Shown one piece after another: positions 1 to 64,000 of a stretch of DNA of 64,000 nucleotides. Position 1 is the first letter of the stretch. Every line of letters starts with the position of its first letter. The stretch comes from a virus. The position numbers were made by a program, and so were the translations under genes. The notes beneath the pieces were generated by a model, which saw nothing but the letters and a program-made list of their open reading frames with translations, was not told where the DNA came from and ran no database searches. The stretch spans positions 17,524 through 81,523 of the IMG/VR virus record IMGVR_UViG_3300032236_001065, one strand, 5' to 3'.

Positions 1-2
1 CA

Positions 3-380
3 ACAACTGGCGTTGCAACAAGCAAGAAGGCTACTGCAGGAGTAGCAGCAACAGGAGCAGCGGTGGCGGGAACAACTGGAATGATGCATACAGGAACTAC
101 AACAACTACTGCAACTACAACAAAGCCAACTACAGTATTTATAGCCCCTCCATTTCCAACATCTCAAAATTCATTTAAATTGGGTCAAACAAATGATGCA
201 GTATTAACAATTCAGAAGGCATTAGTTAAGAAAACATTACTTGCTTCAAAATATGCCACTGGAACAATGAATACTCAAACACAGGCAGCATTGGCTAAAT
301 TTGATCAAAAGCTGGGAATTATTGTAAAAGGTGGAGCAGTTCCACAAATAGTTTATGATAATTTGAAGGGATCGCTATGA
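3..380 (+). CDS. Peptidoglycan-binding protein, C-terminal part (cut by window edge)
   Basis: The frame is open from base 3, so the true start lies upstream of the window; the GTG at 63 is only an internal candidate. The visible part has a long Thr/Ala-rich linker (residues about 1-50) followed by about 65 residues resembling a PG_binding_1 domain, with the pattern LGQTNDAVLTIQKAL and then TGTMNTQTQAALAKF. Such domains anchor lysins or tail-associated hydrolases to the cell wall. It overlaps the next gene, a holin-like protein, by 4 nt, which supports a lysis role. The catalytic domain is not visible, so calling it an endolysin is inference. Confidence 0.7.
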   Translation, partial: TTGVATSKKATAGVAATGAAVAGTTGMMHTGTTTTTATTTKPTTVFIAPPFPTSQNSFKLGQTNDAVLTIQKALVKKTLLASKYATGTMNTQTQAALAKFDQKLGIIVKGGAVPQIVYDNLKGSL

Positions 381-748
381 GCTTAAAACACCACTTTAAA
401 TTTAATGTAGGAGAGGCAAAACAGCTCGGAATAGCCCTTATTAGTTCATATGGAATGTGGGCAGCTACAGGATTTCAGAAAAGTATAACAGGTTTAATTT
501 ATCCTATTATGGGCTTTATAACAGGAGGATTGGCATCTCATAACTCAACAGCATCACCCAATGTTATGCCACAATCCCACATAGAAACCCCGTATGTTAA
601 TAACATAAATGATAAGAGTTCTGATGTTCCACCGCCCCTACCGCCTACATCTATCCCTACGGCGGGGGTTACAGAGCAGCCACAACAGCAATTTCAGAAT
701 GTAAAAGTAATACCAAAATCAACAGAAGGAGGAAATAGCAGTTCATAA
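377..748 (+). CDS. Holin-like membrane protein
   Basis: 123 residues. Residues about 14-55 are hydrophobic and can form one or two membrane segments (around IALISSYGMWAATG and GLIYPIMGFITGGLAS). A Pro- and Gln-rich soluble tail follows. The ATG overlaps the stop of the peptidoglycan-binding gene (ATGA), indicating translational coupling. Short membrane proteins next to lysin genes are commonly holins, which permeabilise the inner membrane to time lysis. Sequence identity to a named holin family is not evident to me, so the role rests on size, hydrophobicity and position. Confidence 0.5.
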   Translation: MSLKHHFKFNVGEAKQLGIALISSYGMWAATGFQKSITGLIYPIMGFITGGLASHNSTASPNVMPQSHIETPYVNNINDKSSDVPPPLPPTSIPTAGVTEQPQQQFQNVKVIPKSTEGGNSSS

Positions 749-773
749 AATAAGTAAAAATTTCACCTAAAAT

Positions 774-802
774 TATGACTTATTTATAAAGCTTGCTATT
801 AT
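774..802 (+). promoter_or_regulatory. Promoter of the protease-capsid unit
   Basis: TATGAC (774-779), a 17-bp spacer and an extended -10 TGCTATTAT (-10 at 797-802). The next start codon is at 813 with no Shine-Dalgarno before it, so the transcript may be leaderless or nearly so. Confidence 0.45.
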
Positions 803-812
803 TTATTTACAT

Positions 813-2207
813 ATGGAACTACAAAAAACTTATTGGAATAACAGTGGCTCTTCTCTAGCCCTCTCATTCCCAATCGCCAAGGTTGATAGAGAAAAAAGAA
901 CCGTATCGGGATTTGCTTCCCTTGATAATGTTGACAAGCATGGAGACATTGTAACTGCTGAAGCAAGCAAAGCAGCTTTTGATAATTTCAGAGGAAACAT
1001 CCGTGAGATGCACGGACCTTCTGCAGTTGGCAAGATGCTTAACTTTAAGGAAGACTCTTTCTTTGATAAAGAGACTGGCAAGAAATATAGCGGAATTTAT
1101 GTAACAGCATATGTCTCCAAGGGTGCACAAGATGCATGGGAGAAGTGCTTAGATGGTACATATACAGGTTTCTCAATTGGTGGAAACATTGTAGATGCAA
1201 AAATGGAAAAGTCTGATGATGGATCAGAATCAAGGAGAGTTATTCACAAATATGAACTACACGAACTTAGTCTTGTGGATTCTCCAGCAAACCCACTTGC
1301 AAATATTTTTTCAATTCAAAAGATGGCAGAAGGCATTATAACAGAGAACGTATTCTGGTGCAGCACTGATGAAGTAGCATCAACCGCAACAGCAACAACA
1401 AAGAGTTGTGTTGTTTGCGATGGAGAGATGACAAACATTGGATGGGTTGAGCAAGCAGATGTTGAGAAGTTTGAAGCAATTGAAAAGGTAATTGATTCTT
1501 ATTTCAAGAAAGATGATGCTCCAACATCAGCACATGAAGCAACGGAGACAGCAGCTCCAGGTTTGGCGGGAAATGTAATTGATAGCACAACAGCTATTAA
1601 TCTCTATCCTGATCAAAACACAAAACAAAAAGTCACGTTTAACGACGGACTTAAGAAGAGTGAAGAAAATTCACTCAACGAAGGAGGTAACAAAATGGCA
1701 GAAGACACAGATGTAACAATTGAGAAGTCAATTGATGCAGAGACTCCAGCCGAAGAAGTTTCATCTGTAGATGAGACATCAGAAGTTACAGCAACAATTG
1801 AAAAGGCTGTAGAAATCTCTGAAGTTGAAGATACACTTGATTTTACAAAGATGGTCACTGACCTCAAGACCTTCTTTGGTGAGTCTATTGAAAAGAATTA
1901 TGCCCTACAATCAGCTACTATTGCAGATCTCCAGAAGGTTATTGATGTAACCACTGCTGAGCTTGCAAAGGTGAACAATTCATTTGAGGAAATGAAGAAG
2001 TCACACACAGAGCTTGTAGAAAAGCATGAAGCCCTACAAAAGTCAGTTACGGATATGTATGGAAAGATTGACTATGTTGATCACCAACTTAAGGGCTTTG
2101 AGTCCGCAACTGCAGTTAAGAAGTCCGTTGGGGTTTCCGAACAACCAATGGCTACAATCCAAAAAAGTATATGGCAAGGACACTTCCTCGGTGTTAATAA
2201 CCTATAA
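813..2207 (+). CDS. Prohead serine protease fused to capsid scaffold
   Basis: 464 residues. Residues about 15-165 match the HK97-type prohead protease (peptidase S78) pattern: GFASLDNVDKHGD near the N-terminus, the putative catalytic His in EMHG (about residue 67), GFSIGG, and the putative catalytic Ser in ELSLVDSPANP (about residue 153). The rest is acidic and coiled-coil-like (residues about 295-450), as expected of a scaffold, and ends in QKSIWQGHFLGV. The protease should process scaffold and capsid subunits inside the procapsid. An internal start at 1695 probably makes the scaffold separately. The major capsid gene follows 36 nt downstream. No ribosome site precedes the ATG. Confidence 0.9.
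   Translation: MELQKTYWNNSGSSLALSFPIAKVDREKRTVSGFASLDNVDKHGDIVTAEASKAAFDNFRGNIREMHGPSAVGKMLNFKEDSFFDKETGKKYSGIYVTAYVSKGAQDAWEKCLDGTYTGFSIGGNIVDAKMEKSDDGSESRRVIHKYELHELSLVDSPANPLANIFSIQKMAEGIITENVFWCSTDEVASTATATTKSCVVCDGEMTNIGWVEQADVEKFEAIEKVIDSYFKKDDAPTSAHEATETAAPGLAGNVIDSTTAINLYPDQNTKQKVTFNDGLKKSEENSLNEGGNKMAEDTDVTIEKSIDAETPAEEVSSVDETSEVTATIEKAVEISEVEDTLDFTKMVTDLKTFFGESIEKNYALQSATIADLQKVIDVTTAELAKVNNSFEEMKKSHTELVEKHEALQKSVTDMYGKIDYVDHQLKGFESATAVKKSVGVSEQPMATIQKSIWQGHFLGVNNL
1695..2207 (+). CDS. Internal in-frame scaffold protein
   Basis: An ATG at 1695, codon 295 of the protease gene and in the same frame, is preceded by AAGGAGGTAAC at ideal spacing. This is a stronger ribosome site than that of the full gene. 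The 170-residue product is acidic, rich in E, K and S, and predicted helical with coiled-coil heptads (residues about 55-150). It ends in the same W-x-G-x-F peptide found in two other proteins of this window. The arrangement mirrors lambda C/Nu3, where a protease and a scaffold share one C-terminus. Production of this form is inferred from the ribosome site, not shown. Confidence 0.7.
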   Translation: MAEDTDVTIEKSIDAETPAEEVSSVDETSEVTATIEKAVEISEVEDTLDFTKMVTDLKTFFGESIEKNYALQSATIADLQKVIDVTTAELAKVNNSFEEMKKSHTELVEKHEALQKSVTDMYGKIDYVDHQLKGFESATAVKKSVGVSEQPMATIQKSIWQGHFLGVNNL

Positions 2208-2224
2208 AAATCTAACAAAAAAAT

Positions 2225-2234
2225 AAGGTGGTGA
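2225..2234 (+). promoter_or_regulatory. Conserved Shine-Dalgarno element, copy 1 (capsid)
   Basis: AAGGTGGTGA inside the longer ATAAGGTGGTGA, 9 nt before the capsid ATG. The same ten bases precede the major tail gene (6611) and the gene at 51409. Each copy carries the same T where the canonical AAGGAGGTGA has A. Confidence 0.7.
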
Positions 2235-2243
2235 AATAAATAA

Positions 2244-3404
2244 ATGAGTAATGAACTTCTACAAAAAGTAATTGATACTACGAACCTCGGTTCTTCAGCA
2301 GTCAATGCATCAGGCGACGCATCTAACCTTTCAGGTAATGGTCTCCTATATCCAGATCAGGCTAACCGCTTCCTGGATTACATGTGGGACGCTACGATTC
2401 TTGCTAAGGCAGCTCGTACAATCCGCATGCGTTCAAATACAACTGAAATTGATCGTGTTGCAGTTGGACAACGTATTATGACCGTTGCACAGGAAGAGAA
2501 TCCACGTAACTATGTTGCGTCTAACGATTCCTGGACTAACGCTAATTCTACTTCGTTCTCAAATGCAGCAGCACAATTCAACAAGGTATCCCTTACAACA
2601 CGTAAGCTACGTCTTGACTGGGAACTTTCAGCAGAATCTCTAGAAGATAACGTTGAGGGTCCAGATCTAGAAGATCACATTGCACGTTTGATGGCTACCC
2701 AGGCAGGTAACGATATTGAGGATGTTCTCATCAATGGTCTCGGAACTGGCTCAGGTTTGCTTTCAGCGTTCCAAGGTTTCCGTGCTCTCGCACTTAACAA
2801 CGCACACGTTGTTGATGCAAACGGTAACGGTCTAGACAAGACAATTTTCAACGCAGCAATCAAGGCATTGCCTCGTAAGTACAAGCAACGTCGTAACCAA
2901 CTTCGCTTCTTCACAGGATCTAACTTGGTACAAGACTACTTGTTCAACCTAACCGCAGAAACTAGCTCTGGCTTTACCCCATTTGATATCGCTTCAGGTA
3001 TCATTCGTGGTGATGTTGCAGCTAACGATGGTGGTCCAGGTACTGTAACTCCATTTGCTTTCGGTATCCCAGTTATCAACGTTCCGTTGATGGATGAGAC
3101 CCGTTCAGGCGACTACTCAGGTGCAGCTGGCCTTCATGGCGAGATTCACTTGACATTCCCTCAAAACTTCATTATTGGTATTAAGCGTGATGTAACAGTC
3201 TATCGCTTGTTCCAACCAAAGAAGGACACAATTGAGTACACACTCTTCATTCGTGTCGGTTGCGTAATGGAAAACTACGATGCACATGTTATCGTTAAGA
3301 ACGTCAAGGTTGCAGGTTCTGTTGGTGGAGCTCTCGGTTCCTTTACTAACGGTTCTGGTATTACTGGTGGCTCAAACGTCGCTGGCTTTACAACTTCATT
3401 CTAA
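2244..3404 (+). CDS. Major capsid protein (HK97 fold)
   Basis: 386 residues, directly after the protease-scaffold gene. It contains typical HK97-type capsid features: an N-arm (residues 1-35), a helix-rich P domain (about 100-200, with ESLEDNVEGPDLEDHIARL), and a C-terminal half ending in small Gly/Ser-rich segments. Codon choice (AAC, GGT, CGT, CTC) is more GC-rich than in neighbours, as expected for the most abundant virion protein. The ATG follows the special AAGGTGGTGA site. A hairpin terminator lies 26 nt after the stop. Position and size make the call firm; the exact cleavage site of the N-arm cannot be read from sequence alone. Confidence 0.9.
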   Translation: MSNELLQKVIDTTNLGSSAVNASGDASNLSGNGLLYPDQANRFLDYMWDATILAKAARTIRMRSNTTEIDRVAVGQRIMTVAQEENPRNYVASNDSWTNANSTSFSNAAAQFNKVSLTTRKLRLDWELSAESLEDNVEGPDLEDHIARLMATQAGNDIEDVLINGLGTGSGLLSAFQGFRALALNNAHVVDANGNGLDKTIFNAAIKALPRKYKQRRNQLRFFTGSNLVQDYLFNLTAETSSGFTPFDIASGIIRGDVAANDGGPGTVTPFAFGIPVINVPLMDETRSGDYSGAAGLHGEIHLTFPQNFIIGIKRDVTVYRLFQPKKDTIEYTLFIRVGCVMENYDAHVIVKNVKVAGSVGGALGSFTNGSGITGGSNVAGFTTSF

Positions 3405-3429
3405 TTTAAATAATTAGATGCAAGATTGG

Positions 3430-3451
3430 GGGGATTACTTAGGTAGTCCCC
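3430..3451 (+). terminator. Hairpin terminator after capsid gene
   Basis: A 9-bp stem, GGGGATTAC pairing with GTAGTCCCC (one G-U), loop TTAG, followed by a T-rich stretch. It separates the capsid transcript from the promoter at 3464. Confidence 0.7.
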
Positions 3452-3463
3452 TTAATCATTTTC

Positions 3464-3472
3464 TGCTATAAT
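3464..3472 (+). promoter_or_regulatory. Extended -10 promoter (TGCTATAAT)
   Basis: TGCTATAAT ends 5 nt before the ATG at 3478, and no clear -35 is seen. Transcription would start at or next to 3478, so the first ATG is either leaderless or serves as leader for the ATG at 3496. Confidence 0.6.
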
Positions 3473-3495
3473 AAACAATGACGAAAGGAAATTTA

Positions 3496-3894
3496 ATGTC
3501 ATTTACAGAATTAAAAGTTACAGAATTAAGAAAAGTTGCAGATTCATTTGGTGTAGATACCAGTGAATTAAAGACAAAACAAGAAATCATTGCTGCCATT
3601 GAAGAAGAAGGCATTACATATCAGATGTATGCTAAGTTTGACGGGGCAGAAAAGCAAGAAGTCAAAATCTCAGAAATGGAAAAGGTCCAAAGAGAAAAGA
3701 AGATTTTGAAGCCTACAAATTCAGTTTTAGTTAAGATGGAAAGAATGAATCACTCCTACCAGACTGGTGGATATACATTCTCTGAAGAACATCCTTTTGT
3801 TGCTATGTCAGAAGCAGACGCACAACGTATTTTTGACACACAAGATGGATTCCGCCTTGCGACTCCCCGAGAGGCTCAAGAGTACTACTCATAA
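3496..3894 (+). CDS. Head-region protein with SAP/Rho-N-like N-terminus
   Basis: 132 residues from the ATG at 3496, chosen because AAAGGAAA precedes it by 5 nt; an in-frame ATG at 3478 coincides with the expected transcription start and could be a leaderless alternative. Residues about 1-35 (LKVTELRKVADSFGVDTSE then TKQEIIAAIEEEG) look like a SAP/Rho-N-type helix-extension-helix. The remainder is a small mixed domain. It sits between the capsid gene and the connector genes, so it may be a head decoration or head-assembly protein. Function is not recognised. Confidence 0.65.
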   Translation: MSFTELKVTELRKVADSFGVDTSELKTKQEIIAAIEEEGITYQMYAKFDGAEKQEVKISEMEKVQREKKILKPTNSVLVKMERMNHSYQTGGYTFSEEHPFVAMSEADAQRIFDTQDGFRLATPREAQEYYS

Positions 3895-3911
3895 ATAAGG
3901 AGGCGATTTGA

Positions 3912-4862
3912 TTGCAGACAATAGCAAACAACAGCCAAGTAAAAATAAAGTTAGAAATCTTCAGCGATGGAGTTCTAACTCAAGCAGATAGCGATCCTAA
4001 AGTATCATTCTATGATGCTGATAATGATGCAAGCGTGATAACTGGCTTTTCAAATTTGTCTGTAATAGATGAGCAACCTAATGGTATATACTCATTTTTA
4101 TTGACCCCCGCAATTACTAGTGTTAACCGAGTCCTAGAGGTCAGATGGACCTACACTCTTGGTGGAGTAACTGCTACACAGACAGACTTCTATCGCGTAG
4201 AGTCTCCATATGCAACAGTTTCAGAAGTTATTGACTTCCTAGGATTTGGTTCAACACCAGCAGATTCAAATTATGTTGATCCAAAGCAGATTGCAAATGC
4301 TGAAAAAATGGCAAGAACAATCATTGAAGGTTATACGGGAGTAAAATTTTATACATACTACGGTTCACAAGAAGTCCGTGGAATAGGTGCAGACATTGTA
4401 GAACTAACAGAAAGAATTTTAACTATTGATAAAGTTCTTGAAAATGATTATGTAGTTATTGATACTACAATTCAACCATATTTAAATACATTTGGGTTTT
4501 CTGTTGAGATAACGCCAACAGCTAAAGGAGTTCGCATCATGAACCCTGGCTGGGATGTTCAATATGACAATCAAGTAGATCCAACCGTAATGTACTATGG
4601 TAAGTTTAAAGATGGTGCAAGATATACTTTTGTTGGGCAAATGGGATATAAGTATGTTCCAGAAGATATCAAACAAGCATCAATGCTTTTAATTCAAGAT
4701 CTTCTTGCAAATGATTATAATTGGAGAAACAAATACCTTCAAAAGGTTGACCTAAGTGAAATCTCTTTTGAGATGGCAAAGGGTGCATTTAACGGTACAG
4801 GCAATGTAACCGTAGATAACATCCTAGACCAATATCGCAACGTCAATATAGTGATTATCTAA
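3912..4862 (+). CDS. Head-tail connector protein with N-terminal beta domain
   Basis: 316 residues, TTG start behind AAGGAGG. Residues about 1-95 form a beta-rich domain (SDGVLTQADSDPKVSFYDADND, then YRVESPYATV) like those added to tail or adhesin proteins. Residues about 100-316 resemble gp6-type head-tail adaptors: ATVSEVIDFLGFG, AEKMARTIIEGYTGVKF, and a C-terminal helix-rich part. Adaptors form the ring below the portal. Position after the capsid gene and before the head-closure gene fits. The next gene starts on the last base of its stop (TAATG). Confidence 0.75.
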   Translation: MQTIANNSQVKIKLEIFSDGVLTQADSDPKVSFYDADNDASVITGFSNLSVIDEQPNGIYSFLLTPAITSVNRVLEVRWTYTLGGVTATQTDFYRVESPYATVSEVIDFLGFGSTPADSNYVDPKQIANAEKMARTIIEGYTGVKFYTYYGSQEVRGIGADIVELTERILTIDKVLENDYVVIDTTIQPYLNTFGFSVEITPTAKGVRIMNPGWDVQYDNQVDPTVMYYGKFKDGARYTFVGQMGYKYVPEDIKQASMLLIQDLLANDYNWRNKYLQKVDLSEISFEMAKGAFNGTGNVTVDNILDQYRNVNIVII

Positions 4863-5314
4863 TGTTTAACGCATCCGTTATAGCCTCTATTATGAATATG
4901 AAGGCTGATATCTACAAGCAACAAAATGCACAAGATCCAAATACGGGAGCAGTTACTCGTCAATGGGTATATCAAAAAACAATTCAGTGCAAAGTAGAGC
5001 CAATTAAAGTAGGCGGGGCATCAACTAGGGGCGACAATAAAGTTTATGCAACAAATGTTGAAGGTGCTTATACAGAGAAGATGCAGTTAAAGCTAAAAGG
5101 TCTTGAGCTTATGTCCAAGCGTTGGAGAATAGAAAACATTCGTTCAAGTGATGGTAAGCAAGTATATGTTGAAATTGATAAGATTGATTCTCCAGATACT
5201 AAGTTTGAAGTAACTTCTTCACACGCCGTGTTAGACCCCTTTGGTAAAATTTCTTATTATGAATCTGTAGTCACAAGAGTCCAGGTGCAGGACGATGATC
5301 CAACTTCAAATTGA
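4862..5314 (+). CDS. Head closure protein (gp16/gpFII-like)
   Basis: 150 residues, beta-rich. N-terminal NMKADIYKQQNAQDPNTGAV and then WVYQKTIQCKVEPI is the common opening of head-closure (stopper) proteins, which seal the connector after DNA packaging. Position between the adaptor and the next neck protein matches the usual siphovirus order. It overlaps its neighbours by 1 nt and 20 nt. No catalytic motif is expected in this family. Confidence 0.7.
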   Translation: MFNASVIASIMNMKADIYKQQNAQDPNTGAVTRQWVYQKTIQCKVEPIKVGGASTRGDNKVYATNVEGAYTEKMQLKLKGLELMSKRWRIENIRSSDGKQVYVEIDKIDSPDTKFEVTSSHAVLDPFGKISYYESVVTRVQVQDDDPTSN

Positions 5315-6014
5315 TACAGGGGCTATGATTGCCGAACTTGACAATAAGATAGCGGGAATAAAAGAATTAACATCTCCTTCTGTATTAACAGAAATTGCAA
5401 AAGCTACATTTACAATTACAGGAAATAGATTTGTTACAGATCTTGACAATTATGCAAGACGTAATCCAAAGAAAATGCACCATGTTTATGAATGGGGTGG
5501 AATTGGAAAGCCACAGTCAAGACTTTTTGTTTTAGAAAGAGCTGCTGTGCTATATGGCGATTTAAATGTAAATACTAGATTCCTACCCTCAAAACTTCCA
5601 GTTCCGATTAGCCCAGCTCTATTAACACCAGGACCAACTGGTAAAGTAGTTTCAAAAAGAAGTATTTTTGCTGATAAGGCAACTGTTATGGAAAAAGGAA
5701 CAAAAGTAAGTTTTTCTGCAAAAAAAGTTTTGGCTTTTGCAGATGGACAAGGAATTGCTTTTATTGCAAAGGGCACAACAATCAATATTAATAACCCTGG
5801 GGGCATACAAACAAAAAATGCTTTTGCCACCTATATGCTAGATTGGTATACTAAGAACGGCAATGTAGTCATGGATGGATCAGGATTTTATGAAAAGATT
5901 CAGGCAGAAACTGAAGCAGTTCTAAATGCTAACGGTACTGGGGCTACACAGGTCAAACAAGCGGTTATGAGGGCAGCAGAAGCTGTTTCAGCAGGAAAGG
6001 TAGAGATTATATGA
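5295..6014 (+). CDS. Neck / tail-completion protein
   Basis: 239 residues. The N-terminal third is helical (IDTGAMIAELDNKIAGIKEL) and the middle is beta-rich and basic, with repeated short hydrophobic strands. It lies exactly where HK97 gp10-like neck proteins are found, between head closure and tail terminator, with overlaps of 20 nt and 4 nt. I infer a head-tail joining role from order alone; the sequence is not one I recognise with certainty. Confidence 0.6.
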   Translation: MIQLQIDTGAMIAELDNKIAGIKELTSPSVLTEIAKATFTITGNRFVTDLDNYARRNPKKMHHVYEWGGIGKPQSRLFVLERAAVLYGDLNVNTRFLPSKLPVPISPALLTPGPTGKVVSKRSIFADKATVMEKGTKVSFSAKKVLAFADGQGIAFIAKGTTININNPGGIQTKNAFATYMLDWYTKNGNVVMDGSGFYEKIQAETEAVLNANGTGATQVKQAVMRAAEAVSAGKVEII

Positions 6015-6529
6015 CAACTGATTATACACACGTAGCAGCCTACGATATTCGCAATTTTATATGGGCGGAATTGCAAAGTTCAGGGCTTCTTAAGCCTAGT
6101 GATTATATAGCTGATGGTTTTTCAGAACCACTAATTCCTATTATTCCATCACAACAAGTTCCAGAATTTAACAATCTTTTGCCAGGTAAAACATATATTA
6201 CTTATAATGTATCTCAAAAGAACTATGGTGTTCAGTGGTGGGTCTCAGAAGAAAATTTCATCATGGAAGTAGTTTCCAGAAATAATGCTCAAATTCAGAC
6301 AATAATTAACTTCCTGATAGACCTTTTCAGAAGATACGACCTTTCGGCTGGCGATCTTAATGTTTCGCTAGTAGCTGGAAGCCCATTCAAATTTCTCTGG
6401 TTTAGACTTGATACTTCAGATCCAGTTCAGCCATTTGTTGATGAAGGCGGGTTCATGAGTGGAGACCTCTCCATAGTATATGGATATACCCGTGAGGTTG
6501 ATGTATCTGGCAATGGCCGAATGCTTTAA
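6011..6529 (+). CDS. Tail terminator / tail completion protein
   Basis: 172 residues. It begins with a helix (YDIRNFIWAELQSSG), then a beta-alpha core containing NAQIQTIINFLIDLFRRYD. That layout is typical of tail terminator proteins, which cap the tail tube and join it to the head. The gene immediately precedes the major tail protein, the standard location. The start overlaps the previous stop by 4 nt (ATGA). Confidence 0.65.
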   Translation: MTTDYTHVAAYDIRNFIWAELQSSGLLKPSDYIADGFSEPLIPIIPSQQVPEFNNLLPGKTYITYNVSQKNYGVQWWVSEENFIMEVVSRNNAQIQTIINFLIDLFRRYDLSAGDLNVSLVAGSPFKFLWFRLDTSDPVQPFVDEGGFMSGDLSIVYGYTREVDVSGNGRML

Positions 6530-6532
6530 AAT

Positions 6533-6560
6533 TTGAATTATTTCCCTTCAATGCTATAGT
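6533..6560 (+). promoter_or_regulatory. Promoter of the major tail gene
   Basis: TTGAAT (6533-6538), a 16-bp spacer and TGCTATAGT (-10 at 6555-6560). It would give a leader of about 65 nt carrying the AAGGTGGTGA ribosome site. Confidence 0.5.
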
Positions 6561-6610
6561 TTTACTTGAGGAAGTAAGTTGTCATCTTTTTTGTTTATTC
6601 TAAATAAAAT

Positions 6611-6620
6611 AAGGTGGTGA
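6611..6620 (+). promoter_or_regulatory. Conserved Shine-Dalgarno element, copy 2 (tail tube)
   Basis: AAGGTGGTGA in the context AAATAAAATAAGGTGGTGA, 10 nt before the start at 6631. It is identical to the copies at 2225 and 51392. Confidence 0.7.
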
Positions 6621-6630
6621 AATATAAAAT

Positions 6631-7416
6631 ATGGCTACAAGTACAAAAAATATTCTCGTTGGTGCAGCATCTATTTTCGTAAGCGTTGGAAACAGCTCTA
6701 ACGATGCAGGTCGCCCAAACACAAAAGCATCAGATTTAGCAACACTCATGCCTTCACAGACATCAGCTCGTTCAGCTCTTCTTGGATCTTCAACATTCCG
6801 TGAGGTTGGTTACACAACTTCTGGACTAGAAGTTTCATACGAGCCAAACTATGGTGAAGTGATGGTTGATCAGCTTCTTGATGCAGCTCGTCTATTCAAG
6901 CAATCACTTAAGGTTATGCTTAAGACAGAACTCACAGAAGCAACTCTTGAAAACCTTCAGCTTTCATGGGGTCAACTTGATTATGTCTATGGAACAAACT
7001 CATCTGGTACAGCTACTCAATCAATTCCATTGTTGATTCCTAATGACTCAACAGTTACAACTGTTTCAGATAATCCAGCAGCAACCCTTAAGATGGCTGC
7101 AGGTGCACTTGGTGATGCTCCAGTAGAGCGTACACTTATTGCAGTTGGTAATGCACCAGCACAAATTGGTTCTTCTGTTGCAACAACAGACGCAGGAACT
7201 GCAATCGGTTCTGGAGTAACAACAGCTATTGCTCGTAACAAGGAGCGTGTATATGTTGCACGTCGTGTAGTATCAATTGATACAACCGCACATGCATTGA
7301 AGCGTGACACAGCAACTGTGTTCCCAGTTTCATTCCGTTGCCTACCAGATAGCGATCCAAGCTACTCAGGTATGGAATACGGCGTAGTTATTGACCGTGT
7401 ATTCGGTACATACTAA
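6631..7416 (+). CDS. Major tail (tube) protein
   Basis: 261 residues. It is rich in Ser, Thr, Ala and Val with GC-richer codons like the capsid gene, its own promoter and the special ribosome site: the profile of the second most abundant virion protein. It lies between the tail terminator and the tail assembly chaperones. Motifs include TTSGLEVSYEPNYGEVMVDQLLD near residue 65 and a C-terminal GMEYGVVIDRVFG, consistent with tube proteins that self-assemble into hexameric rings. A Thr/Ala-rich central part (about 150-195) may be a surface insertion. Confidence 0.85.
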   Translation: MATSTKNILVGAASIFVSVGNSSNDAGRPNTKASDLATLMPSQTSARSALLGSSTFREVGYTTSGLEVSYEPNYGEVMVDQLLDAARLFKQSLKVMLKTELTEATLENLQLSWGQLDYVYGTNSSGTATQSIPLLIPNDSTVTTVSDNPAATLKMAAGALGDAPVERTLIAVGNAPAQIGSSVATTDAGTAIGSGVTTAIARNKERVYVARRVVSIDTTAHALKRDTATVFPVSFRCLPDSDPSYSGMEYGVVIDRVFGTY

Positions 7417-7447
7417 TCTGTAAACAAAACTTAATATAGATTTCAGG

Positions 7448-7470
7448 CCCCCGTCAATAAAAGGCGGGGG
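7448..7470 (+). terminator. Hairpin after major tail gene
   Basis: CCCCCG (7448-7453) pairs with CGGGGG (7465-7470) across an 11-nt loop. No clean U-tract follows, so it may be a partial terminator or an mRNA-stabilising hairpin. Confidence 0.55.
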
Positions 7471-7497
7471 TTCTGAATTTGTCTAAGCACAAAGTAT

Positions 7498-7506
7498 TGG
7501 TATAAT
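7498..7506 (+). promoter_or_regulatory. Extended -10 promoter for tail chaperones
   Basis: TGGTATAAT with the -10 at 7501-7506. A weak TTTGTC or TTGTCT box lies 16-17 bp upstream. The ATG at 7529 has its own AAAGGAG. Confidence 0.6.
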
Positions 7507-7528
7507 TTAACTAACAAAAGGAGCTATA

Positions 7529-7864
7529 ATGGCAACAACAGTATATGATGTAGTAGAAATTGAATTAAGTAACGGGGAGACTGTTACTCTAAAACCCCTG
7601 CCTATTAAGCAGTTGAAGAAGTTTATGGATATTGTCAAGGAAATGGAACTGCCAGAGAATGAATCTGAAGATGCAGCAATGGACGTATTCATTAAAGCAG
7701 CTATGGTGTGCTTGGAAGCATCAAAGTCCCCACTAGCAACAAATAAAGATTTGTTTGAGGAAACAGTTGAAGTTCCTACAATGATGAAGATTCTTGAAGT
7801 TTGCGGAGGTTTGAAACTTAACGACCCAAACCTACTGGGAGCAGCTCTAGTTGGGACGAACTAG
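7529..7864 (+). CDS. Tail assembly chaperone, short form (gpG-like)
   Basis: 111 residues ending at TAG 7862. The upstream part has a short beta segment (VVEIELSNGETVTLKPLPIKQLKKFMDIVKEM) and then helices, as in tail assembly chaperones that wrap the tape measure protein during tail building. It lies between the major tail and tape measure genes. Near its 3' end is a CCCAAAC slippery site in the correct phase, so a fraction of ribosomes should shift to -1 and read on to 8142. Confidence 0.85.
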   Translation: MATTVYDVVEIELSNGETVTLKPLPIKQLKKFMDIVKEMELPENESEDAAMDVFIKAAMVCLEASKSPLATNKDLFEETVEVPTMMKILEVCGGLKLNDPNLLGAALVGTN

Positions 7865-8142
7865 ATCTAGCCTCCCTTGAGTCCGAAGTTTTCTTGCTCG
7901 GTCATTGGAAAAATTATGATGAGCTTGAAAGCAACCTGTCGCTAGATGAGTTGATGGCAACATTGAACGCAGCTAGAGATAGAGAACATCGTGAAAGGAA
8001 GTTCCTGGCAGCAATGCAGGGTATTGATCTGGAAGAAGATAAAGAACCAGAAGATATTACAGCGTTGGTAGATGTAAGAACTGCAAGAGACGAAGGCTTT
8101 GGTATAAACGAAGGACTTGGTTTCATGAGTCAGGAAGGGTGA
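7529..8142 (+). CDS. Tail assembly chaperone, frameshifted long form (gpGT-like)
   Basis: A -1 shift at 7825-7831 joins codons 1-101 of the short form to a second frame beginning at 7831, giving about 204 residues. The extension has no stop between 7822 and 8140 and no plausible independent start near the junction. It reads LLGHWKNYDELE, LDELMATLNAARDREHRERKFLAAMQGIDLEED, a pattern typical of the T part of G/GT chaperones. The long form binds both tape measure and tube protein in lambda. The gene ends just before the tape measure start. Confidence 0.85.
7825..7831 (+). other. -1 ribosomal frameshift site CCCAAAC
   Basis: The heptamer C-CCA-AAC fits X-XXY-YYZ in the reading phase of the short chaperone. 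It is 31 nt before the zero-frame stop. No strong stem is obvious just downstream. Confidence 0.8.
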
Positions 8143-8145
8143 TAA

Positions 8146-11100
8146 GTGGCTAATATTCAATTAAAGATTACCGCATTAGGTGATTTTTCAAGCGTTAACA
8201 ATCAACTTAAAGCCCTTCAAACACAGGTACAACTTCTTCAAAAAAGTATTGCTGGTGTCGGATTAGATGCCAGCTTAACAACACAACTTAAAAATGTTCA
8301 AAATGAGTTTAGTAATGCTTTAGTATCTAGCGGTAATTTTACAAAGCAAACAGTACAATTAACTTCTGAAACAGAAAAATTTGGAGCAGCACTTCAAGCT
8401 GGAAAGTTAAAGCTTGGAGATTATTTTAGTATTATTACTGGTCGCTCGGGTGCTGCTCAAAAATCCGTACAAGCACTTGCAGTAGAACAAGTTAAGCTTA
8501 ATAACTCTATTGTCCAACAAGATATTACTAAGCAGGGTGTATATAGTGTATACACACCTACAACCATTAATGCTACTGCAAAAGCAGTTGAACTAGCAGC
8601 CGCCAAACAAAATATATTTAATATTGCTGTTCAGCAAGGATCTCAAAAGCTTATTGATTTTGGTAAGAATACTCAGTGGGCAGGTCGTCAGCTTACTGTT
8701 GGTCTTTCTATGCCAGCCCTGCTTTTTGGTAGCCAAGCTGTTGCAGCTTTTAAGGCAGTAAATACAGAATTAACAAGATTGCAAAGACTTTATGGTGAAG
8801 GTCTTACACCCCCATCACAAGCACAATTAACACAGATCTCTGATCAAGTTATTAAATTGGGCGCACAAGTTGCAACTCAAATGGGTATTGCACAGTCAGA
8901 AACTGTTAAAGTAGCAGCAAACTTTGCAGCTATGGGTAAAGAAGGTCAGAATCTTCTTGATGTAACATATCAAGCACAAAGACTTTCTAAGCTCGGTGCT
9001 ATTGATGCAACACAAGCAACAAACACTATTGTTTCGCTACAAAACGTTTACAAGGTAAGCACTATGGATCTTGCCAACGCAGTTAACTTTATGTCATCTA
9101 TGCAGAAGCAAACCACCATGTCGCTTCAAGATATGACTGATGCAATTCCTCGTGTTGGACCTATCATGGCACAACTTGGTGGTTCATACAAAGACACAGC
9201 AGTTATGCTTCTTGCAATGCGTGAAGCTGGTGTACCAGCAGCCCAAGCCGCTAACGCACTTAAATCAGCATTTGCATCTATCATTGCACCAACTTCAGCC
9301 GCAACAAAAGAGTTTGCATCGTTCGGTATTAACCTAGATAAAATTAAATCATCTGGAACACCAGTACAAATGCTTATGGCTCTGCAGTCAGCTCTTGTAG
9401 GAATAGCTCCACTTGCAAGAGAGCAGTTAATTGAAAAGTTATTTGGTAAGTTCCAGTTTGCTCGTGTGTCAGCACTTCTTGATAACTTTGGAAAAGTAGG
9501 ATCTCAAACACAAAACGCTTTGAAGGTAGCTGGTGCAACAAATGCACAGCTTGCAACTTTGGCGGGACAAGAAATGGCTCAAGCTACAGCTTCTACTACA
9601 GCTAAATGGCAAAGAGCAATAGAAGGACTTAAAGCTTCACTATATCCAATTGGTCAAAAGATTCTTGAAGTAGGAACAAAGATTATGGACTTTGGCCAAA
9701 AGATTGCAGATTTCTTTAATAAGTTACCTGGCCCAATTAAATCAGGTTTAGGAATTTTGCTTACACTTGGAGTTATAGCTGGTCCAGTAATTATGATTAC
9801 TGGTTTGTTTGCTAACTTATTTGGACAAGTAGTAAAGGTTGGATACTCACTACTTGGTGTTATTGATGGAAGTAAAAAGTGGAGAGAATTAATGACTCCC
9901 GCTGGAATTGCTGCAAAGACAGCAACAGATGCATTTCAAACAGGGTTGCTTGAAAATGTTACTGCAGTAGATACCCTTAACGCCGCACTTCAAAGATTGA
10001 TTACAAGTCTTGAAGCAATCAATACTGCAATGAATATATCAACTGGTTCTGCAATAGTTAGTACTGTAGAGGCAGGATTAGCTGGCGGAAAGATACCATT
10101 CAAAGCACCAGGAATGGCTACAGGAGGAGTTGTTCCAGGAACAGGAAACTCAGATAGTTATCCTGCAATGCTCACTCCAGGCGAAGCGGTAATTCCAAAG
10201 AGTGCAGTAGCAGAACATGGACCACTAATCAATGCAATTATATCTGGAAGTTTGCCAGGATATAATGGCGGACTTAGAGCTAATGTAAGACAGCAATATG
10301 GTGGAAACTTTAATTATTTGTCTGAAAGCGGAAATATAAGAAGTTATGCAGATAGAGAAGTAGCACACCTTGATGCTCCAATAGATTTGCCAACAGGTGC
10401 AAGTGAAGAAAATGCAAAAGTTGCGATGTACCATAGAGAAATAAATCAAGGTACAAACAGTGGCATGTCAGCACAGGACTACTTAGATTATTTAAATGGA
10501 CAAACAATGTCTGTAGGCAATGGTGGCAGATTAATGCCAAAGCTAAGAGTCGTTGATGCTGCTGGCAATCCAGCTTCAAGATCAATTACTCATAGTCAAG
10601 AATTGGCATATGGACCAATGGCAACAACTGCAGGTATCACTGATCCAAAACAAAGACAAGCTTTTTATGATGAAATTGATAAAAGAATAAAGGCTTGGTT
10701 AGAGCCTTTGGCTAAAGCTAACAAGCAGATTAAAGATGTCGCAGGACCAGGACAAGAAAGTGCAACACAAGTTGGTCAAATTGTTAATGAAGTATTAAAA
10801 CAACAAAGCTTTGGACAAACTCAAGATGCAATTAGTACTTTGGAAGCACCTCTTGAAACAAGAACTACGGGTAAGGGAAGATCGGGAAGAACTAGAAGAT
10901 TTGTAGGTGGCGATACTAGAATATCTGGTATAGTGTCAAAGATACTAGCTGGAAAAACAGTAACTAAATCTCAAGAAGATACCTTGATGGCATCAGGACT
11001 TATTGATTCAGGAAACTTTTCTAAGCTTGATTCAGAAGCAAGAAAACAACTTGAGATAGAATCTCCTTCCAAAAAGGGAGAAGCTACAGGAAAATCATAT

Positions 11101-13701
11101 GTTTCTGGAGTACAAAAAGGTGTCAAAGAACAAGCACCTGAGTTATGGACTGAAGGCAAAAAAGTTGTTTCATCAATGCATGACGGAATTGAAGAAGGAC
11201 TTAATGGATCTGCAGGTCAATCAAAGATACAGTCAATATTTAGTAGAGCATTCGGTGCTAATTCTCGTCTAGGCGGAATGATGTCTAAATTCTCTGGTAT
11301 GGGAATGATGGGCCGTATGGGTGTTGGTATGGGCATAACAACAGTTTCACAGATGGCTTCACCGCTACTCAGCAAACTTCCTGGTGGTAATTTAATTACA
11401 GATGCAATGTCTGGTGCTGGAATGGGTGCAGGATTTGGACCTTGGGGTATGGCGGCGGGAGCCGCAATAAGCCTTGTAACAGGTGGCATAAAGTCATTAA
11501 TGGCTATGGAAAAACAACATGCTGCAGAATCTAAAGCAGACTTTACATCAAGTGCAGATGCAGTTCAATTCCTAGGTGGTAAAGTTGTTGATACAACATC
11601 TCATCTAAAAGACCTAAATATTGTACTTAATAATCCATCAAGCGGAACTTCAAATGCTGCTAAAGCTTTGGGTGCAAATATAGCATATACAAGCCAGCAG
11701 TTAGACAGCTTTGCTTCAATGGTAAAGAGTTTACCAAAAGATAACTCTCTAGCATTAGTAATTAAACAAGTAAAAGATGCAGGAGATTCAGGATCTGCAG
11801 CAAAAATAGCAGCTGAATTTGCAACACTTAATCAGGCTATTAATAATACAAGTCCTACACAAGCAAAGCAGCTTGAACAATTAATATTAACAGTTGGCGG
11901 TAAAGATGCAAGTGCGGCAAAGCCTCCAGTTGCAAACCAGCTAGATGCAATGAGAGCATCACTAAGTGCCGCATTGCCAAATGGAAAACAATTCTCACAA
12001 GTAATTGGACAAATTACAAGTGCAGCATTAAATGCTAACTCCCTAGATAGCATAAATCTAGCTATAAAAGCAATCGGTTCTTCATCGGCAACTGCCGAAC
12101 AACAAGTAGCGGGACTATTAGGGTACTTCACCCAGCTAGGAAATTCTGGAGCCATAAAGCTTATAACTGCAATGCAAGGACAGGGCGGGTTTAACGGAGG
12201 AGACATACTTAAAACCCTTGCAGCATATCAAGGCGGAGCTAATATTACTTTTGCAACATTGTCAAAAGACCTTAAGTCTGGAGCAATAGATAAAACACTT
12301 ACAGCACAAGAGGATAAAAGAAAGAAAAATGCTAAAGAAATTGCAGGTTTGCAAGATCAACTTAATAAACTGCAAAATGCAAATACATCTGGGCAAATAG
12401 CAAATACAGCTGCAACAAATGCAGGGCTTCCAGCATTAAATCAAAGACAAAAGCTTCTTGATGCAAATCTTAAAAAGCTTCAAGATTTGCAAAAAGCACA
12501 AACTCAAAATACAAATTATGCTACAACAAAAGAAGATCTTAAGAATCAAATTCTTATGGCTCAAGCCACAGGCGATAATCTTAAAGCCCAGTTATTACAG
12601 CAACAACTCATGGGTGCTACAAAAGACTTTAATTTACAAAACAGTGTAGATAAAGCACAACAAGCAGCAGATGCTAATAGATTAGCAATAGATCAAGCAA
12701 ATGCTCAAGCAACTACTTTGCAGACTACTGCACAAAATAATAATACTGCGGCAATAGATGCATTGACTAAAAAAATTGCTGCTTTACAAAATGGTCCGAA
12801 CCCAGGATCAATTAACATGGACTCAACGGCTGGACAAAAAGGCCCAGGTTTGTCAGCATCTGGTTTTGGATCATTAAGTGATTTAAATAAGTTTAAAATT
12901 TCTCCAAGCGTAGGTGCTACATTTACTGGGCAAGATGGAAAGCAATATAAGATTGCTGGTATAAATAAAAATCCAGGAAAAGGCCTTTTGCCAACATTCC
13001 AAGCATATCCAGTTTCAAAAGCAGATGGTGGACACATAACTGGACCAGGATCTTCAACATCTGATTCAATACCAGCAATGCTTTCAAACGGTGAATATGT
13101 AATCAATGCAGGTGCAGTATCACATTATGGTAAGGGAACATTTGATGCTCTTAATGCCCGCCATCTTGCTAAAGGCGGGGTAGCAAGAACTAACTCTTCT
13201 ATTACTTATCACCGTCAACACATGAATAGAATTTCTCGTCACTTTGCTAACGGCGGTATTGTTGATATGTTAATGGGTAATGCCATTGGTAATGCAGAAC
13301 ACCAAATGGGCAGTGCATTAAGTTTCTTGAGTAAAGAAGCCCTTGAAACAGTTGGAATTAGTCCAGCATTAAGATTGTTACAAGGTAAAAAACAAAGTAA
13401 TTGGGATTATTTAGGAGTTGCTTCAATGTTGGCTGGGCCAGCAAAAGGCTTGGGATTAATTCCAAAAGCACTCGGACCTTTGGCAGCTTTGTTAGAAGGC
13501 GCAGATCTTACTCAAAATACATTTGAAGCGGCGGGTAATTTGAAACAAAGTGCAGCTGGGTCAAATCACATATATAATGTAAATGTGAATGTAGCAAAGG
13601 TTGACTCAACAGTGGATATGGAAAAGGCAATTCATGATGCAATGTCCAAGATTGATGCAAAAGCAAAGATGAGTGGTAGAGTAAGCGTGGTGGGTGGATA
13701 A
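8146..13701 (+). CDS. Tape measure protein
   Basis: 1851 residues, GTG start. This is the longest gene in the window. Order: N-terminal coiled coil (about 1-110); a TP901-type tape-measure core (about 200-480, with PPSQAQLTQISDQVIKLG and MSLQDMTDAIPRVGPIMAQLG); hydrophobic segments near 530-575 and 1040-1120; two repeats of a GG-x-PG-x-SDS-PAML-GE-VI motif near 660 and 1630; a Gln/Ala/Asn-rich coiled coil about 1385-1550. It sets tail length and helps deliver DNA through the envelope. At about 0.15 nm per residue the tail would be near 280 nm, an inference from the usual scaling. Confidence 0.95.
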   Translation: MANIQLKITALGDFSSVNNQLKALQTQVQLLQKSIAGVGLDASLTTQLKNVQNEFSNALVSSGNFTKQTVQLTSETEKFGAALQAGKLKLGDYFSIITGRSGAAQKSVQALAVEQVKLNNSIVQQDITKQGVYSVYTPTTINATAKAVELAAAKQNIFNIAVQQGSQKLIDFGKNTQWAGRQLTVGLSMPALLFGSQAVAAFKAVNTELTRLQRLYGEGLTPPSQAQLTQISDQVIKLGAQVATQMGIAQSETVKVAANFAAMGKEGQNLLDVTYQAQRLSKLGAIDATQATNTIVSLQNVYKVSTMDLANAVNFMSSMQKQTTMSLQDMTDAIPRVGPIMAQLGGSYKDTAVMLLAMREAGVPAAQAANALKSAFASIIAPTSAATKEFASFGINLDKIKSSGTPVQMLMALQSALVGIAPLAREQLIEKLFGKFQFARVSALLDNFGKVGSQTQNALKVAGATNAQLATLAGQEMAQATASTTAKWQRAIEGLKASLYPIGQKILEVGTKIMDFGQKIADFFNKLPGPIKSGLGILLTLGVIAGPVIMITGLFANLFGQVVKVGYSLLGVIDGSKKWRELMTPAGIAAKTATDAFQTGLLENVTAVDTLNAALQRLITSLEAINTAMNISTGSAIVSTVEAGLAGGKIPFKAPGMATGGVVPGTGNSDSYPAMLTPGEAVIPKSAVAEHGPLINAIISGSLPGYNGGLRANVRQQYGGNFNYLSESGNIRSYADREVAHLDAPIDLPTGASEENAKVAMYHREINQGTNSGMSAQDYLDYLNGQTMSVGNGGRLMPKLRVVDAAGNPASRSITHSQELAYGPMATTAGITDPKQRQAFYDEIDKRIKAWLEPLAKANKQIKDVAGPGQESATQVGQIVNEVLKQQSFGQTQDAISTLEAPLETRTTGKGRSGRTRRFVGGDTRISGIVSKILAGKTVTKSQEDTLMASGLIDSGNFSKLDSEARKQLEIESPSKKGEATGKSYVSGVQKGVKEQAPELWTEGKKVVSSMHDGIEEGLNGSAGQSKIQSIFSRAFGANSRLGGMMSKFSGMGMMGRMGVGMGITTVSQMASPLLSKLPGGNLITDAMSGAGMGAGFGPWGMAAGAAISLVTGGIKSLMAMEKQHAAESKADFTSSADAVQFLGGKVVDTTSHLKDLNIVLNNPSSGTSNAAKALGANIAYTSQQLDSFASMVKSLPKDNSLALVIKQVKDAGDSGSAAKIAAEFATLNQAINNTSPTQAKQLEQLILTVGGKDASAAKPPVANQLDAMRASLSAALPNGKQFSQVIGQITSAALNANSLDSINLAIKAIGSSSATAEQQVAGLLGYFTQLGNSGAIKLITAMQGQGGFNGGDILKTLAAYQGGANITFATLSKDLKSGAIDKTLTAQEDKRKKNAKEIAGLQDQLNKLQNANTSGQIANTAATNAGLPALNQRQKLLDANLKKLQDLQKAQTQNTNYATTKEDLKNQILMAQATGDNLKAQLLQQQLMGATKDFNLQNSVDKAQQAADANRLAIDQANAQATTLQTTAQNNNTAAIDALTKKIAALQNGPNPGSINMDSTAGQKGPGLSASGFGSLSDLNKFKISPSVGATFTGQDGKQYKIAGINKNPGKGLLPTFQAYPVSKADGGHITGPGSSTSDSIPAMLSNGEYVINAGAVSHYGKGTFDALNARHLAKGGVARTNSSITYHRQHMNRISRHFANGGIVDMLMGNAIGNAEHQMGSALSFLSKEALETVGISPALRLLQGKKQSNWDYLGVASMLAGPAKGLGLIPKALGPLAALLEGADLTQNTFEAAGNLKQSAAGSNHIYNVNVNVAKVDSTVDMEKAIHDAMSKIDAKAKMSGRVSVVGG

Positions 13702-14231
13702 TGTCATATATGCTGAATGCTGGAATTGAAATATCAATAGATAACTCTACTTGGTATAAATTAACTGATGATAATCGTCAACCCATTAAAGTTGCATATG
13801 AAGTTATTGAAAAGACTAACCGCATGGCAGACGGAACACTCCGCCGATATGTTATTGCAAGAAAACATAAAATAACTGCATCTTGGCAAAATGTCTGGAG
13901 CAAAACATCTTTATCTACAGATAAAAATTATGCGGGAGCATGGATGAAATCATTCTATGAAGCCAATGTCTTTATCCCAATTTATGTAAGATTAACAATA
14001 GCTTCTGCAAATACTCAGAATATAAATACTACAAACGGATTTATTCCTACAGAAACAATTGCAACAGCAGATGTATATACAAATGGAGATACATATGTGC
14101 CATCATATGTTGCAAATAGTTCTGGCAACATGACATACAACGTCTTTATAACATCATTTGATTATGAAGTTTTAAAGCGTAATAAAGATTTTGACTTGGT
14201 AAACATTAATATAGAGTTTACGGAGATCTAA
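13701..14231 (+). CDS. Distal tail-like protein
   Basis: 176 residues, beta-rich. Its start overlaps the tape measure stop (TAATG). Position directly after the tape measure gene is that of distal tail (Dit) or first baseplate proteins, which form the hub linking the tube to fibres. Motifs such as GIEISIDNSTWYKLTDD and FITSFDYEVLKRNKDFDLV fit a beta-sandwich hub. The family call rests mainly on gene order. Confidence 0.6.
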   Translation: MSYMLNAGIEISIDNSTWYKLTDDNRQPIKVAYEVIEKTNRMADGTLRRYVIARKHKITASWQNVWSKTSLSTDKNYAGAWMKSFYEANVFIPIYVRLTIASANTQNINTTNGFIPTETIATADVYTNGDTYVPSYVANSSGNMTYNVFITSFDYEVLKRNKDFDLVNINIEFTEI

Positions 14232-17200
14232 TGCTAGGTACATCAACAATTCAACAATACTTCGCATCTGGAGATTCACATTATGTGCTCCCGCAAGTTT
14301 CACTTGAGTGGAACTATAATCTTTTCTATGCTCCATATGTCACAACAAACGGGGCGGGAACAACAATAGTTCCTACTGGAACATGGTCAAATGGACCATC
14401 AACATCTAATGCAGGTAGAATAACAACAGTATTTCAAGCAGATACATCACAGACTACCAGATCATGCTATCTGTTTAGTACAACATCAGGATCAAATTCA
14501 TCTACACTAACTATATCTAATTTAACAAACACAACCAATACATACAAGATTACTTTCTATGCAAAGGTTGATAGAGATGCAACTGTAAAGCTTTCAGCGT
14601 TAGCAATGATTGATTATCATAGAGCACACTCAGTATCACAAGATATTGATAGTGTTACATGGACTAAGTTTGAGGTTTACTTAAGTTCCCGCCCAACACA
14701 AACACCATATTCAAGCCCGACACTTTCTCTGCATCATTCAGCAACTGATGGTACATCTACTTATGGAATTTTGATTGATCAACTTGAAATGCATCAAACA
14801 ACAGACTTTGAATATCAGTATGGAAACCTATGGACTACATACTCTCCTTTTCATGCGTTTAGACCAGGAGAAAGCTTTGTTCCTTCGGGTAATGCTCTTG
14901 TTCAGCATCCATCAAACTTCAGACAAATAAAATATGATTTCCAGACCAGCTACTATGATTTTAATAATCAAACAATGCCAGTAAGTCCAGTTGTATATCA
15001 CCCAACTCTGCTGGCAACAGATACTTCAAATCCAGTATATAAAAACGGTTTCTTATCAGAATGGTCTCAGTATAAATATTTTGTAGCAGATTCAACAACC
15101 CCATCTTTGACTGGAATATATGATAAAACTCTTAATACAAATAAAATTGTAATAAAGTTTAATCTTTCATATGCAAACCCATCAAGCTTTACTGTAAATT
15201 TATCAAATAATACAAATTCAAGCGGAACATATACTAATAGCTATACAACAAGTGTTAACCTAACTAATGCAGATATTGATAGTTCAGGCACTTGCATTTT
15301 GTACCTTCAGGTTGACGGATCTTGGAAATCAGCCGCTGCTGGTGGATCATGGTCAGTTACACCACAGTTTGATTTTAATGGTGTAGTTAGATTTGGTGGT
15401 AATAACGGAGCTTCAGCTGTAAAACAAATTAATCAAATTACAGTGACGCAAAATTCAGCAAACTTAAATGCATACTATTCTTCAAAGTCGTCTTCAACAA
15501 ACGCTACCATTATAACTAACAATCCAGATAAAACAACAACCACAAACCCTGGAACAACGTTTGATGAAACTGCTCAAATGAAAAGAATGCAAGTCATTGA
15601 AGTATCTCCTAGACTAGAGATTGATGTTACATACTTCACCATGTCAGTTGATACGAATGCTCAGCTTGATAATAAAATGAACCCACTTCCAATTTCCGCT
15701 ATATCTTCAAATATGGCAACTATCACACTTTCAAATGTGCCTCTAACAGTAAGTAGCCAAGTTCTAACATTGTTTTCAAATAACTCATCAAGTTCAATAT
15801 TGAAAGGCTTGTTTAGAAATTATGTTAAATGCTATGTGAACTATGTTATTAAGGATACAGTTGCAGGAGCAACATCTTCAGATAAATTTATACCAGGCGG
15901 AGTATTCTATGTTGATACCTGGGATGGTAAAGATATTGAAAAAACTGTAATAACTGCATATGACAGCACAAAGTATTTGCAGCTTGCACAGCCTACAGAC
16001 TATGTTTCACAATCAGAAGATGCTTTTAGACTTATAAGTAACATACTAGATTTTGCAGGATTCACAGACTATAACTATGACGAGCTTAGAAGAGTGTGTA
16101 GATCAACCGTAAAGCTATCAGATGGAACTATAAAAAATAGTACAGCACCATTAAAGATGAGATATTTTTATGTTGATGGAACTCAGCAAAAGGTTTTTGA
16201 TGTGCTTAGAGAAATTTTTGAAGTCTATCAAATAGCCGCATATATAGATTCATATGGTGTAATGAGATTTATTAACGTTGATGGAATTTTTGATCCATCA
16301 AATAAGATTAATATGCTTCTACATGATAATAAAACTTCACAATCAATCAGCACCGCAAATGGATATGCAAATAACCTTACTGTTGATAGCAATATTGTAC
16401 AAGATACATATACTGAAACAGTTAAAACTAAAGTAGGAAAAGCAACACTTACCTATAAAACACCTCAAGTTGTTAAGACTTTAAAAGCAGATCAGTCACT
16501 TCTCAATGATAATCTTTATGTAAATGTTCCACCAACATATCAGACTTCAGCAAATGTTATTTGGGATTCAACTATTGATGAATCAACTACCTATAATCAC
16601 CTAGCAGAGACAATGGATCTAACTGCTACTAAATTTAGAGTGCCAGATAATGAAGCAACGGCAGCAACAGGTGCAGTGAATTTTAATTCATATGGAATAG
16701 ATCACGACGGATTTGGAATTATTGAAGGTGAGATTGTAAGCTTTAAATACAAAGAATTTTTGTTCTCTACACCAGCAGGAAATCAAATAAGATCAATTGC
16801 AAACTCTTCAGACTTTGCCGCCCAATTTGCAGAAGTAGTTGAGCAGACGGGAACTAATAGTGATATTACAGTTACAAGAACTGGGTACATCACAAACGTA
16901 GATAGAGGACTATTTAATACTCCCGTAAGAAATCACGTTAAGATGTCAACGCTAAACGATATACAGCAAAAATTTGATACTTCTGCTGCAACAGCTATCT
17001 CTATTCGCAACGGAGATTTGATGCTGACATCAAACTCTGGAGAAATATCAAAGATAACATGCTTAGACCCATATTCAACAAATGGATCACTTAATGATTA
17101 TAAAACTTTTTCAACTAAAATTTTGATGGGTGCTAATGCAGGATCTTCTGGGGTATATCCGACGGGAACTAAGATGGGTCTTGTCATGCACAATACTTCC

Positions 17201-18364
17201 AACCAGCCTAGTATGTATGTATCAATAACACAGCAAAAAGATTCAAAAGGAAATGATCAATATTTACTTTCAGCAACATCTGATGGAACTACAAACTTAC
17301 TTATTCCAACAATGCCACATGTAGATGTAACTAATATTATAAAAGCTCAAGGAACGCTTTATGATATCAATTCTCCATTCTCAGAATATAGTAAGTATAT
17401 TAATCTTAAAGTAGTTATAAAAGACCCTACACAATCTTCATCAAATCCTAATGCACTTTCACCAAATGCTTTTGAAATATTTATTAATAGATCAAGAGTG
17501 CCAATTCATACATCTATAACTACTCCGCCAAACACCAGTGGAAAATTTGGTGTATTTGTATCTGGAACTTCTGCAGCAGTAAAATTTGCTGAGGTTTATG
17601 CAACCCAAAGTTGCATAGATGATCAAAATATATTTTATCATTATCAATTGCCTTGGTTTGCTGAAAAGATTGCAAGTAATAAAAAGATTCTTGAAATTAG
17701 TTACATAGTACAGCCAAGCCCAGTAATTATTGGAATAAACTACTATGACATTAAAGATGCCCAAGCACCTTCCCTAGATGCATTCCCATTAAAACTTATG
17801 TACGATTGGTACTATATTGTTGATCCATCAGCTCCGCTTGTTGTAAATACAAATACAACAACACCTAATCTTCCTTCAATACAGGTTGATGAATATGCAC
17901 TTAATTATTCACCAGTCTACCATTCTGGGTTCAGAAGTAGATTTGCAATTGTTAACTGCTCCCCGTCCCAAGTCTGGATTAAAAAAGCAGCAGATACAAT
18001 TAATAAAATCAATGTTGATTTTAGCTTAGTTACCGATACTCTCATCACCTTGGGCCCAGATGTCACTATTGAAAAAGTTTTTGATGAGGCAAATATAAAT
18101 GAAGTGGTTGATATAACCTCAAGCTGGGTACAAGATAAAAATACTGCAACTTCAATTTTAAGAACTATATACCGTGCTTTGGACGGGTTTTCAAGAGACA
18201 CTACAATATCAATCTATGGAAACCCATTATTTGAAATTGGCGATATTGTAACCATTAATTATGGCCTAAAGAACATAACTGGGCAAAAATATTTTGTACA
18301 AGGCGTAGAGCAAATTTTTGATACAGGCTTAACAACATTGCTTACTTTAAATCAGATTGGCTGA
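14231..18364 (+). CDS. Large minor tail protein with carbohydrate-binding-like N-terminus
   Basis: 1377 residues, starting one base inside the previous stop. Residues about 35-200 look like a jelly-roll carbohydrate-binding module (NTYKITFYAKVDRDATVKLSA, then TSTYGILIDQLEMHQ). A second similar beta segment lies near 290-400. Residues about 455-700 resemble the tail-hub/Tal type (YVDTWDGKDIEKTVITAYDS; FEVYQIAAYIDSYGVMRF), and the C-terminal part holds further hub-like beta domains. It likely forms the tail tip that contacts the cell surface. Lysin motifs are not visible. Confidence 0.7.
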   Translation: MLGTSTIQQYFASGDSHYVLPQVSLEWNYNLFYAPYVTTNGAGTTIVPTGTWSNGPSTSNAGRITTVFQADTSQTTRSCYLFSTTSGSNSSTLTISNLTNTTNTYKITFYAKVDRDATVKLSALAMIDYHRAHSVSQDIDSVTWTKFEVYLSSRPTQTPYSSPTLSLHHSATDGTSTYGILIDQLEMHQTTDFEYQYGNLWTTYSPFHAFRPGESFVPSGNALVQHPSNFRQIKYDFQTSYYDFNNQTMPVSPVVYHPTLLATDTSNPVYKNGFLSEWSQYKYFVADSTTPSLTGIYDKTLNTNKIVIKFNLSYANPSSFTVNLSNNTNSSGTYTNSYTTSVNLTNADIDSSGTCILYLQVDGSWKSAAAGGSWSVTPQFDFNGVVRFGGNNGASAVKQINQITVTQNSANLNAYYSSKSSSTNATIITNNPDKTTTTNPGTTFDETAQMKRMQVIEVSPRLEIDVTYFTMSVDTNAQLDNKMNPLPISAISSNMATITLSNVPLTVSSQVLTLFSNNSSSSILKGLFRNYVKCYVNYVIKDTVAGATSSDKFIPGGVFYVDTWDGKDIEKTVITAYDSTKYLQLAQPTDYVSQSEDAFRLISNILDFAGFTDYNYDELRRVCRSTVKLSDGTIKNSTAPLKMRYFYVDGTQQKVFDVLREIFEVYQIAAYIDSYGVMRFINVDGIFDPSNKINMLLHDNKTSQSISTANGYANNLTVDSNIVQDTYTETVKTKVGKATLTYKTPQVVKTLKADQSLLNDNLYVNVPPTYQTSANVIWDSTIDESTTYNHLAETMDLTATKFRVPDNEATAATGAVNFNSYGIDHDGFGIIEGEIVSFKYKEFLFSTPAGNQIRSIANSSDFAAQFAEVVEQTGTNSDITVTRTGYITNVDRGLFNTPVRNHVKMSTLNDIQQKFDTSAATAISIRNGDLMLTSNSGEISKITCLDPYSTNGSLNDYKTFSTKILMGANAGSSGVYPTGTKMGLVMHNTSNQPSMYVSITQQKDSKGNDQYLLSATSDGTTNLLIPTMPHVDVTNIIKAQGTLYDINSPFSEYSKYINLKVVIKDPTQSSSNPNALSPNAFEIFINRSRVPIHTSITTPPNTSGKFGVFVSGTSAAVKFAEVYATQSCIDDQNIFYHYQLPWFAEKIASNKKILEISYIVQPSPVIIGINYYDIKDAQAPSLDAFPLKLMYDWYYIVDPSAPLVVNTNTTTPNLPSIQVDEYALNYSPVYHSGFRSRFAIVNCSPSQVWIKKAADTINKINVDFSLVTDTLITLGPDVTIEKVFDEANINEVVDITSSWVQDKNTATSILRTIYRALDGFSRDTTISIYGNPLFEIGDIVTINYGLKNITGQKYFVQGVEQIFDTGLTTLLTLNQIG

Positions 18365-18386
18365 TTTATAGCTAAAATGCTATAAT
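18357..18386 (+). promoter_or_regulatory. Promoter of the fibre genes
   Basis: TTGGCT (18357-18362), an 18-bp spacer and TGCTATAAT (-10 at 18381-18386). The -35 overlaps the end of the preceding gene. AGGAGA precedes the ATG at 18403. Confidence 0.65.
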
Positions 18387-18402
18387 TTAAGTTAGGAGAA
18401 AT

Positions 18403-19530
18403 ATGGCGGGTTCAGTACAGAAAAGAACTACAGGTAAACCAGTCACTGGTACAGTTGCCGCTGCCATAAAGAAAAAGCCTGAAATTTGGATTGGTCCTAA
18501 TGACCCAAGAAATGATCCAGACTATATAAGAAACTATCCTGGGACTATTCATCAGCTTACAGCAGCTCAGTTCGCCGTATGGCTCAAAACACAATATTCT
18601 GAGGCGGGAGTGGCAGGAGTTGTTTCTTCAGCAGACCTATATGCAGGAGATATACCAGACTCCAGTCAAGTTAATGGACAACTTGACAACACCCTTTTAC
18701 CTCCATCAAATATAAAGTGGGATGGAACTTTTACAACAGTAAATACAGATATTGGAATTTTGCAGGATATAGAGATTACATTTGATCCAGCTCCAGAAGA
18801 TCCATTTGATGGAAGTTTTGTATATCATGTTTATTATGAAGCAGAGGGTTCTGTTGCAACACCTCCAACAGCTGCCACAGCTCCAGCCGCAAGTGCATCG
18901 GTAATTCAAACAGTTGCCAATAAAGCTATTGTTACGTCAACAACAACTCCTGTAAACGGAGTAGTTACCGCTGCTACTGGAAATGGAACTACAATTACTT
19001 ATACATGTGCAAATAATTTCTCAGCTGGTCAATCAGTAACAGTCACAGGCCTTGGAGTAAAATCTGGAGTATCATTAAATATTTCAGGATTAACTATTTT
19101 GACTGCAACAAGTACATATTTTACAGTAAGCAGCAACAAGGTCGGTGTGTCTTCAGGAAAGGGGTCTGCAACATCTACAGTAAAGAAGATTACAACTCCA
19201 GTTAAAACATCCAGCACACTTCAATTTAAATTTCCTGCAAAGACAAACGCATCTTCATATACCATTACAGTTACTGGATCAAATTTGCCAAACAGCTCTG
19301 GACAAACACAGATGACATATACAGGCATACCAGCTACAGGTGGATCAAAGGCTTACACATCTGGAACAGTACATGGTAGCTACGCTTTGGTAAAATCAGG
19401 CAGCAATATAACATTTACATTAACTCAAACAAACGGCAGATCGTACAGTGGTTCATATTCTGCTAAAATACAAGTACACTATGCAAAATCATCTTCCGTG
19501 GAGGTAATCAGTGAATCAGTCACAATTTAA
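18403..19530 (+). CDS. Minor tail / fibre protein
   Basis: 375 residues. The N-terminus is basic (QKRTTGKPVTGTVAAAIKKK), then residues about 25-150 hold a conserved-looking segment (PDYIRNYPGTIHQLTAAQFAVWLKTQYSEAG; LPPSNIKWDGTFTTV). From about 170 it is Ser/Thr-rich beta sequence with two Ig-like repeats. It has its own promoter and lies in the fibre cluster, so a structural role at the tail tip is likely. Its start ATGGCGGGTTC is repeated at the gene at 20464. The C-terminus overlaps the next gene by 20 nt. Confidence 0.6.
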   Translation: MAGSVQKRTTGKPVTGTVAAAIKKKPEIWIGPNDPRNDPDYIRNYPGTIHQLTAAQFAVWLKTQYSEAGVAGVVSSADLYAGDIPDSSQVNGQLDNTLLPPSNIKWDGTFTTVNTDIGILQDIEITFDPAPEDPFDGSFVYHVYYEAEGSVATPPTAATAPAASASVIQTVANKAIVTSTTTPVNGVVTAATGNGTTITYTCANNFSAGQSVTVTGLGVKSGVSLNISGLTILTATSTYFTVSSNKVGVSSGKGSATSTVKKITTPVKTSSTLQFKFPAKTNASSYTITVTGSNLPNSSGQTQMTYTGIPATGGSKAYTSGTVHGSYALVKSGSNITFTLTQTNGRSYSGSYSAKIQVHYAKSSSVEVISESVTI

Positions 19531-20446
19531 AGGTACATATGTTTTTAAGCAAAACGGTATTGAGATTGGAAGATCTTCAAATCTTATAACCAACAATGGA
19601 AGAAAGATGCTGATGCAATATTTGGCGGCTTCAAGAGTGGACTGGTCTGCAGATATAGCCATAGGTGCATTACCAACAACTCCTACAGCTACAGATACAC
19701 AACTTAACTTTGAAACAGGTAGATATCCAGTTATTTTAAAAAGCTATATAGCAGCTAATGCAACCACTGGAGATCCTGATCTTATTGTGATTAGAGGAAC
19801 AATTCCAGAAAATACATATGCCAACATATATGAAATTGGCACATATGCTACAACCAACAGAAATTCCCCGTCCTCAAATAAAAATAACTTGATTCTTACT
19901 GATATGTCAGATGTAGCCAATTGGACAACACCAGCGGGATCTATATCTACAAATGTCTTTACACCACAAGGTGCTGCATCTCCAAGAATTGGTCAATATT
20001 CAGTTACTATATCAAATAGCACTTTGTATCAGAATACAGGACTTGCTATACCATTCAGTAACTATAGCTCTATAGACTCTTTGCAGATACTTGTATACAA
20101 CACAGTAGCGGGTAATGTTTCAGTTACATTAACCGACGTAGCTGGATATACACAAACAATTAACTTTACACTAACCAATAACACAGGATATTCTGTTTTA
20201 TCAACTAATTTTGATACAAGTGTAGGCACGGGAACAGATAAAACAATATCTAACTTTAATTACATTTCATCAATAGCAATAAGAACTGATTCAACTGCAG
20301 CACTTACACTTGATGCAATTAAAACTTCAAGTGCAGCAGAAATATCTATGGAAGAATCAATAGTTAGTAAATCAGTGTTAACTACACCAATAGCAAAGCT
20401 TTATAACGTACCATTGGATATAGAATATTACGTTGAACTACTATAA
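19511..20446 (+). CDS. Minor tail / fibre protein
   Basis: 311 residues, GTG start inside the previous gene's end, preceded by GAGGTAA. Residues about 1-130 match a common tail-fibre opening (YVFKQNGIEIGRSSNLITNNGRKMLMQYLA, then ADIAIGALPTTPTATDTQL). A beta-sandwich resembling a carbohydrate-binding module follows (about 135-275: MSDVANWTTPAGS; YSSIDSLQILVYNT). It probably contributes to receptor contact. The gene ends 17 nt before the FN3-like fibre gene. Confidence 0.6.
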   Translation: MNQSQFKGTYVFKQNGIEIGRSSNLITNNGRKMLMQYLAASRVDWSADIAIGALPTTPTATDTQLNFETGRYPVILKSYIAANATTGDPDLIVIRGTIPENTYANIYEIGTYATTNRNSPSSNKNNLILTDMSDVANWTTPAGSISTNVFTPQGAASPRIGQYSVTISNSTLYQNTGLAIPFSNYSSIDSLQILVYNTVAGNVSVTLTDVAGYTQTINFTLTNNTGYSVLSTNFDTSVGTGTDKTISNFNYISSIAIRTDSTAALTLDAIKTSSAAEISMEESIVSKSVLTTPIAKLYNVPLDIEYYVELL

Positions 20447-20463
20447 GATAGGAGGTTGAATAA

Positions 20464-21636
20464 ATGGCGGGTTCTCAGTCATTAATAGTAAAAGGCTTAC
20501 AGCCAAACACTATTTATAAATTACAAGTCTATGCAGTTAAAACTGTTAATGGAACTGTAACACATTCACCTTCTACTACAACAACAATTACAACTGGTGC
20601 AAATAGCACAGGTGGAAATAATTTTAAAGTTACAAATGGTGGAACCGATATGCAGCTTGCAGGCGGAACCATCTACGCTGGAACTTTTGATGATGGCCTA
20701 GGACAGCTAGACCCGTTGACTGGATCTTCAGATGGAGTTACTCCATCCGCATTAACGGCATCAAACTATGGAGTAGCATTAAATCAGTTTGGAATAATGG
20801 CTTATAATGGTGGAACTCCAGAGTTTTATATTGACTCAAGAACTGGCAATGCATTTTTTGCAGGCACACTTACAATTGGATCTATTACTGATGCAGGCGG
20901 GGCTACACAAAGCTCTGTAGATAGTTTAAGTGGCTCTATAAGCAGTATATCTAGTTCATTGTCAAACTATATATTACAAAGTGGATATACTCCACAAACA
21001 TTTACATCCATAGGTCATGGAACAGTAAATACTGGAACTTTATATTCAAATAACCTTACAGTTCCATTGACTGGAACATATGTATATTCCACAACTGGAT
21101 CATATATTGATTTATCAACAGGTGCAATTATTACTCCAAGTCTTGCCATATGGCCACCCGCAGTAGATTCTACAACTCCGACTGGACCAAATCACGATAC
21201 AAATAACTGGTCCGCATATTTTGCAGGAACACTGATGAACTCTTTAGATGGACAAAATGGAATTGTTATACAAAGCTACACTAATCCTCCATCTAATATA
21301 AGTGGTGGAACACCTATCGGTGGTACGGATGCGGCATATTCTATTAACTTTAATAAAGCTGGAACAACATATGCAAGTATGGGTTTATTCGGAACTAATA
21401 ATTTTTCAATTTCTTTGGCAAATTCCAGCGGAGCTGTTGCGGGTTATTTAGATCTTGGTGTTTACGCCACAGCAATTGGAGGATACAATAGTATTCAGCT
21501 AAACGGATCAGATAATAGAATATGGCTACAAAGTTCTACTCCATATAATCAAAGCGGCTTAAGAAATATAATTGCTGTATCATCAACAGCAAGTGCACCT
21601 TCAGGCAATAATGGTGATATTTATGTTACATACTAG
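20464..21636 (+). CDS. Fibre protein beginning inside an FN3-like domain
   Basis: 390 residues. The first 45 residues (LIVKGLQPNTIYKLQVYAVKT) are the second half of a fibronectin type III domain, with no first half in this or the preceding frame. Residues about 55-150 resemble a fibre trimerisation opening (GLGQLDPLTGSSDGVTPS, then FGIMAYNGGTPEFYIDSRTGNAFF), and the rest is a beta-rich shaft or tip. AGGAGGTTGAA precedes the ATG, so it is translated independently. It is probably a receptor-binding or tip fibre. Confidence 0.6.
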   Translation: MAGSQSLIVKGLQPNTIYKLQVYAVKTVNGTVTHSPSTTTTITTGANSTGGNNFKVTNGGTDMQLAGGTIYAGTFDDGLGQLDPLTGSSDGVTPSALTASNYGVALNQFGIMAYNGGTPEFYIDSRTGNAFFAGTLTIGSITDAGGATQSSVDSLSGSISSISSSLSNYILQSGYTPQTFTSIGHGTVNTGTLYSNNLTVPLTGTYVYSTTGSYIDLSTGAIITPSLAIWPPAVDSTTPTGPNHDTNNWSAYFAGTLMNSLDGQNGIVIQSYTNPPSNISGGTPIGGTDAAYSINFNKAGTTYASMGLFGTNNFSISLANSSGAVAGYLDLGVYATAIGGYNSIQLNGSDNRIWLQSSTPYNQSGLRNIIAVSSTASAPSGNNGDIYVTY

Positions 21637-21644
21637 GAAATAAA

Positions 21645-23348
21645 ATGGCAATAAAAATAAAAGTTGGAAGTACATGGACTTCATTAAAAGGCATGTTTAT
21701 AAAAAAATCAGATAATTTGTGGTATCCAATAAAAAAGGGCTATATATACTTTAATAGTGGATGGAATTTGTTTTTTTCTTCATATAGTGGACCAACTCAG
21801 CTCACCTCTCCAACCTTGTCTGGAACAGGTGCTGCTTTGACAAATTTAACTGGCACTTCAGGAACCTATCAATCTGGCACTTATATTTCAAAGATATCTT
21901 ATGTTGGAGCAATACTACAACAGTATATACCATCTGGCGGAGTTGTTAACGGATTAACAACTTCAAGCCTTGGAGATGCTGGTAATTCTCCATATACAAT
22001 TACACAGTCTGATGCCACAAATCCATCATATTATTTTTATTATGTTGATGCCGTAACTGGAAATGATTCTCAAGTTTATTATTATTATAGTGCTTCTATA
22101 AAAGCATATATACCTACTGTAACTGACAATTTTAATAGATCCGTATCAAGCGGCCTAGGAACAATGTCAAGTGGATTCACATATGGATTAAACAACCTAG
22201 ACTCACACTGGAAGACACAACAAATAAGTGGTAGTAATTATGGAGCAATTGTTTCAGCATTGCCAGCATCTAATGCTACTCCTTCAAATTATCCGCTTGA
22301 AGCAATTGAACTTACAGGTAAAACTGATATTACGGCACAAATTGATATACCGTATCAAGGAACAGGTCCAGGTATTGCTTTTTGGGCCGCAAGCGGTTCA
22401 CAATGGTGGGCAGCATCAACAAGTCAAAGTTCGTCCAGTGGTACGGCTTATACGTGTAGTCCAGGGACATATACATATTATAATTGTGGAACTTCAGGCA
22501 CAACTACAGTAACAGATTGTTTTGGAACAACTTTGCTTTGGAATGGAACTACTCAAACTCAAGCACACAATATTGCATATTCAAATTGTGGAAGCGGGTC
22601 ATGTACCATTACAGATTTAGGTTGTTCACCTGTCACAAACTATGTATGTGATATTTCTAACTCGTATGGATATACGGGATCACAAACTACATATTCTGCA
22701 ACTGCAGCAAACGTAGGCAAGCCATGTGCACTAGATTATTCAGCATATCCAACATTTTATTATTATCGTGTAGCTGCTCAAACAACTACAAATTGTCAAT
22801 CATCTTGTACATATGAAACTTATTCTGCATCAACTTGTAGTGGTAGTGCAAGTTATTCTAATAACACAACTACAGGAACATGTGGATGTAGTTCTGCACA
22901 AACTGGTTCAAATTGTAGTGGATCAACAATAAATACAGATTCTGGCGGGACAGGTTGTGGTTCTTGTGCGGTTGCCACTGGAACGGTAACTACATACTAT
23001 ACTGATATAGTTATATATTCTGCAAGCGGATCTGCAGTCACATTAATGTGTAGTTCACCTTCAGCAAATGGTACTAGCTGCATCTCATCTTCAGGTTCAA
23101 CACACATGTCTTCAAGTAATAATTCATATGCCACAATTGCTCCAGGCAGGATTAAGGTTGTAACATCGGGGAATAGTGTTGTAGTATCTGCATATGATAG
23201 TACTTTGACTAATTCACTAGGCACATTAACATACAATGCAACGTCTCCAACAAAAGCAGATGCTAATGGTTCAAGCTATGCGGGAATCATAATGACACCG
23301 AGTACGACAAACTATGACCTTTGGGCAGATAATCTTTCTATACAGTAG
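21645..23348 (+). CDS. Tail fibre / adhesin with cysteine-rich insertion
   Basis: 567 residues. Residues about 1-40 (KVGSTWTSLKGMFIKKSDNLWYPI) match a short tail-protein opening. Residues about 45-160 form an Ig-like domain. From about 160 a concanavalin/LamG-like domain begins (VTDNFNRSVSSGLGTMSSG; GPGIAFWAASGSQWWAAS). This appears split by a Cys-, Ser-, Thr- and Tyr-rich segment (about 265-450, with roughly 20 cysteines) before resuming at YYTDIVIYSASG. Cys-rich loops are unusual in phage fibres. The protein is the last large fibre gene, a likely host-range determinant. Confidence 0.65.
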   Translation: MAIKIKVGSTWTSLKGMFIKKSDNLWYPIKKGYIYFNSGWNLFFSSYSGPTQLTSPTLSGTGAALTNLTGTSGTYQSGTYISKISYVGAILQQYIPSGGVVNGLTTSSLGDAGNSPYTITQSDATNPSYYFYYVDAVTGNDSQVYYYYSASIKAYIPTVTDNFNRSVSSGLGTMSSGFTYGLNNLDSHWKTQQISGSNYGAIVSALPASNATPSNYPLEAIELTGKTDITAQIDIPYQGTGPGIAFWAASGSQWWAASTSQSSSSGTAYTCSPGTYTYYNCGTSGTTTVTDCFGTTLLWNGTTQTQAHNIAYSNCGSGSCTITDLGCSPVTNYVCDISNSYGYTGSQTTYSATAANVGKPCALDYSAYPTFYYYRVAAQTTTNCQSSCTYETYSASTCSGSASYSNNTTTGTCGCSSAQTGSNCSGSTINTDSGGTGCGSCAVATGTVTTYYTDIVIYSASGSAVTLMCSSPSANGTSCISSSGSTHMSSSNNSYATIAPGRIKVVTSGNSVVVSAYDSTLTNSLGTLTYNATSPTKADANGSSYAGIIMTPSTTNYDLWADNLSIQ

Positions 23349-23374
23349 ACAGAAAAAGCCATATGGTGTATAAT
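23346..23374 (+). promoter_or_regulatory. Promoter overlapping the fibre stop codon
   Basis: TAGACA (23346-23351) overlaps the TAG stop of the fibre gene. A 17-bp spacer and TATAAT (23369-23374) follow. AAAGGAG precedes the next ATG. Confidence 0.6.
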
Positions 23375-23392
23375 AAATAAAAAGGAGAATAA

Positions 23393-23632
23393 ATGACCGA
23401 TAATGCTTCACAAAATAATTTAACACCTATCAAGGTTGCTTATATTCTTGATGGAGAAGTTGTTGAACTTTTACATACAGATGAAAGACTTTCTGCAATT
23501 TTTTTAAGTAATCCAATTGTTCTTGATGTTACTAAGCAGTTTAATGACGATCCTTCATCAGTAAGAATTGGCATGTCTTATGACGCAGCCACTGGCACTT
23601 TTTCAGAGCCAGCAACAATTGTGGGAGCTTAA
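23393..23632 (+). CDS. Small virion-region protein
   Basis: 79 residues. The pattern IKVAYILDGEVVELLHTDERLSAIF then IGMSYDAATGTFSEP is a short beta protein of a kind I associate with tail-fibre regions of actinophages. It has its own promoter and ribosome site and heads a run of small genes. Function is unknown; a minor structural role is plausible from position. Confidence 0.6.
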   Translation: MTDNASQNNLTPIKVAYILDGEVVELLHTDERLSAIFLSNPIVLDVTKQFNDDPSSVRIGMSYDAATGTFSEPATIVGA

Positions 23633-23635
23633 TAA

Positions 23636-23923
23636 ATGTCAGAAAAATCACCGTGGCAAATATGGAAAGAAAAAAATGAAGGTGATTCTGTAAGACCTTG
23701 GGATTTAATTAATCCAAATATTAATAATGTTCCAGAAGACACATTTAATCATAGATTTGAAATATGCAAAAATTGTCCATCTTTAATTAAACTAACAAAT
23801 CAGTGTAAAAAGTGTGGTTGTTTTATGAATGCAAAAGCTAAGCTTCCACATGCTACATGCCCAATTGGAAAGTGGGGAGCTTACCATGAAGTTCCAGATC
23901 TCGTGGAAGAACAGGGGGAATAA
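23636..23923 (+). CDS. Small cysteine-motif protein
   Basis: 95 residues. Cysteines occur as CKNC, CKKCGC and a final C near residue 80 (ATCPIGKWG), the spacing of a zinc-binding or metal-binding module (residues about 40-82). The N-terminus (SPWQIWKEKNEGDSVRPWDLINP) is acidic and Trp-rich. It lies 4 nt after the previous gene and directly abuts the next. No catalytic role is evident. Confidence 0.6.
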   Translation: MSEKSPWQIWKEKNEGDSVRPWDLINPNINNVPEDTFNHRFEICKNCPSLIKLTNQCKKCGCFMNAKAKLPHATCPIGKWGAYHEVPDLVEEQGE

Positions 23924-24136
23924 ATGGAATTGACTAAAGAGGAAAAGATAGATATAATTAATCAACATTATAAGGCTTCTGTTGAAAATGCTTTTGATAT
24001 TCAATTAAATTTGATTCAGGAAAAAGCTATAGCAAATCCAAATCAAGATGTAATAGATGCTTTAAATAACAATCTTGAAATAGAAAAAGCTAAACAACAA
24101 GCATTAAATGCACAAATAGATTTGCTTAATCAATAA
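23924..24136 (+). CDS. Small helical protein
   Basis: 70 residues, almost wholly helical by composition (E, K, I, L, N, Q) with heptad-like hydrophobic spacing, so probably a coiled coil. It starts immediately after the previous stop, with AGGGGGAAT as ribosome site. Function not recognised; it sits with other small genes downstream of the fibres. Confidence 0.55.
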   Translation: MELTKEEKIDIINQHYKASVENAFDIQLNLIQEKAIANPNQDVIDALNNNLEIEKAKQQALNAQIDLLNQ

Positions 24137-24150
24137 AAAAGGATGTAAAA

Positions 24151-24339
24151 ATGGATAAGGCAGAATTAATCATTACTGCTCTAAAACAACGTATTGGTCA
24201 AATGGCAGCAGATCATGCTATTGAGGTTGCACTTTTGAGATCAGAATTGACGGAGCTAACAGATGCTATTACTGAATATAAGGAAAAAGAAAAGGCTCGT
24301 GATGAATATTCTAAAGGTATTTCAGAAATCGCCAAGTAA
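24151..24339 (+). CDS. Small coiled-coil protein
   Basis: 62 residues, predicted to be one long helix with heptads (LRSELTELTDAITEYKEKEKA). AAGGATG precedes the ATG. Its last 38 nt overlap the next gene in another frame. It may pair with the neighbouring helical protein at 23924; this is conjecture based only on similar size and position. Confidence 0.5.
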   Translation: MDKAELIITALKQRIGQMAADHAIEVALLRSELTELTDAITEYKEKEKARDEYSKGISEIAK

Positions 24340-24691
24340 AAATTACAGCCCTTCGGTTCCAAGCGGTCTAATTGCCCAAACTGAAAAAGGTTATTTTTAT
24401 ATAAAAGGGTCAAAGAAATTTAAATTTGTATCTGATAGAGCTATGTTGTCATGGACATTGCCAGTTATAAAAACAACAGATGACAAGATTTCAGGTATCC
24501 CTACAAGCGGCTTGCTGGGCTTTAGAGACGGTACTTTGGTCAAGAACATAGCAGATGGTAAAATATATCTTATAAGCGATTCAAAACGCCGTCACATAAC
24601 TGATCCAGATGTGCTAGAATGGCTTGATACAGAGATTGTACGGGCGGGAGAGAAAGAAATTTCTATCCATCCAGAAGGAGATAAACTATGA
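24302..24691 (+). CDS. Virion-region protein with display-type beta domain
   Basis: 129 residues from ATG 24302, the start nearest to the previous stop; an ATG-less extension to 24263 is less likely. Residues about 25-125 carry two related segments (GYFYIKGSKKFKFVSDRAML; LVKNIADGKIYLISDSKRRHITDPDVLEWL). This kind of repeat occurs in actinobacterial secreted and phage proteins. The gene overlaps its neighbours by 38 nt and 4 nt. A structural or adhesion role is inferred from location after the fibres. Confidence 0.55.
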   Translation: MNILKVFQKSPSKNYSPSVPSGLIAQTEKGYFYIKGSKKFKFVSDRAMLSWTLPVIKTTDDKISGIPTSGLLGFRDGTLVKNIADGKIYLISDSKRRHITDPDVLEWLDTEIVRAGEKEISIHPEGDKL

Positions 24692-25104
24692 CAAGCTTAG
24701 TATTACCTACAGATAATGCGGTTATTGACTATAGCCTTATTTCTCAAATGATGACTGCAATCAATAATCTTCAAACACAGGTTAACAAGCTTACGCCTCC
24801 ACAGACTGTTGATACAAATTCTAAGACCCCTGTCACCCCGAGACTTGCATACAAGGTTATTACAATTGGAGATGCAGGTTTTCCTGCAGGATCTAATATC
24901 ACTGTTAATGCAACTGACCTAGGCCTTACAACAATTCTTTCAATCACTGGAACTCCATATACAGCGGGCGGTACACAGAGATACTGTTGGCTATCATCAT
25001 TTAATGGATCAAAAGCAGTATTTACTTTGAATGCAGCAACAACTGCAGCAAGTGGTAGCAATTCAATTAAATTTCAACTATATGTAATAGCAGTAGGGTA
25101 TTAA
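24688..25104 (+). CDS. Small virion-region beta protein
   Basis: 138 residues. An N-terminal helix (LISQMMTAINNLQTQVNKL) suggests a trimerising coiled coil, and a C-terminal beta domain (residues about 60-138, Thr/Ala/Ser-rich) follows. This helix-plus-beta-head layout is common in phage decoration and fibre-tip proteins. It overlaps the previous gene by 4 nt and the HNH gene begins on its last base. Confidence 0.5.
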   Translation: MTSLVLPTDNAVIDYSLISQMMTAINNLQTQVNKLTPPQTVDTNSKTPVTPRLAYKVITIGDAGFPAGSNITVNATDLGLTTILSITGTPYTAGGTQRYCWLSSFNGSKAVFTLNAATTAASGSNSIKFQLYVIAVGY

Positions 25105-25364
25105 TGTACAACCCTATCCAAGCTTGGCATAGGAGAGAAAAAAAGATTAGTAAAGAAGGGTATGTTTTGGTAAAAGTGCCAGAGCATCCAAAAAACTTCA
25201 AAGGCTGGTATTATGAGCATAGACTCATAATAGAAAAACAATTAAATAGACTTATTAATGATTGGGAAACCATTCATCATATAAATGAAGATAAAACTGA
25301 TAATAGATTAGTTAATCTTTTTTTATGTTCAAGATTAGAGCATAATAAAGCTCATGTAGCTTGA
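25104..25364 (+). CDS. Free-standing HNH endonuclease
   Basis: 86 residues. Motifs typical of homing-type HNH nucleases: a basic opening (REKKISKEGYVLVKVPEHP), YYEHRLIIEKQL, then ETIHHINEDKTDNRLVNLFLCSRLEHNKAH, with the HH and N positions of the beta-beta-alpha metal site. It lies between fibre-region and replication-region genes, starts on the previous stop (TAATG), and its own TGA lies in the next -35 box. Such genes are mobile and often sit at module borders. Whether it is active cannot be told. Confidence 0.85.
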   Translation: MYNPIQAWHRREKKISKEGYVLVKVPEHPKNFKGWYYEHRLIIEKQLNRLINDWETIHHINEDKTDNRLVNLFLCSRLEHNKAHVA

Positions 25365-25390
25365 CAAAAAACAATATCTAACGGTACAAT
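25361..25390 (+). promoter_or_regulatory. Promoter TTGACA-N18-TACAAT
   Basis: TTGACA (25361-25366) contains the TGA stop of the HNH gene. The spacer is 18 bp and TACAAT lies at 25385-25390. It should drive the metallophosphoesterase and following genes. Confidence 0.75.
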
Positions 25391-25415
25391 TAACTAAACC
25401 TAGACAAAGGATTAT

Positions 25416-26171
25416 ATGGCTAACGACTTAAAATGGATGATGGTGTCAGATGTACACTTTCCCCGCCACGATGAACGCAAGGTAGAATTATTTTTAAAAG
25501 TTATGAAATGGTGGAAGCCAGATGCAGTTGATCTGCTTGGTGACATTGATGATGCTGATTCAACAAGCCGCTGGGCTGATGGATTACCCGATGAGGGCGT
25601 TTCAATTATGGACGGCGGAGTTACAGGAACCCGTCAGTTCCTAGCAGACATTAGAGCAATTGTTCCAGATGCAGAATGTCATTTCCATGATGGTAATCAT
25701 GGCTGGACAAGACATGGAGACTATATTGCAAAGAAAGCTCCAACACTACTAGATTTCGTTACACCAGATTCACTCTATGAATATAATAAGCATGGCTTTA
25801 ACTGGCATCATTATAATGAACCGCCAGTCAAGCGTTTTGGTGATATGTATGGTCATCATGGCGAGTCCATTTCCAAGCACTCTGGAGAATCTGTTCGTAA
25901 CGATGTCAACAACTGGGGTATCTCTCTAGTTCGTGGACATTCTCACCGCATGGGTGCTTATTATCAGACATACAATCTAAGTGGTCAAGAACTACGAGGA
26001 TATGAAATCGGACACCTATGTGATGAAGAAAAAATGGATTATTCAATCCAAAAGAATTGGCAGGCAGGATTTGCAGTGGCACATGTTGTCAATGATTATC
26101 CACATATGCAGCTAATACAAATTACACGAGATTATACTTGTGTAGTAGACGGTAAAATTTTTACCGCTTAA
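25416..26171 (+). CDS. Calcineurin-like metallophosphoesterase
   Basis: 251 residues. Metal-site motifs in order: D-V-H (SDVHFPRH, about residue 11), GDIDD (about 42), GNHG (about 93, where many family members have GNHE) and RGHSHR (about 175). These bind two metal ions for phosphodiester or phosphomonoester hydrolysis. Phage members may act on DNA ends or nucleotides. It heads the replication half behind a strong promoter. The exact substrate is unknown. Confidence 0.8.
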   Translation: MANDLKWMMVSDVHFPRHDERKVELFLKVMKWWKPDAVDLLGDIDDADSTSRWADGLPDEGVSIMDGGVTGTRQFLADIRAIVPDAECHFHDGNHGWTRHGDYIAKKAPTLLDFVTPDSLYEYNKHGFNWHHYNEPPVKRFGDMYGHHGESISKHSGESVRNDVNNWGISLVRGHSHRMGAYYQTYNLSGQELRGYEIGHLCDEEKMDYSIQKNWQAGFAVAHVVNDYPHMQLIQITRDYTCVVDGKIFTA

Positions 26172-26187
26172 CCTATAAGGAGAAATA

Positions 26188-26367
26188 ATGAACGCAAAGC
26201 GTAAGGCTCTTGTTGAGCACTATGTATATGCAACTGCTGCAGCAGCAGTGGCAATTTGGCAGGGTGGAAACCACGATGTCAAGAAGGTAGCATGGGCAGC
26301 ACTTGTTGGTGTACTTGGTCCAGTTCTAAAGGCTACTATTGATCACTTCAACGCACCAGCAAAGTAA
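26188..26367 (+). CDS. Small hydrophobic protein, possible holin or membrane peptide
   Basis: 59 residues, ATG behind AAGGAGAAAT. Two hydrophobic stretches (VYATAAAAVAIW; VAWAALVGVLGPVLKATI) are separated by a polar loop QGGNHDVKK. The size and two-helix layout fit a small holin or membrane-associated peptide. Codon use (AAC, GGT, CGT) resembles the capsid and tail genes, hinting at high expression. It is well away from the lysin at the window start, so a holin role is only one option. Confidence 0.55.
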   Translation: MNAKRKALVEHYVYATAAAAVAIWQGGNHDVKKVAWAALVGVLGPVLKATIDHFNAPAK

Positions 26368-26389
26368 GTTAGTATAAGAAAACTTAATA

Positions 26390-26575
26390 ATGTTGAATTG
26401 TAAAAAGTGTGCAGGACGAGTATTCGTTGATAGGGTTTATTCCCAGAACCTAAGAGTTGAATTGTTCTGCATACTCTGTGGGAAAAGATGGATGGTCAAA
26501 AGGGAAAATAGGTTCGCTTCATGGGTAGCAAAAAAAGAGGAAGCTCTGCAGCACGGTTACGGTATTTCTATCTAA
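26390..26575 (+). CDS. Small zinc-ribbon-like protein
   Basis: 61 residues. CKKC (about residue 4) and CILC (about 27) are spaced as a four-cysteine zinc ribbon. The C-terminal third is basic. Its last 55 nt overlap the next gene in another frame. It is probably a nucleic-acid-binding or scaffold mini-protein; no family name is certain. Confidence 0.55.
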   Translation: MLNCKKCAGRVFVDRVYSQNLRVELFCILCGKRWMVKRENRFASWVAKKEEALQHGYGISI

Positions 26576-27036
26576 ACGGTAAGTTGCATAAAGTTCTTCG
26601 TCGTTCACGAGGTGAAGACCTATTGGTTGCTTGGGACTACCAGTTGGGTAAGCGTGTTGCTTACAGCTTGACGGATGTCAATAAAAATAAGCAACATGCC
26701 TATCCTATATCTGAAGTGGTCAAAATTATAGGCAAGCATGAAGACACAATAAAACTACATATTTATAGGGGAAGCCTTAAAGCCCCACAACAAGCTTACT
26801 CTCTTAATGGAAATAAAACTCCAGGCAAGTATTATTGGAGTGAAGATGATATTAGAGAGATGCATGATTTCTTTAAGACAGTTCACAGGGGCAGGCCAAG
26901 AGGCGATGGTAAGATCACTATTGGAGATATGCCAAGTAGAGCAGAGATAGAAGCTATGATGAAACAAGAAAACATTTTATATGTCAAGAATAACGATGGG
27001 GAGTTTGTCCCAGTTTGGAAAGCACCAGAATGGTAA
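26521..27036 (+). CDS. DNA-binding regulator with MerR-like helix-turn-helix
   Basis: 171 residues. A basic N-terminus leads to YFYLNGKLHKVLRR and a beta segment, then a helix-turn-helix-like stretch (YPISEVVKIIGKHEDTIKLHIYRGSLKAP, about residues 58-86), then YYWSEDDIREMHDFFKTVHRGRPR, and a conserved C-terminus (MPSRAEIEAMMKQENILYVKNNDGEF). I recognise this as a family frequent in actinophages, usually annotated as DNA-binding. It likely regulates the early or replication genes. No strong ribosome site precedes the ATG. Confidence 0.65.
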   Translation: MGSKKRGSSAARLRYFYLNGKLHKVLRRSRGEDLLVAWDYQLGKRVAYSLTDVNKNKQHAYPISEVVKIIGKHEDTIKLHIYRGSLKAPQQAYSLNGNKTPGKYYWSEDDIREMHDFFKTVHRGRPRGDGKITIGDMPSRAEIEAMMKQENILYVKNNDGEFVPVWKAPEW

Positions 27037-27263
27037 ATAAGTCTGACAAAGATGCCAAGCATGTCTTGCATCAAGCACTTCGTGTGTTAGAATTCACAAT
27101 GGAATTAGCACAAGAGAAGGGCGATATTGATGCTATGATAGGTATCTCAGATCGCTTGATGATGTTATATCAACATTTATCAGAAGGTAGTGTTAAAAAG
27201 TTTAAGCCAGGATTTGCATTTGCAGCAGATAAGGAAGAAAAGGTAGAACATGAATCAGACTAA
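27030..27263 (+). CDS. Small helical hypothetical protein
   Basis: 77 residues from ATG 27030, which overlaps the previous stop (ATGGTAA); a TTG at 27015 would add five residues but lacks support. Composition is helical and charged (AKHVLHQALRVLEFTMELAQEKGD; ISDRLMMLYQHLSEG). It lies in a run of short genes before the helicase. Function unknown. Confidence 0.55.
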   Translation: MVNKSDKDAKHVLHQALRVLEFTMELAQEKGDIDAMIGISDRLMMLYQHLSEGSVKKFKPGFAFAADKEEKVEHESD

Positions 27264-27465
27264 CGTTAAGGTTGAACTTCAGTTTACCCGTAACTTGGGT
27301 AATTATGAAAGCCTAAAGATCGGTATTGGTATTGAAGATTTTCAGAGAGATGGCGAGAATATTGACGAAGCCACCAATAGGGTGTATACTTTCGTTGAGA
27401 AGAAGTTGATGGAGAAAGTCAACGAAGTTGAACAAGAGCTGAATTCTAACAAAGGTAAAAAATGA
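27250..27465 (+). CDS. Small hypothetical protein
   Basis: 71 residues. A beta half (NVKVELQFTRNLGNYESLKIGIGIED) is followed by an acidic helix ending in GKK. This two-part arrangement, strands then a charged helix, recurs in small phage proteins of the replication region. It overlaps both neighbours by 14 nt and 4 nt. Function unknown. Confidence 0.55.
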   Translation: MNQTNVKVELQFTRNLGNYESLKIGIGIEDFQRDGENIDEATNRVYTFVEKKLMEKVNEVEQELNSNKGKK

Positions 27466-27794
27466 CAAAAGATGAAGCAAAGCTGGCATACGGCTTAGTT
27501 TCACTTTACTGTGCTTTATACAAAGAGCATTACAAGAAGCCCGCCGTTGTAAACAAGTACAGAGAAAAGTGGGCTATGCAAGATGTTATTGATAGCGTTG
27601 GATACGAGAGAGCCAGAATACTCCTAGAGTATTATTTTAAGATTACAAAGAGTGGACACCCGCTTACTTGGTTCTTTTATAACTTTGAAAAGCTTGACCT
27701 TACATTACAACAAATTGAAGAAGATAAAACTCGTCGTGAGCTAATAAGAGCTAAGACAAAATATATGGTTGAAGAAAGAGATAATGAACACTGA
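27462..27794 (+). CDS. Hypothetical protein upstream of helicase
   Basis: 110 residues, mostly helical: KDEAKLAYGLVSLYCALYKEHYKKPAVVNKYREKWAM, then ARILLEYYFKITKSGHPLTWFFYNFEKLD. It immediately precedes and overlaps the DnaB-type helicase gene by 11 nt. That position is one where phages often place a helicase loader or replication accessory protein. I see no loader ATPase motif, so this is only a positional suggestion. Confidence 0.5.
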   Translation: MTKDEAKLAYGLVSLYCALYKEHYKKPAVVNKYREKWAMQDVIDSVGYERARILLEYYFKITKSGHPLTWFFYNFEKLDLTLQQIEEDKTRRELIRAKTKYMVEERDNEH

Positions 27795-29010
27795 ATCAGC
27801 AGTTATAACAGCGGTTTGTCACAATAAAGATATTGCTACAGTCCTTGCTGAGAACATTGATGAAGTATTTACTTCGCACAGAGATGTATGGGAAGGTCTT
27901 AAGTCTTACTATTTAAAGTTTAAAGCAGTACCAGATGTATCAGTGCTTACAGATAAGTTTAAAGATTTTGAGCCAGTAAAGGTCAAGGGCGAGACAGCCT
28001 ACTATCTTGACCAATTGAAGAATGAATACTTGGCGGGAAGAGTAAGAAATCTTCTGCTATCTTCTGGGGCAAGTTTAAAGACAGAGGCATCATCAAGAGT
28101 TATCTTAGAGATGCAAAAAGAATTAAATACACTTGGAAAGCTTACTGCAAATGTCCGAGATGTTGACCTTACAGATTTTAAATTGGCAGAGCAGCACTTT
28201 GAGTCTGTGAAAAACCGTTCTGATGCAATGGGCGGTAGTCCAGGAATCATGACTGGCTTTAAGGCTATTGACTATGCATATCCCACAGGAATGGCTCCAG
28301 GACACCTTATCGTCATGATTGGTTGGCCAGGTAGGGGTAAGACTTGGTTCTCCTCTTATTTGGCTTGTAAGGCTTGGGAACAGGGCTTTAAGCCCATGAT
28401 TATATCCCTTGAGATGACACCAGAGAATATGCGTGACCGTATCTATACTATGATGGGGTCGGGACTGTTCAAGGCTTCAGACTTCTCTAGAGGTAATATT
28501 GATATAGATCAATTTGATGAATGGGGTACAAAGAAATTTGCCAATAAGAACCAATTCATTCTTGTATCAAATGAAGGTACAGGTCAAGTTACACCGAATA
28601 CGGTGCAAGCTAAAATTGACCAGCATAAGCCCGATATTGTAATTCTTGATTATCACCAATTGTTTAATGATTCATCTGGAGCAAAGTCAGAAGTTGAAAG
28701 AAATAGAAATATTTCTCGTGACTTTAAATTGTTGGCAGTTCGCAATAATATTCCTATCATTGATATTACTGCTGCAACTATGGATGATGTTTCAGACCAA
28801 GATGCCCCGCCACTACTTTCACAAGTAGCTTGGTCAAAGGCTATTGAATATGATGCTGATATGGCTATCGCCGTACACAAGCAACCTGATTCAAATGTTA
28901 TGGAAATTGTAAGCCGTAAGAATCGCCACGGTACTGAGTTCGGATTCTATTTGGACTGGGACTTGAACCGAGGAATCATTACGGAGTTGTACGATAAGGG
29001 TATAGCATAA
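27784..29010 (+). CDS. dnaB: Replicative DNA helicase (DnaB family)
   Basis: 408 residues from ATG 27784, which follows GAAAGAG; a TTG 15 nt earlier is less likely. N-terminal helical domain (about 1-130); RecA-like motor with Walker A GWPGRGKT (about residue 180), MIISLEMTPENMRDRI (DnaB motif 1a, about 207-222), Walker B DIVILDYHQL (about 280), and a C-terminal segment VSRKNRHGTEFGFYLDWDLN typical of DnaB arginine-finger and DNA-loop regions. It unwinds the template ahead of the phage polymerase. The primase gene lies just downstream. Confidence 0.9.
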   Translation: MNTESAVITAVCHNKDIATVLAENIDEVFTSHRDVWEGLKSYYLKFKAVPDVSVLTDKFKDFEPVKVKGETAYYLDQLKNEYLAGRVRNLLLSSGASLKTEASSRVILEMQKELNTLGKLTANVRDVDLTDFKLAEQHFESVKNRSDAMGGSPGIMTGFKAIDYAYPTGMAPGHLIVMIGWPGRGKTWFSSYLACKAWEQGFKPMIISLEMTPENMRDRIYTMMGSGLFKASDFSRGNIDIDQFDEWGTKKFANKNQFILVSNEGTGQVTPNTVQAKIDQHKPDIVILDYHQLFNDSSGAKSEVERNRNISRDFKLLAVRNNIPIIDITAATMDDVSDQDAPPLLSQVAWSKAIEYDADMAIAVHKQPDSNVMEIVSRKNRHGTEFGFYLDWDLNRGIITELYDKGIA

Positions 29011-29035
29011 TTTATGTAATCAAAGTCTAACTTGA

Positions 29036-29041
29036 TATAAT
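29036..29041 (+). promoter_or_regulatory. Putative -10 TATAAT upstream of primase genes
   Basis: CTTGATATAAT with the -10 at 29036-29041, without a good -35 at 17-18 bp. It lies 21 nt before the ATG at 29063. Confidence 0.4.
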
Positions 29042-29062
29042 TATCAAGAAAGATTGGTGATC

Positions 29063-29347
29063 ATGTACCCAAGAAAAATACATGACTTCTGGATGAATGG
29101 AATTATCAAAGATGATTCTATCTTTCAGAGCTCAAGGGAGAACTATGAAAGACTTTTGGTCCAGCAGATGCGAGACAAAGGTTACGTTCCTGTCCTTGAC
29201 ATGCAACCCCAGTTTAATGTAAAATATAACGAGAGCAAGGATCACTACTCTTTCAATCTTGTAATGTACGGCATTTACATTGGTAAAGCTAAGGCATTAA
29301 AGTATGAAGGGTTCTCTGGTCAGAGTTTAATACCTAAAGGAAAATAA
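29063..29347 (+). CDS. Hypothetical protein next to primase
   Basis: 94 residues from ATG 29063 (GTG 29057 and TTG 29054 are alternatives). Small basic protein: IHDFWMNGIIKDDSIFQSSRENYERLL, then a beta segment (QFNVKYNESKDHYSFNLVMYGIYIGKAKAL). It ends directly before the primase ATG and is presumably co-transcribed with it. Function unknown. Confidence 0.55.
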   Translation: MYPRKIHDFWMNGIIKDDSIFQSSRENYERLLVQQMRDKGYVPVLDMQPQFNVKYNESKDHYSFNLVMYGIYIGKAKALKYEGFSGQSLIPKGK

Positions 29348-30307
29348 ATGTCAGATGCATATACTAAAGCGGACCTCCGCTCTATTTTGCAATCTTGTGG
29401 CATTGAAATAATTTCAGAGACAGGCACAGACTTTCTGTGCCTTTGTCCATTCCACCACAATACAGATTCTCCAGCGTTTGCGGTCAGCTACTCTAAAGGT
29501 TTGTACATTTGTTACAATCAGAACTGCAACTCGGCGGGAACTGTGCTGGAACTTGTTAAAATATTAACTAACCGCAATGACTATGAAGCAATGAGATTCA
29601 TATCGTCAAACAAACTTTCTGATGCTGAGATATTTGAAGAAAGCCTTAAAGAGGCATTAGATGATAAGCCAGATTTTGTGGAGTTCCCACAACCTACGCT
29701 AGATAAACTTTATGAAGATATTGTAAATACACCAAAGGCAATAGATTATTTTAGAACTCGCAAGATTTTAACAGAAGCAGTTGATTACTTTAAGCTTGGC
29801 TATTCAGAAAAGCAGAGCATGGTTACAGTTCCTTTGCACAGCCCAGAAGGTTTGCCAGTTGGCGTTATTGGAAGATCAATTGAAGGCAAAGCATTTAAGA
29901 ACAGTCCAAACCTGCCACGCAATAAAACAATGTTTAACCTGCACAGAGCAAAGCGTGAGGGTGGAACAATTATAGTCGTAGAGTCTAGCTTTGATGCTAT
30001 ACGCTTATGGCAGGCGGGATATCCAAATGCAGTAGCCACTTTGGGTGGTAGTATTTCAGACACTAATATTCAACACTTAAATAAGTATGCATCTACAGTT
30101 ATTATTATGACAGATAATGACAGTGCTGGGCGGGCATTAGGAAATACAATCGCTAATAAACTAAAGAATAAAAATGTATTATGGGCTAAATATAACCATG
30201 ATTGTGTATATCCCCACATGGCAAAAGATGTGGGCGATCTCACAGATGAAGAAATAAAACAGTGTGTAAAGAATGCAATTCCGCATTTTGAATACGCTGT
30301 AATGTGA
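29348..30307 (+). CDS. DNA primase (DnaG-type, zinc and TOPRIM domains)
   Basis: 319 residues. Zinc-binding domain about 20-75: CLCPFHHNTDSPAF and ICYNQNCNSAGTVLELV, the CHC2 pattern of DnaG primases. TOPRIM about 185-290: IIVVESSFDAIRLWQAGYPNAVATLGG with the acidic Glu, and IIMTDNDSAGRALG with the DxD pair. It makes RNA primers for lagging-strand synthesis. Shorter than bacterial DnaG and without the helicase-binding C-terminus, as is common in phages. It lies between helicase and ssDNA-binding protein. Confidence 0.85.
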   Translation: MSDAYTKADLRSILQSCGIEIISETGTDFLCLCPFHHNTDSPAFAVSYSKGLYICYNQNCNSAGTVLELVKILTNRNDYEAMRFISSNKLSDAEIFEESLKEALDDKPDFVEFPQPTLDKLYEDIVNTPKAIDYFRTRKILTEAVDYFKLGYSEKQSMVTVPLHSPEGLPVGVIGRSIEGKAFKNSPNLPRNKTMFNLHRAKREGGTIIVVESSFDAIRLWQAGYPNAVATLGGSISDTNIQHLNKYASTVIIMTDNDSAGRALGNTIANKLKNKNVLWAKYNHDCVYPHMAKDVGDLTDEEIKQCVKNAIPHFEYAVM

Positions 30308-30339
30308 TATACTAGAGGAACAGGGCATTAAACAGCCCT
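30308..30339 (+). promoter_or_regulatory. Promoter and leader hairpin of the gp32-like gene
   Basis: TATACT at 30308-30313 with a weak -35, followed by a short hairpin AGGGC/GCCCT (30322-30339). AAGGAGAAAT precedes the ATG. Confidence 0.45.
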
Positions 30340-30358
30340 TATACTAAGGAGAAATAAT

Positions 30359-31036
30359 ATGGGTATCGTAACAGGTCTAAAGGCTATGAATGAACAAATG
30401 GAACAAAAGTCTCATTCTGGCGACACACAAAAAGGAAGATGGCTACAACTTAAAGATGGCCAATCACTAAAAATCCGCTTCATGCAAGAAATTGATCCAG
30501 ACTCAAAGAATTATATTGAGAAGGCTGGTCTTGCTTTCATTGCAGTAGAGCACACTAACCCAAAGGATTACAAGCGTAAGGCTCTTTGTACAATTGAAGA
30601 CCAAGGTCGCTGCTATGGTTGCGAAATGCACCGCCGTGATCCAAAGGCTGGTTGGAAGGGTCGTTCACGTTTCTATGCAAACGTGCTTGTTGATGATGGT
30701 TCAGAAGAGCCATATGTCGCAATCTTTTCACAAGGTGCAGGTCCAAAGTCTGCAACACCTGAAATCATTAACTATGCAGGAGAGACTGGAAGTATTTCCA
30801 ATCTTACTTGGAAGCTAAAGCGTACAGGTACTGCTACTGACACAAACTATTCAATCATTCCTTTGCCTACAGCAGATGTAGCAGCAATTGATTTTGATAA
30901 GTATGAATTGTTTGACCTTCAAAAGACTGCAGTTCGTGATGTTCAGTATGATGAGCAAGAAGCATTCTATCTCGGAATTACTTCTGATTCATCAGAGGAA
31001 TCATTGCAATCAACTTCATCCGCCGTTGAGTGGTAA
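30359..31036 (+). CDS. gp32-like single-stranded DNA-binding protein
   Basis: 225 residues. Residues about 20-130 contain a Lys/Arg-rich OB-fold-like start (GRWLQLKDGQSLKIRFMQEID) and a zinc module H-x11-C-x7-C-x2-C (HTNPKDYKRKALC, GRCYGC), close to the T4 gp32 arrangement. The C-terminus is acidic and Ser-rich, as in gp32 where it recruits partners. It lies between primase and polymerase. It should coat single strands at the fork. The phage also has a separate SSB at 60971. Confidence 0.7.
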   Translation: MGIVTGLKAMNEQMEQKSHSGDTQKGRWLQLKDGQSLKIRFMQEIDPDSKNYIEKAGLAFIAVEHTNPKDYKRKALCTIEDQGRCYGCEMHRRDPKAGWKGRSRFYANVLVDDGSEEPYVAIFSQGAGPKSATPEIINYAGETGSISNLTWKLKRTGTATDTNYSIIPLPTADVAAIDFDKYELFDLQKTAVRDVQYDEQEAFYLGITSDSSEESLQSTSSAVEW

Positions 31037-31060
31037 TTAATAACTAACAGAAAGCTAAAC

Positions 31061-34000
31061 ATGTCTGACTTTGTTCATTTGCATGTCCATTCGCACTATT
31101 CGCTTATGGATGGTTTAAACACACCTCATGAATTACTTGAGGCTGCAAAAAATCAAGGTCAGGCATCTTTAGCCATTACAGACCACGGCTCTCTCGCATC
31201 CCATAGAGATATGCAGATTGCTGCCAAAGAACTAGGCATGAAGCCAATCTTGGGTCTTGAGGCGTACATATCTTCAACAGATAGATTTGACAAGAGAGCG
31301 GTTGCAAAGCGTGACGACAACACTTCTTTGTACAATCATATTATCCTGTTAGCAAAAGATGATTTAGGTCTAAAGAACTTACAAAAGCTTTCACAAATTG
31401 CTTGGACTGAAGGATACTATCACAAGCCCCGTATTGATATTGATGCACTTTGGGAATTTGGTGACGGTATAATTGTAGTGTCTGGTTGTATGAATGGACT
31501 TATCTCTAAGGCAATTGAGCGTGGGGATAATGAAAAAGCAAGAGAATATGTCAAGATGTTTAAGAATCGTTTTGGCAAAGACTTTTATATTGAAGTTCAA
31601 GCACATAACCCAGGGAGTTTAAATACAGCTCTGCTTGCGTTAGCAGATGAATTTGGAGTAAAGCCAGTTGCTACGGGAGATTGTCATTTTGCAAAGAAAG
31701 AGGAGAGGGATCTGGAAGAACTCCTCCTTATCCTATCAACTAAGCCCACGCAAAACAAAGAAGCAGACTATGCAAGTGGTCGCTCTTACACTAATGTTAT
31801 TGATAGATTTGACCACCTATATCCTGACCGCCCAATTAGTTTCTCTGAGATTAATGTATATATTCAATCCTACAAAGAAATCAAGGCGGACTTTGAGAAG
31901 GCGGGGATTACACGCAAGGATATCTACGAATCATCAGTAGAGATTGCAGACAAGGTTGAAGTCTATGACTTCCATGAGAATCTTGATTTGCTACCAGTAC
32001 CAAAAAAGAATGCATTAAAAACAGTAAAAGAGTTGTGCGAAAAGTCTCTAGTAGAAAAGGGTTTAGACAATGAGACATACAGAGAAAGACTCCAAGAAGA
32101 ACTTCAAGTCATTGCTGACAAAAACTTTGCTAGTTACTTCCTTGTTGTTGGCGATATGGTGGGTTGGGCGAAAGAAAACCAAATCATGGTTGGCCCAGGT
32201 AGAGGATCCGCTGCAGGAAGTTTAGTATGTTACTTAATGGGTATTACAGAAGTAGACCCAATTAAGTTTGACCTATTGTTCTTCCGATTTATTAATCCAG
32301 AGCGTAATGACTTCCCCGATATTGATACGGACTTTATGGACCGCCGTCGTGGTGAAGTAAAAGAGTATCTACGTAAAAAGTTTAAGCATGTAGCTTCTAT
32401 TTCTACATACCAATACTTCAAGGATAAGGGTGTTGTGCGGGATGTGGCGAGAGCTTTCCTAGTACCACTTGGAGAAGTTAATAAAGCACTAAAGGGTGTT
32501 GAGACATTTGAAGAGTATGAATCAAGCCAAAGCACAGAAGAATTCAGAAAGAAATATCCAGAGGTAACTAAGTATGCCTCTATGTTGCGTGGCAAGATTC
32601 GTGGTAATGGAATGCATGCCGCTGGTGTAGTTGTAGCAAGAGATGATATTAGTAAGTATGTTCCAATTGAAACTCGCAAAGACCCAAATGATTCAGTATC
32701 TGGTCGTATTCCTGTAGTTGCATATGATATGGATCAAACTGCAGACCTAGGTCTTATTAAGCTTGATGTATTGGGACTTAAAACATTATCTGTTATTGAT
32801 GATACTTTGCGTACCATTGAACATATTAAGAAGAAGAAGATTGATCTTAAATCAATTAAGCTTAATGACCCCAAAGTATTTGAAATGCTTTCAGGCGGTT
32901 TTACAAAGGGCGTATTCCAAGCTGAAGCAACACCTTATACAAACTTGTTGATGAAAATGGGTGTAAGCACATTTGAAGATCTTGCAGCATCAAACGCATT
33001 GGTACGTCCAGGTGCTATGAATACTGTGGGTGGCTCGTATATTCGCCGTAAAAAAGGTGAAGAGATGGTTACTTATGCTCATCCAATTATGCATGAGTTT
33101 ACCGAAAGAACATATGGTGTTATTATATATCAAGAGCAGGTAATGCAAGCCTGCGTTTATCTTGGCGGTATGTCTTGGGCGGATGCTGATAAGGTCCGTA
33201 AGATTATCGGTAAGAAAAAGGATGCGAGTGAATTTGATGCTTACAAAGACCAGTTTGTTCAAGGTGCGAGTAAGCATATTACAAGCGAGGATGCAATCAA
33301 ACTATGGCATGACTTTGAAGCTCATGCGGGCTATTCCTTTAACCGTTCTCACGCTATTGCTTACTCTATGCTGTCTTATTACACTGCTTGGCTTAAATAT
33401 TATTACCCTCTTGAGTTTATGTTTGCCGTTCTCAAAAATGAAAAAGACAAGGATGCCAGGACGGATTATCTACTTGAGGCTAAGCGGTTGGGCATTAAAG
33501 TACTACTCCCGCATATTAACGAATCTGAACTAGATTTCAGTATTCAAGGTAACTCAATTCGCTTTGGATTATCTAATATCAAGTATATTTCAGATAACAT
33601 TGGTAGCAAGATTACTCAGCTTCGCCCATTTAAATCCTACAAGGACTTTACAGAGAAGGCGGGAGTTAAGGGTAGTGGTATCAACTCCAGAGCTATAGAA
33701 TCCCTTAATATGATTGGTGCAGCAGCATTTGATGATAATAAGCGTAAGGGTACAGAGAATGAAAATCTATATGAATACCTTGGAATTCCAAAGTTTGATA
33801 CTGGCAAGTTAAGTCCTGCTATTAAAGCACAGGTTAATCCACTTGAAGAGTTTCTTGAAGAAGGTTGCTTTGTCCTACTAGCAATGGTCAAGTCCATTAA
33901 GAAAGGTCTTACATGGGCTCGTGTGGAGCTTGTAGACGATACAGGTTCAGTGGGTATCTTCCATGAAGTAAATACAAAGATTGAGCCAGGCATGATGTAC

Positions 34001-34336
34001 TTCTTCTTGGTAGGAGATAACCGCATTCACAAGTATGTGACAATTGATGATGTAGTCAATAAGGTTGATGACCCATTCGTACATTGGCTATACAAGGATA
34101 AGTTAAAGATTGATAATGGAAAGATGCTTGTTTTAGATTTTACACATTATAAGACTAAAGCAAACAAGATGATGGCACATATTATTTTGTCTGATGCAGA
34201 TAAAAAGCTTGAGAGAGTAATTGCTTTCCCGAAGCTTTATGCAAAGGCACTTGGAAAGATGCAGGCGGGAATGATTTGTGACCCCGCAATTGCACAGATG
34301 GATGATGGAACTTTGTTTGTTAAGGAGGTGAACTAA
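31061..34336 (+). CDS. dnaE: DNA polymerase III alpha subunit (DnaE-type)
   Basis: 1091 residues. PHP domain at the N-terminus (HLHVHSHYSLMDGLNTP, TDHGS; about 5-215). Catalytic core with PGRGSAAGS (about 385), the DID pair in PDIDTDF (Asp-420 and Asp-422) and a third Asp in KLDVLGLK (about 569). A fingers segment AHAGYSFNRSHAIAYS and the thumb/tandem-HhH region follow (about 750-900), then an OB-like C-terminal part. It replicates the phage genome. The gene lies between the gp32-like gene and recA. No sliding clamp gene is visible here, so the host clamp may be used. Confidence 0.95.
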   Translation: MSDFVHLHVHSHYSLMDGLNTPHELLEAAKNQGQASLAITDHGSLASHRDMQIAAKELGMKPILGLEAYISSTDRFDKRAVAKRDDNTSLYNHIILLAKDDLGLKNLQKLSQIAWTEGYYHKPRIDIDALWEFGDGIIVVSGCMNGLISKAIERGDNEKAREYVKMFKNRFGKDFYIEVQAHNPGSLNTALLALADEFGVKPVATGDCHFAKKEERDLEELLLILSTKPTQNKEADYASGRSYTNVIDRFDHLYPDRPISFSEINVYIQSYKEIKADFEKAGITRKDIYESSVEIADKVEVYDFHENLDLLPVPKKNALKTVKELCEKSLVEKGLDNETYRERLQEELQVIADKNFASYFLVVGDMVGWAKENQIMVGPGRGSAAGSLVCYLMGITEVDPIKFDLLFFRFINPERNDFPDIDTDFMDRRRGEVKEYLRKKFKHVASISTYQYFKDKGVVRDVARAFLVPLGEVNKALKGVETFEEYESSQSTEEFRKKYPEVTKYASMLRGKIRGNGMHAAGVVVARDDISKYVPIETRKDPNDSVSGRIPVVAYDMDQTADLGLIKLDVLGLKTLSVIDDTLRTIEHIKKKKIDLKSIKLNDPKVFEMLSGGFTKGVFQAEATPYTNLLMKMGVSTFEDLAASNALVRPGAMNTVGGSYIRRKKGEEMVTYAHPIMHEFTERTYGVIIYQEQVMQACVYLGGMSWADADKVRKIIGKKKDASEFDAYKDQFVQGASKHITSEDAIKLWHDFEAHAGYSFNRSHAIAYSMLSYYTAWLKYYYPLEFMFAVLKNEKDKDARTDYLLEAKRLGIKVLLPHINESELDFSIQGNSIRFGLSNIKYISDNIGSKITQLRPFKSYKDFTEKAGVKGSGINSRAIESLNMIGAAAFDDNKRKGTENENLYEYLGIPKFDTGKLSPAIKAQVNPLEEFLEEGCFVLLAMVKSIKKGLTWARVELVDDTGSVGIFHEVNTKIEPGMMYFFLVGDNRIHKYVTIDDVVNKVDDPFVHWLYKDKLKIDNGKMLVLDFTHYKTKANKMMAHIILSDADKKLERVIAFPKLYAKALGKMQAGMICDPAIAQMDDGTLFVKEVN

Positions 34337-34536
34337 TGGAAAATCAAGATGTAGCTAACGCTAATATATCCCTAGAACAAATTTTGGCAGCAATCATTAA
34401 TAAGTTTGGTTCAATTGATATTGATATCAAGGACTTGCTAACAAATTATTCAGCTAAAAGTATTTCAGTAACTCAAGATCCAGATAACAAAGTTGTTACT
34501 TTTGAGCTTGTTGAGAGTCCAACAGAAACCGAATAA
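34336..34536 (+). CDS. Small hypothetical protein after DnaE
   Basis: 66 residues. The start overlaps the DnaE stop by 1 nt (TAATG) behind AAGGAGGTGA, a very strong ribosome site. It is a mixed alpha/beta mini-protein (LEQILAAIINKFGSIDIDIKDLL; VTQDPDNKVVTFELVESP). The tight coupling suggests it works with the polymerase or recA, but the function is unknown. Confidence 0.6.
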   Translation: MENQDVANANISLEQILAAIINKFGSIDIDIKDLLTNYSAKSISVTQDPDNKVVTFELVESPTETE

Positions 34537-34542
34537 ATAGTG

Positions 34543-34548
34543 TATAAT
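34543..34548 (+). promoter_or_regulatory. -10 TATAAT, leaderless promoter for 34557
   Basis: TGTATAAT ends 8 nt before the ATG at 34557. No Shine-Dalgarno lies between them, so the transcript probably begins at the start codon. Confidence 0.55.
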
Positions 34549-34556
34549 ATAAGTAT

Positions 34557-34811
34557 ATGGCTCAGTCCTACATACTTAAAGGTACGGAGAACGAGTTCTT
34601 GCTAGTAATTAGAGCAGAGGACGAAAAAGCAATCTATAACATTATAGATTTTTTAGCGACTAGTCGTAATGAACAGATTAAAGAGTTAGCAATAGAATTA
34701 GAAAAGAGTTTACATGATAACGGAAGAGATTCTAGCAAAACTAGATCCAAAAACAAGGTCAAGGCTTCAACTAGCAACAACAGTAAGCGTAGAAAAACAA
34801 AAGACACCTAG
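34557..34811 (+). CDS. Small protein with basic tail overlapping recA
   Basis: 84 residues. Residues 1-50 form a compact alpha/beta unit (YILKGTENEFLLVIRAEDEKAIYNIIDFL). The last 30 residues are Lys, Arg, Ser and Asn-rich and are encoded within the first 98 nt of recA in another frame. The start appears leaderless. The basic tail may bind nucleic acid or may be partly a by-product of the overlap. Confidence 0.5.
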   Translation: MAQSYILKGTENEFLLVIRAEDEKAIYNIIDFLATSRNEQIKELAIELEKSLHDNGRDSSKTRSKNKVKASTSNNSKRRKTKDT

Positions 34812-35712
34812 CATTGCTTTGACAATGGGTCTCAAAGGAGGCTTGGGCTTTGGTCGTCAAGTTCTTATTTGGGGAAATAAATCTGCTGGTAAATCATCAT
34901 TCTGTTTACAAATGATTGGTCAGGCACAGAAAGAAGGTAAGACTTGTGCTTGGATTGATGCAGAGGCATCATATGACCCAGCATGGGCAGCCCGCTTGGG
35001 TGTTGATTCAGAATCTCTTATCTATTCACCAGCCAAATCTATCAATGACATGGTGGATGTTGCACAGCAACTTATGGAAGCGGGAGTAGATATTATTGTT
35101 GTAGATTCTATCTCAGCTTTACTTCCCGCCATTTATTTTGAGAAAGATAGTTCTGATCTCAAGAAACTTGAAGACACCAAGCAGATTGGTGCAGAAGCAA
35201 AGGATATGACACATGCAGTCAAAATGCTTAACTATGCCAATAAGAATACATTACTCGTGCTTATTTCTCAACAGAGAAATCAATTCGGTAGCATGCATGC
35301 ATCGCACATCCCTACAGGCGGAATGGCAGTTAAGTTTTTTAGCAGTACCGTCATTAAACTTTGGGCATCGGAAGCTGATGCGAATGCTATTAAGGCTGGA
35401 ATCCAAGTTGGTGACAAGATTATTGAACAAAAAGTTGGTAGACCAGTCAATTGGATTATTGACTACAACAAAACTGGGCCAATGGGTTTATCAGGCCAGT
35501 ACGACTTTTATTTTCAAGGTGATAAAGTTGGAGTTGACGTTGTTGGCGAGATCCTAGATACTGCAGAAATGATGGGCATTGTACAAAAAGGCGGTGCTTG
35601 GTACACTGTTAATGAAGAACGTTTTCAGGGTCGTGCAAAAGCCGTAGAATATTTGCGGGAAAATCCAGATGTAGCTGAAAAGATTAAGGGAGAAATATAT
35701 GACAAGTCTTGA
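34714..35712 (+). CDS. recA: RecA-like recombinase
   Basis: 332 residues. Walker A GNKSAGKS (residues 54-61), the strand IDAEASYDPAWAARLGVD, Walker B VDIIVVDSISALLP (about 124-137) and a loop-2-type segment with Gln (ISQQRNQFGSMHASHIPTGGMAVKF, about 185-210). Bacterial RecA is slightly longer and has an extra C-terminal domain that is reduced here. It promotes strand exchange for recombination-dependent replication and repair. Its start is inside the preceding ORF, behind GAAAAGAG. The gene order DnaE-recA is typical of a phage replication block. Confidence 0.85.
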   Translation: MITEEILAKLDPKTRSRLQLATTVSVEKQKTPSIALTMGLKGGLGFGRQVLIWGNKSAGKSSFCLQMIGQAQKEGKTCAWIDAEASYDPAWAARLGVDSESLIYSPAKSINDMVDVAQQLMEAGVDIIVVDSISALLPAIYFEKDSSDLKKLEDTKQIGAEAKDMTHAVKMLNYANKNTLLVLISQQRNQFGSMHASHIPTGGMAVKFFSSTVIKLWASEADANAIKAGIQVGDKIIEQKVGRPVNWIIDYNKTGPMGLSGQYDFYFQGDKVGVDVVGEILDTAEMMGIVQKGGAWYTVNEERFQGRAKAVEYLRENPDVAEKIKGEIYDKS

Positions 35713-35890
35713 GCAGTTTCTTAATAAAGATACAAAAACAAAGCACAAGAGAGTTGAACCAGCAAGCGGTTCATTTGCTTGTCAAAGTCAAGATTGCAAA
35801 GAAATTGTCTTTGAAGGTTTTGTTGATAAAGAAGAAAATCGTCTCTACTGGATATGCAGTCAGAACCATGAATCAAGTGTGGTATTTTAA
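35699..35890 (+). CDS. Small zinc-ribbon-like protein
   Basis: 63 residues, starting within the recA end (overlap 14 nt). Cysteines CQSQDC and the later CSQNH motif, with two histidines, could bind zinc. The basic N-terminus (LNKDTKTKHKRVEP) suggests nucleic-acid contact. Its neighbours are recA and a putative nuclease, so a recombination or repair accessory is possible. Not recognised. Confidence 0.55.
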   Translation: MTSLEQFLNKDTKTKHKRVEPASGSFACQSQDCKEIVFEGFVDKEENRLYWICSQNHESSVVF

Positions 35891-36198
35891 TGTCAGAGCG
35901 TGGAGAAATCAAGCGTGATGGAGCAAAAGGACAAAAAAATTCTGGTCGTGGCGATTACCAAAAGGGAGACGCTCAATGGCATAATTTTGTGGTTGATTAT
36001 AAAGAGTATGAGAAGTCAATCTCTATATCAAAAGCTATTTGGGCTAAAATTTGTACGGACACCTTTAAGGTGGATAGGAATAAGAGTCCAGTTCTCAAGC
36101 TTATCCTTGGTGGAGAAGGCTCTAAAACTAGACTTGCAGTAATTGAATGGGCTTTGTTGGAACAACTAATTGAGTGTTGGGAGACACATAATGATTGA
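35890..36198 (+). CDS. Putative nuclease-like protein
   Basis: 102 residues. Opens with MSERGEIKRDGAKGQKNSGRGDYQKGDA, then FVVDYKEYEKSISISKAIWAKI. The order GD, then D-Y-K in a hydrophobic strand, resembles the core of PD-(D/E)XK resolvases, but the family is not certain. I have seen similar proteins in actinophage replication regions without a firm function. It overlaps its neighbours by 1 nt and 8 nt and sits between recA and a Cas4-like nuclease. Confidence 0.5.
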   Translation: MSERGEIKRDGAKGQKNSGRGDYQKGDAQWHNFVVDYKEYEKSISISKAIWAKICTDTFKVDRNKSPVLKLILGGEGSKTRLAVIEWALLEQLIECWETHND

Positions 36199-36373
36199 TG
36201 ATACTAACCTAGATGAGTTTCAAATCTGGTTTCAAAATGGTGTAGAGCGTGGATGGATTTCAGATGTTTTCTGTGCAACCCACGATGGAGTACCATCTAT
36301 TTCTGAGGAAGAAGAAAAGGAATGGGAAGAAGGCGGAGACCCATGCCAGTTCTGCGTTAGGATTCTTGAATGA
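36191..36373 (+). CDS. Small acidic conserved protein
   Basis: 60 residues from ATG 36191 (GTG 36170 is an alternative). Highly acidic, with NLDEFQIWFQNGVERGWISDVFCATHDG and a stretch SEEEEKEWEEGGDPCQFC. I recognise this as a short protein frequent in actinophage genomes with no known function. It overlaps the following ATG by 4 nt. Confidence 0.6.
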   Translation: MIDDTNLDEFQIWFQNGVERGWISDVFCATHDGVPSISEEEEKEWEEGGDPCQFCVRILE

Positions 36374-36696
36374 CAGAAAAGCCAGTTATTGAATTAATCA
36401 GCGAACTTACAGAGTTCAATGATATGAAGCAATTCATGAGTGACCCAGATCTTGACTATGCTCTTGATTTGATTATTAAGCTTATTGCAAAGCCAGATGT
36501 TCCATCATCAAAGGCTCCCGATCTTATTGTAAAGATGCAGGCTTTGTCTGCTAAGTTTGCTATGATGTCACGCTATTACACCACCTTTGAAAAAGGCGGG
36601 GAGAACAGCAAGAAGAAGAACGTGTATTACACAGCTGAAGAAGCAATCAATAGATTAGTAGATGCTCTAAAGTATTCTGCAAAGTATGGAGCATAA
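36370..36696 (+). CDS. Hypothetical helical protein
   Basis: 108 residues. Predominantly helical: IELISELTEFNDMKQFMSDPDLD, KAPDLIVKMQALSAKFAMMSRYY, AEEAINRLVDALKYSAKYG. Two charged helices around a short loop suggest a small dimerising or adaptor protein in the recombination block. No motif is recognised. Confidence 0.55.
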   Translation: MTEKPVIELISELTEFNDMKQFMSDPDLDYALDLIIKLIAKPDVPSSKAPDLIVKMQALSAKFAMMSRYYTTFEKGGENSKKKNVYYTAEEAINRLVDALKYSAKYGA

Positions 36697-36812
36697 TGAA
36701 TTTTTTAAGAAGACTTTTCCATAAGCATGTTTCAACAGATATAGCATGCCCTTTTACTGGAAAGACATACATAATGTGCTCTGAATGTGGTAAAAGGATT
36801 GGTGTCAGATAA
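36696..36812 (+). CDS. Tiny zinc-finger-like protein
   Basis: 38 residues. The sequence carries CPFTGKTYIMCSEC, a C-x9-C-x2-C arrangement with an earlier His, and ends in KRIGVR. Start and stop overlap both neighbours (TAATG at each end), so it is likely real despite its size. A nucleic-acid-binding knuckle is possible. Confidence 0.5.
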   Translation: MNFLRRLFHKHVSTDIACPFTGKTYIMCSECGKRIGVR

Positions 36813-37597
36813 TGGGAAGAGATTTAATAGCTAATTTAAAGTTTCAAAAGGTATCAGACCCAGAAGGCTTTGATCCAATTAAATTTGCAGAAATGTATGA
36901 GGAGGCAGTATTAAGTGGAAAAAGACCAAACGAATTCACGCAGAAGAAAACTTTTAGCCCTAGCACTGTTGGTTATGGTAATGGTAACTGCCCTAGATAT
37001 TGGTTCATTGCTTTTACTGGTGCTGAGTTTGAAAATGAAACTGATGCTATGGGTGTCGTTAACATGGATAATGGTACGTATGTTCATGATCGCATTCAGA
37101 AAGTCATGGCTAAAACTCCAGTATTCAAGGCAAATGAAACAGAAGTTACCCATGATGATCCTCCAATTAGAGGATTTGCAGACACTTTTATTGAATGGAA
37201 CGGAAAAGAAGTAGTAGGCGAAATCAAGTCTGCCAAAGAAGAAATATTTGCAATCAGACAAGCTGAGATGCAAGGGCTTCCATACCATAAAGTTCAGCTA
37301 TTAACTTATATGAAAATACGTGGAGCAAAGCAAGGTTTCTTTTTCTATGAAAATAAAAATGATAATTCATTTTTAATTATTCCAATTAACATGGATGAAA
37401 AGAATGCCAAGCTTGTTGACGGTGTATGGGACTGGATGCGTAAAGTATACGGTGCATATGAGGATGGAACTTTGCCAGAAAGAACATTTACCAAATCAAC
37501 ATGGGCATGTAAGGGTTGTCCAGTTAAGAAGGTATGTTGGGCTGAGAAGAAAGATCTCGGTGAGGTTTACATAGAACCGTTGGTGCTTGAAAAATGA
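36812..37597 (+). CDS. Cas4-like PD-(D/E)XK exonuclease with Fe-S cysteines
   Basis: 261 residues. Cysteine of the cluster in NCPRYW (about residue 60) and three more in ACKGCPVKKVCW (about 229-240), the 1+3 layout of Cas4/AddB-type iron-sulphur nucleases. Nuclease core: HD-x-DPPIRGFADTF and EVVGEIKSAKEE (the E-x-K motif), then YHKVQLLTYMKIRG with Gln-Y motif IV. It probably resects DNA ends for recombination. No CRISPR or cas genes lie nearby. Neighbours are recA and a RuvC-like resolvase. Confidence 0.85.
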   Translation: MGRDLIANLKFQKVSDPEGFDPIKFAEMYEEAVLSGKRPNEFTQKKTFSPSTVGYGNGNCPRYWFIAFTGAEFENETDAMGVVNMDNGTYVHDRIQKVMAKTPVFKANETEVTHDDPPIRGFADTFIEWNGKEVVGEIKSAKEEIFAIRQAEMQGLPYHKVQLLTYMKIRGAKQGFFFYENKNDNSFLIIPINMDEKNAKLVDGVWDWMRKVYGAYEDGTLPERTFTKSTWACKGCPVKKVCWAEKKDLGEVYIEPLVLEK

Positions 37598-37881
37598 AAT
37601 GTGCCTATGATGAATGTAAAAAAGAATTTACTCCTAAAACACACAATCAGAAATATTGCTCTGATGAATGTTGCCGAATAGCAACTAATCAAAAATTAAA
37701 AGAAGCTTACTATGAGAAGAAGGCAAGACTTGCGGGCAAGCAAAGGATTTGTAAAACTAAAGGCTGCAATGTAATTTTGAGTAGATATAATGAATCAAGC
37801 ATATGTGATAAGTGTGTCAGCTCTTCTAAAGAAAATGATAGAAAAGCCCTAATAGAAATGATAGAAAATGTCATTGGCTAA
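37594..37881 (+). CDS. Zinc-finger protein
   Basis: 95 residues. Cysteine motifs: CAYDECKKEFTPKTHNQKYCSDEC (residues about 3-26) and CKTKGC, then CDKC (about 53-73). This is a double zinc-knuckle protein. The first motif resembles a common short treble-clef found in phage and DNA-binding proteins. It overlaps the RuvC-like gene by 14 nt. Confidence 0.65.
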   Translation: MKCAYDECKKEFTPKTHNQKYCSDECCRIATNQKLKEAYYEKKARLAGKQRICKTKGCNVILSRYNESSICDKCVSSSKENDRKALIEMIENVIG

Positions 37882-38425
37882 GCTTGTAAAGCCCAGAGGT
37901 ACTAAAGTGCTAGGCATAGATGCCAGCACTAATAGCCTTGCATTTTGCTTGATGAATGGAAAAGAGGCGGTTAAATGGGGAGAGATCACATTTGACGGGG
38001 CAGATGTATACGAAAGAATACTTGATGCCAAAAGAAAGATTAAATCATTTAAGAATCAGCTAGATACTGATTTTGTTGTTATAGAGGCTGCTATATCAGT
38101 TAAGTCAGTGCACACGGGAATGAAAATGGCATACGTATTTGGTGCTATAATGGGAGAGTTGCTTAGTAATAATGTTGAGGTAGTGGAGGTTCACCCCATA
38201 ACCTGGCAGTCATACCTTGGAAACAAGAATTATACTAAGGCAGAGAAAGAGGCGATTAAACTTGAATTCCCAGGAAAATCAGATAACTGGATTAAAGCAA
38301 AAATCAGAGAAAGAAGAAAACAAAGGACGATTGACTTTGTTAGAAATATGGGCGTTAAAACTGAGTCCGATAATGTCGCTGATGCGGCGGGAATAGCGTG
38401 GTATGCAGTAAATGAAATTATATGA
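37868..38425 (+). CDS. RuvC-like Holliday junction resolvase
   Basis: 185 residues. RNase H-fold acidic residues in order: LGIDASTNS (Asp, about residue 17), VVIEAAI (Glu, about 71), and DNVADAAGIAWYA (Asp pair, about 167-170), with HPITWQSYLG between. It should resolve recombination junctions or branched DNA before packaging. Neighbours (Cas4-like nuclease, recA) fit. Confidence 0.8.
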   Translation: MSLAKLVKPRGTKVLGIDASTNSLAFCLMNGKEAVKWGEITFDGADVYERILDAKRKIKSFKNQLDTDFVVIEAAISVKSVHTGMKMAYVFGAIMGELLSNNVEVVEVHPITWQSYLGNKNYTKAEKEAIKLEFPGKSDNWIKAKIRERRKQRTIDFVRNMGVKTESDNVADAAGIAWYAVNEII

Positions 38426-38573
38426 CTCTAAAGAGTGGTGCTATAAAAGATATGTAGTAGAAAAGAAAAAAATTGTTGATATGGCTATGGAAGCTAAATG
38501 CTCACATATGACAATTCAGCGATCACTAGAAAGATTTGGATTTATCAAGAAACCTAGAAAGTGGACTAAATAA
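38412..38573 (+). CDS. Small helix-turn-helix protein
   Basis: 53 residues, starting 14 nt inside the RuvC-like gene and ending one base into the next start. KEWCYKRYVVEKKKIVDMAMEAKCSHMTIQRSLERFGFIKK has a helix-turn-helix-like run (IVDMAMEAKCSHMTIQRSLE) of the kind used by small phage DNA-binding proteins. It is likely a transcription or recombination accessory; no closer assignment. Confidence 0.5.
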   Translation: MKLYDSKEWCYKRYVVEKKKIVDMAMEAKCSHMTIQRSLERFGFIKKPRKWTK

Positions 38574-38887
38574 TGGCAAAAAACTATGACGACCTATATT
38601 TGCATGCAGTAAATGCTCCATCTGGACATAGAATCCTTGACAAGTGTATGAATATAGCACAAATGCTTATTGATAAAAATATATCCTATGGCGACTCCGC
38701 CCTGTCTCCAAAAAGAATATTTTCAACTTCAGATAATGTAGAGCAGCTTAAAGTAAGAATTGATGATAAGTTAAATCGTATTGCAAATGCTCAAGGATAC
38801 CCAGGCGATAATGATATTGATGATATGATTGGTTATTTAATCTTACTTAAAATTGCTATTGACAAGAACCGACAAGATGGAGTATAA
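38573..38887 (+). CDS. Small helical conserved protein (possible nucleotide-modification-associated family)
   Basis: 104 residues. The segment ISYGDSALSPKRIFST, VRIDDKLNRIANAQGY, DDMIGYLILLKIAI resembles the Nmad1 (DUF1599-like) proteins found near phage nucleotide-modification and replication genes. The similarity is only by pattern. Its last part contains the -35 box of the next promoter. Confidence 0.5.
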   Translation: MAKNYDDLYLHAVNAPSGHRILDKCMNIAQMLIDKNISYGDSALSPKRIFSTSDNVEQLKVRIDDKLNRIANAQGYPGDNDIDDMIGYLILLKIAIDKNRQDGV

Positions 38888-38888
38888 T
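38859..38888 (+). promoter_or_regulatory. Leaderless promoter TTGACA-N18-TATAAT
   Basis: TTGACA (38859-38864) lies inside the coding sequence. The spacer is 18 bp and TATAAT (38883-38888) ends 5 nt before the ATG at 38894. No ribosome site lies between them. Confidence 0.75.
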
Positions 38889-38893
38889 TAAGT

Positions 38894-39073
38894 ATGCCAA
38901 CATATCCATATGCTTGTGTAAATTGCGATACAAGTGAAGAAGTGACTAGAAAATTTAATGACCCAGAAGTAATTCCGCCATGCCCAACTTGTGGGTATAA
39001 AATGGCAAGAGTATATACCCCCGCAGGAATCCAATTTAAGGGTTCTGGTTTTTACAAAACAGATAATGGATAA
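38894..39073 (+). CDS. FmdB-family zinc-ribbon protein
   Basis: 59 residues. The four-cysteine zinc ribbon (CVNC at about 8-11, CPTC at about 30-33) and C-terminal VYTPAGIQFKGSGFYKTD match the FmdB/CxxC small regulatory family. It appears to be translated from a leaderless transcript. It precedes the glycan cassette. Its role in the phage is unknown; family members are often near membrane or modification genes. Confidence 0.75.
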   Translation: MPTYPYACVNCDTSEEVTRKFNDPEVIPPCPTCGYKMARVYTPAGIQFKGSGFYKTDNG

Positions 39074-39074
39074 A

Positions 39075-39809
39075 ATGGAAAATCAAGAAGATTTTGAAAA
39101 ACATGAAAGAATATTTTATTTAAAAAAACAATTAGAAATTTTTGAAGCAGCTGATGTAGAATATTCCAGGTTCGGCAGCACAAATGATGGTGGATACATT
39201 CTTGTAAATGATCTGGTTAATGATGATTATTTGCTTTCAATGGGTGTTGAAGGAAACGTAGACTTTGAAAAAGATTTATCTAAAATAATTTCAGGTATGG
39301 ACTTGTACGATTTTTCTGTTTCAGATTTACCTGAACCAATAAATAATTCAATTTTTTTTCAAGAAAAAATTGGTTTAAAGGAAAATGGCGATACAGACTT
39401 GTCAGCCTGCCTAGAAAGAATTAGTTTGACTACAGACTTAATTTGGAAGATGGATATAGAGGGCGGGGAGTTAGATATTTTGCCTTATGTTACAGAAGAT
39501 CAACTAAATAGGTTTAGACAAATAGTCATTGAATTCCATGATATGGATAGACTTGAATCAGACATGGAATATTATAATAAGGTTTTATCTTCGCTTATTA
39601 GTATAAGGAGAACACATACGCCAGTTCTTGTTCATCCTAATAACAATATACATTTAATAGTAATAGGAAATTCTCCAGTACCGCCAGTTTTTGAAGTATT
39701 GTATTTAAGAAATTCAAGCTATTCTTTTAAAAACAAAATAGATCCGTTTAAAAATTTGATTGCTAGAAATAATTTAATTAAGCCAGAGATAGGATTGACA
39801 TTTCCATGA
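39075..39809 (+). CDS. FkbM-like methyltransferase
   Basis: 244 residues from ATG 39075 (ATG 39066 is an alternative). SAM-dependent fold with SRFGSTNDGGYILVND (the R-x-G..DGGY pattern, about residue 28-43), SMGVEGNVDFEKDL (about 54-67), and KMDIEGGELDILPY (about 124-137), characteristic of FkbM/Methyltransf_21-type sugar methyltransferases. It is followed by a glycosyltransferase and a sugar-phosphate isomerase-like cupin. The three form a low-GC cassette that probably makes or decorates a glycan. The real substrate is unknown. Confidence 0.7.
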   Translation: MENQEDFEKHERIFYLKKQLEIFEAADVEYSRFGSTNDGGYILVNDLVNDDYLLSMGVEGNVDFEKDLSKIISGMDLYDFSVSDLPEPINNSIFFQEKIGLKENGDTDLSACLERISLTTDLIWKMDIEGGELDILPYVTEDQLNRFRQIVIEFHDMDRLESDMEYYNKVLSSLISIRRTHTPVLVHPNNNIHLIVIGNSPVPPVFEVLYLRNSSYSFKNKIDPFKNLIARNNLIKPEIGLTFP

Positions 39810-40567
39810 AAAAGAAAATACTCATTTATTGTCTTTTCAGAGACTCGTCATATTATATAAAATTTCATTATAAAATGATGAAGCAAATTGTTGAAACTTT
39901 TCCAGAAATAGAATTTTATTATTCAGCATATGAAAATGATTCAATTGATAGTACGCCAGAGTTACTTCAGAATTTGAACTGGTCATTTTTTAAAGATTAT
40001 TCAATAGTTACTGAAAAACTAGATACAAAAAAGTATGGTCCAGTAATGGCAGAAGACAGGGTAAAAAATCTTTCCATAGCAAGAAACAAAGCTGTTGAAG
40101 CAAAAGATTTTTATAAAGATGTTGATTATATAATGATGTTTGAATCAGACATTGTTTTTGATATTTCAACTGTAAAAAAGATTATTAATTTTGATATAGT
40201 TGAGCCAGAGTTTGATATAGTTTCTGGCTTTACTTCTTTCATGAGAGATCCAATATTAATATATGATACTTGGGCTACCCGAACGACCAATAGATACGAC
40301 AATGATTTGCATCCAATTGATTTAAAACCAGATTGGCAGAATACCTATTACGACACTTACTATACAACATCAAATGGAATTTGTTTGATGAAGGCCGAGC
40401 CATTTAAAAAAGGTGTGCGATACGATTATATAAATAAAAGTTATGGAAAATTTGACTGTGAAACAGCAGTACTATGCAAAAACTTTAGGGATCATAATTA
40501 CAACAATATTTATATAATTCATAAAGCTCTTATATATCATGGAGTGGCACTAAATGATTCCGATTAA
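39806..40567 (+). CDS. Glycosyltransferase
   Basis: 253 residues. Opens with KILIYCLFRDSSYYIKFHYKMMKQIVETFPEIEFYY, has the acidic pocket DRVKNLSIARNKAVEA and MMFESDIVFDISTV (ESD, the likely metal-binding site), and a C-terminal segment with YGKFDCETAVLC. The pattern resembles CMT1-like or other GT-A nucleotide-sugar transferases. It overlaps its neighbours by 4 nt and 14 nt. It may transfer sugar to virion proteins, DNA or host surface glycans. Confidence 0.65.
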   Translation: MKKKILIYCLFRDSSYYIKFHYKMMKQIVETFPEIEFYYSAYENDSIDSTPELLQNLNWSFFKDYSIVTEKLDTKKYGPVMAEDRVKNLSIARNKAVEAKDFYKDVDYIMMFESDIVFDISTVKKIINFDIVEPEFDIVSGFTSFMRDPILIYDTWATRTTNRYDNDLHPIDLKPDWQNTYYDTYYTTSNGICLMKAEPFKKGVRYDYINKSYGKFDCETAVLCKNFRDHNYNNIYIIHKALIYHGVALNDSD

Positions 40568-40895
40568 AGAAAACAGACCGTGGGGATTTTACAGATCCCT
40601 GGAAGAGTCAGAGAACTATAAGGTTAAATATATTTGGGTAGACTCTGGTCATAAACTATCTTATCAAACCCACAAATATAGAAGTGAACATTGGTTCATT
40701 GTCTCTGGTGTAGCATTGGTTACTATAAATGATGAGCAAAATGTAATGTATGGCGGGGACAGTGTGGATATTCCAGTTGGCACACCACATAGAATAGAAG
40801 CTTTAAATACACCAGTAGAGTTTATAGAGGTCCAGTCTGGCACATATTTTGGTGAAGATGACATAGTTAGAATAGAGGATGCATATGGCAGATAA
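40554..40895 (+). CDS. Phosphomannose-isomerase-type cupin
   Basis: 113 residues. Nearly a full type-II PMI cupin (the C-terminal domain of ManC-like bifunctional enzymes): ENRPWGFYRSLEESENYKVKYIWVDSGHKLSYQTHKYRSEHW, then VGTPHRIEAL and QSGTYFGEDDIVRIEDAYGR. The metal ligands His, Gln, Glu and His are present. It would interconvert fructose-6-phosphate and mannose-6-phosphate to feed the adjacent glycosyltransferase. It overlaps the terminase small subunit gene by 11 nt. Confidence 0.8.
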   Translation: MIPIKENRPWGFYRSLEESENYKVKYIWVDSGHKLSYQTHKYRSEHWFIVSGVALVTINDEQNVMYGGDSVDIPVGTPHRIEALNTPVEFIEVQSGTYFGEDDIVRIEDAYGR

Positions 40896-41415
40896 TGAGA
40901 TTGAATTAGCTGGTCAATTTGATCAAATGAATAAGGTTATTGAAGAGTTGCTAAAAGGTAATTCTCCAGCACAGATAGCCCGCTCTTTAGACCTTACCCG
41001 TGTTCAAGTAGAAAACTATATTGATGCATGGAAGGGCTTTGTCCATGACAATAAAGCTATACGTGAACGTGCAAAAGAAGCTTTAGCGGGAGCGGATGAG
41101 CATTACAATATGCTTATCAAAGAAGCTTGGGTTACATTAAACCAAGCAGATGCACAGGATGCACCTAATATTAAAGCACAAGTAATTAAGCTTATTGCTG
41201 ACATTGAAGCAAAGCGTATTGATATGTTAAACAAGGCGGGAGTTCTAGAAGATACTTCTATGGCTGACCAGATCCTAGAATCAGAAAGAAAACAAGATAT
41301 TCTTGTTGGTATTCTTAGAGATGTAACTTCATCTTGTGAACATTGCAAGTGGGAAGTATCAAGAAGATTGTCAGAAGTAACTGGACAAGTAGAGGCAGTT
41401 GTTATAAGTGACTGA
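40885..41415 (+). CDS. Terminase small subunit-like DNA-binding protein
   Basis: 176 residues from ATG 40885, six nt after GAGG. The segment GNSPAQIARSLDLTRVQVENYIDAWKGFV is a clear helix-turn-helix (about residues 26-54). The rest is helical, with CEHCKWEVSRRLSEVT near the C-terminus. It directly precedes and overlaps the terminase large subunit by 8 nt, the usual place for the DNA-recognition subunit. Confidence 0.75.
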   Translation: MADNEIELAGQFDQMNKVIEELLKGNSPAQIARSLDLTRVQVENYIDAWKGFVHDNKAIRERAKEALAGADEHYNMLIKEAWVTLNQADAQDAPNIKAQVIKLIADIEAKRIDMLNKAGVLEDTSMADQILESERKQDILVGILRDVTSSCEHCKWEVSRRLSEVTGQVEAVVISD

Positions 41416-43249
41416 TTTTAATGTATTCCTTGATGCACTTGAGGGAGATGAGTTTTCTGAAAAACCTGCATCTCTTGAGGAGTTTGTAACAAGCAAGGAT
41501 TACCTTGGTTTGCCACCATTGTCGCAATACCAGTATCAAATGATTAGGGCTTCAACACAAATTTATAAGCGTGAAACTTTGCGTAAACTTTATGGCGAAG
41601 AAGAAGGCGAAAAGATTTGGAAGCAAACTTGTTCTGAAGTTATTTTACAGCTAGGTAAAGGTTCTGGAAAAGACTATACATCTACTATTGCTTGTGCCTA
41701 CATGGTACATTTGCTTTTATGCCTAACTGATCCAGCAAGATATTATGGAAAGCCACCAGGCGATGCTATTGATATTATCAATATTGCTATTAACGCTATT
41801 CAAGCCAACCGAGTATTCTTTAAAGGATTTACACAGCGTATTGAAAAGTCACCCTGGTTTCAAGGAAAGTATATTGCTAAAGCAAATATGGTTGAATTTG
41901 ATAAAGCTGTAACAGTTCACTCAGGCCACTCTGAACGTGAAGCATGGGAAGGTTATAACGTTCTTGTAGTTATCCTTGATGAAATTTCAGGCTTTGAATT
42001 GGAATCAACTTCTGGCCATGAACAAGCGAAGACTGCATCATCAATTTATAAGATGTACCGTGCATCTGTAAACTCTCGTTTTCCAGATTTTGGTAAAGTA
42101 ATTCTACTTTCATTTCCACGTTTTAAGAACGATTATATCCAACAAAAGTATAACGAGGCGGTGGCTGAGAAGGAAGTAGTTCTTAGACATCATAAGTTTA
42201 AGGTAGACCCAGATCTTCCAGATGGCACAGAAGGTAATGAATTTGAAATGGAATGGGAAGAAGATCACATTATTTCATACAAAGTGCCTAGAATGTATGC
42301 TTTAAAAAGACCAACATGGGAAATTAATCCTACCAGAACTATTGATGATTTTACTATTGACTTTTATACAGACCCTACAGATGCTCTTTCTCGCTTTGCA
42401 TGTATGCCTCCAGATGCCACAGATGCGTTCTTTAAAAACCGTGCGGTTATTGAAAAAGCATTTAGTAATCCAAATTTAAATGTAGATTCTTATGGAAGAT
42501 TTGATGATTCATTCAAGCCTAAAGATAACATTAAATATTTTATGCATGTTGACTTAGCCCAAAAGCATGACCACTGTGCCGTAGCTTTAGCACATGTTGA
42601 CGGCTGGGTGACAATGAAAATTGGTGACAAATATAAAGAAGCAGCACCCAGAGTTGTAGTGGATGCCGTAAGATATTGGACTCCAACAGCATCAAAGTCA
42701 GTTGATTTTACAGAAGTTAAAGATTATATTACAAGCGTCAGAGATCGTGGTTTTAATCTTAAAATGGTTACATTTGACCGATGGAACTCTCACGACATGA
42801 TGCAACAATTAAATGTTCACGGGATTAAAACTGAAGTCTTATCAGTTGCAAAGAAACATTATGAGGATATGTCTCTAACTTTAACTGAAGAAAGATTGCA
42901 TGGACCAAAAATCCAATTGCTTATAGATGAATTGCTACAACTTCGTATTGTTAAAGATAAAGTTGATCACCCTAGAAAAGGTTCTAAAGACCTTTCAGAT
43001 GCTGTTTGTGGTTCAATATATAATGCTATTGCAATGACCCCACCAGATTCAGATAAAGAAGTTGAAATCTATTCTTATTCTGGTGTATTTGCAGATGAAT
43101 TAGCAAAACTTAAAGAAGAGTCAGATGCCAGATTAAAGACTGTTATTAAAATGCCTGAAAAACCTGATATGCCATCAAATTTGCGGGATTTCATGGGGCT
43201 TGATGAAGATGAAGACAATATCCCTATTGACAGCTTTAGAATACTATAG
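41408..43249 (+). CDS. Terminase large subunit
   Basis: 613 residues, GTG start. ATPase: Walker A QLGKGSGKDYT (about residues 81-91), Walker B VVILDEISG (about 188-196), and a coupling motif region around 240. Nuclease: YFMHVDLAQKHDHCAVA (Asp about 382) and KDLSDAVCGSIYNA (Asp about 530). It packages the genome through the portal, which is not visible in this window. The terminase lies next to tRNAs and structural genes near 44-49 kb, not near the capsid genes at 0.8-3.4 kb. Confidence 0.95.
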   Translation: MTDFNVFLDALEGDEFSEKPASLEEFVTSKDYLGLPPLSQYQYQMIRASTQIYKRETLRKLYGEEEGEKIWKQTCSEVILQLGKGSGKDYTSTIACAYMVHLLLCLTDPARYYGKPPGDAIDIINIAINAIQANRVFFKGFTQRIEKSPWFQGKYIAKANMVEFDKAVTVHSGHSEREAWEGYNVLVVILDEISGFELESTSGHEQAKTASSIYKMYRASVNSRFPDFGKVILLSFPRFKNDYIQQKYNEAVAEKEVVLRHHKFKVDPDLPDGTEGNEFEMEWEEDHIISYKVPRMYALKRPTWEINPTRTIDDFTIDFYTDPTDALSRFACMPPDATDAFFKNRAVIEKAFSNPNLNVDSYGRFDDSFKPKDNIKYFMHVDLAQKHDHCAVALAHVDGWVTMKIGDKYKEAAPRVVVDAVRYWTPTASKSVDFTEVKDYITSVRDRGFNLKMVTFDRWNSHDMMQQLNVHGIKTEVLSVAKKHYEDMSLTLTEERLHGPKIQLLIDELLQLRIVKDKVDHPRKGSKDLSDAVCGSIYNAIAMTPPDSDKEVEIYSYSGVFADELAKLKEESDARLKTVIKMPEKPDMPSNLRDFMGLDEDEDNIPIDSFRIL

Positions 43250-43255
43250 TAGAAT
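43227..43255 (+). promoter_or_regulatory. Promoter inside the terminase end
   Basis: TTGACA (43227-43232), a 17-bp spacer and TAGAAT (43250-43255). It should drive the gene at 43286 and perhaps the tRNAs. Confidence 0.55.
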
Positions 43256-43285
43256 ACACCTACAACAACAAACAAAGGATAATAA

Positions 43286-43561
43286 ATGTTAGCGAATGGA
43301 ACGATTAAAACAATTGAAGACGATGAAGATATCTATATTAGTTTAACTTCACTTTGTGAATATTTTACACAATCATCAGTAAATATGAAGAAAGAAATTG
43401 AAGGTGTAGAAACACGTAATAAGAGATATGCATTGGGATTATATGATATGATGCATACTATTGCACAAGAAATTGTAGAGTTGGGCAAGTTTGAAGCACA
43501 GCGTAGAATGATTGATACTCCTCAAGATATTCTTGATATCGCTGAAAAGTTTAAGAAGTAA
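43286..43561 (+). CDS. Small hypothetical helical protein
   Basis: 91 residues, ATG behind AAAGGATAAT. The sequence DDEDIYISLTSLCEYFTQSS, then YALGLYDMMHTIAQEIVELGKF is helical with a Met-rich core. It lies between terminase and tRNA-Asn. Function unknown. Confidence 0.55.
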   Translation: MLANGTIKTIEDDEDIYISLTSLCEYFTQSSVNMKKEIEGVETRNKRYALGLYDMMHTIAQEIVELGKFEAQRRMIDTPQDILDIAEKFKK

Positions 43562-43571
43562 ATTTTAAAAT

Positions 43572-43645
43572 TGGTCTGTAGCTCAATTGGCAGTAGCGTC
43601 CGACTGTTAATCGGAAGGTTGTAGGATCGTGCCCTACCAGACCAG
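43572..43645 (+). tRNA. tRNA-Asn (GTT)
   Basis: Full cloverleaf: a 7-bp acceptor stem (43572-43578 with 43638-43644), D arm (43581-43597), anticodon stem TCCGA/TCGGA around loop CTGTTAA (anticodon GTT at 43606-43608), T stem GTAGG/CCTAC and discriminator G. CCA is not encoded. Confidence 0.9.
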
Positions 43646-43673
43646 CAAATTATTAACCAACTAATAGAGAGAG

Positions 43674-43679
43674 TATAAT
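43674..43679 (+). promoter_or_regulatory. -10 TATAAT just before a start
   Basis: TATAAT at 43674-43679. The expected transcription start is near 43686-43687, which makes the ATG at 43687 the likely leaderless start. Confidence 0.5.
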
Positions 43680-43686
43680 TATGAAT

Positions 43687-43929
43687 ATGATGGCAGAAAA
43701 GACAGAGGAAGTAATTGATGATAAAGAGTTTGTACTTGGTCCTAGCAATCGCTGTGATTCTTGTTCTGCTGAGGCGTTAGTTTGGGTTAAAGGTGTTGCG
43801 GGAGAATTAATGTTTTGCGGACACCATTATTCAAAAAATGAAAATGCTCTGAAAGAATTTGCGTTTGAGATCATTGATGAAAGAGAAAAGTTAATACAGA
43901 ATAAATTAATTGGTGAAGCACACGCCTAA
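43687..43929 (+). CDS. DUF7455-like small zinc protein
   Basis: 80 residues from ATG 43687 (ATG 43681 precedes the expected transcription start and 43690 is another option). RCDSCSAEALVWVKGVAGELMFCGHH matches a small actinobacterial family with a four-ligand metal site (CDSC, then C and HH). The C-terminal half is a charged helix (AFEIIDEREKLIQ). It lies between tRNA-Asn and tRNA-Met. The family has no established function, but its presence supports an actinobacterial host. Confidence 0.7.
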   Translation: MMAEKTEEVIDDKEFVLGPSNRCDSCSAEALVWVKGVAGELMFCGHHYSKNENALKEFAFEIIDEREKLIQNKLIGEAHA

Positions 43930-43936
43930 TCAATAA

Positions 43937-44010
43937 GGAGCAATAGCTCAGTTGGTTAGAGCCCCCGACTCATAATCGGGTCGTCGTAGGTTCAAGTCCT
44001 ACTTGCTCCA
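43937..44010 (+). tRNA. tRNA-Met or tRNA-Ile2 (CAT)
   Basis: Cloverleaf of 74 nt: acceptor GGAGCAA/TTGCTCC, D stem GCTC/GAGC, anticodon stem CCCGA/TCGGG with anticodon CAT (43971-43973), T loop TTCAAGT. The T arm and CGA-TCG anticodon stem resemble tRNA-Ile2, so lysidine modification is possible. Methionine elongator is the alternative. Confidence 0.85.
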
Positions 44011-44014
44011 CTAA

Positions 44015-44086
44015 TTCCCGTTCGTCCAATTGGCAGGACAATGGCCTTTGAAGCCATGAATCGTGGTCCGAATCCACGGCGGGAAG
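44015..44086 (+). tRNA. tRNA-Gln (TTG)
   Basis: 72 nt: acceptor TTCCCGT/GCGGGAA (the weak T-A first pair typical of tRNA-Gln), D stem GTCC/GGAC, anticodon stem ATGGC/GCCAT with TTG at 44048-44050, T stem CGTGG/CCACG. It reads CAA. Confidence 0.9.
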
Positions 44087-44087
44087 C

Positions 44088-44207
44088 GAGGCTACAGATG
44101 GCACACCTTAGTATGGATATAGTTACACATAAACATGTACCCGAGTGTAAGAGTTCGGGGAGATAGGGCAGCGTCATTCGGTGCTGGAATATCCATCTGT
44201 AGTCCTC
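44088..44207 (+). ncRNA. Structured non-coding RNA candidate next to tRNAs
   Basis: About 120 nt begins 1 nt after tRNA-Gln. Terminal stem: GAGG-CTACAGATGG (44088-44101) pairs with CCATCTGTAG-T-CCTC (44193-44207), 14 bp with one bulge. Inside: TTACAC (44123-44128) pairs with GTGTAA (44145-44150), and CCCGA (44140-44144) in its loop pairs with TCGGG (44155-44159), an H-type pseudoknot. CAGCGT/GTGCTG forms a hairpin (44169-44186). ATGGATAT (44113-44120) can also pair with ATATCCAT (44189-44196), competing with part of the terminal stem. No ORF of note spans it. I do not recognise a known RNA family; it may be cotranscribed with the tRNAs. Confidence 0.55.
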
Positions 44208-44220
44208 ATCTAAATGATGT

Positions 44221-44226
44221 TATAAT
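44221..44226 (+). promoter_or_regulatory. -10 TATAAT, leaderless promoter for 44236
   Basis: TATAAT at 44221-44226 ends 9 nt before the ATG at 44236, with no ribosome site between. No -35 is clear; the structured RNA ends 13 nt upstream. Confidence 0.5.
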
Positions 44227-44235
44227 TAAACTATC

Positions 44236-44778
44236 ATGACAGATGCCCACGATCAAAAAATGACTTTCACTGTTCTGGCTCATATACCAGAACATGACCC
44301 CAGGGAATCTGATCCAAATTACAAATATTTTAATGCAGCCAAAAAACGCATAAAAAAGGCGGGACTTTGGAAATGTGCCATAAATGATGATTTATGCGGT
44401 GGACAAATGGAATTACACCATACACACATAGAATTTAGCCAGATACCTAATGCTGATAAGGTTAAAGTAGAGGCATATTTTGGGTTAAATTTCAAGGATG
44501 ATCAAGAGTTTCAAGTGTGGCTAGAAAGTCCAGGAAATCTTGAGGTATTGTGTACTAATCACCATAGGACACATTATGGGATTCACACCCTGCCCCACGC
44601 TCTTTGGGAAGCCCTGCGTTTTAGAAAAAATGGTACTTTGCCTTCTGCAGAAGTAATACCAAATGCTAAAAAGAAAAAGTTTGATATCAAAGAAGCTTTG
44701 GGTTCAAAACCAAATGCTGATATAATTAAGGCGGAGGAAACAAACAATGGCAATCAATCATCAAATAGTAACAGTTGA
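44236..44778 (+). CDS. HNH nuclease-like protein
   Basis: 180 residues. C-x6-C (KCAINDDLCGG), LHHTHIEF, and PGNLEVLCTNHHRTHYG form an HNH metal-finger core (about residues 45-118). The acidic C-terminus (residues about 150-180) is disordered. HNH proteins near terminase genes sometimes assist packaging. The gene overlaps the next by 32 nt and has no ribosome site, consistent with a leaderless start. Confidence 0.7.
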   Translation: MTDAHDQKMTFTVLAHIPEHDPRESDPNYKYFNAAKKRIKKAGLWKCAINDDLCGGQMELHHTHIEFSQIPNADKVKVEAYFGLNFKDDQEFQVWLESPGNLEVLCTNHHRTHYGIHTLPHALWEALRFRKNGTLPSAEVIPNAKKKKFDIKEALGSKPNADIIKAEETNNGNQSSNSNS

Positions 44779-45040
44779 CAATAGCGGAACTTCCCTTGTC
44801 AGCATTCCACAAGCAAATGCAATTCCTTATGAGAATAAGGTTTCAATTTCAATTCAGAATTTAGATTCAAACAATACTGTTTACTTGGGAGCAGCTGGAG
44901 TCAGTGGCTCAGTTTATGGCTACGCTCTTGCAGCAGGTACAACATTTGCAATTGACCTACTTCCTGGCGATAAGCTTTTTGGAACAACAGGAACAAATGG
45001 TTTAACAGCACAAATTGCAGTTCTAGCAGCAGAGGTTTAA
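44747..45040 (+). CDS. Small beta-rich structural protein
   Basis: 97 residues, ATG behind GGCGGAGG. Repeating strand-like segments (HQIVTVDNSGTSLVSIPQ; KVSISIQNLDSNNTVYLGAAGVSG; YALAAGTTFAIDLLPGDKLFGTT) fit a jelly-roll or minor virion protein. It is only 1 nt from the large adhesin gene, so they may work together in the virion. Confidence 0.55.
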   Translation: MAINHQIVTVDNSGTSLVSIPQANAIPYENKVSISIQNLDSNNTVYLGAAGVSGSVYGYALAAGTTFAIDLLPGDKLFGTTGTNGLTAQIAVLAAEV

Positions 45041-45041
45041 T

Positions 45042-48000
45042 ATGGCTATAAGACTAAACTTAGGATCTTTATCAAACAAGATTACTTTGCCTGGTCTTTT
45101 TCGCAATTTTTCAATATTAAGTGGTGGAACAACAACTTCTGATTCAATTTATTATTATACAACTTTTAACAGCACTGGAACTTTTAGTATTTCTAATGCA
45201 CCATTAAAAGCAGATATTCTTGTTGTCGCTGGTGGCGGTGGCGGAGGATATCAACAGTCAGGCGGTGGTGGAGCTGGAGGATATCAATCTTTATCTTATA
45301 AGCTGCCTGTAGGAACATATACTGTAACTATCGGCGGCGGTGGTTATGGTGGATATGAAAATGTAAAAGGTGGTCAAGGAGCAAGCTCTTCTTTTGGTAG
45401 TTTAATTACTTCAGTTGGCGGCGGTGGCGGAGGCTCTTGGGGCCGTGGTGCAACAGGTGGAGTAACAAATGTTGGTGGAGATGGAGGTTCTGGTGGTGGT
45501 AATGGAATCGGAACTGGAAACCCAACTGGTGGACACGGAATTGCTGGGCAAGGACATGATGGCGGAACAAGTGCTTTCAATGGCGGTGGCGGCGGAGCAG
45601 GACAAATTGGGCAACAAGGAGATGCAGTAAATGGATCTTATGGCGGTGCTGGCGGAAATGGTTTAACTTGGTTTAATGGTCAAACATATGCAGGCGGCGG
45701 CGGCGGAGGAGCATTCCAACCAGCCAATACTGTAGGAGGTGCTGGCGGTGCTGGCGGAGGCGGAGCTGGAAAATCTGGAAATATAAACGGAGATCCTGGC
45801 TCAACAAATACTGGCGGCGGCGGCGGTGCTGGAGGGCAATATTCAAGTTCTTTCCCATTTGGAAGTGGCGGAACGGGCGGTTCTGGAATTGTTATTCTTC
45901 GTTATCCTAAATCTATAGTAGCTTCAAATGATTCATCCCTTACATATATTACAATTAATGGAACAAGATATTCAATATCAGACCTAGCTGGAATTAGCAA
46001 CACAATTAATTTACCATATGGAACAACATCTGCAACAGTATCAGCAACCCAGTCAAACAAGTATGCAAAAATTAATATATCTAGTACTTCAGGTTTTTCA
46101 ACAGGAGATAATACATGTACCATAACAGTAACAGCTCAAGATCAAACAACAACCGCTTATACATTAAATCTTCATGTTATTGCAGCATCAACAGATACTA
46201 GAATAGGTACAGTTACAATAAATGGAACAACATATTCTGCAGATGATTTATCTGCAATTTCAGGCATTATTTCATTGCCATATGGAACAACTTCAGTAAC
46301 AGTATCTGCAACTGCCCTAGATCAATTTGCAAGAATTGGTACTATAACTGGTAGTACAGATTTGTCTGTAGGAGATAATACACTTCATATAGCTGTAATA
46401 TCACAATCTGGTTTAATAGGATTTTATAATATTAATCTTGCAGTTGCAGCACCCGCAACAGATTCATCTTTATCATCAGTAGTAATAGCTGGAACAACAT
46501 ATTCTTTGTCCGATCTAGCTGCAATAAATAATACTGTTCAACTGGCTAATAGTCCAACTTCAGTAACAGTATCTGCAACCCCAACAAATCAATATGCTAC
46601 AGTAACATCTATTACTGGCAATACAAATCTTTCTCAAGGAACACAAACTTTGACTATTGTAGTTACAGCACAAGATTCAAGCACAACTACTTATACATAT
46701 ACTCTTTATATTCCTTCAACTGTATTAGTTTCTGGAGGAACAAAATATTCTGATTCAACACATTATTATCGTGTATTTACCTCTTCTGACACACTTACTG
46801 TTTCTAATGGTCCACTTAATATTGAAGTAATGACCGTTGGTGCTGGTGGAGGCGGTGCTGGTGGAGGTGGCAATAACTACGGTGGTGGCGGTGCTGGTGG
46901 AATGTCAATTGCATCATTAAATGTACAGCCAAACTCATATTCTGTAACTGTAGGTGCTGGTGGTGGTGGTGTTGGAGTAGCTTGGTATGCTTTTAGTGAT
47001 CGCAACGGTGGGGATGGTTCTATTTCAACTTTTAATTTATCATCTACTGTGTTAACACAATCAGATTACGGAAAAGGTGGACATTATGTTTATGGAGGCA
47101 ATGCTGGAGCTGATGTTAACGGAGTAGTCCATACGGCTGGAAATGGAATGAATGTACAGGGCGGAGGCGGCGGTACTGGAGGAGCTGGTCTTGGAGCAAA
47201 TACTGGAGATATAACTGGCGGCCCATTTTATTTTAGTGCTTTCTATGGCTCAGTTGCTGGAGGAGATGGTACAAATCAACCATCAGATTGGATTTCTGGA
47301 GCTAATATTGGTTCAAACGGATATATTGGCGGCGGCGGTGCTGGTGTAGGATATAATTTTGGAACAGCAGCTGGTGGTGCTGGTGGTGGTGGAAATAGCG
47401 GACGCTATGGAAGCGGAGGTTCAAGTGGTGCAGCAAACACTGGTTCAGGCGGAGGTGCAGAAAATACTTCATACTATTATTCAACATCAGGAAGTGGCGG
47501 TTCTGGAGTAGTAGTAGTTCGTTATAATAAACTTGATGTAGCTCCTATGCCTACAATAAATGGAGGAACTCTTTCTTCAGATTCAACATATTATTACAGA
47601 ACATTTACTGATAGTGATACCTTTACTACAACAGGAACATTGAGTGCAGATATGTTGTTAATTGGTGCTGGTGGAGGTGCTGGTGGTTACGGTGGTGGCG
47701 GTGGAGCTGGTGCAGTAATTAATTTCTCATCAGTAACTTTAAATCCTGGAACACATTATGCATTTGTAGGTGCTGGAGGCGCTGGTGGATCAGCTTGGTC
47801 AGACCCTGCGAGTGGAAATCCAACAGTAATGGGAAATCTATTTGCACCTGGCGGAGGCTACGGTGCTGGCTATGCCCCATTTGAAGGATATTATCCAACT
47901 TATGCTGTTTTTGGTGGAGCTTCTGGTGGAGGAGCAAACTGGGCTACTGGTTCTGCTGGAGTTGCAATTTCTGACAATGGACACATTGGCTTTAATGGTG

Positions 48001-48428
48001 GATATGGATATCAAGATTTTGGTGGCGGTGCTCCTAGAACTGGCGGCGGCGGCGGCGGTGCTGGCGGAAATGCAATTCCTGGCGGTACTGGAGGTGCTGG
48101 TGCTGGTGGTCCAGGAACTTCAGATTACTCTTCATGGTTGTCTGCAATATCTTCAAGTATGTCTTCGGTTTCTGGATGGAACGATGCAACATCAAGTGGA
48201 TATATTGCAGGTGGCGGTGGCGGTGCAGCTGGTTACGCTTTAGGCGGTGGCGGTGGCGGTGCTGGAGGAGTTGGCGGTGGTGGAGCAGGATCTGGTTCAC
48301 AACAAACTGCACAACCTGGAACAGTAAATACTGGTTCTGGTGCTGGAAGTAATGGAACTGATGTAAATGGACTAAATGGTGGTTCAGGATTAATAATTTT
48401 AAGATATACTAAATCGCAGGTGGAGTGA
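45042..48428 (+). CDS. Glycine-rich and cadherin-like fibre/adhesin
   Basis: 1128 residues. Three copies of a unit beginning SDS-x-YYY (near residues 30, 567 and 845), each followed by a long Gly-rich stretch (GAGGGGAGGGG and similar) and ending GGSG-[IV]-[IV]-x-LRY-like. Between units 1 and 2, residues about 295-560 hold three cadherin-like beta-sandwich repeats (GTTYSADDLSAISG, SATALDQFARIGTITG patterns). Poly-Gly helices with beta domains are known in phage adhesins such as S16 gp38. It is probably a receptor-binding or capsid-surface fibre. It lies far from the main tail cluster. Confidence 0.7.
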   Translation: MAIRLNLGSLSNKITLPGLFRNFSILSGGTTTSDSIYYYTTFNSTGTFSISNAPLKADILVVAGGGGGGYQQSGGGGAGGYQSLSYKLPVGTYTVTIGGGGYGGYENVKGGQGASSSFGSLITSVGGGGGGSWGRGATGGVTNVGGDGGSGGGNGIGTGNPTGGHGIAGQGHDGGTSAFNGGGGGAGQIGQQGDAVNGSYGGAGGNGLTWFNGQTYAGGGGGGAFQPANTVGGAGGAGGGGAGKSGNINGDPGSTNTGGGGGAGGQYSSSFPFGSGGTGGSGIVILRYPKSIVASNDSSLTYITINGTRYSISDLAGISNTINLPYGTTSATVSATQSNKYAKINISSTSGFSTGDNTCTITVTAQDQTTTAYTLNLHVIAASTDTRIGTVTINGTTYSADDLSAISGIISLPYGTTSVTVSATALDQFARIGTITGSTDLSVGDNTLHIAVISQSGLIGFYNINLAVAAPATDSSLSSVVIAGTTYSLSDLAAINNTVQLANSPTSVTVSATPTNQYATVTSITGNTNLSQGTQTLTIVVTAQDSSTTTYTYTLYIPSTVLVSGGTKYSDSTHYYRVFTSSDTLTVSNGPLNIEVMTVGAGGGGAGGGGNNYGGGGAGGMSIASLNVQPNSYSVTVGAGGGGVGVAWYAFSDRNGGDGSISTFNLSSTVLTQSDYGKGGHYVYGGNAGADVNGVVHTAGNGMNVQGGGGGTGGAGLGANTGDITGGPFYFSAFYGSVAGGDGTNQPSDWISGANIGSNGYIGGGGAGVGYNFGTAAGGAGGGGNSGRYGSGGSSGAANTGSGGGAENTSYYYSTSGSGGSGVVVVRYNKLDVAPMPTINGGTLSSDSTYYYRTFTDSDTFTTTGTLSADMLLIGAGGGAGGYGGGGGAGAVINFSSVTLNPGTHYAFVGAGGAGGSAWSDPASGNPTVMGNLFAPGGGYGAGYAPFEGYYPTYAVFGGASGGGANWATGSAGVAISDNGHIGFNGGYGYQDFGGGAPRTGGGGGGAGGNAIPGGTGGAGAGGPGTSDYSSWLSAISSSMSSVSGWNDATSSGYIAGGGGGAAGYALGGGGGGAGGVGGGGAGSGSQQTAQPGTVNTGSGAGSNGTDVNGLNGGSGLIILRYTKSQVE

Positions 48429-48430
48429 TA

Positions 48431-49459
48431 ATGCCATATAAAATTGTACAACACGGAAATAAGTTTTCAGTAGTAGCTGAAAATACTGGTCATGTAGCTG
48501 GAACACATGAATCAAAGAAACAAGCACAAGCACAAATGGCTGCGTTATATGCAAATGAACCAGAAGCAACCAAAAAGTGCATGACTTGTGGATGTGATGA
48601 TTTAGGAAATGATCACCATTATATTTCAGATACAGAAAAATGTGCATCATGCATTAATAAAGGTCAAGGACCATGTTGGGATGGATATGCATATGCAGGA
48701 ACTAAAGAAGATGAGCATGGAAAGACTGTGCCTAATTGCATTCCCGTCAAAAAAGGTGATGGCGGATATCAACCAACTGCAGGTATGAAGTCTGCAGCAG
48801 CTAAAGCAATTAAATGGAAAGAAGAAGGCAAGGCAAACGGTGCAGGAACAAATGTTGGTTGGACTCGTGCACATCAAATTGTAAGCGGTGAATCGTTATC
48901 TCTTGATACAGTAAAGCGTATGTATTCGTTCTTTTCTCGTCACGAAGTTGATAAAAAGGGCAAGGAATGGGACAAGCCATCACATGGTAAAGTTATGTGG
49001 TACGCATGGGGCGGAGATGCAGGATACTCTTGGTCTCGTGCAATTGTTGAAAGAGAAAGCAATATGAAGAAAGAATCAGCGGGAGCAGAACGGCTCTCTG
49101 GTGGACCAGGATTTAAAATTGAATTTAATGTTCCAGATTGCCAAGGCGGTTACGCTGTTATGAAGGCGGGATCTGGACAAGTAATTGGTTGCTATACAAC
49201 TAAAGAGCATGCACAAGCAGCTATGGACGCTATAGCAGTAAATGAACCAGATTTAACTAAATCTGATCAAACTAAGCAAAATGAACAAGATGGTATTGGT
49301 TCATTGAATTTTTGGAATGGTTCTTTTGCACCAGTTCTTGGATTGCAGGGCGGGGACAATGGATGGAAATCCACATACAATTCTCCTCCACAAAATGATG
49401 GTAAGCCAAATGTAGGTTACGGTAATTCTTCTAGCCCTAAAGGTAGAAGTAATCAATAA
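48431..49459 (+). CDS. Capsid-associated protein with duplicated domain
   Basis: 342 residues from ATG 48431, six nt after GGTGGAG (a GTG at 48425 is less likely). Order: a short domain (YKIVQHGNKFSVVAENTGHVAG, then KKQAQAQMAALYANEP); a Cys-rich knuckle (CMTCGCDD, CASC); a conserved segment (GWTRAHQIVSGESLSLDTVKRMYSFFSRHE, WYAWGGDAGYSWSRAI); a second copy of the first domain (YAVMKAGSGQVIGCYTTKEHAQAAM, NEPDLTKS); and a C-terminal LNFWNGSFAPV. The central segment occurs in phage head proteins fused to proteases or portals. I infer a minor capsid or assembly role. Confidence 0.65.
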   Translation: MPYKIVQHGNKFSVVAENTGHVAGTHESKKQAQAQMAALYANEPEATKKCMTCGCDDLGNDHHYISDTEKCASCINKGQGPCWDGYAYAGTKEDEHGKTVPNCIPVKKGDGGYQPTAGMKSAAAKAIKWKEEGKANGAGTNVGWTRAHQIVSGESLSLDTVKRMYSFFSRHEVDKKGKEWDKPSHGKVMWYAWGGDAGYSWSRAIVERESNMKKESAGAERLSGGPGFKIEFNVPDCQGGYAVMKAGSGQVIGCYTTKEHAQAAMDAIAVNEPDLTKSDQTKQNEQDGIGSLNFWNGSFAPVLGLQGGDNGWKSTYNSPPQNDGKPNVGYGNSSSPKGRSNQ

Positions 49460-49466
49460 AATCTGA

Positions 49467-49500
49467 TATAATATATATACAGGATGCCGTAAGGGTCCTG
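49467..49500 (+). promoter_or_regulatory. Promoter and leader hairpin of sHSP
   Basis: TATAAT (49467-49472) with weak -35, then a hairpin CAGGA/TCCTG (49480-49500). AAAGGAG precedes the ATG. Confidence 0.5.
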
Positions 49501-49532
49501 AATTTAACTAACTTGCTGAAAAGGAGCTAAGT

Positions 49533-49970
49533 ATGACAAACCTAACATATAAAACAAATCCATTTGCACAAATTGAAACTATTTTTAATGACCCGTTTTT
49601 TCTAGGGTTTAATGATCAATTTGTAAGATGGGAAACAAATAAGAAGACAACATCTTCATTTCCCCCATATAATGTAAAGAAAGTTGACGAAGACAACTAT
49701 GTTGTTGAGTTGGCAGTTGCGGGATATGACCGTGAAGATATTGATGTAACAGTAGATAAAGACACATTGATTATCAAGAGTGAACGTGAAAATGATGATA
49801 AAGCTGATTACCTACACAAGGGTATTGCTGGACGTAATTTCACACAGACATTCACCCTTGGTGAGTATATGATTGTTAAGTCTGCTTCACTTGAAAATGG
49901 ATTGCTTTCCGTCAAAATTGAACGGGAAATTCCAGACGAGGCTAAGCCTAGACAAATCAAGATCAAGTAA
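49533..49970 (+). CDS. Small heat-shock protein (Hsp20/alpha-crystallin)
   Basis: 145 residues. N-terminal arm with FFLGFNDQFVRWE, then an alpha-crystallin domain (about 45-130): YNVKKVDEDNYVVELAVAGYDREDIDVTVDKDTL, YLHKGIAGRNFTQTFTL, ASLENGLLSVKIEREIPDE. The final residues RQIKIK match the C-terminal I-x-I anchor. It holds misfolded proteins in a soluble state, possibly aiding virion assembly or host survival. Similar genes occur in cyanophages. It has its own promoter and sits in a stress-gene group with Dps and GroES. Confidence 0.9.
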   Translation: MTNLTYKTNPFAQIETIFNDPFFLGFNDQFVRWETNKKTTSSFPPYNVKKVDEDNYVVELAVAGYDREDIDVTVDKDTLIIKSERENDDKADYLHKGIAGRNFTQTFTLGEYMIVKSASLENGLLSVKIEREIPDEAKPRQIKIK

Positions 49971-49978
49971 GGTATAAT
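49949..49978 (+). promoter_or_regulatory. Promoter TAGACA-N18-TATAAT
   Basis: TAGACA (49949-49954) is inside the sHSP gene end, 18 bp from TATAAT (49973-49978). It drives the small gene at 50026. Confidence 0.65.
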
Positions 49979-49985
49979 TAAAGGA

Positions 49986-50006
49986 CCCCGCTCATACTGG
50001 GCGGGG
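49986..50006 (+). terminator. Hairpin CCCCGC/GCGGGG
   Basis: A 6-bp GC stem with a 9-nt loop followed by TTT. It can terminate the sHSP message and also lies in the 5' leader made from the 49973 promoter. Confidence 0.6.
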
Positions 50007-50025
50007 TTTCTAACAAAGGATAAAT

Positions 50026-50157
50026 ATGGGAAGCAAGCATAACCAAGAAAAGATTAAGAAAGCTTTAGAAATTCGCATTAAAAATATGGAACCAGGCACA
50101 AAGAAGCCAGGCTCAATGAATAAGAAAAAGACAGGATACGCTAAAGTATCAAAGTAA
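50026..50157 (+). CDS. Small basic protein
   Basis: 43 residues, Lys-rich (KHNQEKIKKALEIRIKN; MNKKKTGYAKVSK). AAAGGATAA precedes the ATG, and promoter plus leader hairpin lie upstream, suggesting deliberate expression. Highly basic tiny proteins may bind nucleic acid, ribosomes or capsid DNA. No family is recognised. Confidence 0.5.
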   Translation: MGSKHNQEKIKKALEIRIKNMEPGTKKPGSMNKKKTGYAKVSK

Positions 50158-50159
50158 TG

Positions 50160-50165
50160 TATAAT
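50160..50165 (+). promoter_or_regulatory. -10 TATAAT, leaderless promoter for 50173
   Basis: TATAAT at 50160-50165 ends 7 nt before the ATG, with no ribosome site between. No clear -35. Confidence 0.45.
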
Positions 50166-50172
50166 TAGATAT

Positions 50173-50460
50173 ATGAACAAAATTATAAATCATATATCTT
50201 TTTATGTAGACAAATACCCAGCCAGAATGTCTGGATATATGTCAGCGATAATTCTTAATGTATCTCATATGTGGGTAAATTTTCCAATTGGTTTGTTTAT
50301 TCCAGTTGCCATGTTGCTTATTATGATGGGCGAGGGATCACAGAGAAAAGAAGACGAAAAGACTTTGAAAGCTTTGTATACAGACAATGATAAGGAAAAG
50401 CCAGATTCTGATATACTATTAGATATGGTGTCAGAGTTACACAAGAAAGAGAGCAAGTAA
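50173..50460 (+). CDS. Small membrane protein
   Basis: 95 residues. A hydrophobic segment (about 19-58; MSAIILNVSHMWVNFPIGLFIPVAMLLIMMGEG) can cross the membrane once or twice, and a charged cytosolic-type tail follows (RKEDEKTLKALYTDNDKEKPDSD). The Dps start codon overlaps its stop by one base (TAATG). Its role is unknown. Membrane localisation next to Dps may matter or be incidental. Confidence 0.55.
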   Translation: MNKIINHISFYVDKYPARMSGYMSAIILNVSHMWVNFPIGLFIPVAMLLIMMGEGSQRKEDEKTLKALYTDNDKEKPDSDILLDMVSELHKKESK

Positions 50461-50897
50461 TGGAAGAATTAAATCAATTATTGATCAAGCTACAATCTAT
50501 GGTGGTCAAGATGTATGGACAATCACACGGCTATCACTGGAATATTGAAGGTCGCACATTCAAGCAAGATCACGCATTTTTGCTAGAAATTTATGAGGAT
50601 GTATTTGACTCTATTGACACATATTCAGAAAACCTCCGCAGATTAGGATATAAAGCACCATTTGGAGTAAAGTCATGGGATGCTAACAGCGAATTAGAGA
50701 TTAATGATTCCCTAGACCTAGACTCAAAAACAATGTTTCAAGAATTATCTAAAACTAATTTAATTGTCTTGGCAATGATTCGCAGGACATTTGACAAAGC
50801 TGCAGAATTAGATGAGCAAGGACTTTGTAACTTCTTGGCAGAAAGAGAAGATAAACATAAGTTCTGGCAATGGCAGTTGACAGCAACCCTTAAATAA
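50460..50897 (+). CDS. Dps-like ferritin protein
   Basis: 145 residues. Ferroxidase residues occur at the exact Dps spacing: His-26 (YHWN), His-38, Asp-53 and Glu-57 (SIDTYSE), i.e. the 12-15-4 steps of E. coli H51, H63, D78 and E82. Overall length is that of a truncated Dps. Dps binds and oxidises iron and protects DNA from Fenton chemistry; a phage copy could protect replicating or packaged DNA. A hairpin terminator and tRNA-Arg follow. Part of the 49.5-55.3 kb stress cluster. Confidence 0.85.
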   Translation: MEELNQLLIKLQSMVVKMYGQSHGYHWNIEGRTFKQDHAFLLEIYEDVFDSIDTYSENLRRLGYKAPFGVKSWDANSELEINDSLDLDSKTMFQELSKTNLIVLAMIRRTFDKAAELDEQGLCNFLAEREDKHKFWQWQLTATLK

Positions 50898-50920
50898 TAT
50901 AGAATACAGATATTGATGTA

Positions 50921-50944
50921 CAAGGGTCACGAAAGTGACCTTTT
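50921..50944 (+). terminator. GAAA-loop hairpin terminator
   Basis: GGTCAC-GAAA-GTGACC (50925-50940), extended by A/T pairs, then TTTT. A similar hairpin occurs at 52482, with matching flanks. Confidence 0.65.
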
Positions 50945-50950
50945 GTATTT

Positions 50951-51023
50951 GCCCCTGTAGTTCAGTGGATAGAACAATGGACTTCTAAGCCATGTGTCGC
51001 AGGTTCAATTCCTGCTAGGGGCA
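50951..51023 (+). tRNA. tRNA-Arg (TCT)
   Basis: 73 nt: acceptor GCCCCTG/TAGGGGC (one G-T), D stem GTTC/GAAC, anticodon loop CTTCTAA (anticodon TCT), T stem GCAGG/CCTGC. The last base pair of the anticodon stem is an A-G mismatch. It reads AGA, a codon common in this AT-rich phage. Confidence 0.85.
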
Positions 51024-51032
51024 CAACTGATG

Positions 51033-51038
51033 TATAAT
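51033..51038 (+). promoter_or_regulatory. -10 TATAAT after tRNA-Arg
   Basis: TATAAT at 51033-51038, no clear -35, about 20 nt before the start at 51059. A possible promoter for the acidic protein. Confidence 0.4.
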
Positions 51039-51058
51039 AGTACCGAGGAAGTGGTAAA

Positions 51059-51385
51059 TTGGAATACGATCCTTCAAATGAAGAACACCAAGAGTTAATG
51101 GACTATCTGGTAGCAGAAGGTGCAGCAAGTCTTGATGGGATAGCAGATGATGGAGAACCAGTTTATAAGTTTGATATGGAAATCTTGGAAGAGGTTATGC
51201 CAGAACTCCATCAAGCAATGCTAGATGATATGGACCAAGTTTTACTTGATTTATATCAAAAAGGTTTGATTGAAGTCTCTTATGACGAAGATCTAAACGC
51301 TCAAATTGCAGTATCTGAAGAAGGTAGAAATGCTCTTATTCAAGCTGGATTTGATATGGATTCTTTTGACGAAGAAACTTACTAA
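51059..51385 (+). CDS. Acidic hypothetical protein
   Basis: 108 residues, TTG start behind GAGGAAGTGG. Strongly acidic and helical (EEHQELMDYLVAEGAASLDG; EILEEVMPELHQAMLDDMDQ; EEGRNALIQAGFDMDSFDEE). Acidic phage proteins can be DNA mimics or assembly factors, but I see no specific family. It lies directly before the AAGGTGGTGA-preceded gene at 51409. Confidence 0.5.
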   Translation: MEYDPSNEEHQELMDYLVAEGAASLDGIADDGEPVYKFDMEILEEVMPELHQAMLDDMDQVLLDLYQKGLIEVSYDEDLNAQIAVSEEGRNALIQAGFDMDSFDEETY

Positions 51386-51391
51386 TAAAAT

Positions 51392-51401
51392 AAGGTGGTG
51401 A
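51392..51401 (+). promoter_or_regulatory. Conserved Shine-Dalgarno element, copy 3
   Basis: AAGGTGGTGA, 7 nt before the start at 51409, preceded by TAATAAAAT. It is identical to the copies at 2225 (capsid) and 6611 (tail tube). Confidence 0.7.
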
Positions 51402-51408
51402 TTTAAAT

Positions 51409-51645
51409 ATGGATAACAACCAACAAGGTAAAGAAGGTGGCGTACAACAACCAGCTTCAGCAACTCCAGTAACGGAGGCAGCAGGCCCACAGGCAGGTCT
51501 TGCATCAGATGCAAAGACTGATCTAGGTGTAAACAACCCAGGTTCAATGAATGTCGGAAGCCCTTTCACGGGGCGTGATGTTTCAATGACCACTCCACAA
51601 TACGCTGGAGGAAATATCACGACAACAGAGGCGGGGTCAAGATAA
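51409..51645 (+). CDS. Small Gly/Thr/Ala-rich protein, probable virion component
   Basis: 78 residues of low complexity (GGVQQPASATPVTEAAGPQAGLASDAK; YAGGNITTTEAGSR). It uses the same special ribosome site as the capsid and major tail genes, which argues for high-level late expression. A flexible Pro/Thr/Gly-rich composition would suit a capsid decoration or internal protein. Directly followed without gap by the scaffold-like gene at 51646. Confidence 0.55.
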   Translation: MDNNQQGKEGGVQQPASATPVTEAAGPQAGLASDAKTDLGVNNPGSMNVGSPFTGRDVSMTTPQYAGGNITTTEAGSR

Positions 51646-52452
51646 ATGGATTTTGTACAAAAAAGAGAATTTTCAGATGAAAAGCGTAAGCAAATGGCAT
51701 CAGCAGGTCACGCTATGCCAGATGGTTCTTTTCCTATTGAGAATGTAACTGATTTGCACAATGCAATCCAATCAGTAGGTCGCTCAAGTAATTATGCTAA
51801 AGCTAAGGCTCACATTATTCAAAGAGCAAAAGACTTAGAAGCAACAAACATCCTTCCAGATGATTGGAAGGTTAAAAAGTTTATTGATGATGTTAAGGAT
51901 GCATTTGAAAAGGCAATCGGTACATCTTCTTCAGTAGACCAAGAGCGTGACGAAAGAAGCGTTGAAAACTACGTTAGACAAAGTGCTAACACAGACACAA
52001 AATCTCAGATAGGAGGTACAATAATGTCAAACACAACAGAGCCAGATCCACAGGGATCTATTGCAGTACAAAAGGATTTGCCTAACGCAGATCGTGCAGC
52101 ATCACCAGCAATTGTTGATCAAGAGACTCGCCCAGAAGGTGATGTTTCTCCATCAGCAGCAGCACACAATGTTCCAGATGTTTCAACAGGTGGAGCAGGT
52201 GTCTATAAGGCTGGAATGACTTGCCCAGATTGCGGTCAGGCAGTATCACACAAGTGTGCAGCTGATTCAGCTGCAGACGATGAGTCAAAGGTTGAGAAGT
52301 CAGCAACAGATGATGAGGTTACAGAAACAGTTGAAAAAGCTGCAGATGAGCCAGAGTCTAAGGAAGAAGCTGCTAAGGAAACAGCCGAAGACGAGAAGGC
52401 GGAAATGAAGAAGTCCCTTTGGGGCGGAGCATTTGCACCATTAAAGCCATAA
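51646..52452 (+). CDS. Scaffold-like capsid protein with internal start
   Basis: 268 residues, starting right after the previous stop. Residues about 10-85 (FSDEKRKQMASAGHAMPDGSFPI, ENVTDLHNAIQSVGR, then ILPDDWKVKKF) match a domain I have seen fused to phage head and scaffold proteins. The rest is acidic, Glu/Ala-rich, with a C-x2-C and HKC knuckle near residue 195 (TCPDCGQAV) and a C-terminal KKSLWGGAFAPLKP. An internal start at 52024 has a strong ribosome site. I infer a capsid assembly role. Confidence 0.6.
   Translation: MDFVQKREFSDEKRKQMASAGHAMPDGSFPIENVTDLHNAIQSVGRSSNYAKAKAHIIQRAKDLEATNILPDDWKVKKFIDDVKDAFEKAIGTSSSVDQERDERSVENYVRQSANTDTKSQIGGTIMSNTTEPDPQGSIAVQKDLPNADRAASPAIVDQETRPEGDVSPSAAAHNVPDVSTGGAGVYKAGMTCPDCGQAVSHKCAADSAADDESKVEKSATDDEVTETVEKAADEPESKEEAAKETAEDEKAEMKKSLWGGAFAPLKP
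52024..52452 (+). CDS. Internal in-frame form of the scaffold-like protein
   Basis: 142 residues. ATG 52024 is codon 127 of the 51646 gene, in the same frame, preceded by AGGAGGTACAAT. It omits the N-terminal helical domain and keeps the acidic tail, the Cys knuckle and the W-x-G-x-F C-terminus. This parallels the internal start in the protease-scaffold gene at 1695. Production is inferred from the ribosome site. Confidence 0.6.
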   Translation: MSNTTEPDPQGSIAVQKDLPNADRAASPAIVDQETRPEGDVSPSAAAHNVPDVSTGGAGVYKAGMTCPDCGQAVSHKCAADSAADDESKVEKSATDDEVTETVEKAADEPESKEEAAKETAEDEKAEMKKSLWGGAFAPLKP

Positions 52453-52459
52453 GTTAATT

Positions 52460-52475
52460 ATATATACGTATATAT
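52460..52475 (+). other. 16-bp AT-rich palindrome
   Basis: A perfect palindrome ATATATACGTATATAT centred on TACGTA, between the scaffold-like gene and the hairpin at 52482. It could be a regulator operator or part of a promoter; no binding protein is known. Confidence 0.4.
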
Positions 52476-52481
52476 GTGCAT

Positions 52482-52501
52482 AAGGACGGGAAACCGTCCT
52501 T
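52482..52501 (+). terminator. GAAA-loop hairpin
   Basis: AAGGACGG-GAAA-CCGTCCTT, 8 bp, followed by GTGTATTTA. It resembles the hairpin at 50921 in loop and flanks. Terminator, or leader of the next gene. Confidence 0.6.
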
Positions 52502-52521
52502 GTGTATTTAGAAAGGAAATG

Positions 52522-52890
52522 ATGAGAGTATTAGTTTTTGGAGACAAAAATTGGCGGGATTATAATGATGTTATCCGCCAACTTACAGTATTAATTGATG
52601 ACCGTAAACACTTCTATCCAGATGATAAAGAATATGTATTTGTACATAAAGGTCTTCAGGGTGCAGAAAATATGGTAACAGAATATATTGGAAAAACCGA
52701 GAGATTCCTTAGACAAAAAGGCTATAAGATCAAAGAAGAATTAGTTAGAGATCGGACATCATATTCTGATGTCACTATGATTGAATCTATGCCAGATTTT
52801 GCTCTCATATTCGGGGATTGTCCAAGAAATAGACAATGCATTAAGTTGCTTGAAGCATATCAAATCCCGTTCAGAAATATCAAAGAATAA
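52522..52890 (+). CDS. SLOG/YspA-like (DUF2493) protein
   Basis: 122 residues from ATG 52522, five nt after AAAGG (ATG 52519 is adjacent). VLVFGDKNWRDYNDVI, HKGLQGAENMVTEYI and MPDFALIFGDCPRN, with LLEAYQIPF near the end, match the Rossmann-like SLOG fold of YspA/DUF2493 proteins. These are thought to sense nucleotide-like ligands. It precedes the GroES promoter. The role in the phage is unknown. Confidence 0.65.
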   Translation: MRVLVFGDKNWRDYNDVIRQLTVLIDDRKHFYPDDKEYVFVHKGLQGAENMVTEYIGKTERFLRQKGYKIKEELVRDRTSYSDVTMIESMPDFALIFGDCPRNRQCIKLLEAYQIPFRNIKE

Positions 52891-52892
52891 GC

Positions 52893-52922
52893 TTGACACA
52901 AGCTCTATAAAACTGATACAAT
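52893..52922 (+). promoter_or_regulatory. Promoter TTGACA-N18-TACAAT for the GroES unit
   Basis: TTGACA (52893-52898) directly follows the previous stop. The spacer is 18 bp and TACAAT lies at 52917-52922. AAAGGAA precedes the GroES ATG. Confidence 0.75.
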
Positions 52923-52954
52923 AGTATTAATGTACCTACTAACAAAGGAAATGA

Positions 52955-53260
52955 ATGACAAATATTGACCCACTAGGTGGTCTAATTCTAGTCAAAGAAA
53001 TAGAACAACAAGATAAACGCACAAAATCTGGTCTGGTTATTGCTGCAACCGCACAAGAATCAGAACTTAAGCGTGGAGAAATTGTAAAGCTTGGCCCAGG
53101 TGAGCGGGATCAAGAAGGAAAGATACATACAATCCCACTTGAAATCGGACAAATTATAATTTATAATGAAGGAAATGCAACAGAAGTTACAGATGCATTA
53201 AGCGAAAAATATCAATTTATCAATTGGCGACACCTACTAGGAGTAGAAAATAATGGCTAA
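52955..53260 (+). CDS. GroES-like co-chaperonin
   Basis: 101 residues, the size of GroES. IDPLGGLILVKEIEQQDKRTKSGLVIA, GEIVKLGPGERDQEG and a later QIIIYNEGNATEV fit the chaperonin-10 fold: a mobile loop (about 16-32, KRTKSGLVI) and a beta-barrel core. It should cap the host GroEL (no phage GroEL is seen) for folding capsid proteins, as gp31 does in T4. It leads a cluster with WhiB, thioredoxin and an HslV-like protein. Confidence 0.8.
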   Translation: MTNIDPLGGLILVKEIEQQDKRTKSGLVIAATAQESELKRGEIVKLGPGERDQEGKIHTIPLEIGQIIIYNEGNATEVTDALSEKYQFINWRHLLGVENNG

Positions 53261-53483
53261 GTTAACATTAGATTACGATTCAGCACACAAGTTTGTTGAA
53301 AAGAATAAGGATCAAGGCTTCTTTTGGGATGGCTTTACAATTGTAAAGTGGTCCCCTAGCAACAATGGTTTTATGCAACCAAATGGTTTATATAGAAACG
53401 GCAAGTGGGGATATTCAAATCGTTATGATTTGAAGTCAAACGGCACTTGGGATATAAGCGAGAAGTATGCCAAGTTCGTTTAA
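53253..53483 (+). CDS. Hypothetical protein, aromatic-rich
   Basis: 76 residues. Rich in Trp, Tyr, Phe, Gly and Asn (FFWDGFTIVKWSPSNNGFMQPNG; NGKWGYSNRYDLKSNGTWD). The start overlaps GroES by 8 nt. Two WG-type turns suggest a compact beta domain. Not recognised; perhaps a nucleic-acid or ligand-binding mini-protein. Confidence 0.55.
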   Translation: MAKLTLDYDSAHKFVEKNKDQGFFWDGFTIVKWSPSNNGFMQPNGLYRNGKWGYSNRYDLKSNGTWDISEKYAKFV

Positions 53484-53805
53484 TTTCTTAGGCATAGACA
53501 AGGAAGACCTTCAATGGTATCACCTTGCTGTATGCAATGGTATGACAACTAGACCAGACTTTGATTGGTTCTATGACTTGTATGAAGCTGACAAAGAAGC
53601 TGCAAAACAAGTTGATGAAATGTGTTTGTCATGTCCAGTTATTAAGATTTGTTACGAACAGGGCGTTAAGAATAAAGAAAAAGGCGTGTGGGGCGGGGTT
53701 TACATGGATCTTGGCAGACAAGATAAACAACATAACTCACACAAAACTCCTGAAACATGGAAGAAGTTAAAGAAGATTCATGGCACAAATAAAATACACG
53801 GTTGA
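53467..53805 (+). CDS. WhiB-like iron-sulphur regulator
   Basis: 112 residues. Cysteines at 23, 53, 56 and 62 give C-x29-C-x2-C-x5-C exactly as in the Wbl family, with the G-V-W-G-G turn at 73-77. Wbl proteins bind a 4Fe-4S cluster and regulate transcription through sigma-factor contact, and are essentially confined to actinobacteria and their phages. This is the strongest evidence for the host. It may redirect host transcription; it overlaps the next gene by 26 nt. Confidence 0.92.
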   Translation: MPSSFNFLGIDKEDLQWYHLAVCNGMTTRPDFDWFYDLYEADKEAAKQVDEMCLSCPVIKICYEQGVKNKEKGVWGGVYMDLGRQDKQHNSHKTPETWKKLKKIHGTNKIHG

Positions 53806-54034
53806 AATGGCTAAAAAAATACGGGAAATAAAATGTCCCGTAAAAAATTTAGTAATGGATGTTAGGGCAAGACCTAATTATCTGGCTTTAACTGTGTATG
53901 AAGAAAATGTCATGGAGTATAACGAGTCTCAAAGAATGCAATTGATGGAATACCTATTATTGGTAAGACAATTAATTCAATCTTATGGGACACCATGTGA
54001 GCTGGAGGGAATCCAAGGCAATGTCAGATCATGA
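53780..54034 (+). CDS. Small conserved hypothetical protein
   Basis: 84 residues from ATG 53780 (ATG 53807 is an alternative after the WhiB stop). IKYTVEMAKKIREIKCPVKNLVMDVRARPNYLALTVYEENVMEYNESQRMQLMEYLLLVR. It seems a small alpha/beta protein. It sits in a tightly overlapped run of genes after WhiB. Function unknown. Confidence 0.5.
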   Translation: MAQIKYTVEMAKKIREIKCPVKNLVMDVRARPNYLALTVYEENVMEYNESQRMQLMEYLLLVRQLIQSYGTPCELEGIQGNVRS

Positions 54035-54230
54035 GGAAACAATAGAGTTTGTATATATCCCAGATGAGGGTATCTACGGAACTATTATCCAATACGGTGC
54101 TTGGTCATCATTAATTGAATATTATGATGGCGGAATTAAATACACCATTGAAATCCCCAACGATGAATATATTGTTGTAGATGAAATCGGTGTCGGATAT
54201 ATTGATGAAACGGAAGAAGATAACGAATGA
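54021..54230 (+). CDS. Small acidic beta protein
   Basis: 69 residues from ATG 54021 behind GGAGGGAATCC, 14 nt into the previous gene. Many strand-like segments (TIEFVYIPDEGIYGTIIQYGAWSSLIEYYDGGIKYTIEI) and an acidic tail. Overlaps its next neighbour by 4 nt. Unknown function; the run of coupled genes suggests co-regulation with WhiB. Confidence 0.55.
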   Translation: MSDHEETIEFVYIPDEGIYGTIIQYGAWSSLIEYYDGGIKYTIEIPNDEYIVVDEIGVGYIDETEEDNE

Positions 54231-54457
54231 ATTGTTACTCTTGTAATAAACAAAAGGCAGGCCTTGAGCCTACTAGATCATCTCTTATTCCAGGTATCAC
54301 ATTATTTTTGTGTGCTACTTGCATTGAAGAGAAAATGGAGCCACGTTGGGTTGTTATCTTGGCGGGGCGTCAAAACGGACCTGAATATGTAAGAGATTGT
54401 GTATTAAAGAGACGTTATTTTGGACATACAATTACAGCGGAGGAATTAATTGCTTAA
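54227..54457 (+). CDS. Small zinc-ribbon conserved protein
   Basis: 76 residues. CYSC at 3-6 and CATC at about 29-32, then a conserved segment (EPRWVVILAGRQNGPEYVRDCVLKRRYFG). I recognise this as a small protein common in AT-rich actinophages with no known function. The four cysteines likely bind zinc. It overlaps the thioredoxin gene by 8 nt. Confidence 0.65.
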   Translation: MNCYSCNKQKAGLEPTRSSLIPGITLFLCATCIEEKMEPRWVVILAGRQNGPEYVRDCVLKRRYFGHTITAEELIA

Positions 54458-54746
54458 GATTACAGATGATGTAAAAGAGTTTCAGGCTGAAGATGAATGT
54501 GTAGTTTATTTTACAGCAGCTTGGTGTAATCCATGTAAGCAATTAAAGCCACATTATGGAAAAGTCTCAGTAATAGACGCTGAAACTAACTATTATATGG
54601 TTGATGTTGACAAGATACCCTCAGATACGGTAGAATATTATGGTATCAAAAGCATTCCCCAAATTTTTCTTATGCAAAAGGGGAAGATTGTTGAACGAAT
54701 TGAATCCCGTACAGCCGAAGCTATCTTGGAGGAATTAGGTAAGTGA
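54450..54746 (+). CDS. Thioredoxin-like protein
   Basis: 98 residues, TTG start behind GCGGAGGAA. W-C-N-P-C at 25-29 is the redox-active site, and cis-Pro in KSIPQIF (near residue 70). Fold order is complete (YFTAAWCNPCKQL, DVDKIPSDTVEYYGIK, GKIVERIESRTAEAIL). It reduces disulphides, perhaps to feed ribonucleotide reductase or chaperones, or to serve the WhiB regulator. Overlaps the HslV-like gene by 4 nt. Confidence 0.85.
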   Translation: MLKITDDVKEFQAEDECVVYFTAAWCNPCKQLKPHYGKVSVIDAETNYYMVDVDKIPSDTVEYYGIKSIPQIFLMQKGKIVERIESRTAEAILEELGK

Positions 54747-55288
54747 CAACAATCGTAGCAGTATGTAAAAATGGAAATGTTACTATTGGTTCAGACTCTC
54801 AAGTTACCGATAATGCACGTCCAAATATGCATCCATCTATGCAAAAAGTTACCAAAAATAATGGTTGGCTAGTTGCGGGTAGTGGTGATTCGCAGCCATG
54901 CGACATATTGCAACATGTATTTGTTCCACCAATTCCTACAGTAAAAGAAAGAGAAAATCTTTATCGTTTTATGGTTGTTAAATTTATTCCTGCAATGAAA
55001 GAATGTCTAGAGGAATATGGTTGGAAAGAAGATCAAAACGACAAAGATTCTGGATTCAATATGCTATTTGCATTTGATGGAGAAGTATTTGATATTGGAA
55101 ATGATTTTAGTGTTATGCTGAATAGCGACGGCATTTATGGTGTTGGCTCAGGCTCACCATTCGCTATTGGTGCGTTGTACGCTGGGGCAAGTATAGAGAA
55201 GGCTCTTGAAATTGCTGCTAACAATGATATTTATACATCTGGACCATTCCATATTGTAAAACAACAGAAACAATCAAAGAAGGCTTGA
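54743..55288 (+). CDS. HslV/proteasome-beta-like N-terminal nucleophile protein
   Basis: 181 residues, GTG start. After Met removal the N-terminus would be TTIVAVCKNGNVTIGSDSQ, the pattern of HslV/20S-beta peptidases with catalytic Thr-1. The segment NSDGIYGVGSGSPFAIGALYAG, then ALEIAANNDIYTSGPFHIV matches the HslV C-terminal half (GSGGP.A, A.DI.IYT motifs). The nucleophile, the Asp of GSDSQ and other core residues appear present. It may be a small phage protease or a proteasome-interfering decoy. Its stop overlaps the next -35. Confidence 0.75.
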   Translation: MTTIVAVCKNGNVTIGSDSQVTDNARPNMHPSMQKVTKNNGWLVAGSGDSQPCDILQHVFVPPIPTVKERENLYRFMVVKFIPAMKECLEEYGWKEDQNDKDSGFNMLFAFDGEVFDIGNDFSVMLNSDGIYGVGSGSPFAIGALYAGASIEKALEIAANNDIYTSGPFHIVKQQKQSKKA

Positions 55289-55314
55289 CAAAAACTATAA
55301 CAATAAGTTATAAT
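55285..55314 (+). promoter_or_regulatory. Promoter TTGACA-N18-TATAAT for the secreted protein
   Basis: TTGACA (55285-55290) contains the TGA stop of the HslV-like gene. The spacer is 18 bp and TATAAT lies at 55309-55314. Confidence 0.8.
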
Positions 55315-55323
55315 CAAAGTATT

Positions 55324-55354
55324 GGCTGCATCCGCAGCCATTATCCTGTACAGG
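55324..55354 (+). promoter_or_regulatory. Structured leader of the secreted protein
   Basis: GGCTGC-ATCC-GCAGCC hairpin (55324-55339) and the palindrome CCTGTACAGG (55345-55354) in a leader of about 55 nt. They may stabilise the mRNA or bind a regulator. Confidence 0.5.
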
Positions 55355-55376
55355 GATACTAACTAGATAGGAAACT

Positions 55377-56456
55377 ATGAAGACAAATAAGAAGATCGCT
55401 CTTGCAACCGCTGCAGCTCTTGCAATCGTGGGCATCTCTGCTTCAGCACACGCAGCACCGCTTGCGGTAACAGTGGCTGGGTCAGCAAACACAACAACTT
55501 CTGCAGCACCAGCAACAGTGGCCGTACCTGCATCTAACGTAATTGATTCAGGTCATTCTATTGCTCTTGCAGCAACAGCAGATACCAATACTGTAGTAAC
55601 ATTTACTGCAACAGGTTCTGTTAAGCTTGCATCAGCATTGAACACTACACTAGCACCAGTTAGCACTGCTTCTGGTGTAACATCTGCTTCTGTAACCTCA
55701 CAGGGTACAGCAGTAACAGAATATGCTTATACAACAAGCACATCAGTTGGCTCTGTAACCATTACAAATGGTGCATATTCAACAATCATTTACATTCAAG
55801 GTACAGCGGGAGTAGCATCAAATGTTGCAGTTTCAGTACCAGCATCAGCCGCAATTAATACTGCACCAACAATTTCTGTTTCAGCAACAGACGTTTTTGG
55901 AAACGCAGTTGGTGGAGAAACCGTATCAGTAACACTTATCGGAGCAACATTCTCTGATCTTAGTGTAACCAAGTCCCTAGTTACATCAACCGCAGCAAAT
56001 GTTCTTGCTGATAATACCCTTACTTTGGGTTCAAAGTCTGCTACTTTGGCTGCAGTTTCTGCAGGTACAGTAACAGCAGTTGCTACAGATACTTCAATTG
56101 GTTCAGCAGTCACAGGATTGCCAGTCCCAGTTAAGTCAACTGCAGCATCATTTACTGTATCAGACCTAAACGCTTCAATCTCAGCATTGCAAGCACAGGT
56201 GTCTAGCCTAAGCAATACTATTGCATCTCTGCAAGCACAACTTGCAACTGCAAATGCAACTATTGCATCAAACAAGACTGCATCTGATTCAGCAACTGCT
56301 ACAGTACAGGCTTCATTTAATTCTGTACAAAAGTCATTCACTGCAGAGCAAGCAGCACACGCTGCTGATAAGATTTCTGCAGCAGCAAAGTATGCAGCAC
56401 TTGTTGCCAAGTACAACGCTATGGCTAAGAAGTACCACTTCTCAGCAACTAAGTAA
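55377..56456 (+). CDS. Secreted Ig-like surface protein
   Basis: 359 residues. Signal peptide (KKIALATAAALAIVGIS, cleavage likely after AHA, about residue 26). Then Ser/Thr/Val/Ala-rich Ig-like repeats (about 30-265; one with VSVPASAAINTAPTISVSATDVFGNAVGGETVSVTL), a coiled coil (LNASISALQAQVSSLSNTIASLQAQLATAN, about 265-300) and a basic C-terminus. Codon choice is optimised (GCA, ACA, GTA, GTT). Strong promoter, leader hairpins and a perfect terminator flank it. It may coat the infected cell or stop superinfection; that is inference. Confidence 0.75.
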   Translation: MKTNKKIALATAAALAIVGISASAHAAPLAVTVAGSANTTTSAAPATVAVPASNVIDSGHSIALAATADTNTVVTFTATGSVKLASALNTTLAPVSTASGVTSASVTSQGTAVTEYAYTTSTSVGSVTITNGAYSTIIYIQGTAGVASNVAVSVPASAAINTAPTISVSATDVFGNAVGGETVSVTLIGATFSDLSVTKSLVTSTAANVLADNTLTLGSKSATLAAVSAGTVTAVATDTSIGSAVTGLPVPVKSTAASFTVSDLNASISALQAQVSSLSNTIASLQAQLATANATIASNKTASDSATATVQASFNSVQKSFTAEQAAHAADKISAAAKYAALVAKYNAMAKKYHFSATK

Positions 56457-56470
56457 ATAACTTACCGATT

Positions 56471-56498
56471 GGGCGGGTTGAATAAACCCGCCCTTTTT
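56471..56498 (+). terminator. Strong rho-independent terminator
   Basis: GGGCGGG (56471-56477) pairs with CCCGCCC (56487-56493), loop TTGAATAAA, followed by TTTTT. Confidence 0.9.
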
Positions 56499-56524
56499 GG
56501 TAGAATAGAATAAAGGAGATATAA

Positions 56525-56806
56525 ATGGCTTGGTGGGTATCATGGGCACTTTCAGTATTAGGTGTCATAGGTATTTATTTGACGGGTAAGAAAAAATGGT
56601 ACGGGTTTGCAGTAGGAATTGCAAACGAATGTGCTTGGGTAATCTACTCTATAAATACAAAGCAATGGGGATTCATATTTGGATCAACAATTTATATCAC
56701 AGTTTATTCCTTTAATATAAACAAATGGCTTTCAGATGAAAGAAAGAATAAAATTAGAAATATGTTTCATATTAATCCTATGAACTATAGTAGAAAGAGT
56801 AAGTAA
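56525..56806 (+). CDS. Small membrane protein (PnuC-half-like)
   Basis: 93 residues with three likely membrane segments: WVSWALSVLGVIGIYLTG, KKKWYGFAVGIANECAWVIYS, and WGFIFGSTIYITVYSF. The spacing resembles half of a PnuC/SWEET-type transporter. AAAGGAGA precedes the ATG. A basic C-terminal tail (RKNKIRNMFHINPMNYSRKSK) follows. Transport of a nucleoside or sugar is conjecture. The next gene starts on its last base. Confidence 0.55.
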   Translation: MAWWVSWALSVLGVIGIYLTGKKKWYGFAVGIANECAWVIYSINTKQWGFIFGSTIYITVYSFNINKWLSDERKNKIRNMFHINPMNYSRKSK

Positions 56807-57027
56807 TGTCTAGCATACCACTATCAATGAAACAGCTTGAAGATATCGCAACGTCAGTAGCAAGAGATTTGCTAGAGAACTGGGCTTTGAACGATAGATT
56901 CACAGAGGAAGAACTTGAACAAGCAACGCAACACGCAGTAGACGATACAATTTTTGTAATCAACAACTTCATGGAGCATTTTAACGAATACATGATGTTT
57001 GAAGCAGAGAAGAAGAAGCTTAATTAA
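56806..57027 (+). CDS. Small acidic helical protein
   Basis: 73 residues. Helical and acidic: MKQLEDIATSVARDLLENWALNDRFTEEELEQATQHAVDDTIFVINNFMEHFNEYMMF. The TAATG start overlaps the previous gene. Function unknown; no motif seen. Confidence 0.5.
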   Translation: MSSIPLSMKQLEDIATSVARDLLENWALNDRFTEEELEQATQHAVDDTIFVINNFMEHFNEYMMFEAEKKKLN

Positions 57028-57040
57028 ATAAAGATAATGG

Positions 57041-57046
57041 TATAAT
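57041..57046 (+). promoter_or_regulatory. -10 TATAAT, leaderless promoter for 57056
   Basis: TGGTATAAT ends 9 nt before the ATG at 57056. No ribosome site between them and no clear -35. Confidence 0.45.
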
Positions 57047-57055
57047 AGTTTTACC

Positions 57056-57436
57056 ATGAAAAAATTCTTGCTTAAAGTCAGACATTTATTCCTTCACTTT
57101 GAAAAAAGAATAGAAGAGCTGTCAGACTGGACGGCAGAAATATCAGCCAGCCCTTGGTTCCTTATAGCACACGCTATTTGGTGGGCATGCTGGATTATAT
57201 TTAAGGTAGAACCGTTCCCATACGGCCTTCTGACCATGATTCTGAGCCTAGAGGCAATTGTATTATCAGCCTTGCTTTTATCTTCAAGCAACCGTGAAGG
57301 AGATGTAGAAAAAAAGATCGCCCGTAAAGATTTATCTATATCTAAAGAAACAAATTGGATGGTAGAAGAAATCCATGAAATTGTGCGGGACTTGCAAGAA
57401 GATGTTAGACTCCTTAGAGATGAGGAGGAAGAGTAA
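57056..57436 (+). CDS. DUF1003-like membrane protein
   Basis: 126 residues. Two membrane segments (PWFLIAHAIWWACWIIF and PFPYGLLTMILSLEAIVLSALLLSSSNREG) match the DUF1003 family, whose members have the PYP-x-LLT-x-ILSLEAI pattern. The C-terminal cytosolic helix is charged (KDLSISKETNWMVEEIHEIV). The family's function is not established. The start looks leaderless. It is followed by a 28-residue membrane peptide. Confidence 0.7.
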   Translation: MKKFLLKVRHLFLHFEKRIEELSDWTAEISASPWFLIAHAIWWACWIIFKVEPFPYGLLTMILSLEAIVLSALLLSSSNREGDVEKKIARKDLSISKETNWMVEEIHEIVRDLQEDVRLLRDEEEE

Positions 57437-57522
57437 TGGAATGCTTTTTGTTGTATGTTAGTATGTTGGTAATCATTGGTTTGTCTTTTAAGAACCATAA
57501 CGCCAATAAGCATAAGAAATAA
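57436..57522 (+). CDS. 28-residue membrane peptide
   Basis: 28 residues: a hydrophobic helix (FLLYVSMLVIIGLSF) followed by a basic tail (KNHNANKHKK). Its start overlaps the DUF1003-like stop (TAATG), with GAGGAGGAAG just before. It could be a membrane microprotein that works with its neighbour. Confidence 0.4.
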   Translation: MECFLLYVSMLVIIGLSFKNHNANKHKK

Positions 57523-57537
57523 TAGATAGGATATAAG

Positions 57538-57840
57538 ATGGATTTAGAGGCAGCCGAAAATGCTTGGCGTGACCCTAGAGATCAAATTCAATATAAGTCT
57601 TTAAATAAAGTTCCATGTCCTTGCAATATGTGTGCCAGATCCCGTAAATTTGAAAGGGATGAAATTATAGAGGCACTTGAAGATCATAAATTAACTTATC
57701 AAAAATACCGTGGCTCATCATTTGATGCAGATGGAAATATTCTATGGATGAAAGATGATGTGCAGTCTTATACAGATGCTGTAAACGCCGTCCTAGACTT
57801 TATAAAAGGGCGGGAACCAAAGAAAGAGCCACGCAAATGA
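57538..57840 (+). CDS. Small cysteine-motif hypothetical protein
   Basis: 100 residues. PCPCNMC near residue 26 provides three cysteines; the rest is charged and helical (DEIIEALEDHKLTYQKYR; YTDAVNAVLDFIKG). ATAGGATATAAG precedes the ATG. It overlaps the next gene by 4 nt. Function unknown. Confidence 0.55.
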   Translation: MDLEAAENAWRDPRDQIQYKSLNKVPCPCNMCARSRKFERDEIIEALEDHKLTYQKYRGSSFDADGNILWMKDDVQSYTDAVNAVLDFIKGREPKKEPRK

Positions 57841-58139
57841 TAACAGAACCAATATATAAAACTAAAATAATTCCATTAAGATGGTTTGCAAATATGTGTA
57901 ATCATTTAGCTATGTATCCATTTGGCAAAGCATTAAGACAATCAGATATTGCTGAAGATAATGGATGGGAAGATGTAAAACTAATTGGACATATATGGTG
58001 GAATTTACATAAAATAATTAATTACCCATACGAAAAATGGGGAACGACATACAGAGTTGTCAGCTGGGAATTTGATGGAGAAGAAGGCTGGACTTATTTT
58101 GGAATAAATACGATAGAAGATTGGGATACTATTGACTAA
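57837..58139 (+). CDS. Small Trp/His-rich hypothetical protein
   Basis: 100 residues. TKIIPLRWFANMCNHLAMYPFGKALRQ, IGHIWWNLHKIINYPYEKWG, EEGWTYFGINTIEDWD. Aromatic and His-rich, possibly a metal or ligand-binding small domain. Its end contains the -35 of the next promoter. Function unknown. Confidence 0.5.
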   Translation: MITEPIYKTKIIPLRWFANMCNHLAMYPFGKALRQSDIAEDNGWEDVKLIGHIWWNLHKIINYPYEKWGTTYRVVSWEFDGEEGWTYFGINTIEDWDTID

Positions 58140-58161
58140 TGTCAGTGGTGCGTGGTAGACT
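58132..58161 (+). promoter_or_regulatory. Leaderless promoter TTGACT-N18-TAGACT
   Basis: TTGACT (58132-58137) overlaps the previous stop. The 18-bp spacer and TAGACT (58156-58161) end 6 nt before the ATG at 58168. Confidence 0.65.
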
Positions 58162-58167
58162 AACGTC

Positions 58168-58650
58168 ATGCAAACATTCCTTCCTTCAGGTGATTACACC
58201 TACTCAGCCATGTATCTTGACAGCAAGCGTCTTAATAAGCAGATTCTAGAAGGATATCAAATCCTTAAAGTTCTATCCACCAACGGCAAAGCTTGGCGTA
58301 ACCACCCAGCAGTATTAATGTGGGAAGGTCATGAGTTTGAGCTTCTAAAGTATATCAATCGCATGATTGATGAAGCCAAGTCTCGTGGTATCAAGACTGA
58401 CAAGAATTACGATAATGTTCGTGACCTAGTTGCTAACCACAGTGCCTATTGGGGTAAATCACAACCCGATTGGATGCGGGACAAAGAAAAGCTTGGTCGT
58501 ATTGTAGCAACACATAGAGCTAATCTATATCGCAAAGACCCTATTTACTATGCAGAATATGCAAAGGCAGTTGATCATAAACTAAATAAGCCATGTTGCG
58601 ACAAGTGTTTGTACTATTGGCCTACCCACCCACTACGAAAGGTAAAGTAA
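58168..58650 (+). CDS. Pyrimidine-dimer DNA glycosylase-like protein
   Basis: 160 residues. TFLPSGDYTYSAMYLDSKRLNKQILEGYQILKVL, then WRNHPAVLMWEGHEFELLKYINRM match the MSMEG_6728/Pyr_excise-type proteins, in which DenV of T4 belongs and starts UV-damage repair. The C-terminus carries CCDKC, a possible zinc site. The likely role is to repair pyrimidine dimers in sunlit water. The start is leaderless. Confidence 0.7.
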   Translation: MQTFLPSGDYTYSAMYLDSKRLNKQILEGYQILKVLSTNGKAWRNHPAVLMWEGHEFELLKYINRMIDEAKSRGIKTDKNYDNVRDLVANHSAYWGKSQPDWMRDKEKLGRIVATHRANLYRKDPIYYAEYAKAVDHKLNKPCCDKCLYYWPTHPLRKVK

Positions 58651-58853
58651 TGAAGAAAAAGATAGCAATAGCAGTAGCAATTTTATTAACTCTAGGCATA
58701 GCGACAAGTTATGCTGGAGAAAAATACTGGATTAAGGTAATGAATAACGCATCAGGTGGTTCTGGATTATCTAAATGGTGCGACAATCACAATCTTATTT
58801 ATTTATATGTGGGGATGAATGACGCTCTTGCCGTCGTCCCTAAAGGATGCTAG
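58650..58853 (+). CDS. Small secreted or membrane-anchored protein
   Basis: 67 residues from ATG 58650, overlapping the previous stop (TAATG) behind AAAGGTAAAG; a longer ORF upstream overlaps the glycosylase and is unlikely. A signal peptide (KKKIAIAVAILLTLGIATSYA, cleavage after A22) precedes a compact domain with two Cys (LSKWCDNHNLIYL; VVPKGC) that could pair in a disulphide. Similar small secreted proteins are common in actinophages. Function unknown. Confidence 0.6.
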   Translation: MKKKIAIAVAILLTLGIATSYAGEKYWIKVMNNASGGSGLSKWCDNHNLIYLYVGMNDALAVVPKGC

Positions 58854-59258
58854 ATGACCCAGAATGAGTTAAGACTAAAAATATGGCGTGAGCCTGCACT
58901 TGGTGTTTATTATTATGAAATTGCCAATGCTGATGGTGTAGTTTATATTGAAGGAACAGACCCAAATCCTTATGGAGTAATAGACACTTTAGCTAATGAG
59001 ATGTGTGAACTAGGGTGGAGAGATGCCGATGAATTGTTAAAGTACATAAATGAAAAACTATCTTGGGAAAATAATACTGAAGCAGGTGCTGCTTACTCAG
59101 CCCTTCGTGCAGTGCTAGAACATCTCAAAGGTTGGCGGGATTGGGAATCAAGATGGAAAGGCCATATGTCTATGACTATTCTTGCAGATGAAGAAAGAAA
59201 TGCTAGATATAAACTTGTAAAAGAACTTACTGCTATTATTGAGAAGGAATTAGGATGA
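58854..59258 (+). CDS. Hypothetical protein of an MTxxELxx family
   Basis: 134 residues. MTQNELRLKI opens it and VKELTAIIEKELG closes it. The middle has a helical part AAYSALRAVLEHLKGW and a Trp-rich part. It is the first of three consecutive genes with the opening MT[HQ][DN]EL and ending IEKEL or similar. Overlaps the next by 4 nt. Function unknown. Confidence 0.6.
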   Translation: MTQNELRLKIWREPALGVYYYEIANADGVVYIEGTDPNPYGVIDTLANEMCELGWRDADELLKYINEKLSWENNTEAGAAYSALRAVLEHLKGWRDWESRWKGHMSMTILADEERNARYKLVKELTAIIEKELG

Positions 59259-59479
59259 CTCACGATGAATTGCTGGCAGACATAAATGAAGCAATCCAAT
59301 ATGAAGAAGATAAGCAAGTATGGAAAGCCCTTCGTGCAGTAGTGGAATGGCACAGAGAGTCATACAACCCTAATATTATGGACAATAGAAGTGTCTGCCA
59401 GCAATGCACTACGGGCCTGGAAAATATTGTCCACTATCCATGCCCTACTATCCAAGTCATTGAGAAGGAGTTGACATGA
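59255..59479 (+). CDS. Hypothetical protein of the MTHDELL family
   Basis: 74 residues. MTHDELLADINEAIQYEEDK, VWKALRAVVEWHRES (matching SALRAVLEHLKGW of the gene before) and VCQQCTTGLENIV, ending VIEKELT. A short CxxC pair suggests metal binding. The shared N- and C-terminal pieces show a modular family of paralogues. Overlaps both neighbours by 4 nt. Confidence 0.6.
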   Translation: MTHDELLADINEAIQYEEDKQVWKALRAVVEWHRESYNPNIMDNRSVCQQCTTGLENIVHYPCPTIQVIEKELT

Positions 59480-59727
59480 CACACGATGAACTATTAGAAG
59501 ATATTAAAACAGAGGCGGGTAAAGAGTTAGTTTCATATATGAATAATAACTATGGATCATCAATATGGGGTAAAGTCAAAGAGTCTGTAATAGCCATTGA
59601 AAAAGAATTATGCAAGCATGAAAACACAACATGGGACGGAATTACATGTGAGCAGTGCGGGGATTCTGATGAAACTTGTGATGATTGTGGTAAGTTTTTA
59701 AGTCATTTAGGAGATTGGTATGAGTAA
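59476..59727 (+). CDS. Hypothetical protein of the MTHDELL family with zinc ribbon
   Basis: 83 residues. MTHDELLEDIKTEAGKELVSYM, SVIAIEKELCKHENTT, then CEQCGDSDETCDDCGKFL. Third paralogue in a row; the C-terminal CxxC-x5-CxxC is a zinc ribbon. It overlaps the next gene by 8 nt. Function unknown. Confidence 0.6.
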   Translation: MTHDELLEDIKTEAGKELVSYMNNNYGSSIWGKVKESVIAIEKELCKHENTTWDGITCEQCGDSDETCDDCGKFLSHLGDWYE

Positions 59728-59935
59728 TTTAAATCCAGTTTATGACAGTTCAGGTCGTGGGATAATTGCAGTTGATGGCTGGGACAATGGAAAACCAGTT
59801 AGATTTGTACCTGAATACCAACTACGTCAACAAATAGCCAAAGATATTGAGGCATTGATGGAAGAAAGCAGTGTCAATACTGCAGTTTTTGCATTATTGT
59901 GGATCAAAAAATGTGCTGATAGAGCAAGAGGGTAA
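59720..59935 (+). CDS. Small hypothetical protein
   Basis: 71 residues. A beta half (VYDSSGRGIIAVDGWDNGKPVRFVPEYQLRQQ) and a helical half (AKDIEALMEESSVNTAVFALLWIKKCAD). Starts within the previous gene, no strong ribosome site. Function unknown. Confidence 0.5.
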   Translation: MSNLNPVYDSSGRGIIAVDGWDNGKPVRFVPEYQLRQQIAKDIEALMEESSVNTAVFALLWIKKCADRARG

Positions 59936-59948
59936 AGGAGCATAAATA

Positions 59949-60203
59949 ATGCCTAAGAAAGAAAAACCATTATATCGTGTTGTAGTAGAGCCAGGAGGCG
60001 GTCACGGTCAATACCCAAAGTATGAAAAGTTTTGGTATATTGAAAAATGGGATAGTAAGAGTAAACGTTATTTCAGAACTGGCAACGATGGACTGCATGT
60101 TATCAAATGGTTTATGTGGCGGGCAATCAGAAAAGAATTAAAGAAACTCAACGCAGGATATCAATCAGAACATTACACCATTAACGGAGTAAAAATTGAC
60201 TAA
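59949..60203 (+). CDS. Small basic hypothetical protein
   Basis: 84 residues, ATG behind AAAGGAGCAT. LYRVVVEPGGGHGQYPKYEKFWYIEKWDSKSKRYFRTGND, VIKWFMWRAIRKELKKLNAGY. Aromatic and basic, with a predicted mixed fold. It may be a nucleic-acid-binding protein. A TTG-started mini-gene overlaps its end. Confidence 0.5.
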   Translation: MPKKEKPLYRVVVEPGGGHGQYPKYEKFWYIEKWDSKSKRYFRTGNDGLHVIKWFMWRAIRKELKKLNAGYQSEHYTINGVKID

Positions 60204-60333
60204 CGAGGAGAAACAAGAGCTTATAAACCGTATGGTAGGATTGGTCACAAAGACTGACGGCGGGCTCGTAGACTCCCTTATAGCCCGTTTATGGGTCAAT
60301 AAATGCATAGAGATAGTGGACCAATACGAATGA
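60196..60333 (+). CDS. Small TTG-started gene
   Basis: 45 residues from TTG 60196: TNEEKQELINRMVGLVTKTDGG, VDSLIARLWVNKCIEIVDQYE. AACGGAG lies 6 nt upstream, and its stop overlaps the next start (ATGA). The amphipathic helical composition and exact overlap both argue that it is real. Confidence 0.5.
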   Translation: MTNEEKQELINRMVGLVTKTDGGLVDSLIARLWVNKCIEIVDQYE

Positions 60334-60518
60334 AATATGACTGGGAGAACCCAAAGCGAGTAAACCACAGCAGCAACTGGATCTTAAACAAGATAGGCAA
60401 TCTTTGTGAACTAATGGCAAGACCACTAATGTCTCTGTACTACAGATGGGGAACCTTCTGGTCAATAGGAGAACTAAATTTTACAGAAGATATTGATGCA
60501 CAATTGGAAGAAGAATGA
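60330..60518 (+). CDS. Small hypothetical protein
   Basis: 62 residues from ATG 60330, overlapping the previous stop (ATGA); a longer upstream start at 60303 is less likely. KYDWENPKRVNHSSNWILNKIGNLCELMARPLMSLYYRWGTFW. A central hydrophobic, aromatic stretch may associate with membrane. Overlaps the next gene by 4 nt. Confidence 0.45.
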   Translation: MKYDWENPKRVNHSSNWILNKIGNLCELMARPLMSLYYRWGTFWSIGELNFTEDIDAQLEEE

Positions 60519-60871
60519 GCGAAAATCAGGAAGTAAATATTAGAATTTTTAAACTCTACGATATGTGGAGATATGAAATTAAGTCGGGCAAAAGAACATA
60601 TCTTGGATCTGGCAATGATTTTGATGATGCAGAAAAGCGGGCATTTGAAAAAGCTAAAGACTTTAAAGGAACTATTCATATTTGGTATGAGGGCGGGAAA
60701 GCAGTAGAACCAGTAACAGGAACATTTGCTGATGCTCTAGTAAATGAAGGATTTAAAAAAGTATTGGATGATCCAAAAACACAAAAAGTGTTAGATAAAC
60801 TTGGATCAGATTATGATGCAGAAGGCAAAGCATATTGGGATAAATGGGATAATGATTTTGGAAACCCTTGA
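60515..60871 (+). CDS. Hypothetical protein with small beta domain
   Basis: 118 residues. N-terminal beta (NIRIFKLYDMWRYEIKSGKRTYLGSGNDFDDAEKRAFEKAK) and charged helical C-terminal half (ALVNEGFKKVLDDPKTQKVLDKLGSDYDAEGKAYWDKWDN). The TGA stop overlaps a TTGACA box at 60868. Function unknown. Confidence 0.5.
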   Translation: MSENQEVNIRIFKLYDMWRYEIKSGKRTYLGSGNDFDDAEKRAFEKAKDFKGTIHIWYEGGKAVEPVTGTFADALVNEGFKKVLDDPKTQKVLDKLGSDYDAEGKAYWDKWDNDFGNP

Positions 60872-60897
60872 CAGATTCCAATGTGGCATGCTACAAT
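60868..60897 (+). promoter_or_regulatory. Promoter TTGACA-N18-TGCTACAAT of SSB
   Basis: TTGACA (60868-60873) overlaps the previous stop. The 18-bp spacer ends in TGC, and TACAAT lies at 60892-60897. A leader of about 68 nt follows. Confidence 0.75.
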
Positions 60898-60937
60898 AAG
60901 ATTCAAGCCCGCAAGGACTTGATTACGATAACTAACC

Positions 60938-60949
60938 CCACGAAAGTGG
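60938..60949 (+). other. CCAC-GAAA-GTGG leader hairpin
   Basis: A 4-bp stem with GAAA loop in the SSB leader, 21 nt before the ATG; AAAGGAGA follows. Same loop as the hairpins at 50921 and 52482. Confidence 0.5.
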
Positions 60950-60970
60950 ATACGAGAAAAGGAGAAATAC

Positions 60971-61369
60971 ATGCCAAATCCAGAGATTACTCTGAAAGGC
61001 AACTTGGCTTCACAGCCAGAACTAAAGAAACTATCAACAGGTTCATTACTCAAATTCCGAGTAATTACCAATGATTGGGTAAAGGATCAAAGCGGTAATT
61101 GGTCCAACAAGGATACTTCAGGCTGGAATATTGAAGTCTGGGGAGAAAAGGCTGATAAGCTCAGCAAGCACCTCAAGAAAGGCTCAGGCGTAATGGTCAT
61201 GGGTAAGATGCGAGAGCGTCTATTTGAGGACAAGGACGGCAATAAGCGTTCAGTCGTAGAGGTCAAAGCAGATAGCGTTGCTCTAGATATTAGCTCAATT
61301 GAAAAGGATTCTGGCACTAGCTGGGATGGCGATTCAACTTGGAACGCCACAGGGGATACACCCTTCTAA
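60971..61369 (+). CDS. ssb: Single-stranded DNA-binding protein (SSB)
   Basis: 132 residues. An OB fold with EITLKGNLASQPELKKLSTGSLLKFRVITNDW, SGWNIEVWGEKADKLSKHLKKGSGVMVMGKMRERLFEDKDGNKRSVVEVKADSVAL, and the acidic tip ending DTPF that recruits partner proteins in bacterial SSBs. It binds single strands during replication or repair. The phage also has a gp32-like protein at 30359. It has its own promoter, unlike most of its neighbours. Confidence 0.9.
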   Translation: MPNPEITLKGNLASQPELKKLSTGSLLKFRVITNDWVKDQSGNWSNKDTSGWNIEVWGEKADKLSKHLKKGSGVMVMGKMRERLFEDKDGNKRSVVEVKADSVALDISSIEKDSGTSWDGDSTWNATGDTPF

Positions 61370-61395
61370 ACACAAATGGTCGTAGGCAGGTAAGA

Positions 61396-61444
61396 ATGTG
61401 TGGGGGGTACTGGTCCAAAGTACCGTGTTCTCTGCCCCACACAT
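61396..61444 (+). ncRNA. Long structured hairpin between SSB and next gene
   Basis: ATGTGTGGGG (61396-61405) pairs with CCCCACACAT (61435-61444), 10 bp, enclosing a second stem GGTACT/AGTACC (61406-61411 with 61419-61424). No U-tract follows. It could be a protein-binding element, a processed mRNA end or a weak terminator. Confidence 0.5.
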
Positions 61445-61474
61445 CACCACAAACAACTAACAGGAAACGGGATT

Positions 61475-61663
61475 ATGAGAAAGATTACTGAACTACCAAA
61501 GAAAGATGCAACACAATGCTTTACCTATAAGGTTGAAATGATTATTCAGGTATTGGCAAAGGACGAAGAGACCGCAAAGAATAACTTAGACACAAATGGT
61601 GGATATGTATCACACCGTGAAGTTATACTATTAGATAGTGTGCAATTAAAGAGCGAGAAGTAA
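61475..61663 (+). CDS. Small hypothetical protein
   Basis: 62 residues from ATG 61475, behind AGGAAAC (an upstream GTG at 61400 would read through the hairpin and is unlikely). KKDATQCFTYKVEMIIQVLAKDEETAKNNLDTNGGYVSHREVILLDSVQL. A compact alpha/beta sequence with many strands; unknown. It lies in the SSB-dUTPase region and is probably cotranscribed with SSB. Confidence 0.55.
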   Translation: MRKITELPKKDATQCFTYKVEMIIQVLAKDEETAKNNLDTNGGYVSHREVILLDSVQLKSEK

Positions 61664-61789
61664 TTGAGCGAAAAACAGGAAGACAATGTAATTGATTTCC
61701 CGCAAGCGGGAGTATCAGATGAAGATTTCAATATCTTCATGCAGGCCTTCTTAGGCCCATATAAGGGTGGAGGATATAACCCAGAATGA
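61664..61789 (+). CDS. Tiny TTG-started gene
   Basis: 41 residues from TTG 61664, immediately after the previous stop and ending on the next start (ATGA). SEKQEDNVIDFPQAGVSDEDFNIFMQAFLGPYKGGG. Its acidic, aromatic composition is short-peptide-like. The tight junctions on both sides suggest it is translated. Confidence 0.45.
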   Translation: MSEKQEDNVIDFPQAGVSDEDFNIFMQAFLGPYKGGGYNPE

Positions 61790-61971
61790 AGAAGAATAAC
61801 AAGGCAGTTTCACAAAGAGGATTAAAGCGTGACGCTAAGAATAAAAAGCGTGTCAAAAGATCCACAGAACTTAAAGATTTTAATAATTTAGTCGGAACAT
61901 TTAAGTTTATGCAAGAATATATACGAAATGCGAAAAAGCAAGATGCAAATCAAGACACTCAGACTAAATAG
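61786..61971 (+). CDS. Small Lys-rich hypothetical protein
   Basis: 61 residues. Very basic at the start ([25 protein letters not shown]), then [21 protein letters not shown]. Possible nucleic-acid binding. It overlaps the dUTPase gene by 29-44 nt in another frame. Confidence 0.45.
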
Positions 61972-62386
61972 TGACGCCAAACTCCCCGCCTATGCAAAAG
62001 TAGGAGATGCGGGAGCTGACTTATGTGCAGCATATGCAATGACACTATTACCAGGGGAATTTAAACTTGTACCAACAGGTATCGCACTTGCAATTCCACT
62101 TGGCTATGTAGGATTAATTCATCCTAGATCTGGCCTTGCAGCCAAGCACGGTATCACCGTGCTTAACACACCAGGCACAGTAGATGCGGGGTATCGGGGA
62201 GAAATCAAGGTTATCCTCATCAATCACAGCAAAGAAGTGTATAATATAGAGCGTGGCGAGAGAATCGCCCAATTGGTTATTCAAAAGGTTGAAGGAGCAT
62301 TCTTTGACCCAGTAGATGAACTGGATGCCACGGAACGTGGCAATGGTGGATTTGGATCAACAGGAAAAGGCGGGGCATGGGGATGA
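61943..62386 (+). CDS. dut: dUTPase (trimeric)
   Basis: 147 residues from ATG 61943 (ATG 61928 is an alternative). The five conserved motifs are complete: DAGADL (I), [11 protein letters not shown] (II), [13 protein letters not shown] (III), RIAQLVI (IV) and [13 protein letters not shown] (V). It hydrolyses dUTP to dUMP and PPi, keeping uracil out of phage DNA. The next gene starts within its end. Neighbouring SSB and glycosylase form a DNA-care set. Confidence 0.9.
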
Positions 62387-62877
62387 ATATCACAGTAACT
62401 TGGTTTACTATAATCATAGGGGGATATACACTTATCTGCCTATTTGGAATCAATTTCTATGAGAGTAAGCTTACAGACTCATTTAGAACATCAATGGATT
62501 ATAAGCGGGCATTAGATTTGGCTCAAGGTTCAAAACAGCATCATTCTGCCCATTATACTTGGCTACAAATGGAAGTGGGCAAACTCAATGCAGAAAATGA
62601 AGCTTTACAGGCTCAGATCAAATCTATCAAGGATGAAAATTCTGCCCTTCGTAATGGTATAAATCCATCAATTTGGAGTGTTAGACCAGTTACAGATAGT
62701 GCTGTATATGTGGCGGGGGAGTCCAAGGATATGCATTATGAGTCTAGTACATATAAGACAGATAGATTTGAATCAGCATATGAGAATAGTAAATACAATG
62801 GATATAGCCTATATGCCAATCAAATAGAACTAGAACTAGAGCATCCATATGTCAGACAATATGGATATAAGCCCTAA
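62383..62877 (+). CDS. Membrane-anchored coiled-coil protein
   Basis: 164 residues from ATG 62383 (ATG 62377 adds two). A single membrane segment at the N-terminus ([21 protein letters not shown]), then a coiled coil ([30 protein letters not shown], about 65-95) and a Tyr/Ser-rich C-terminus. The topology would place the coil and tail on one side of the membrane. It may be a superinfection-exclusion or lysis-related protein; no family is recognised. Confidence 0.55.
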
Positions 62878-62988
62878 ATGGTAGATAAGCATCACTTGAA
62901 GAGTATAGAGCCAGAATGTAAACACAAACTCACACTAGAAGGTCAAAGACTCATATGTGAATATTGTGGAGAGACATTTAAGCTCTAA
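62878..62988 (+). CDS. Tiny zinc-knuckle protein
   Basis: 36 residues directly after the previous stop. ECKHKLTLEGQRLICEYCGETFKL holds Cys and His residues in C-x-H and C-x2-C spacing, a likely zinc knuckle. It is the last + strand gene before the non-coding region. Confidence 0.5.
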   Translation: MVDKHHLKSIEPECKHKLTLEGQRLICEYCGETFKL

Positions 62989-63045
62989 AAGATATACTCG
63001 CTACGCTCGTATCTCCTAAATCCCGCCCATTTTATGTGGCATATT

Positions 63046-63071
63046 GTGGAGTAATGTGGAGCAAAGTGGAG
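63046..63071 (+). repeat. Three GTGGAG at 10-bp spacing
   Basis: Copies start at 63046, 63056 and 63066, about one helical turn apart, so a protein could bind all three on the same face. Confidence 0.6.
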
Positions 63072-63219
63072 AATAATATCTCACCATATGATATTAATAT
63101 CAGTTTATATTTAGATAGAGATTGTTACAAGTTATAGAGCATAACATATTGCCCATAGTAATGTCAAATTTTGGCCATATGATAAATATCACATATAAAA
63201 ATAGCGGATTTTTGGCCAT

Positions 63220-63266
63220 ATTTTGGACAATTTTGATCTATTTTGTACAATATATCTCACATTTTG
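63220..63266 (+). repeat. Phased ATTTTG repeats
   Basis: ATTTTG at 63220, 63230, 63240 and 63261 (spacing 10, 10, 21). Short T-tracts in helical phase imply bent DNA. Two ATTTTG copies continue as TACAATA or ATACAATA. Confidence 0.6.
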
Positions 63267-63358
63267 ATACAATACTGTGTGAATTTGATCACAAATTATA
63301 ATAGTCCAAATAAAAATACATTTATAAGATCATTTCACACAACTTCCAGAGAATTTTG

Positions 63359-63468
63359 GATCAGTTCGTAATGTCTATTCTAGCTATATTGGATATGTCT
63401 AATAAAAATTAGATCTTCTAGGATCTCCCGCCCAACTTCGGGAGATTTTTTGATCCGTTCGTAATGTC
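63359..63468 (+). repeat. 17-bp direct repeat, two copies 93 bp apart
   Basis: GATC[AC]GTTCGTAATGTC at 63359-63375 and 63452-63468, one mismatch. The terminator at 63423 lies between them. Confidence 0.65.
63423..63451 (+). terminator. + strand terminator
   Basis: ATCTCCCG (63423-63430) pairs with CGGGAGAT (63439-63446) and is followed by TTTTTT. It ends the long + strand transcription. Confidence 0.85.
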
Positions 63469-63531
63469 AAAAATGGAAAAATGGCGTGGCACGCAAAATA
63501 GGACAAATCGGACATATGGAATAAAAAGAAA

Positions 63532-63563
63532 GAAGCCCCCACGACCCAACTCGTGGAGGCTTC
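63532..63563 (-). terminator. - strand terminator
   Basis: On the minus strand GAAGCC-TCCACGA pairs with TCGTGGG-GGCTTC, then TTTCTTTTT. It ends the minus-strand operon. Confidence 0.85.
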
Positions 63564-63590
63564 TATGGCTTTAGTGTAGCAGCCTATATG

Positions 63591-63875
63591 TTATACCTGT
63601 AGATATTCGTTACGGGGCTCCTGAACTCTACCTACAGTTCCCGTCAGGCCCAACTCCTGCAGGGATGTATAAAGAACTTTGCATTGATTATGAACTTCTT
63701 CTAAATGAAGCGGGATTACTGGATGTGTTGCCATTAATATAATATAATTAACAGCATATTGTAGGACCGATTCATTAACATACCTAGATTCATGTAACAT
63801 TTTATATGCCATAGCCGCAGGTGATACATCAGCATGTCCAAAACCTTTGGCAATTTGTTTATGTAATTTATCCAT
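63591..63875 (-). CDS. Hypothetical protein, minus strand
   Basis: 94 residues. Helical: KLHKQIAKGFGHADVSPAAMAYKMLHES, ESVLQYAVNYIILMATH, LHLEEVHNQCKVLYTSLQELGL. GAGGAGGAAG precedes the ATG, whose ATGGATAA overlaps the stop of the gene upstream. A small helical protein; function unknown. The opposite strand orientation suggests a different timing class, perhaps early genes. Confidence 0.65.
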   Translation of the reverse strand: MDKLHKQIAKGFGHADVSPAAMAYKMLHESRYVNESVLQYAVNYIILMATHPVIPLHLEEVHNQCKVLYTSLQELGLTGTVGRVQEPRNEYLQV

Positions 63876-64000
63876 TATCTTCCTCCTCTTCCCACTCGGT
63901 TACTAGTTCTTGGGCAACCAGCCATTCTAGCACATCATACTCTTCTACGTCAACTCCGCCCCAAGGCTTGGCCCAGAATGCATCCCAGACTTGTTTTAAA
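63868..64000 (-). CDS. Hypothetical protein, minus strand, cut by window edge
   Basis: Only the C-terminal 43 residues are visible (WDAFWAKPWGGVDVEEYDVLEWLVAQELV, then WEEEEDNG). Trp-rich and acidic. It overlaps the start of the following gene (ATGGATAA). The start and full length are beyond the window. Confidence 0.6.
   Translation of the reverse strand, partial: LKQVWDAFWAKPWGGVDVEEYDVLEWLVAQELVTEWEEEEDNG

What the first reader, a model, noticed from the sequence alone, without database searches (positions are those of the whole stretch)
48431..52452. Shared C-terminal W-x-G-x-F peptide in three proteins
The protease-scaffold ends KSIWQGHFLGV, the protein at 51646 ends KSLWGGAFAPL, and the protein at 48431 has LNFWNGSFAPV near its end. 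The three proteins are otherwise unrelated. I infer a shared docking or cargo peptide that takes them into the procapsid and may be removed by the protease. If so, it is a modular capsid-targeting signal.
Basis: partly seen in the sequence, partly recalled or inferred. Interest (0 to 1): 0.75.

Follow-up and report, generated by a model that had tools for sequence, protein, structure and literature searches.

The report
Shared tail tag on phage head proteins
A group of lake phages carries the same short tail peptide (Trp-x-Gly-x-Phe) on the enzyme-scaffold that builds the phage head and on several unrelated proteins, which probably lets those proteins ride into the growing phage head, like a shipping label.

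Summary
In this 81.5 kb freshwater actinobacteriophage record, the S78 protease-scaffold (813-2207), p48 (48431-49459) and p51 (51646-52452) carry W-x-G-x-F at or near the C-terminus: 3 of 111 gene tails against 0.25 expected (P=0.001). By homology with the tail removed, the motif is kept in 60/61 proteases, 38/38 p51 homologues and 62/63 p48 C-module homologues, and in 0 of 178 homologues of Dps, Hsp20, MCP and the p51 upstream neighbour. Relatives added two more tagged families: a small Cys-rich protein and an HAD (PNKP-phosphatase-like) protein whose bodies are down to 42% identical while all seven end in T[VI]WSGIFI. p48 modules are shuffled and split among ORFs, and nearly every piece keeps a tag. 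The tag persists in proteases of Stanwilliamsviridae (about 40% identity).
Best explanation: it is the scaffold's own capsid-docking tail, reused to carry cargo into the procapsid in trans. In other viruses the same cargo domains are fused in cis to head maturation proteases (DSL-LC01, DalanDe, Cece, HGTV-1, HSTV-1). The docking partner, virion presence and proteolytic removal are untested; AlphaFold docking failed. It works like T4/P1 capsid-targeting sequences but is C-terminal and shared with the scaffold.

The parts
813..2207 (+). Head maturation protease-scaffold (S78 protease, coiled coil, C-terminal tag)
   Evidence: PHROG 9427 E 8.5e-111 over the whole protein; Pfam S78/S78_2
2163..2195 (+). 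Tag KSIWQGHFLGV
   Evidence: W.G.F in last 20 aa of 60/61 homologues found without the tail; WGGHFL/WGGRFL in Yaboi, Blueeyedbeauty, Angela, Francob, WGGIF in Francesca
2244..3404 (+). Major capsid protein, proposed docking partner
   Evidence: Pfam Phage_capsid, PHROG 1623; partner role inferred
48431..49459 (+). p48: multi-module tagged protein
   Evidence: Module order and content vary between relatives
48575..48772 (+). p48 Cys-rich / CWDGY module
   Evidence: 49% identical stretch in HSTV-1 gp13 head maturation protease, E 1e-6
48767..49075 (+). p48 B module (PHROG 2859)
   Evidence: Inside HGTV-1 prohead protease and in DSL-LC01 gene annotated capsid maturation protease
49076..49285 (+). 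p48 C module (DUF2188-like)
   Evidence: Pfam DUF2188 E 1e-4; 62/63 homologues tagged
49304..49336 (+). Tag LNFWNGSFAPV
49361..49456 (+). Conserved end module STYNSPPQ.DGK..VGYGN
   Evidence: Alignment A2; function unknown
51646..52452 (+). p51: N-terminal domain plus acidic linker plus tag
   Evidence: N-domain is the C-terminal end of DalanDe S78 protease gp27 and part of Cece gp70 and DSL-LC01 WJZ48514
52411..52443 (+). Tag KSLWGGAFAPL
   Evidence: 38/38 homologues keep W.G.F in last 20 aa
49533..49970 (+). Hsp20, untagged neighbour (negative control)
   Evidence: 0/35 homologues tagged
50460..50897 (+). Dps/ferritin-like, untagged neighbour (negative control)
   Evidence: 0/54 homologues tagged

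Best explanation
W-x-G-x-F is the C-terminal docking peptide of the protease-scaffold. During procapsid assembly it most likely binds the inner face of the major capsid protein. Other proteins (p48, p51 and, in relatives, a small Cys-rich protein and an HAD phosphatase-like protein) have acquired the same peptide, so they are loaded into the procapsid in trans as cargo. In other phages the same domains enter in cis, as parts of the protease-scaffold polypeptide. Shown: the shared, conserved, movable peptide and the cis fusions. Inferred: the capsid as binding partner, cargo loading, and delivery to the host. Not shown: cleavage by the protease.
For: Conservation by homology with tails removed: protease 60/61, p51 38/38, p48 C module 62/63; controls Dps 0/54, Hsp20 0/35, MCP 0/47, p51 upstream neighbour 0/42. 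Some p51/p48 rows come from motif-selected loci, but before those were fetched it was already every listed p51 homologue and all listed proteases but one, L082. More distant contigs G021-G026, whose proteases are 45-61% identical over the aligned part, keep the tag on both protease and cargo. Two new tagged families: Cys-rich p108 (2/2) and HAD (7/7 closed homologues end T[VI]WSGIFI with bodies down to 42% identical). Modules are permuted, and split ORFs L110/L111 each keep a tag. Cis fusions: p51 N-domain and p108 both in DSL-LC01 WJZ48514 (S78), 43% and 45% identity; p51 N-domain at the end of DalanDe protease; B module in HGTV-1 protease; Cys-rich module in HSTV-1 protease. The tag region is predicted disordered in p48 (pLDDT about 33), as expected of a linear peptide.
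Against: No proteomics or structure. The read-through tail+MCP fusion model failed (mean pLDDT 34), so docking was not tested. In p48 the tag lies 48 residues before the end, so it need not be terminal. Streptomyces relatives seem to tag only the protease (first 100 kb of two genomes). Rhodococcus phage Weasels2 protease lacks the motif. Cis fusion shows shared association with head assembly, not this peptide's partner.
Confidence: 0.75

Rival explanations
1. The peptide is a docking or recognition site for the S78 protease (or for the scaffold coil), not for the shell: it brings substrates to the protease, or cargo to the scaffold, and only indirectly into the head.
For: Every one of the tagged domains p51-N, p48-B, p48 Cys-rich and p108 is linked to a protease polypeptide in some virus; T4 internal-protein peptides are both targeting and processing signals (PMC9026906).
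Against: The protease itself carries the peptide at its own C-terminus; no common cleavage-like sequence next to the tag across families.
Confidence: 0.13
2. The peptide binds a host factor (chaperone, clamp, membrane site), and sharing with the scaffold reflects common use of that factor.
For: The p48/p51 genes lie beside Hsp20 and GroES genes.
Against: Untagged chaperone and Dps neighbours; tagged domains are fused to head proteases in other phages; no matching host motif known to me.
Confidence: 0.07
3. Chance or hitchhiking: short similar ends produced by drift or recombination without function.
For: Single W.G.F matches occur by chance outside the group (singletons).
Against: P=0.001 in this genome; near-invariance over many relatives while flanks vary.
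Confidence: 0.02

Closest known systems
T4 capsid targeting sequence (CTS) of internal proteins IPI-IPIII
   Same: Short peptide shared by otherwise different proteins, sends cargo into the prohead, thought to let phages swap cargo (PMC9026906)
   Different: T4 CTS is N-terminal and cleaved by gp21; here C-terminal W-x-G-x-F, shared with the protease-scaffold itself, cleavage unknown
P1 DarB capsid targeting sequence
   Same: Sequence of 10-30 residues sufficient to package a reporter (PMC9024508)
   Different: N-terminal; no consensus shared among Dar proteins was found
Encapsulin targeting (cargo-loading) peptides
   Same: Conserved peptides that load cargo into an HK97-fold shell (PMC8346489, PMC10960027); C-terminal in one of the two loading modes (PMC13185644)
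   Different: Encapsulins are host compartments without scaffold protease; motif differs
C-terminal capsid-binding tails of scaffolds (P22 scaffold C-terminus; herpesvirus protease/scaffold), from own knowledge
   Same: Scaffold C-terminus binds capsid protein; in herpesviruses it sits on a protease-scaffold
   Different: Not known to me to be shared by a set of separate phage cargo proteins with domain shuffling

Membership tests
S78 head maturation protease-scaffold (813-2207) | Sequence match to prohead protease families, gene next to MCP | tested here: met
   MCP at 2244
Capsid targeting sequence (T4/P1 type) | Same short peptide on otherwise unrelated proteins | tested here: met
Capsid targeting sequence (T4/P1 type) | N-terminal position | tested here: not met
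   C-terminal, or 48-56 residues from the C-terminus in p48
Capsid targeting sequence (T4/P1 type) | Sufficient to package a reporter | not testable with these tools
   Needs a bench test; see next steps
Capsid targeting sequence (T4/P1 type) | Removed by prohead protease | not testable with these tools
   No common cleavage-like sequence seen next to the tag
Encapsulin targeting peptide | Binds HK97-fold shell protein | tested here: inconclusive
   AlphaFold tail+MCP fusion failed, pLDDT 34
Encapsulin system | Shell operon without phage packaging/tail genes | tested here: not met
   Window holds a full phage morphogenesis region
Scaffold C-terminal capsid-binding tail | Peptide conserved at the end of the scaffold across divergent relatives | tested here: met
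   exception Weasels2

The most novel reading that the evidence does not exclude
A general, swappable phage head-loading tag: in one large phage group, any protein that gains K-x-[ILV]-W-x-G-x-F at its end is packaged via the scaffold's docking site. Virion cargo, including enzymes such as a PNKP-like HAD phosphatase, can then be predicted from the tail alone, and cargo domains move between cis (fused to the protease) and trans (tagged).
Probability: 0.55. Interest if true: 0.8.

Novelty: new variant of a known kind. Interest (0 to 1): 0.7.

Why it matters
It would give a sequence-readable rule for which proteins a phage packs into its head, in phages of abundant freshwater Actinobacteria whose virion proteins are largely unknown. 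It links scaffold and cargo through one peptide, offers a C-terminal counterpart of the T4 CTS, and suggests a route by which domains leave a scaffold fusion and become independent tagged cargo.

Tried and rejected
AlphaFold of a natural read-through fusion (protease tail, linker, MCP) to test docking: failed for lack of alignment depth. A first mixed alignment for that job was discarded because the tails misaligned. PDB fold search with the p48 model: no match at E<0.001. Motif scans of viral contigs found only scattered, chance-like matches outside the group. W.G.F-like matches set aside: WhiB GVWGGVY (53467-53805), PWCGSF mid-protein in relatives, tail protein 18403-19530 interior, antisense or overlapping ORFs. 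p108 against the gene annotated as an iron-sulfur protein in DSL-LC01: no similarity; the true homologue is in the next protease gene. Paper searches found no report of this motif, within an open-licence library only.

Full report
Setting. The window is positions 17524-81523 of an 81,523-base IMG/VR virus record. A WhiB gene and protease relatives in actinobacteriophages point to an actinobacterial host. A complete head-tail region follows the protease-scaffold (813-2207) and MCP (2244-3404).

Observation. The three peptides are present as described, give or take 2-3 residues at the ends. W.G.F in the last 60 residues occurs in 3 of 111 gene-like ORFs against 0.25 expected, P=0.001. In 20 related contigs taken separately, gene tails (last 25 residues) carry the motif in 1-4 genes each against about 0.02-0.17 expected; in gene interiors it is rare. 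With the motif masked, protease, p48 and p51 are unrelated.

Conservation. Homologues were sought with the tails removed. The motif is in the last 20 residues of 60/61 proteases (the exception, L082, is a shortened ORF) and 38/38 p51 proteins, and anywhere in 62/63 proteins with the p48 C module. Neighbouring Dps (54), Hsp20 (35), the small p51 neighbour (42) and MCP (47) homologues never carry it. Part of the p51/p48 set came from motif-selected contigs, so the earlier unselected set matters: every listed p51 tail and all but one listed protease tail had it. Around the motif, the consensus is K-[ST]-[ILV]-W-x-G-x-F-[ASL], with P following in cargo and flanks varying.

Deep conservation. Stanwilliamsviridae proteases at about 40% identity end KWGGHFLSVSDI or KWGGRFLGLSDL; Rhodococcus phage Francesca has WGGIF; Weasels2 has lost it. 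Contigs G021-G026 and G039, with proteases 45-61% identical over the aligned part, keep the tag on the protease, and all but G039 (only 16 kb) also on cargo.

Modularity. The p48 family is a mosaic of an N-terminal module, a Cys-rich CWDGY module, the B module, the C module and an end module in changing order; many members hold two tags. In L110 and L111 the protein is split into two ORFs, each with its own tag. Variants exist (WGASF in L269, WEGSAF in L325). In G021 a B module is joined to a p51-like acidic tail with tag.

New tagged families. p108, a 107-108 aa Cys-rich protein (weak HIPIP match), ends SWGGSFAPIKKI or FWGGHFAV. An HAD protein resembling polynucleotide kinase phosphatase (PHROG 415 E 5e-11) ends T[VI]WSGIFI in all seven closed homologues, although bodies are down to 42% identical. 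These HAD proteins were not selected by their own tag.

Cis versus trans. The p51 N-domain lies at the C-terminal end of the S78 protease gp27 of Gordonia phage DalanDe, just upstream of MCP, in Microbacterium phage Cece gp70, and as a small gene between MuF-like and scaffold genes in KimJongPhill. DSL-LC01 WJZ48514 combines an S78 region with both the p51 N-domain (43% identity) and the p108 domain (45%), and the preceding gene carries the B module. HGTV-1 prohead protease contains the B module, and HSTV-1 head maturation protease the Cys-rich module. No W.G.F occurs in DSL-LC01 WJZ48514 or the next gene. The tagged domains thus belong with the protease-scaffold in other viruses, which is the main reason to place the tagged proteins in the procapsid.

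Mechanism. Because the peptide ends the scaffold and scaffold C-termini bind capsid protein in well-studied systems (own knowledge), the most likely partner is MCP's inner face; cargo uses the same site. This step is inferred. A fusion that the DNA itself gives when the stops between protease and MCP are read through was folded to test it, but the model failed. In p48 alone the tag region is predicted disordered. Removal by the protease has no evidence either way.

Known systems. T4 internal proteins (PMC9026906) and P1 DarB (PMC9024508) have N-terminal capsid targeting sequences; encapsulins load cargo by targeting peptides (PMC8346489, PMC10960027). The present tag works like these but differs in position, motif and in being shared with the protease-scaffold, so it is filed as a new variant of a known kind.

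Noticed in passing
L358:9100-9525 and L317, L333, L307, L314, L312, L324: HAD/PNKP-phosphatase-like protein with near-invariant T[VI]WSGIFI end, overlapping or next to the Dps gene in several contigs; its motif I reads DIHNT instead of DxDxT in L358.
   Followed up: partly
window 49361-49456: p48 ends in a second highly conserved module, STYNSPPQ.DGKP.VGYGN.S...GRSNQ, of unknown function.
   Followed up: no
window 51409-51645: Small protein just upstream of p51 with conserved SMTTPQYAGGNITTTEAGS; 42 homologues found, no family match.
   Followed up: partly
window 49533-54746: Cluster of Hsp20, Dps-like ferritin, GroES (52955-53260), WhiB (53467-53805) and thioredoxin (54450-54746) around the tagged genes.
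   Followed up: partly
L341:2995-4302: Rhodococcus phage Weasels2 protease-scaffold lacks the W-x-G-x-F tail that Francesca keeps; a natural case to look for a changed MCP docking site.
   Followed up: no
L168:7122-7670 and counterparts in L180, L184, L196: 177-183 aa protein encoded between p48 and p51 with conserved WCGSF mid-protein; probably unrelated to the tag.
   Followed up: no
window 48431-49285: The N-terminal and C modules of p48 are themselves similar (39% identity, E 4e-6), suggesting an internal duplication.
   Followed up: no
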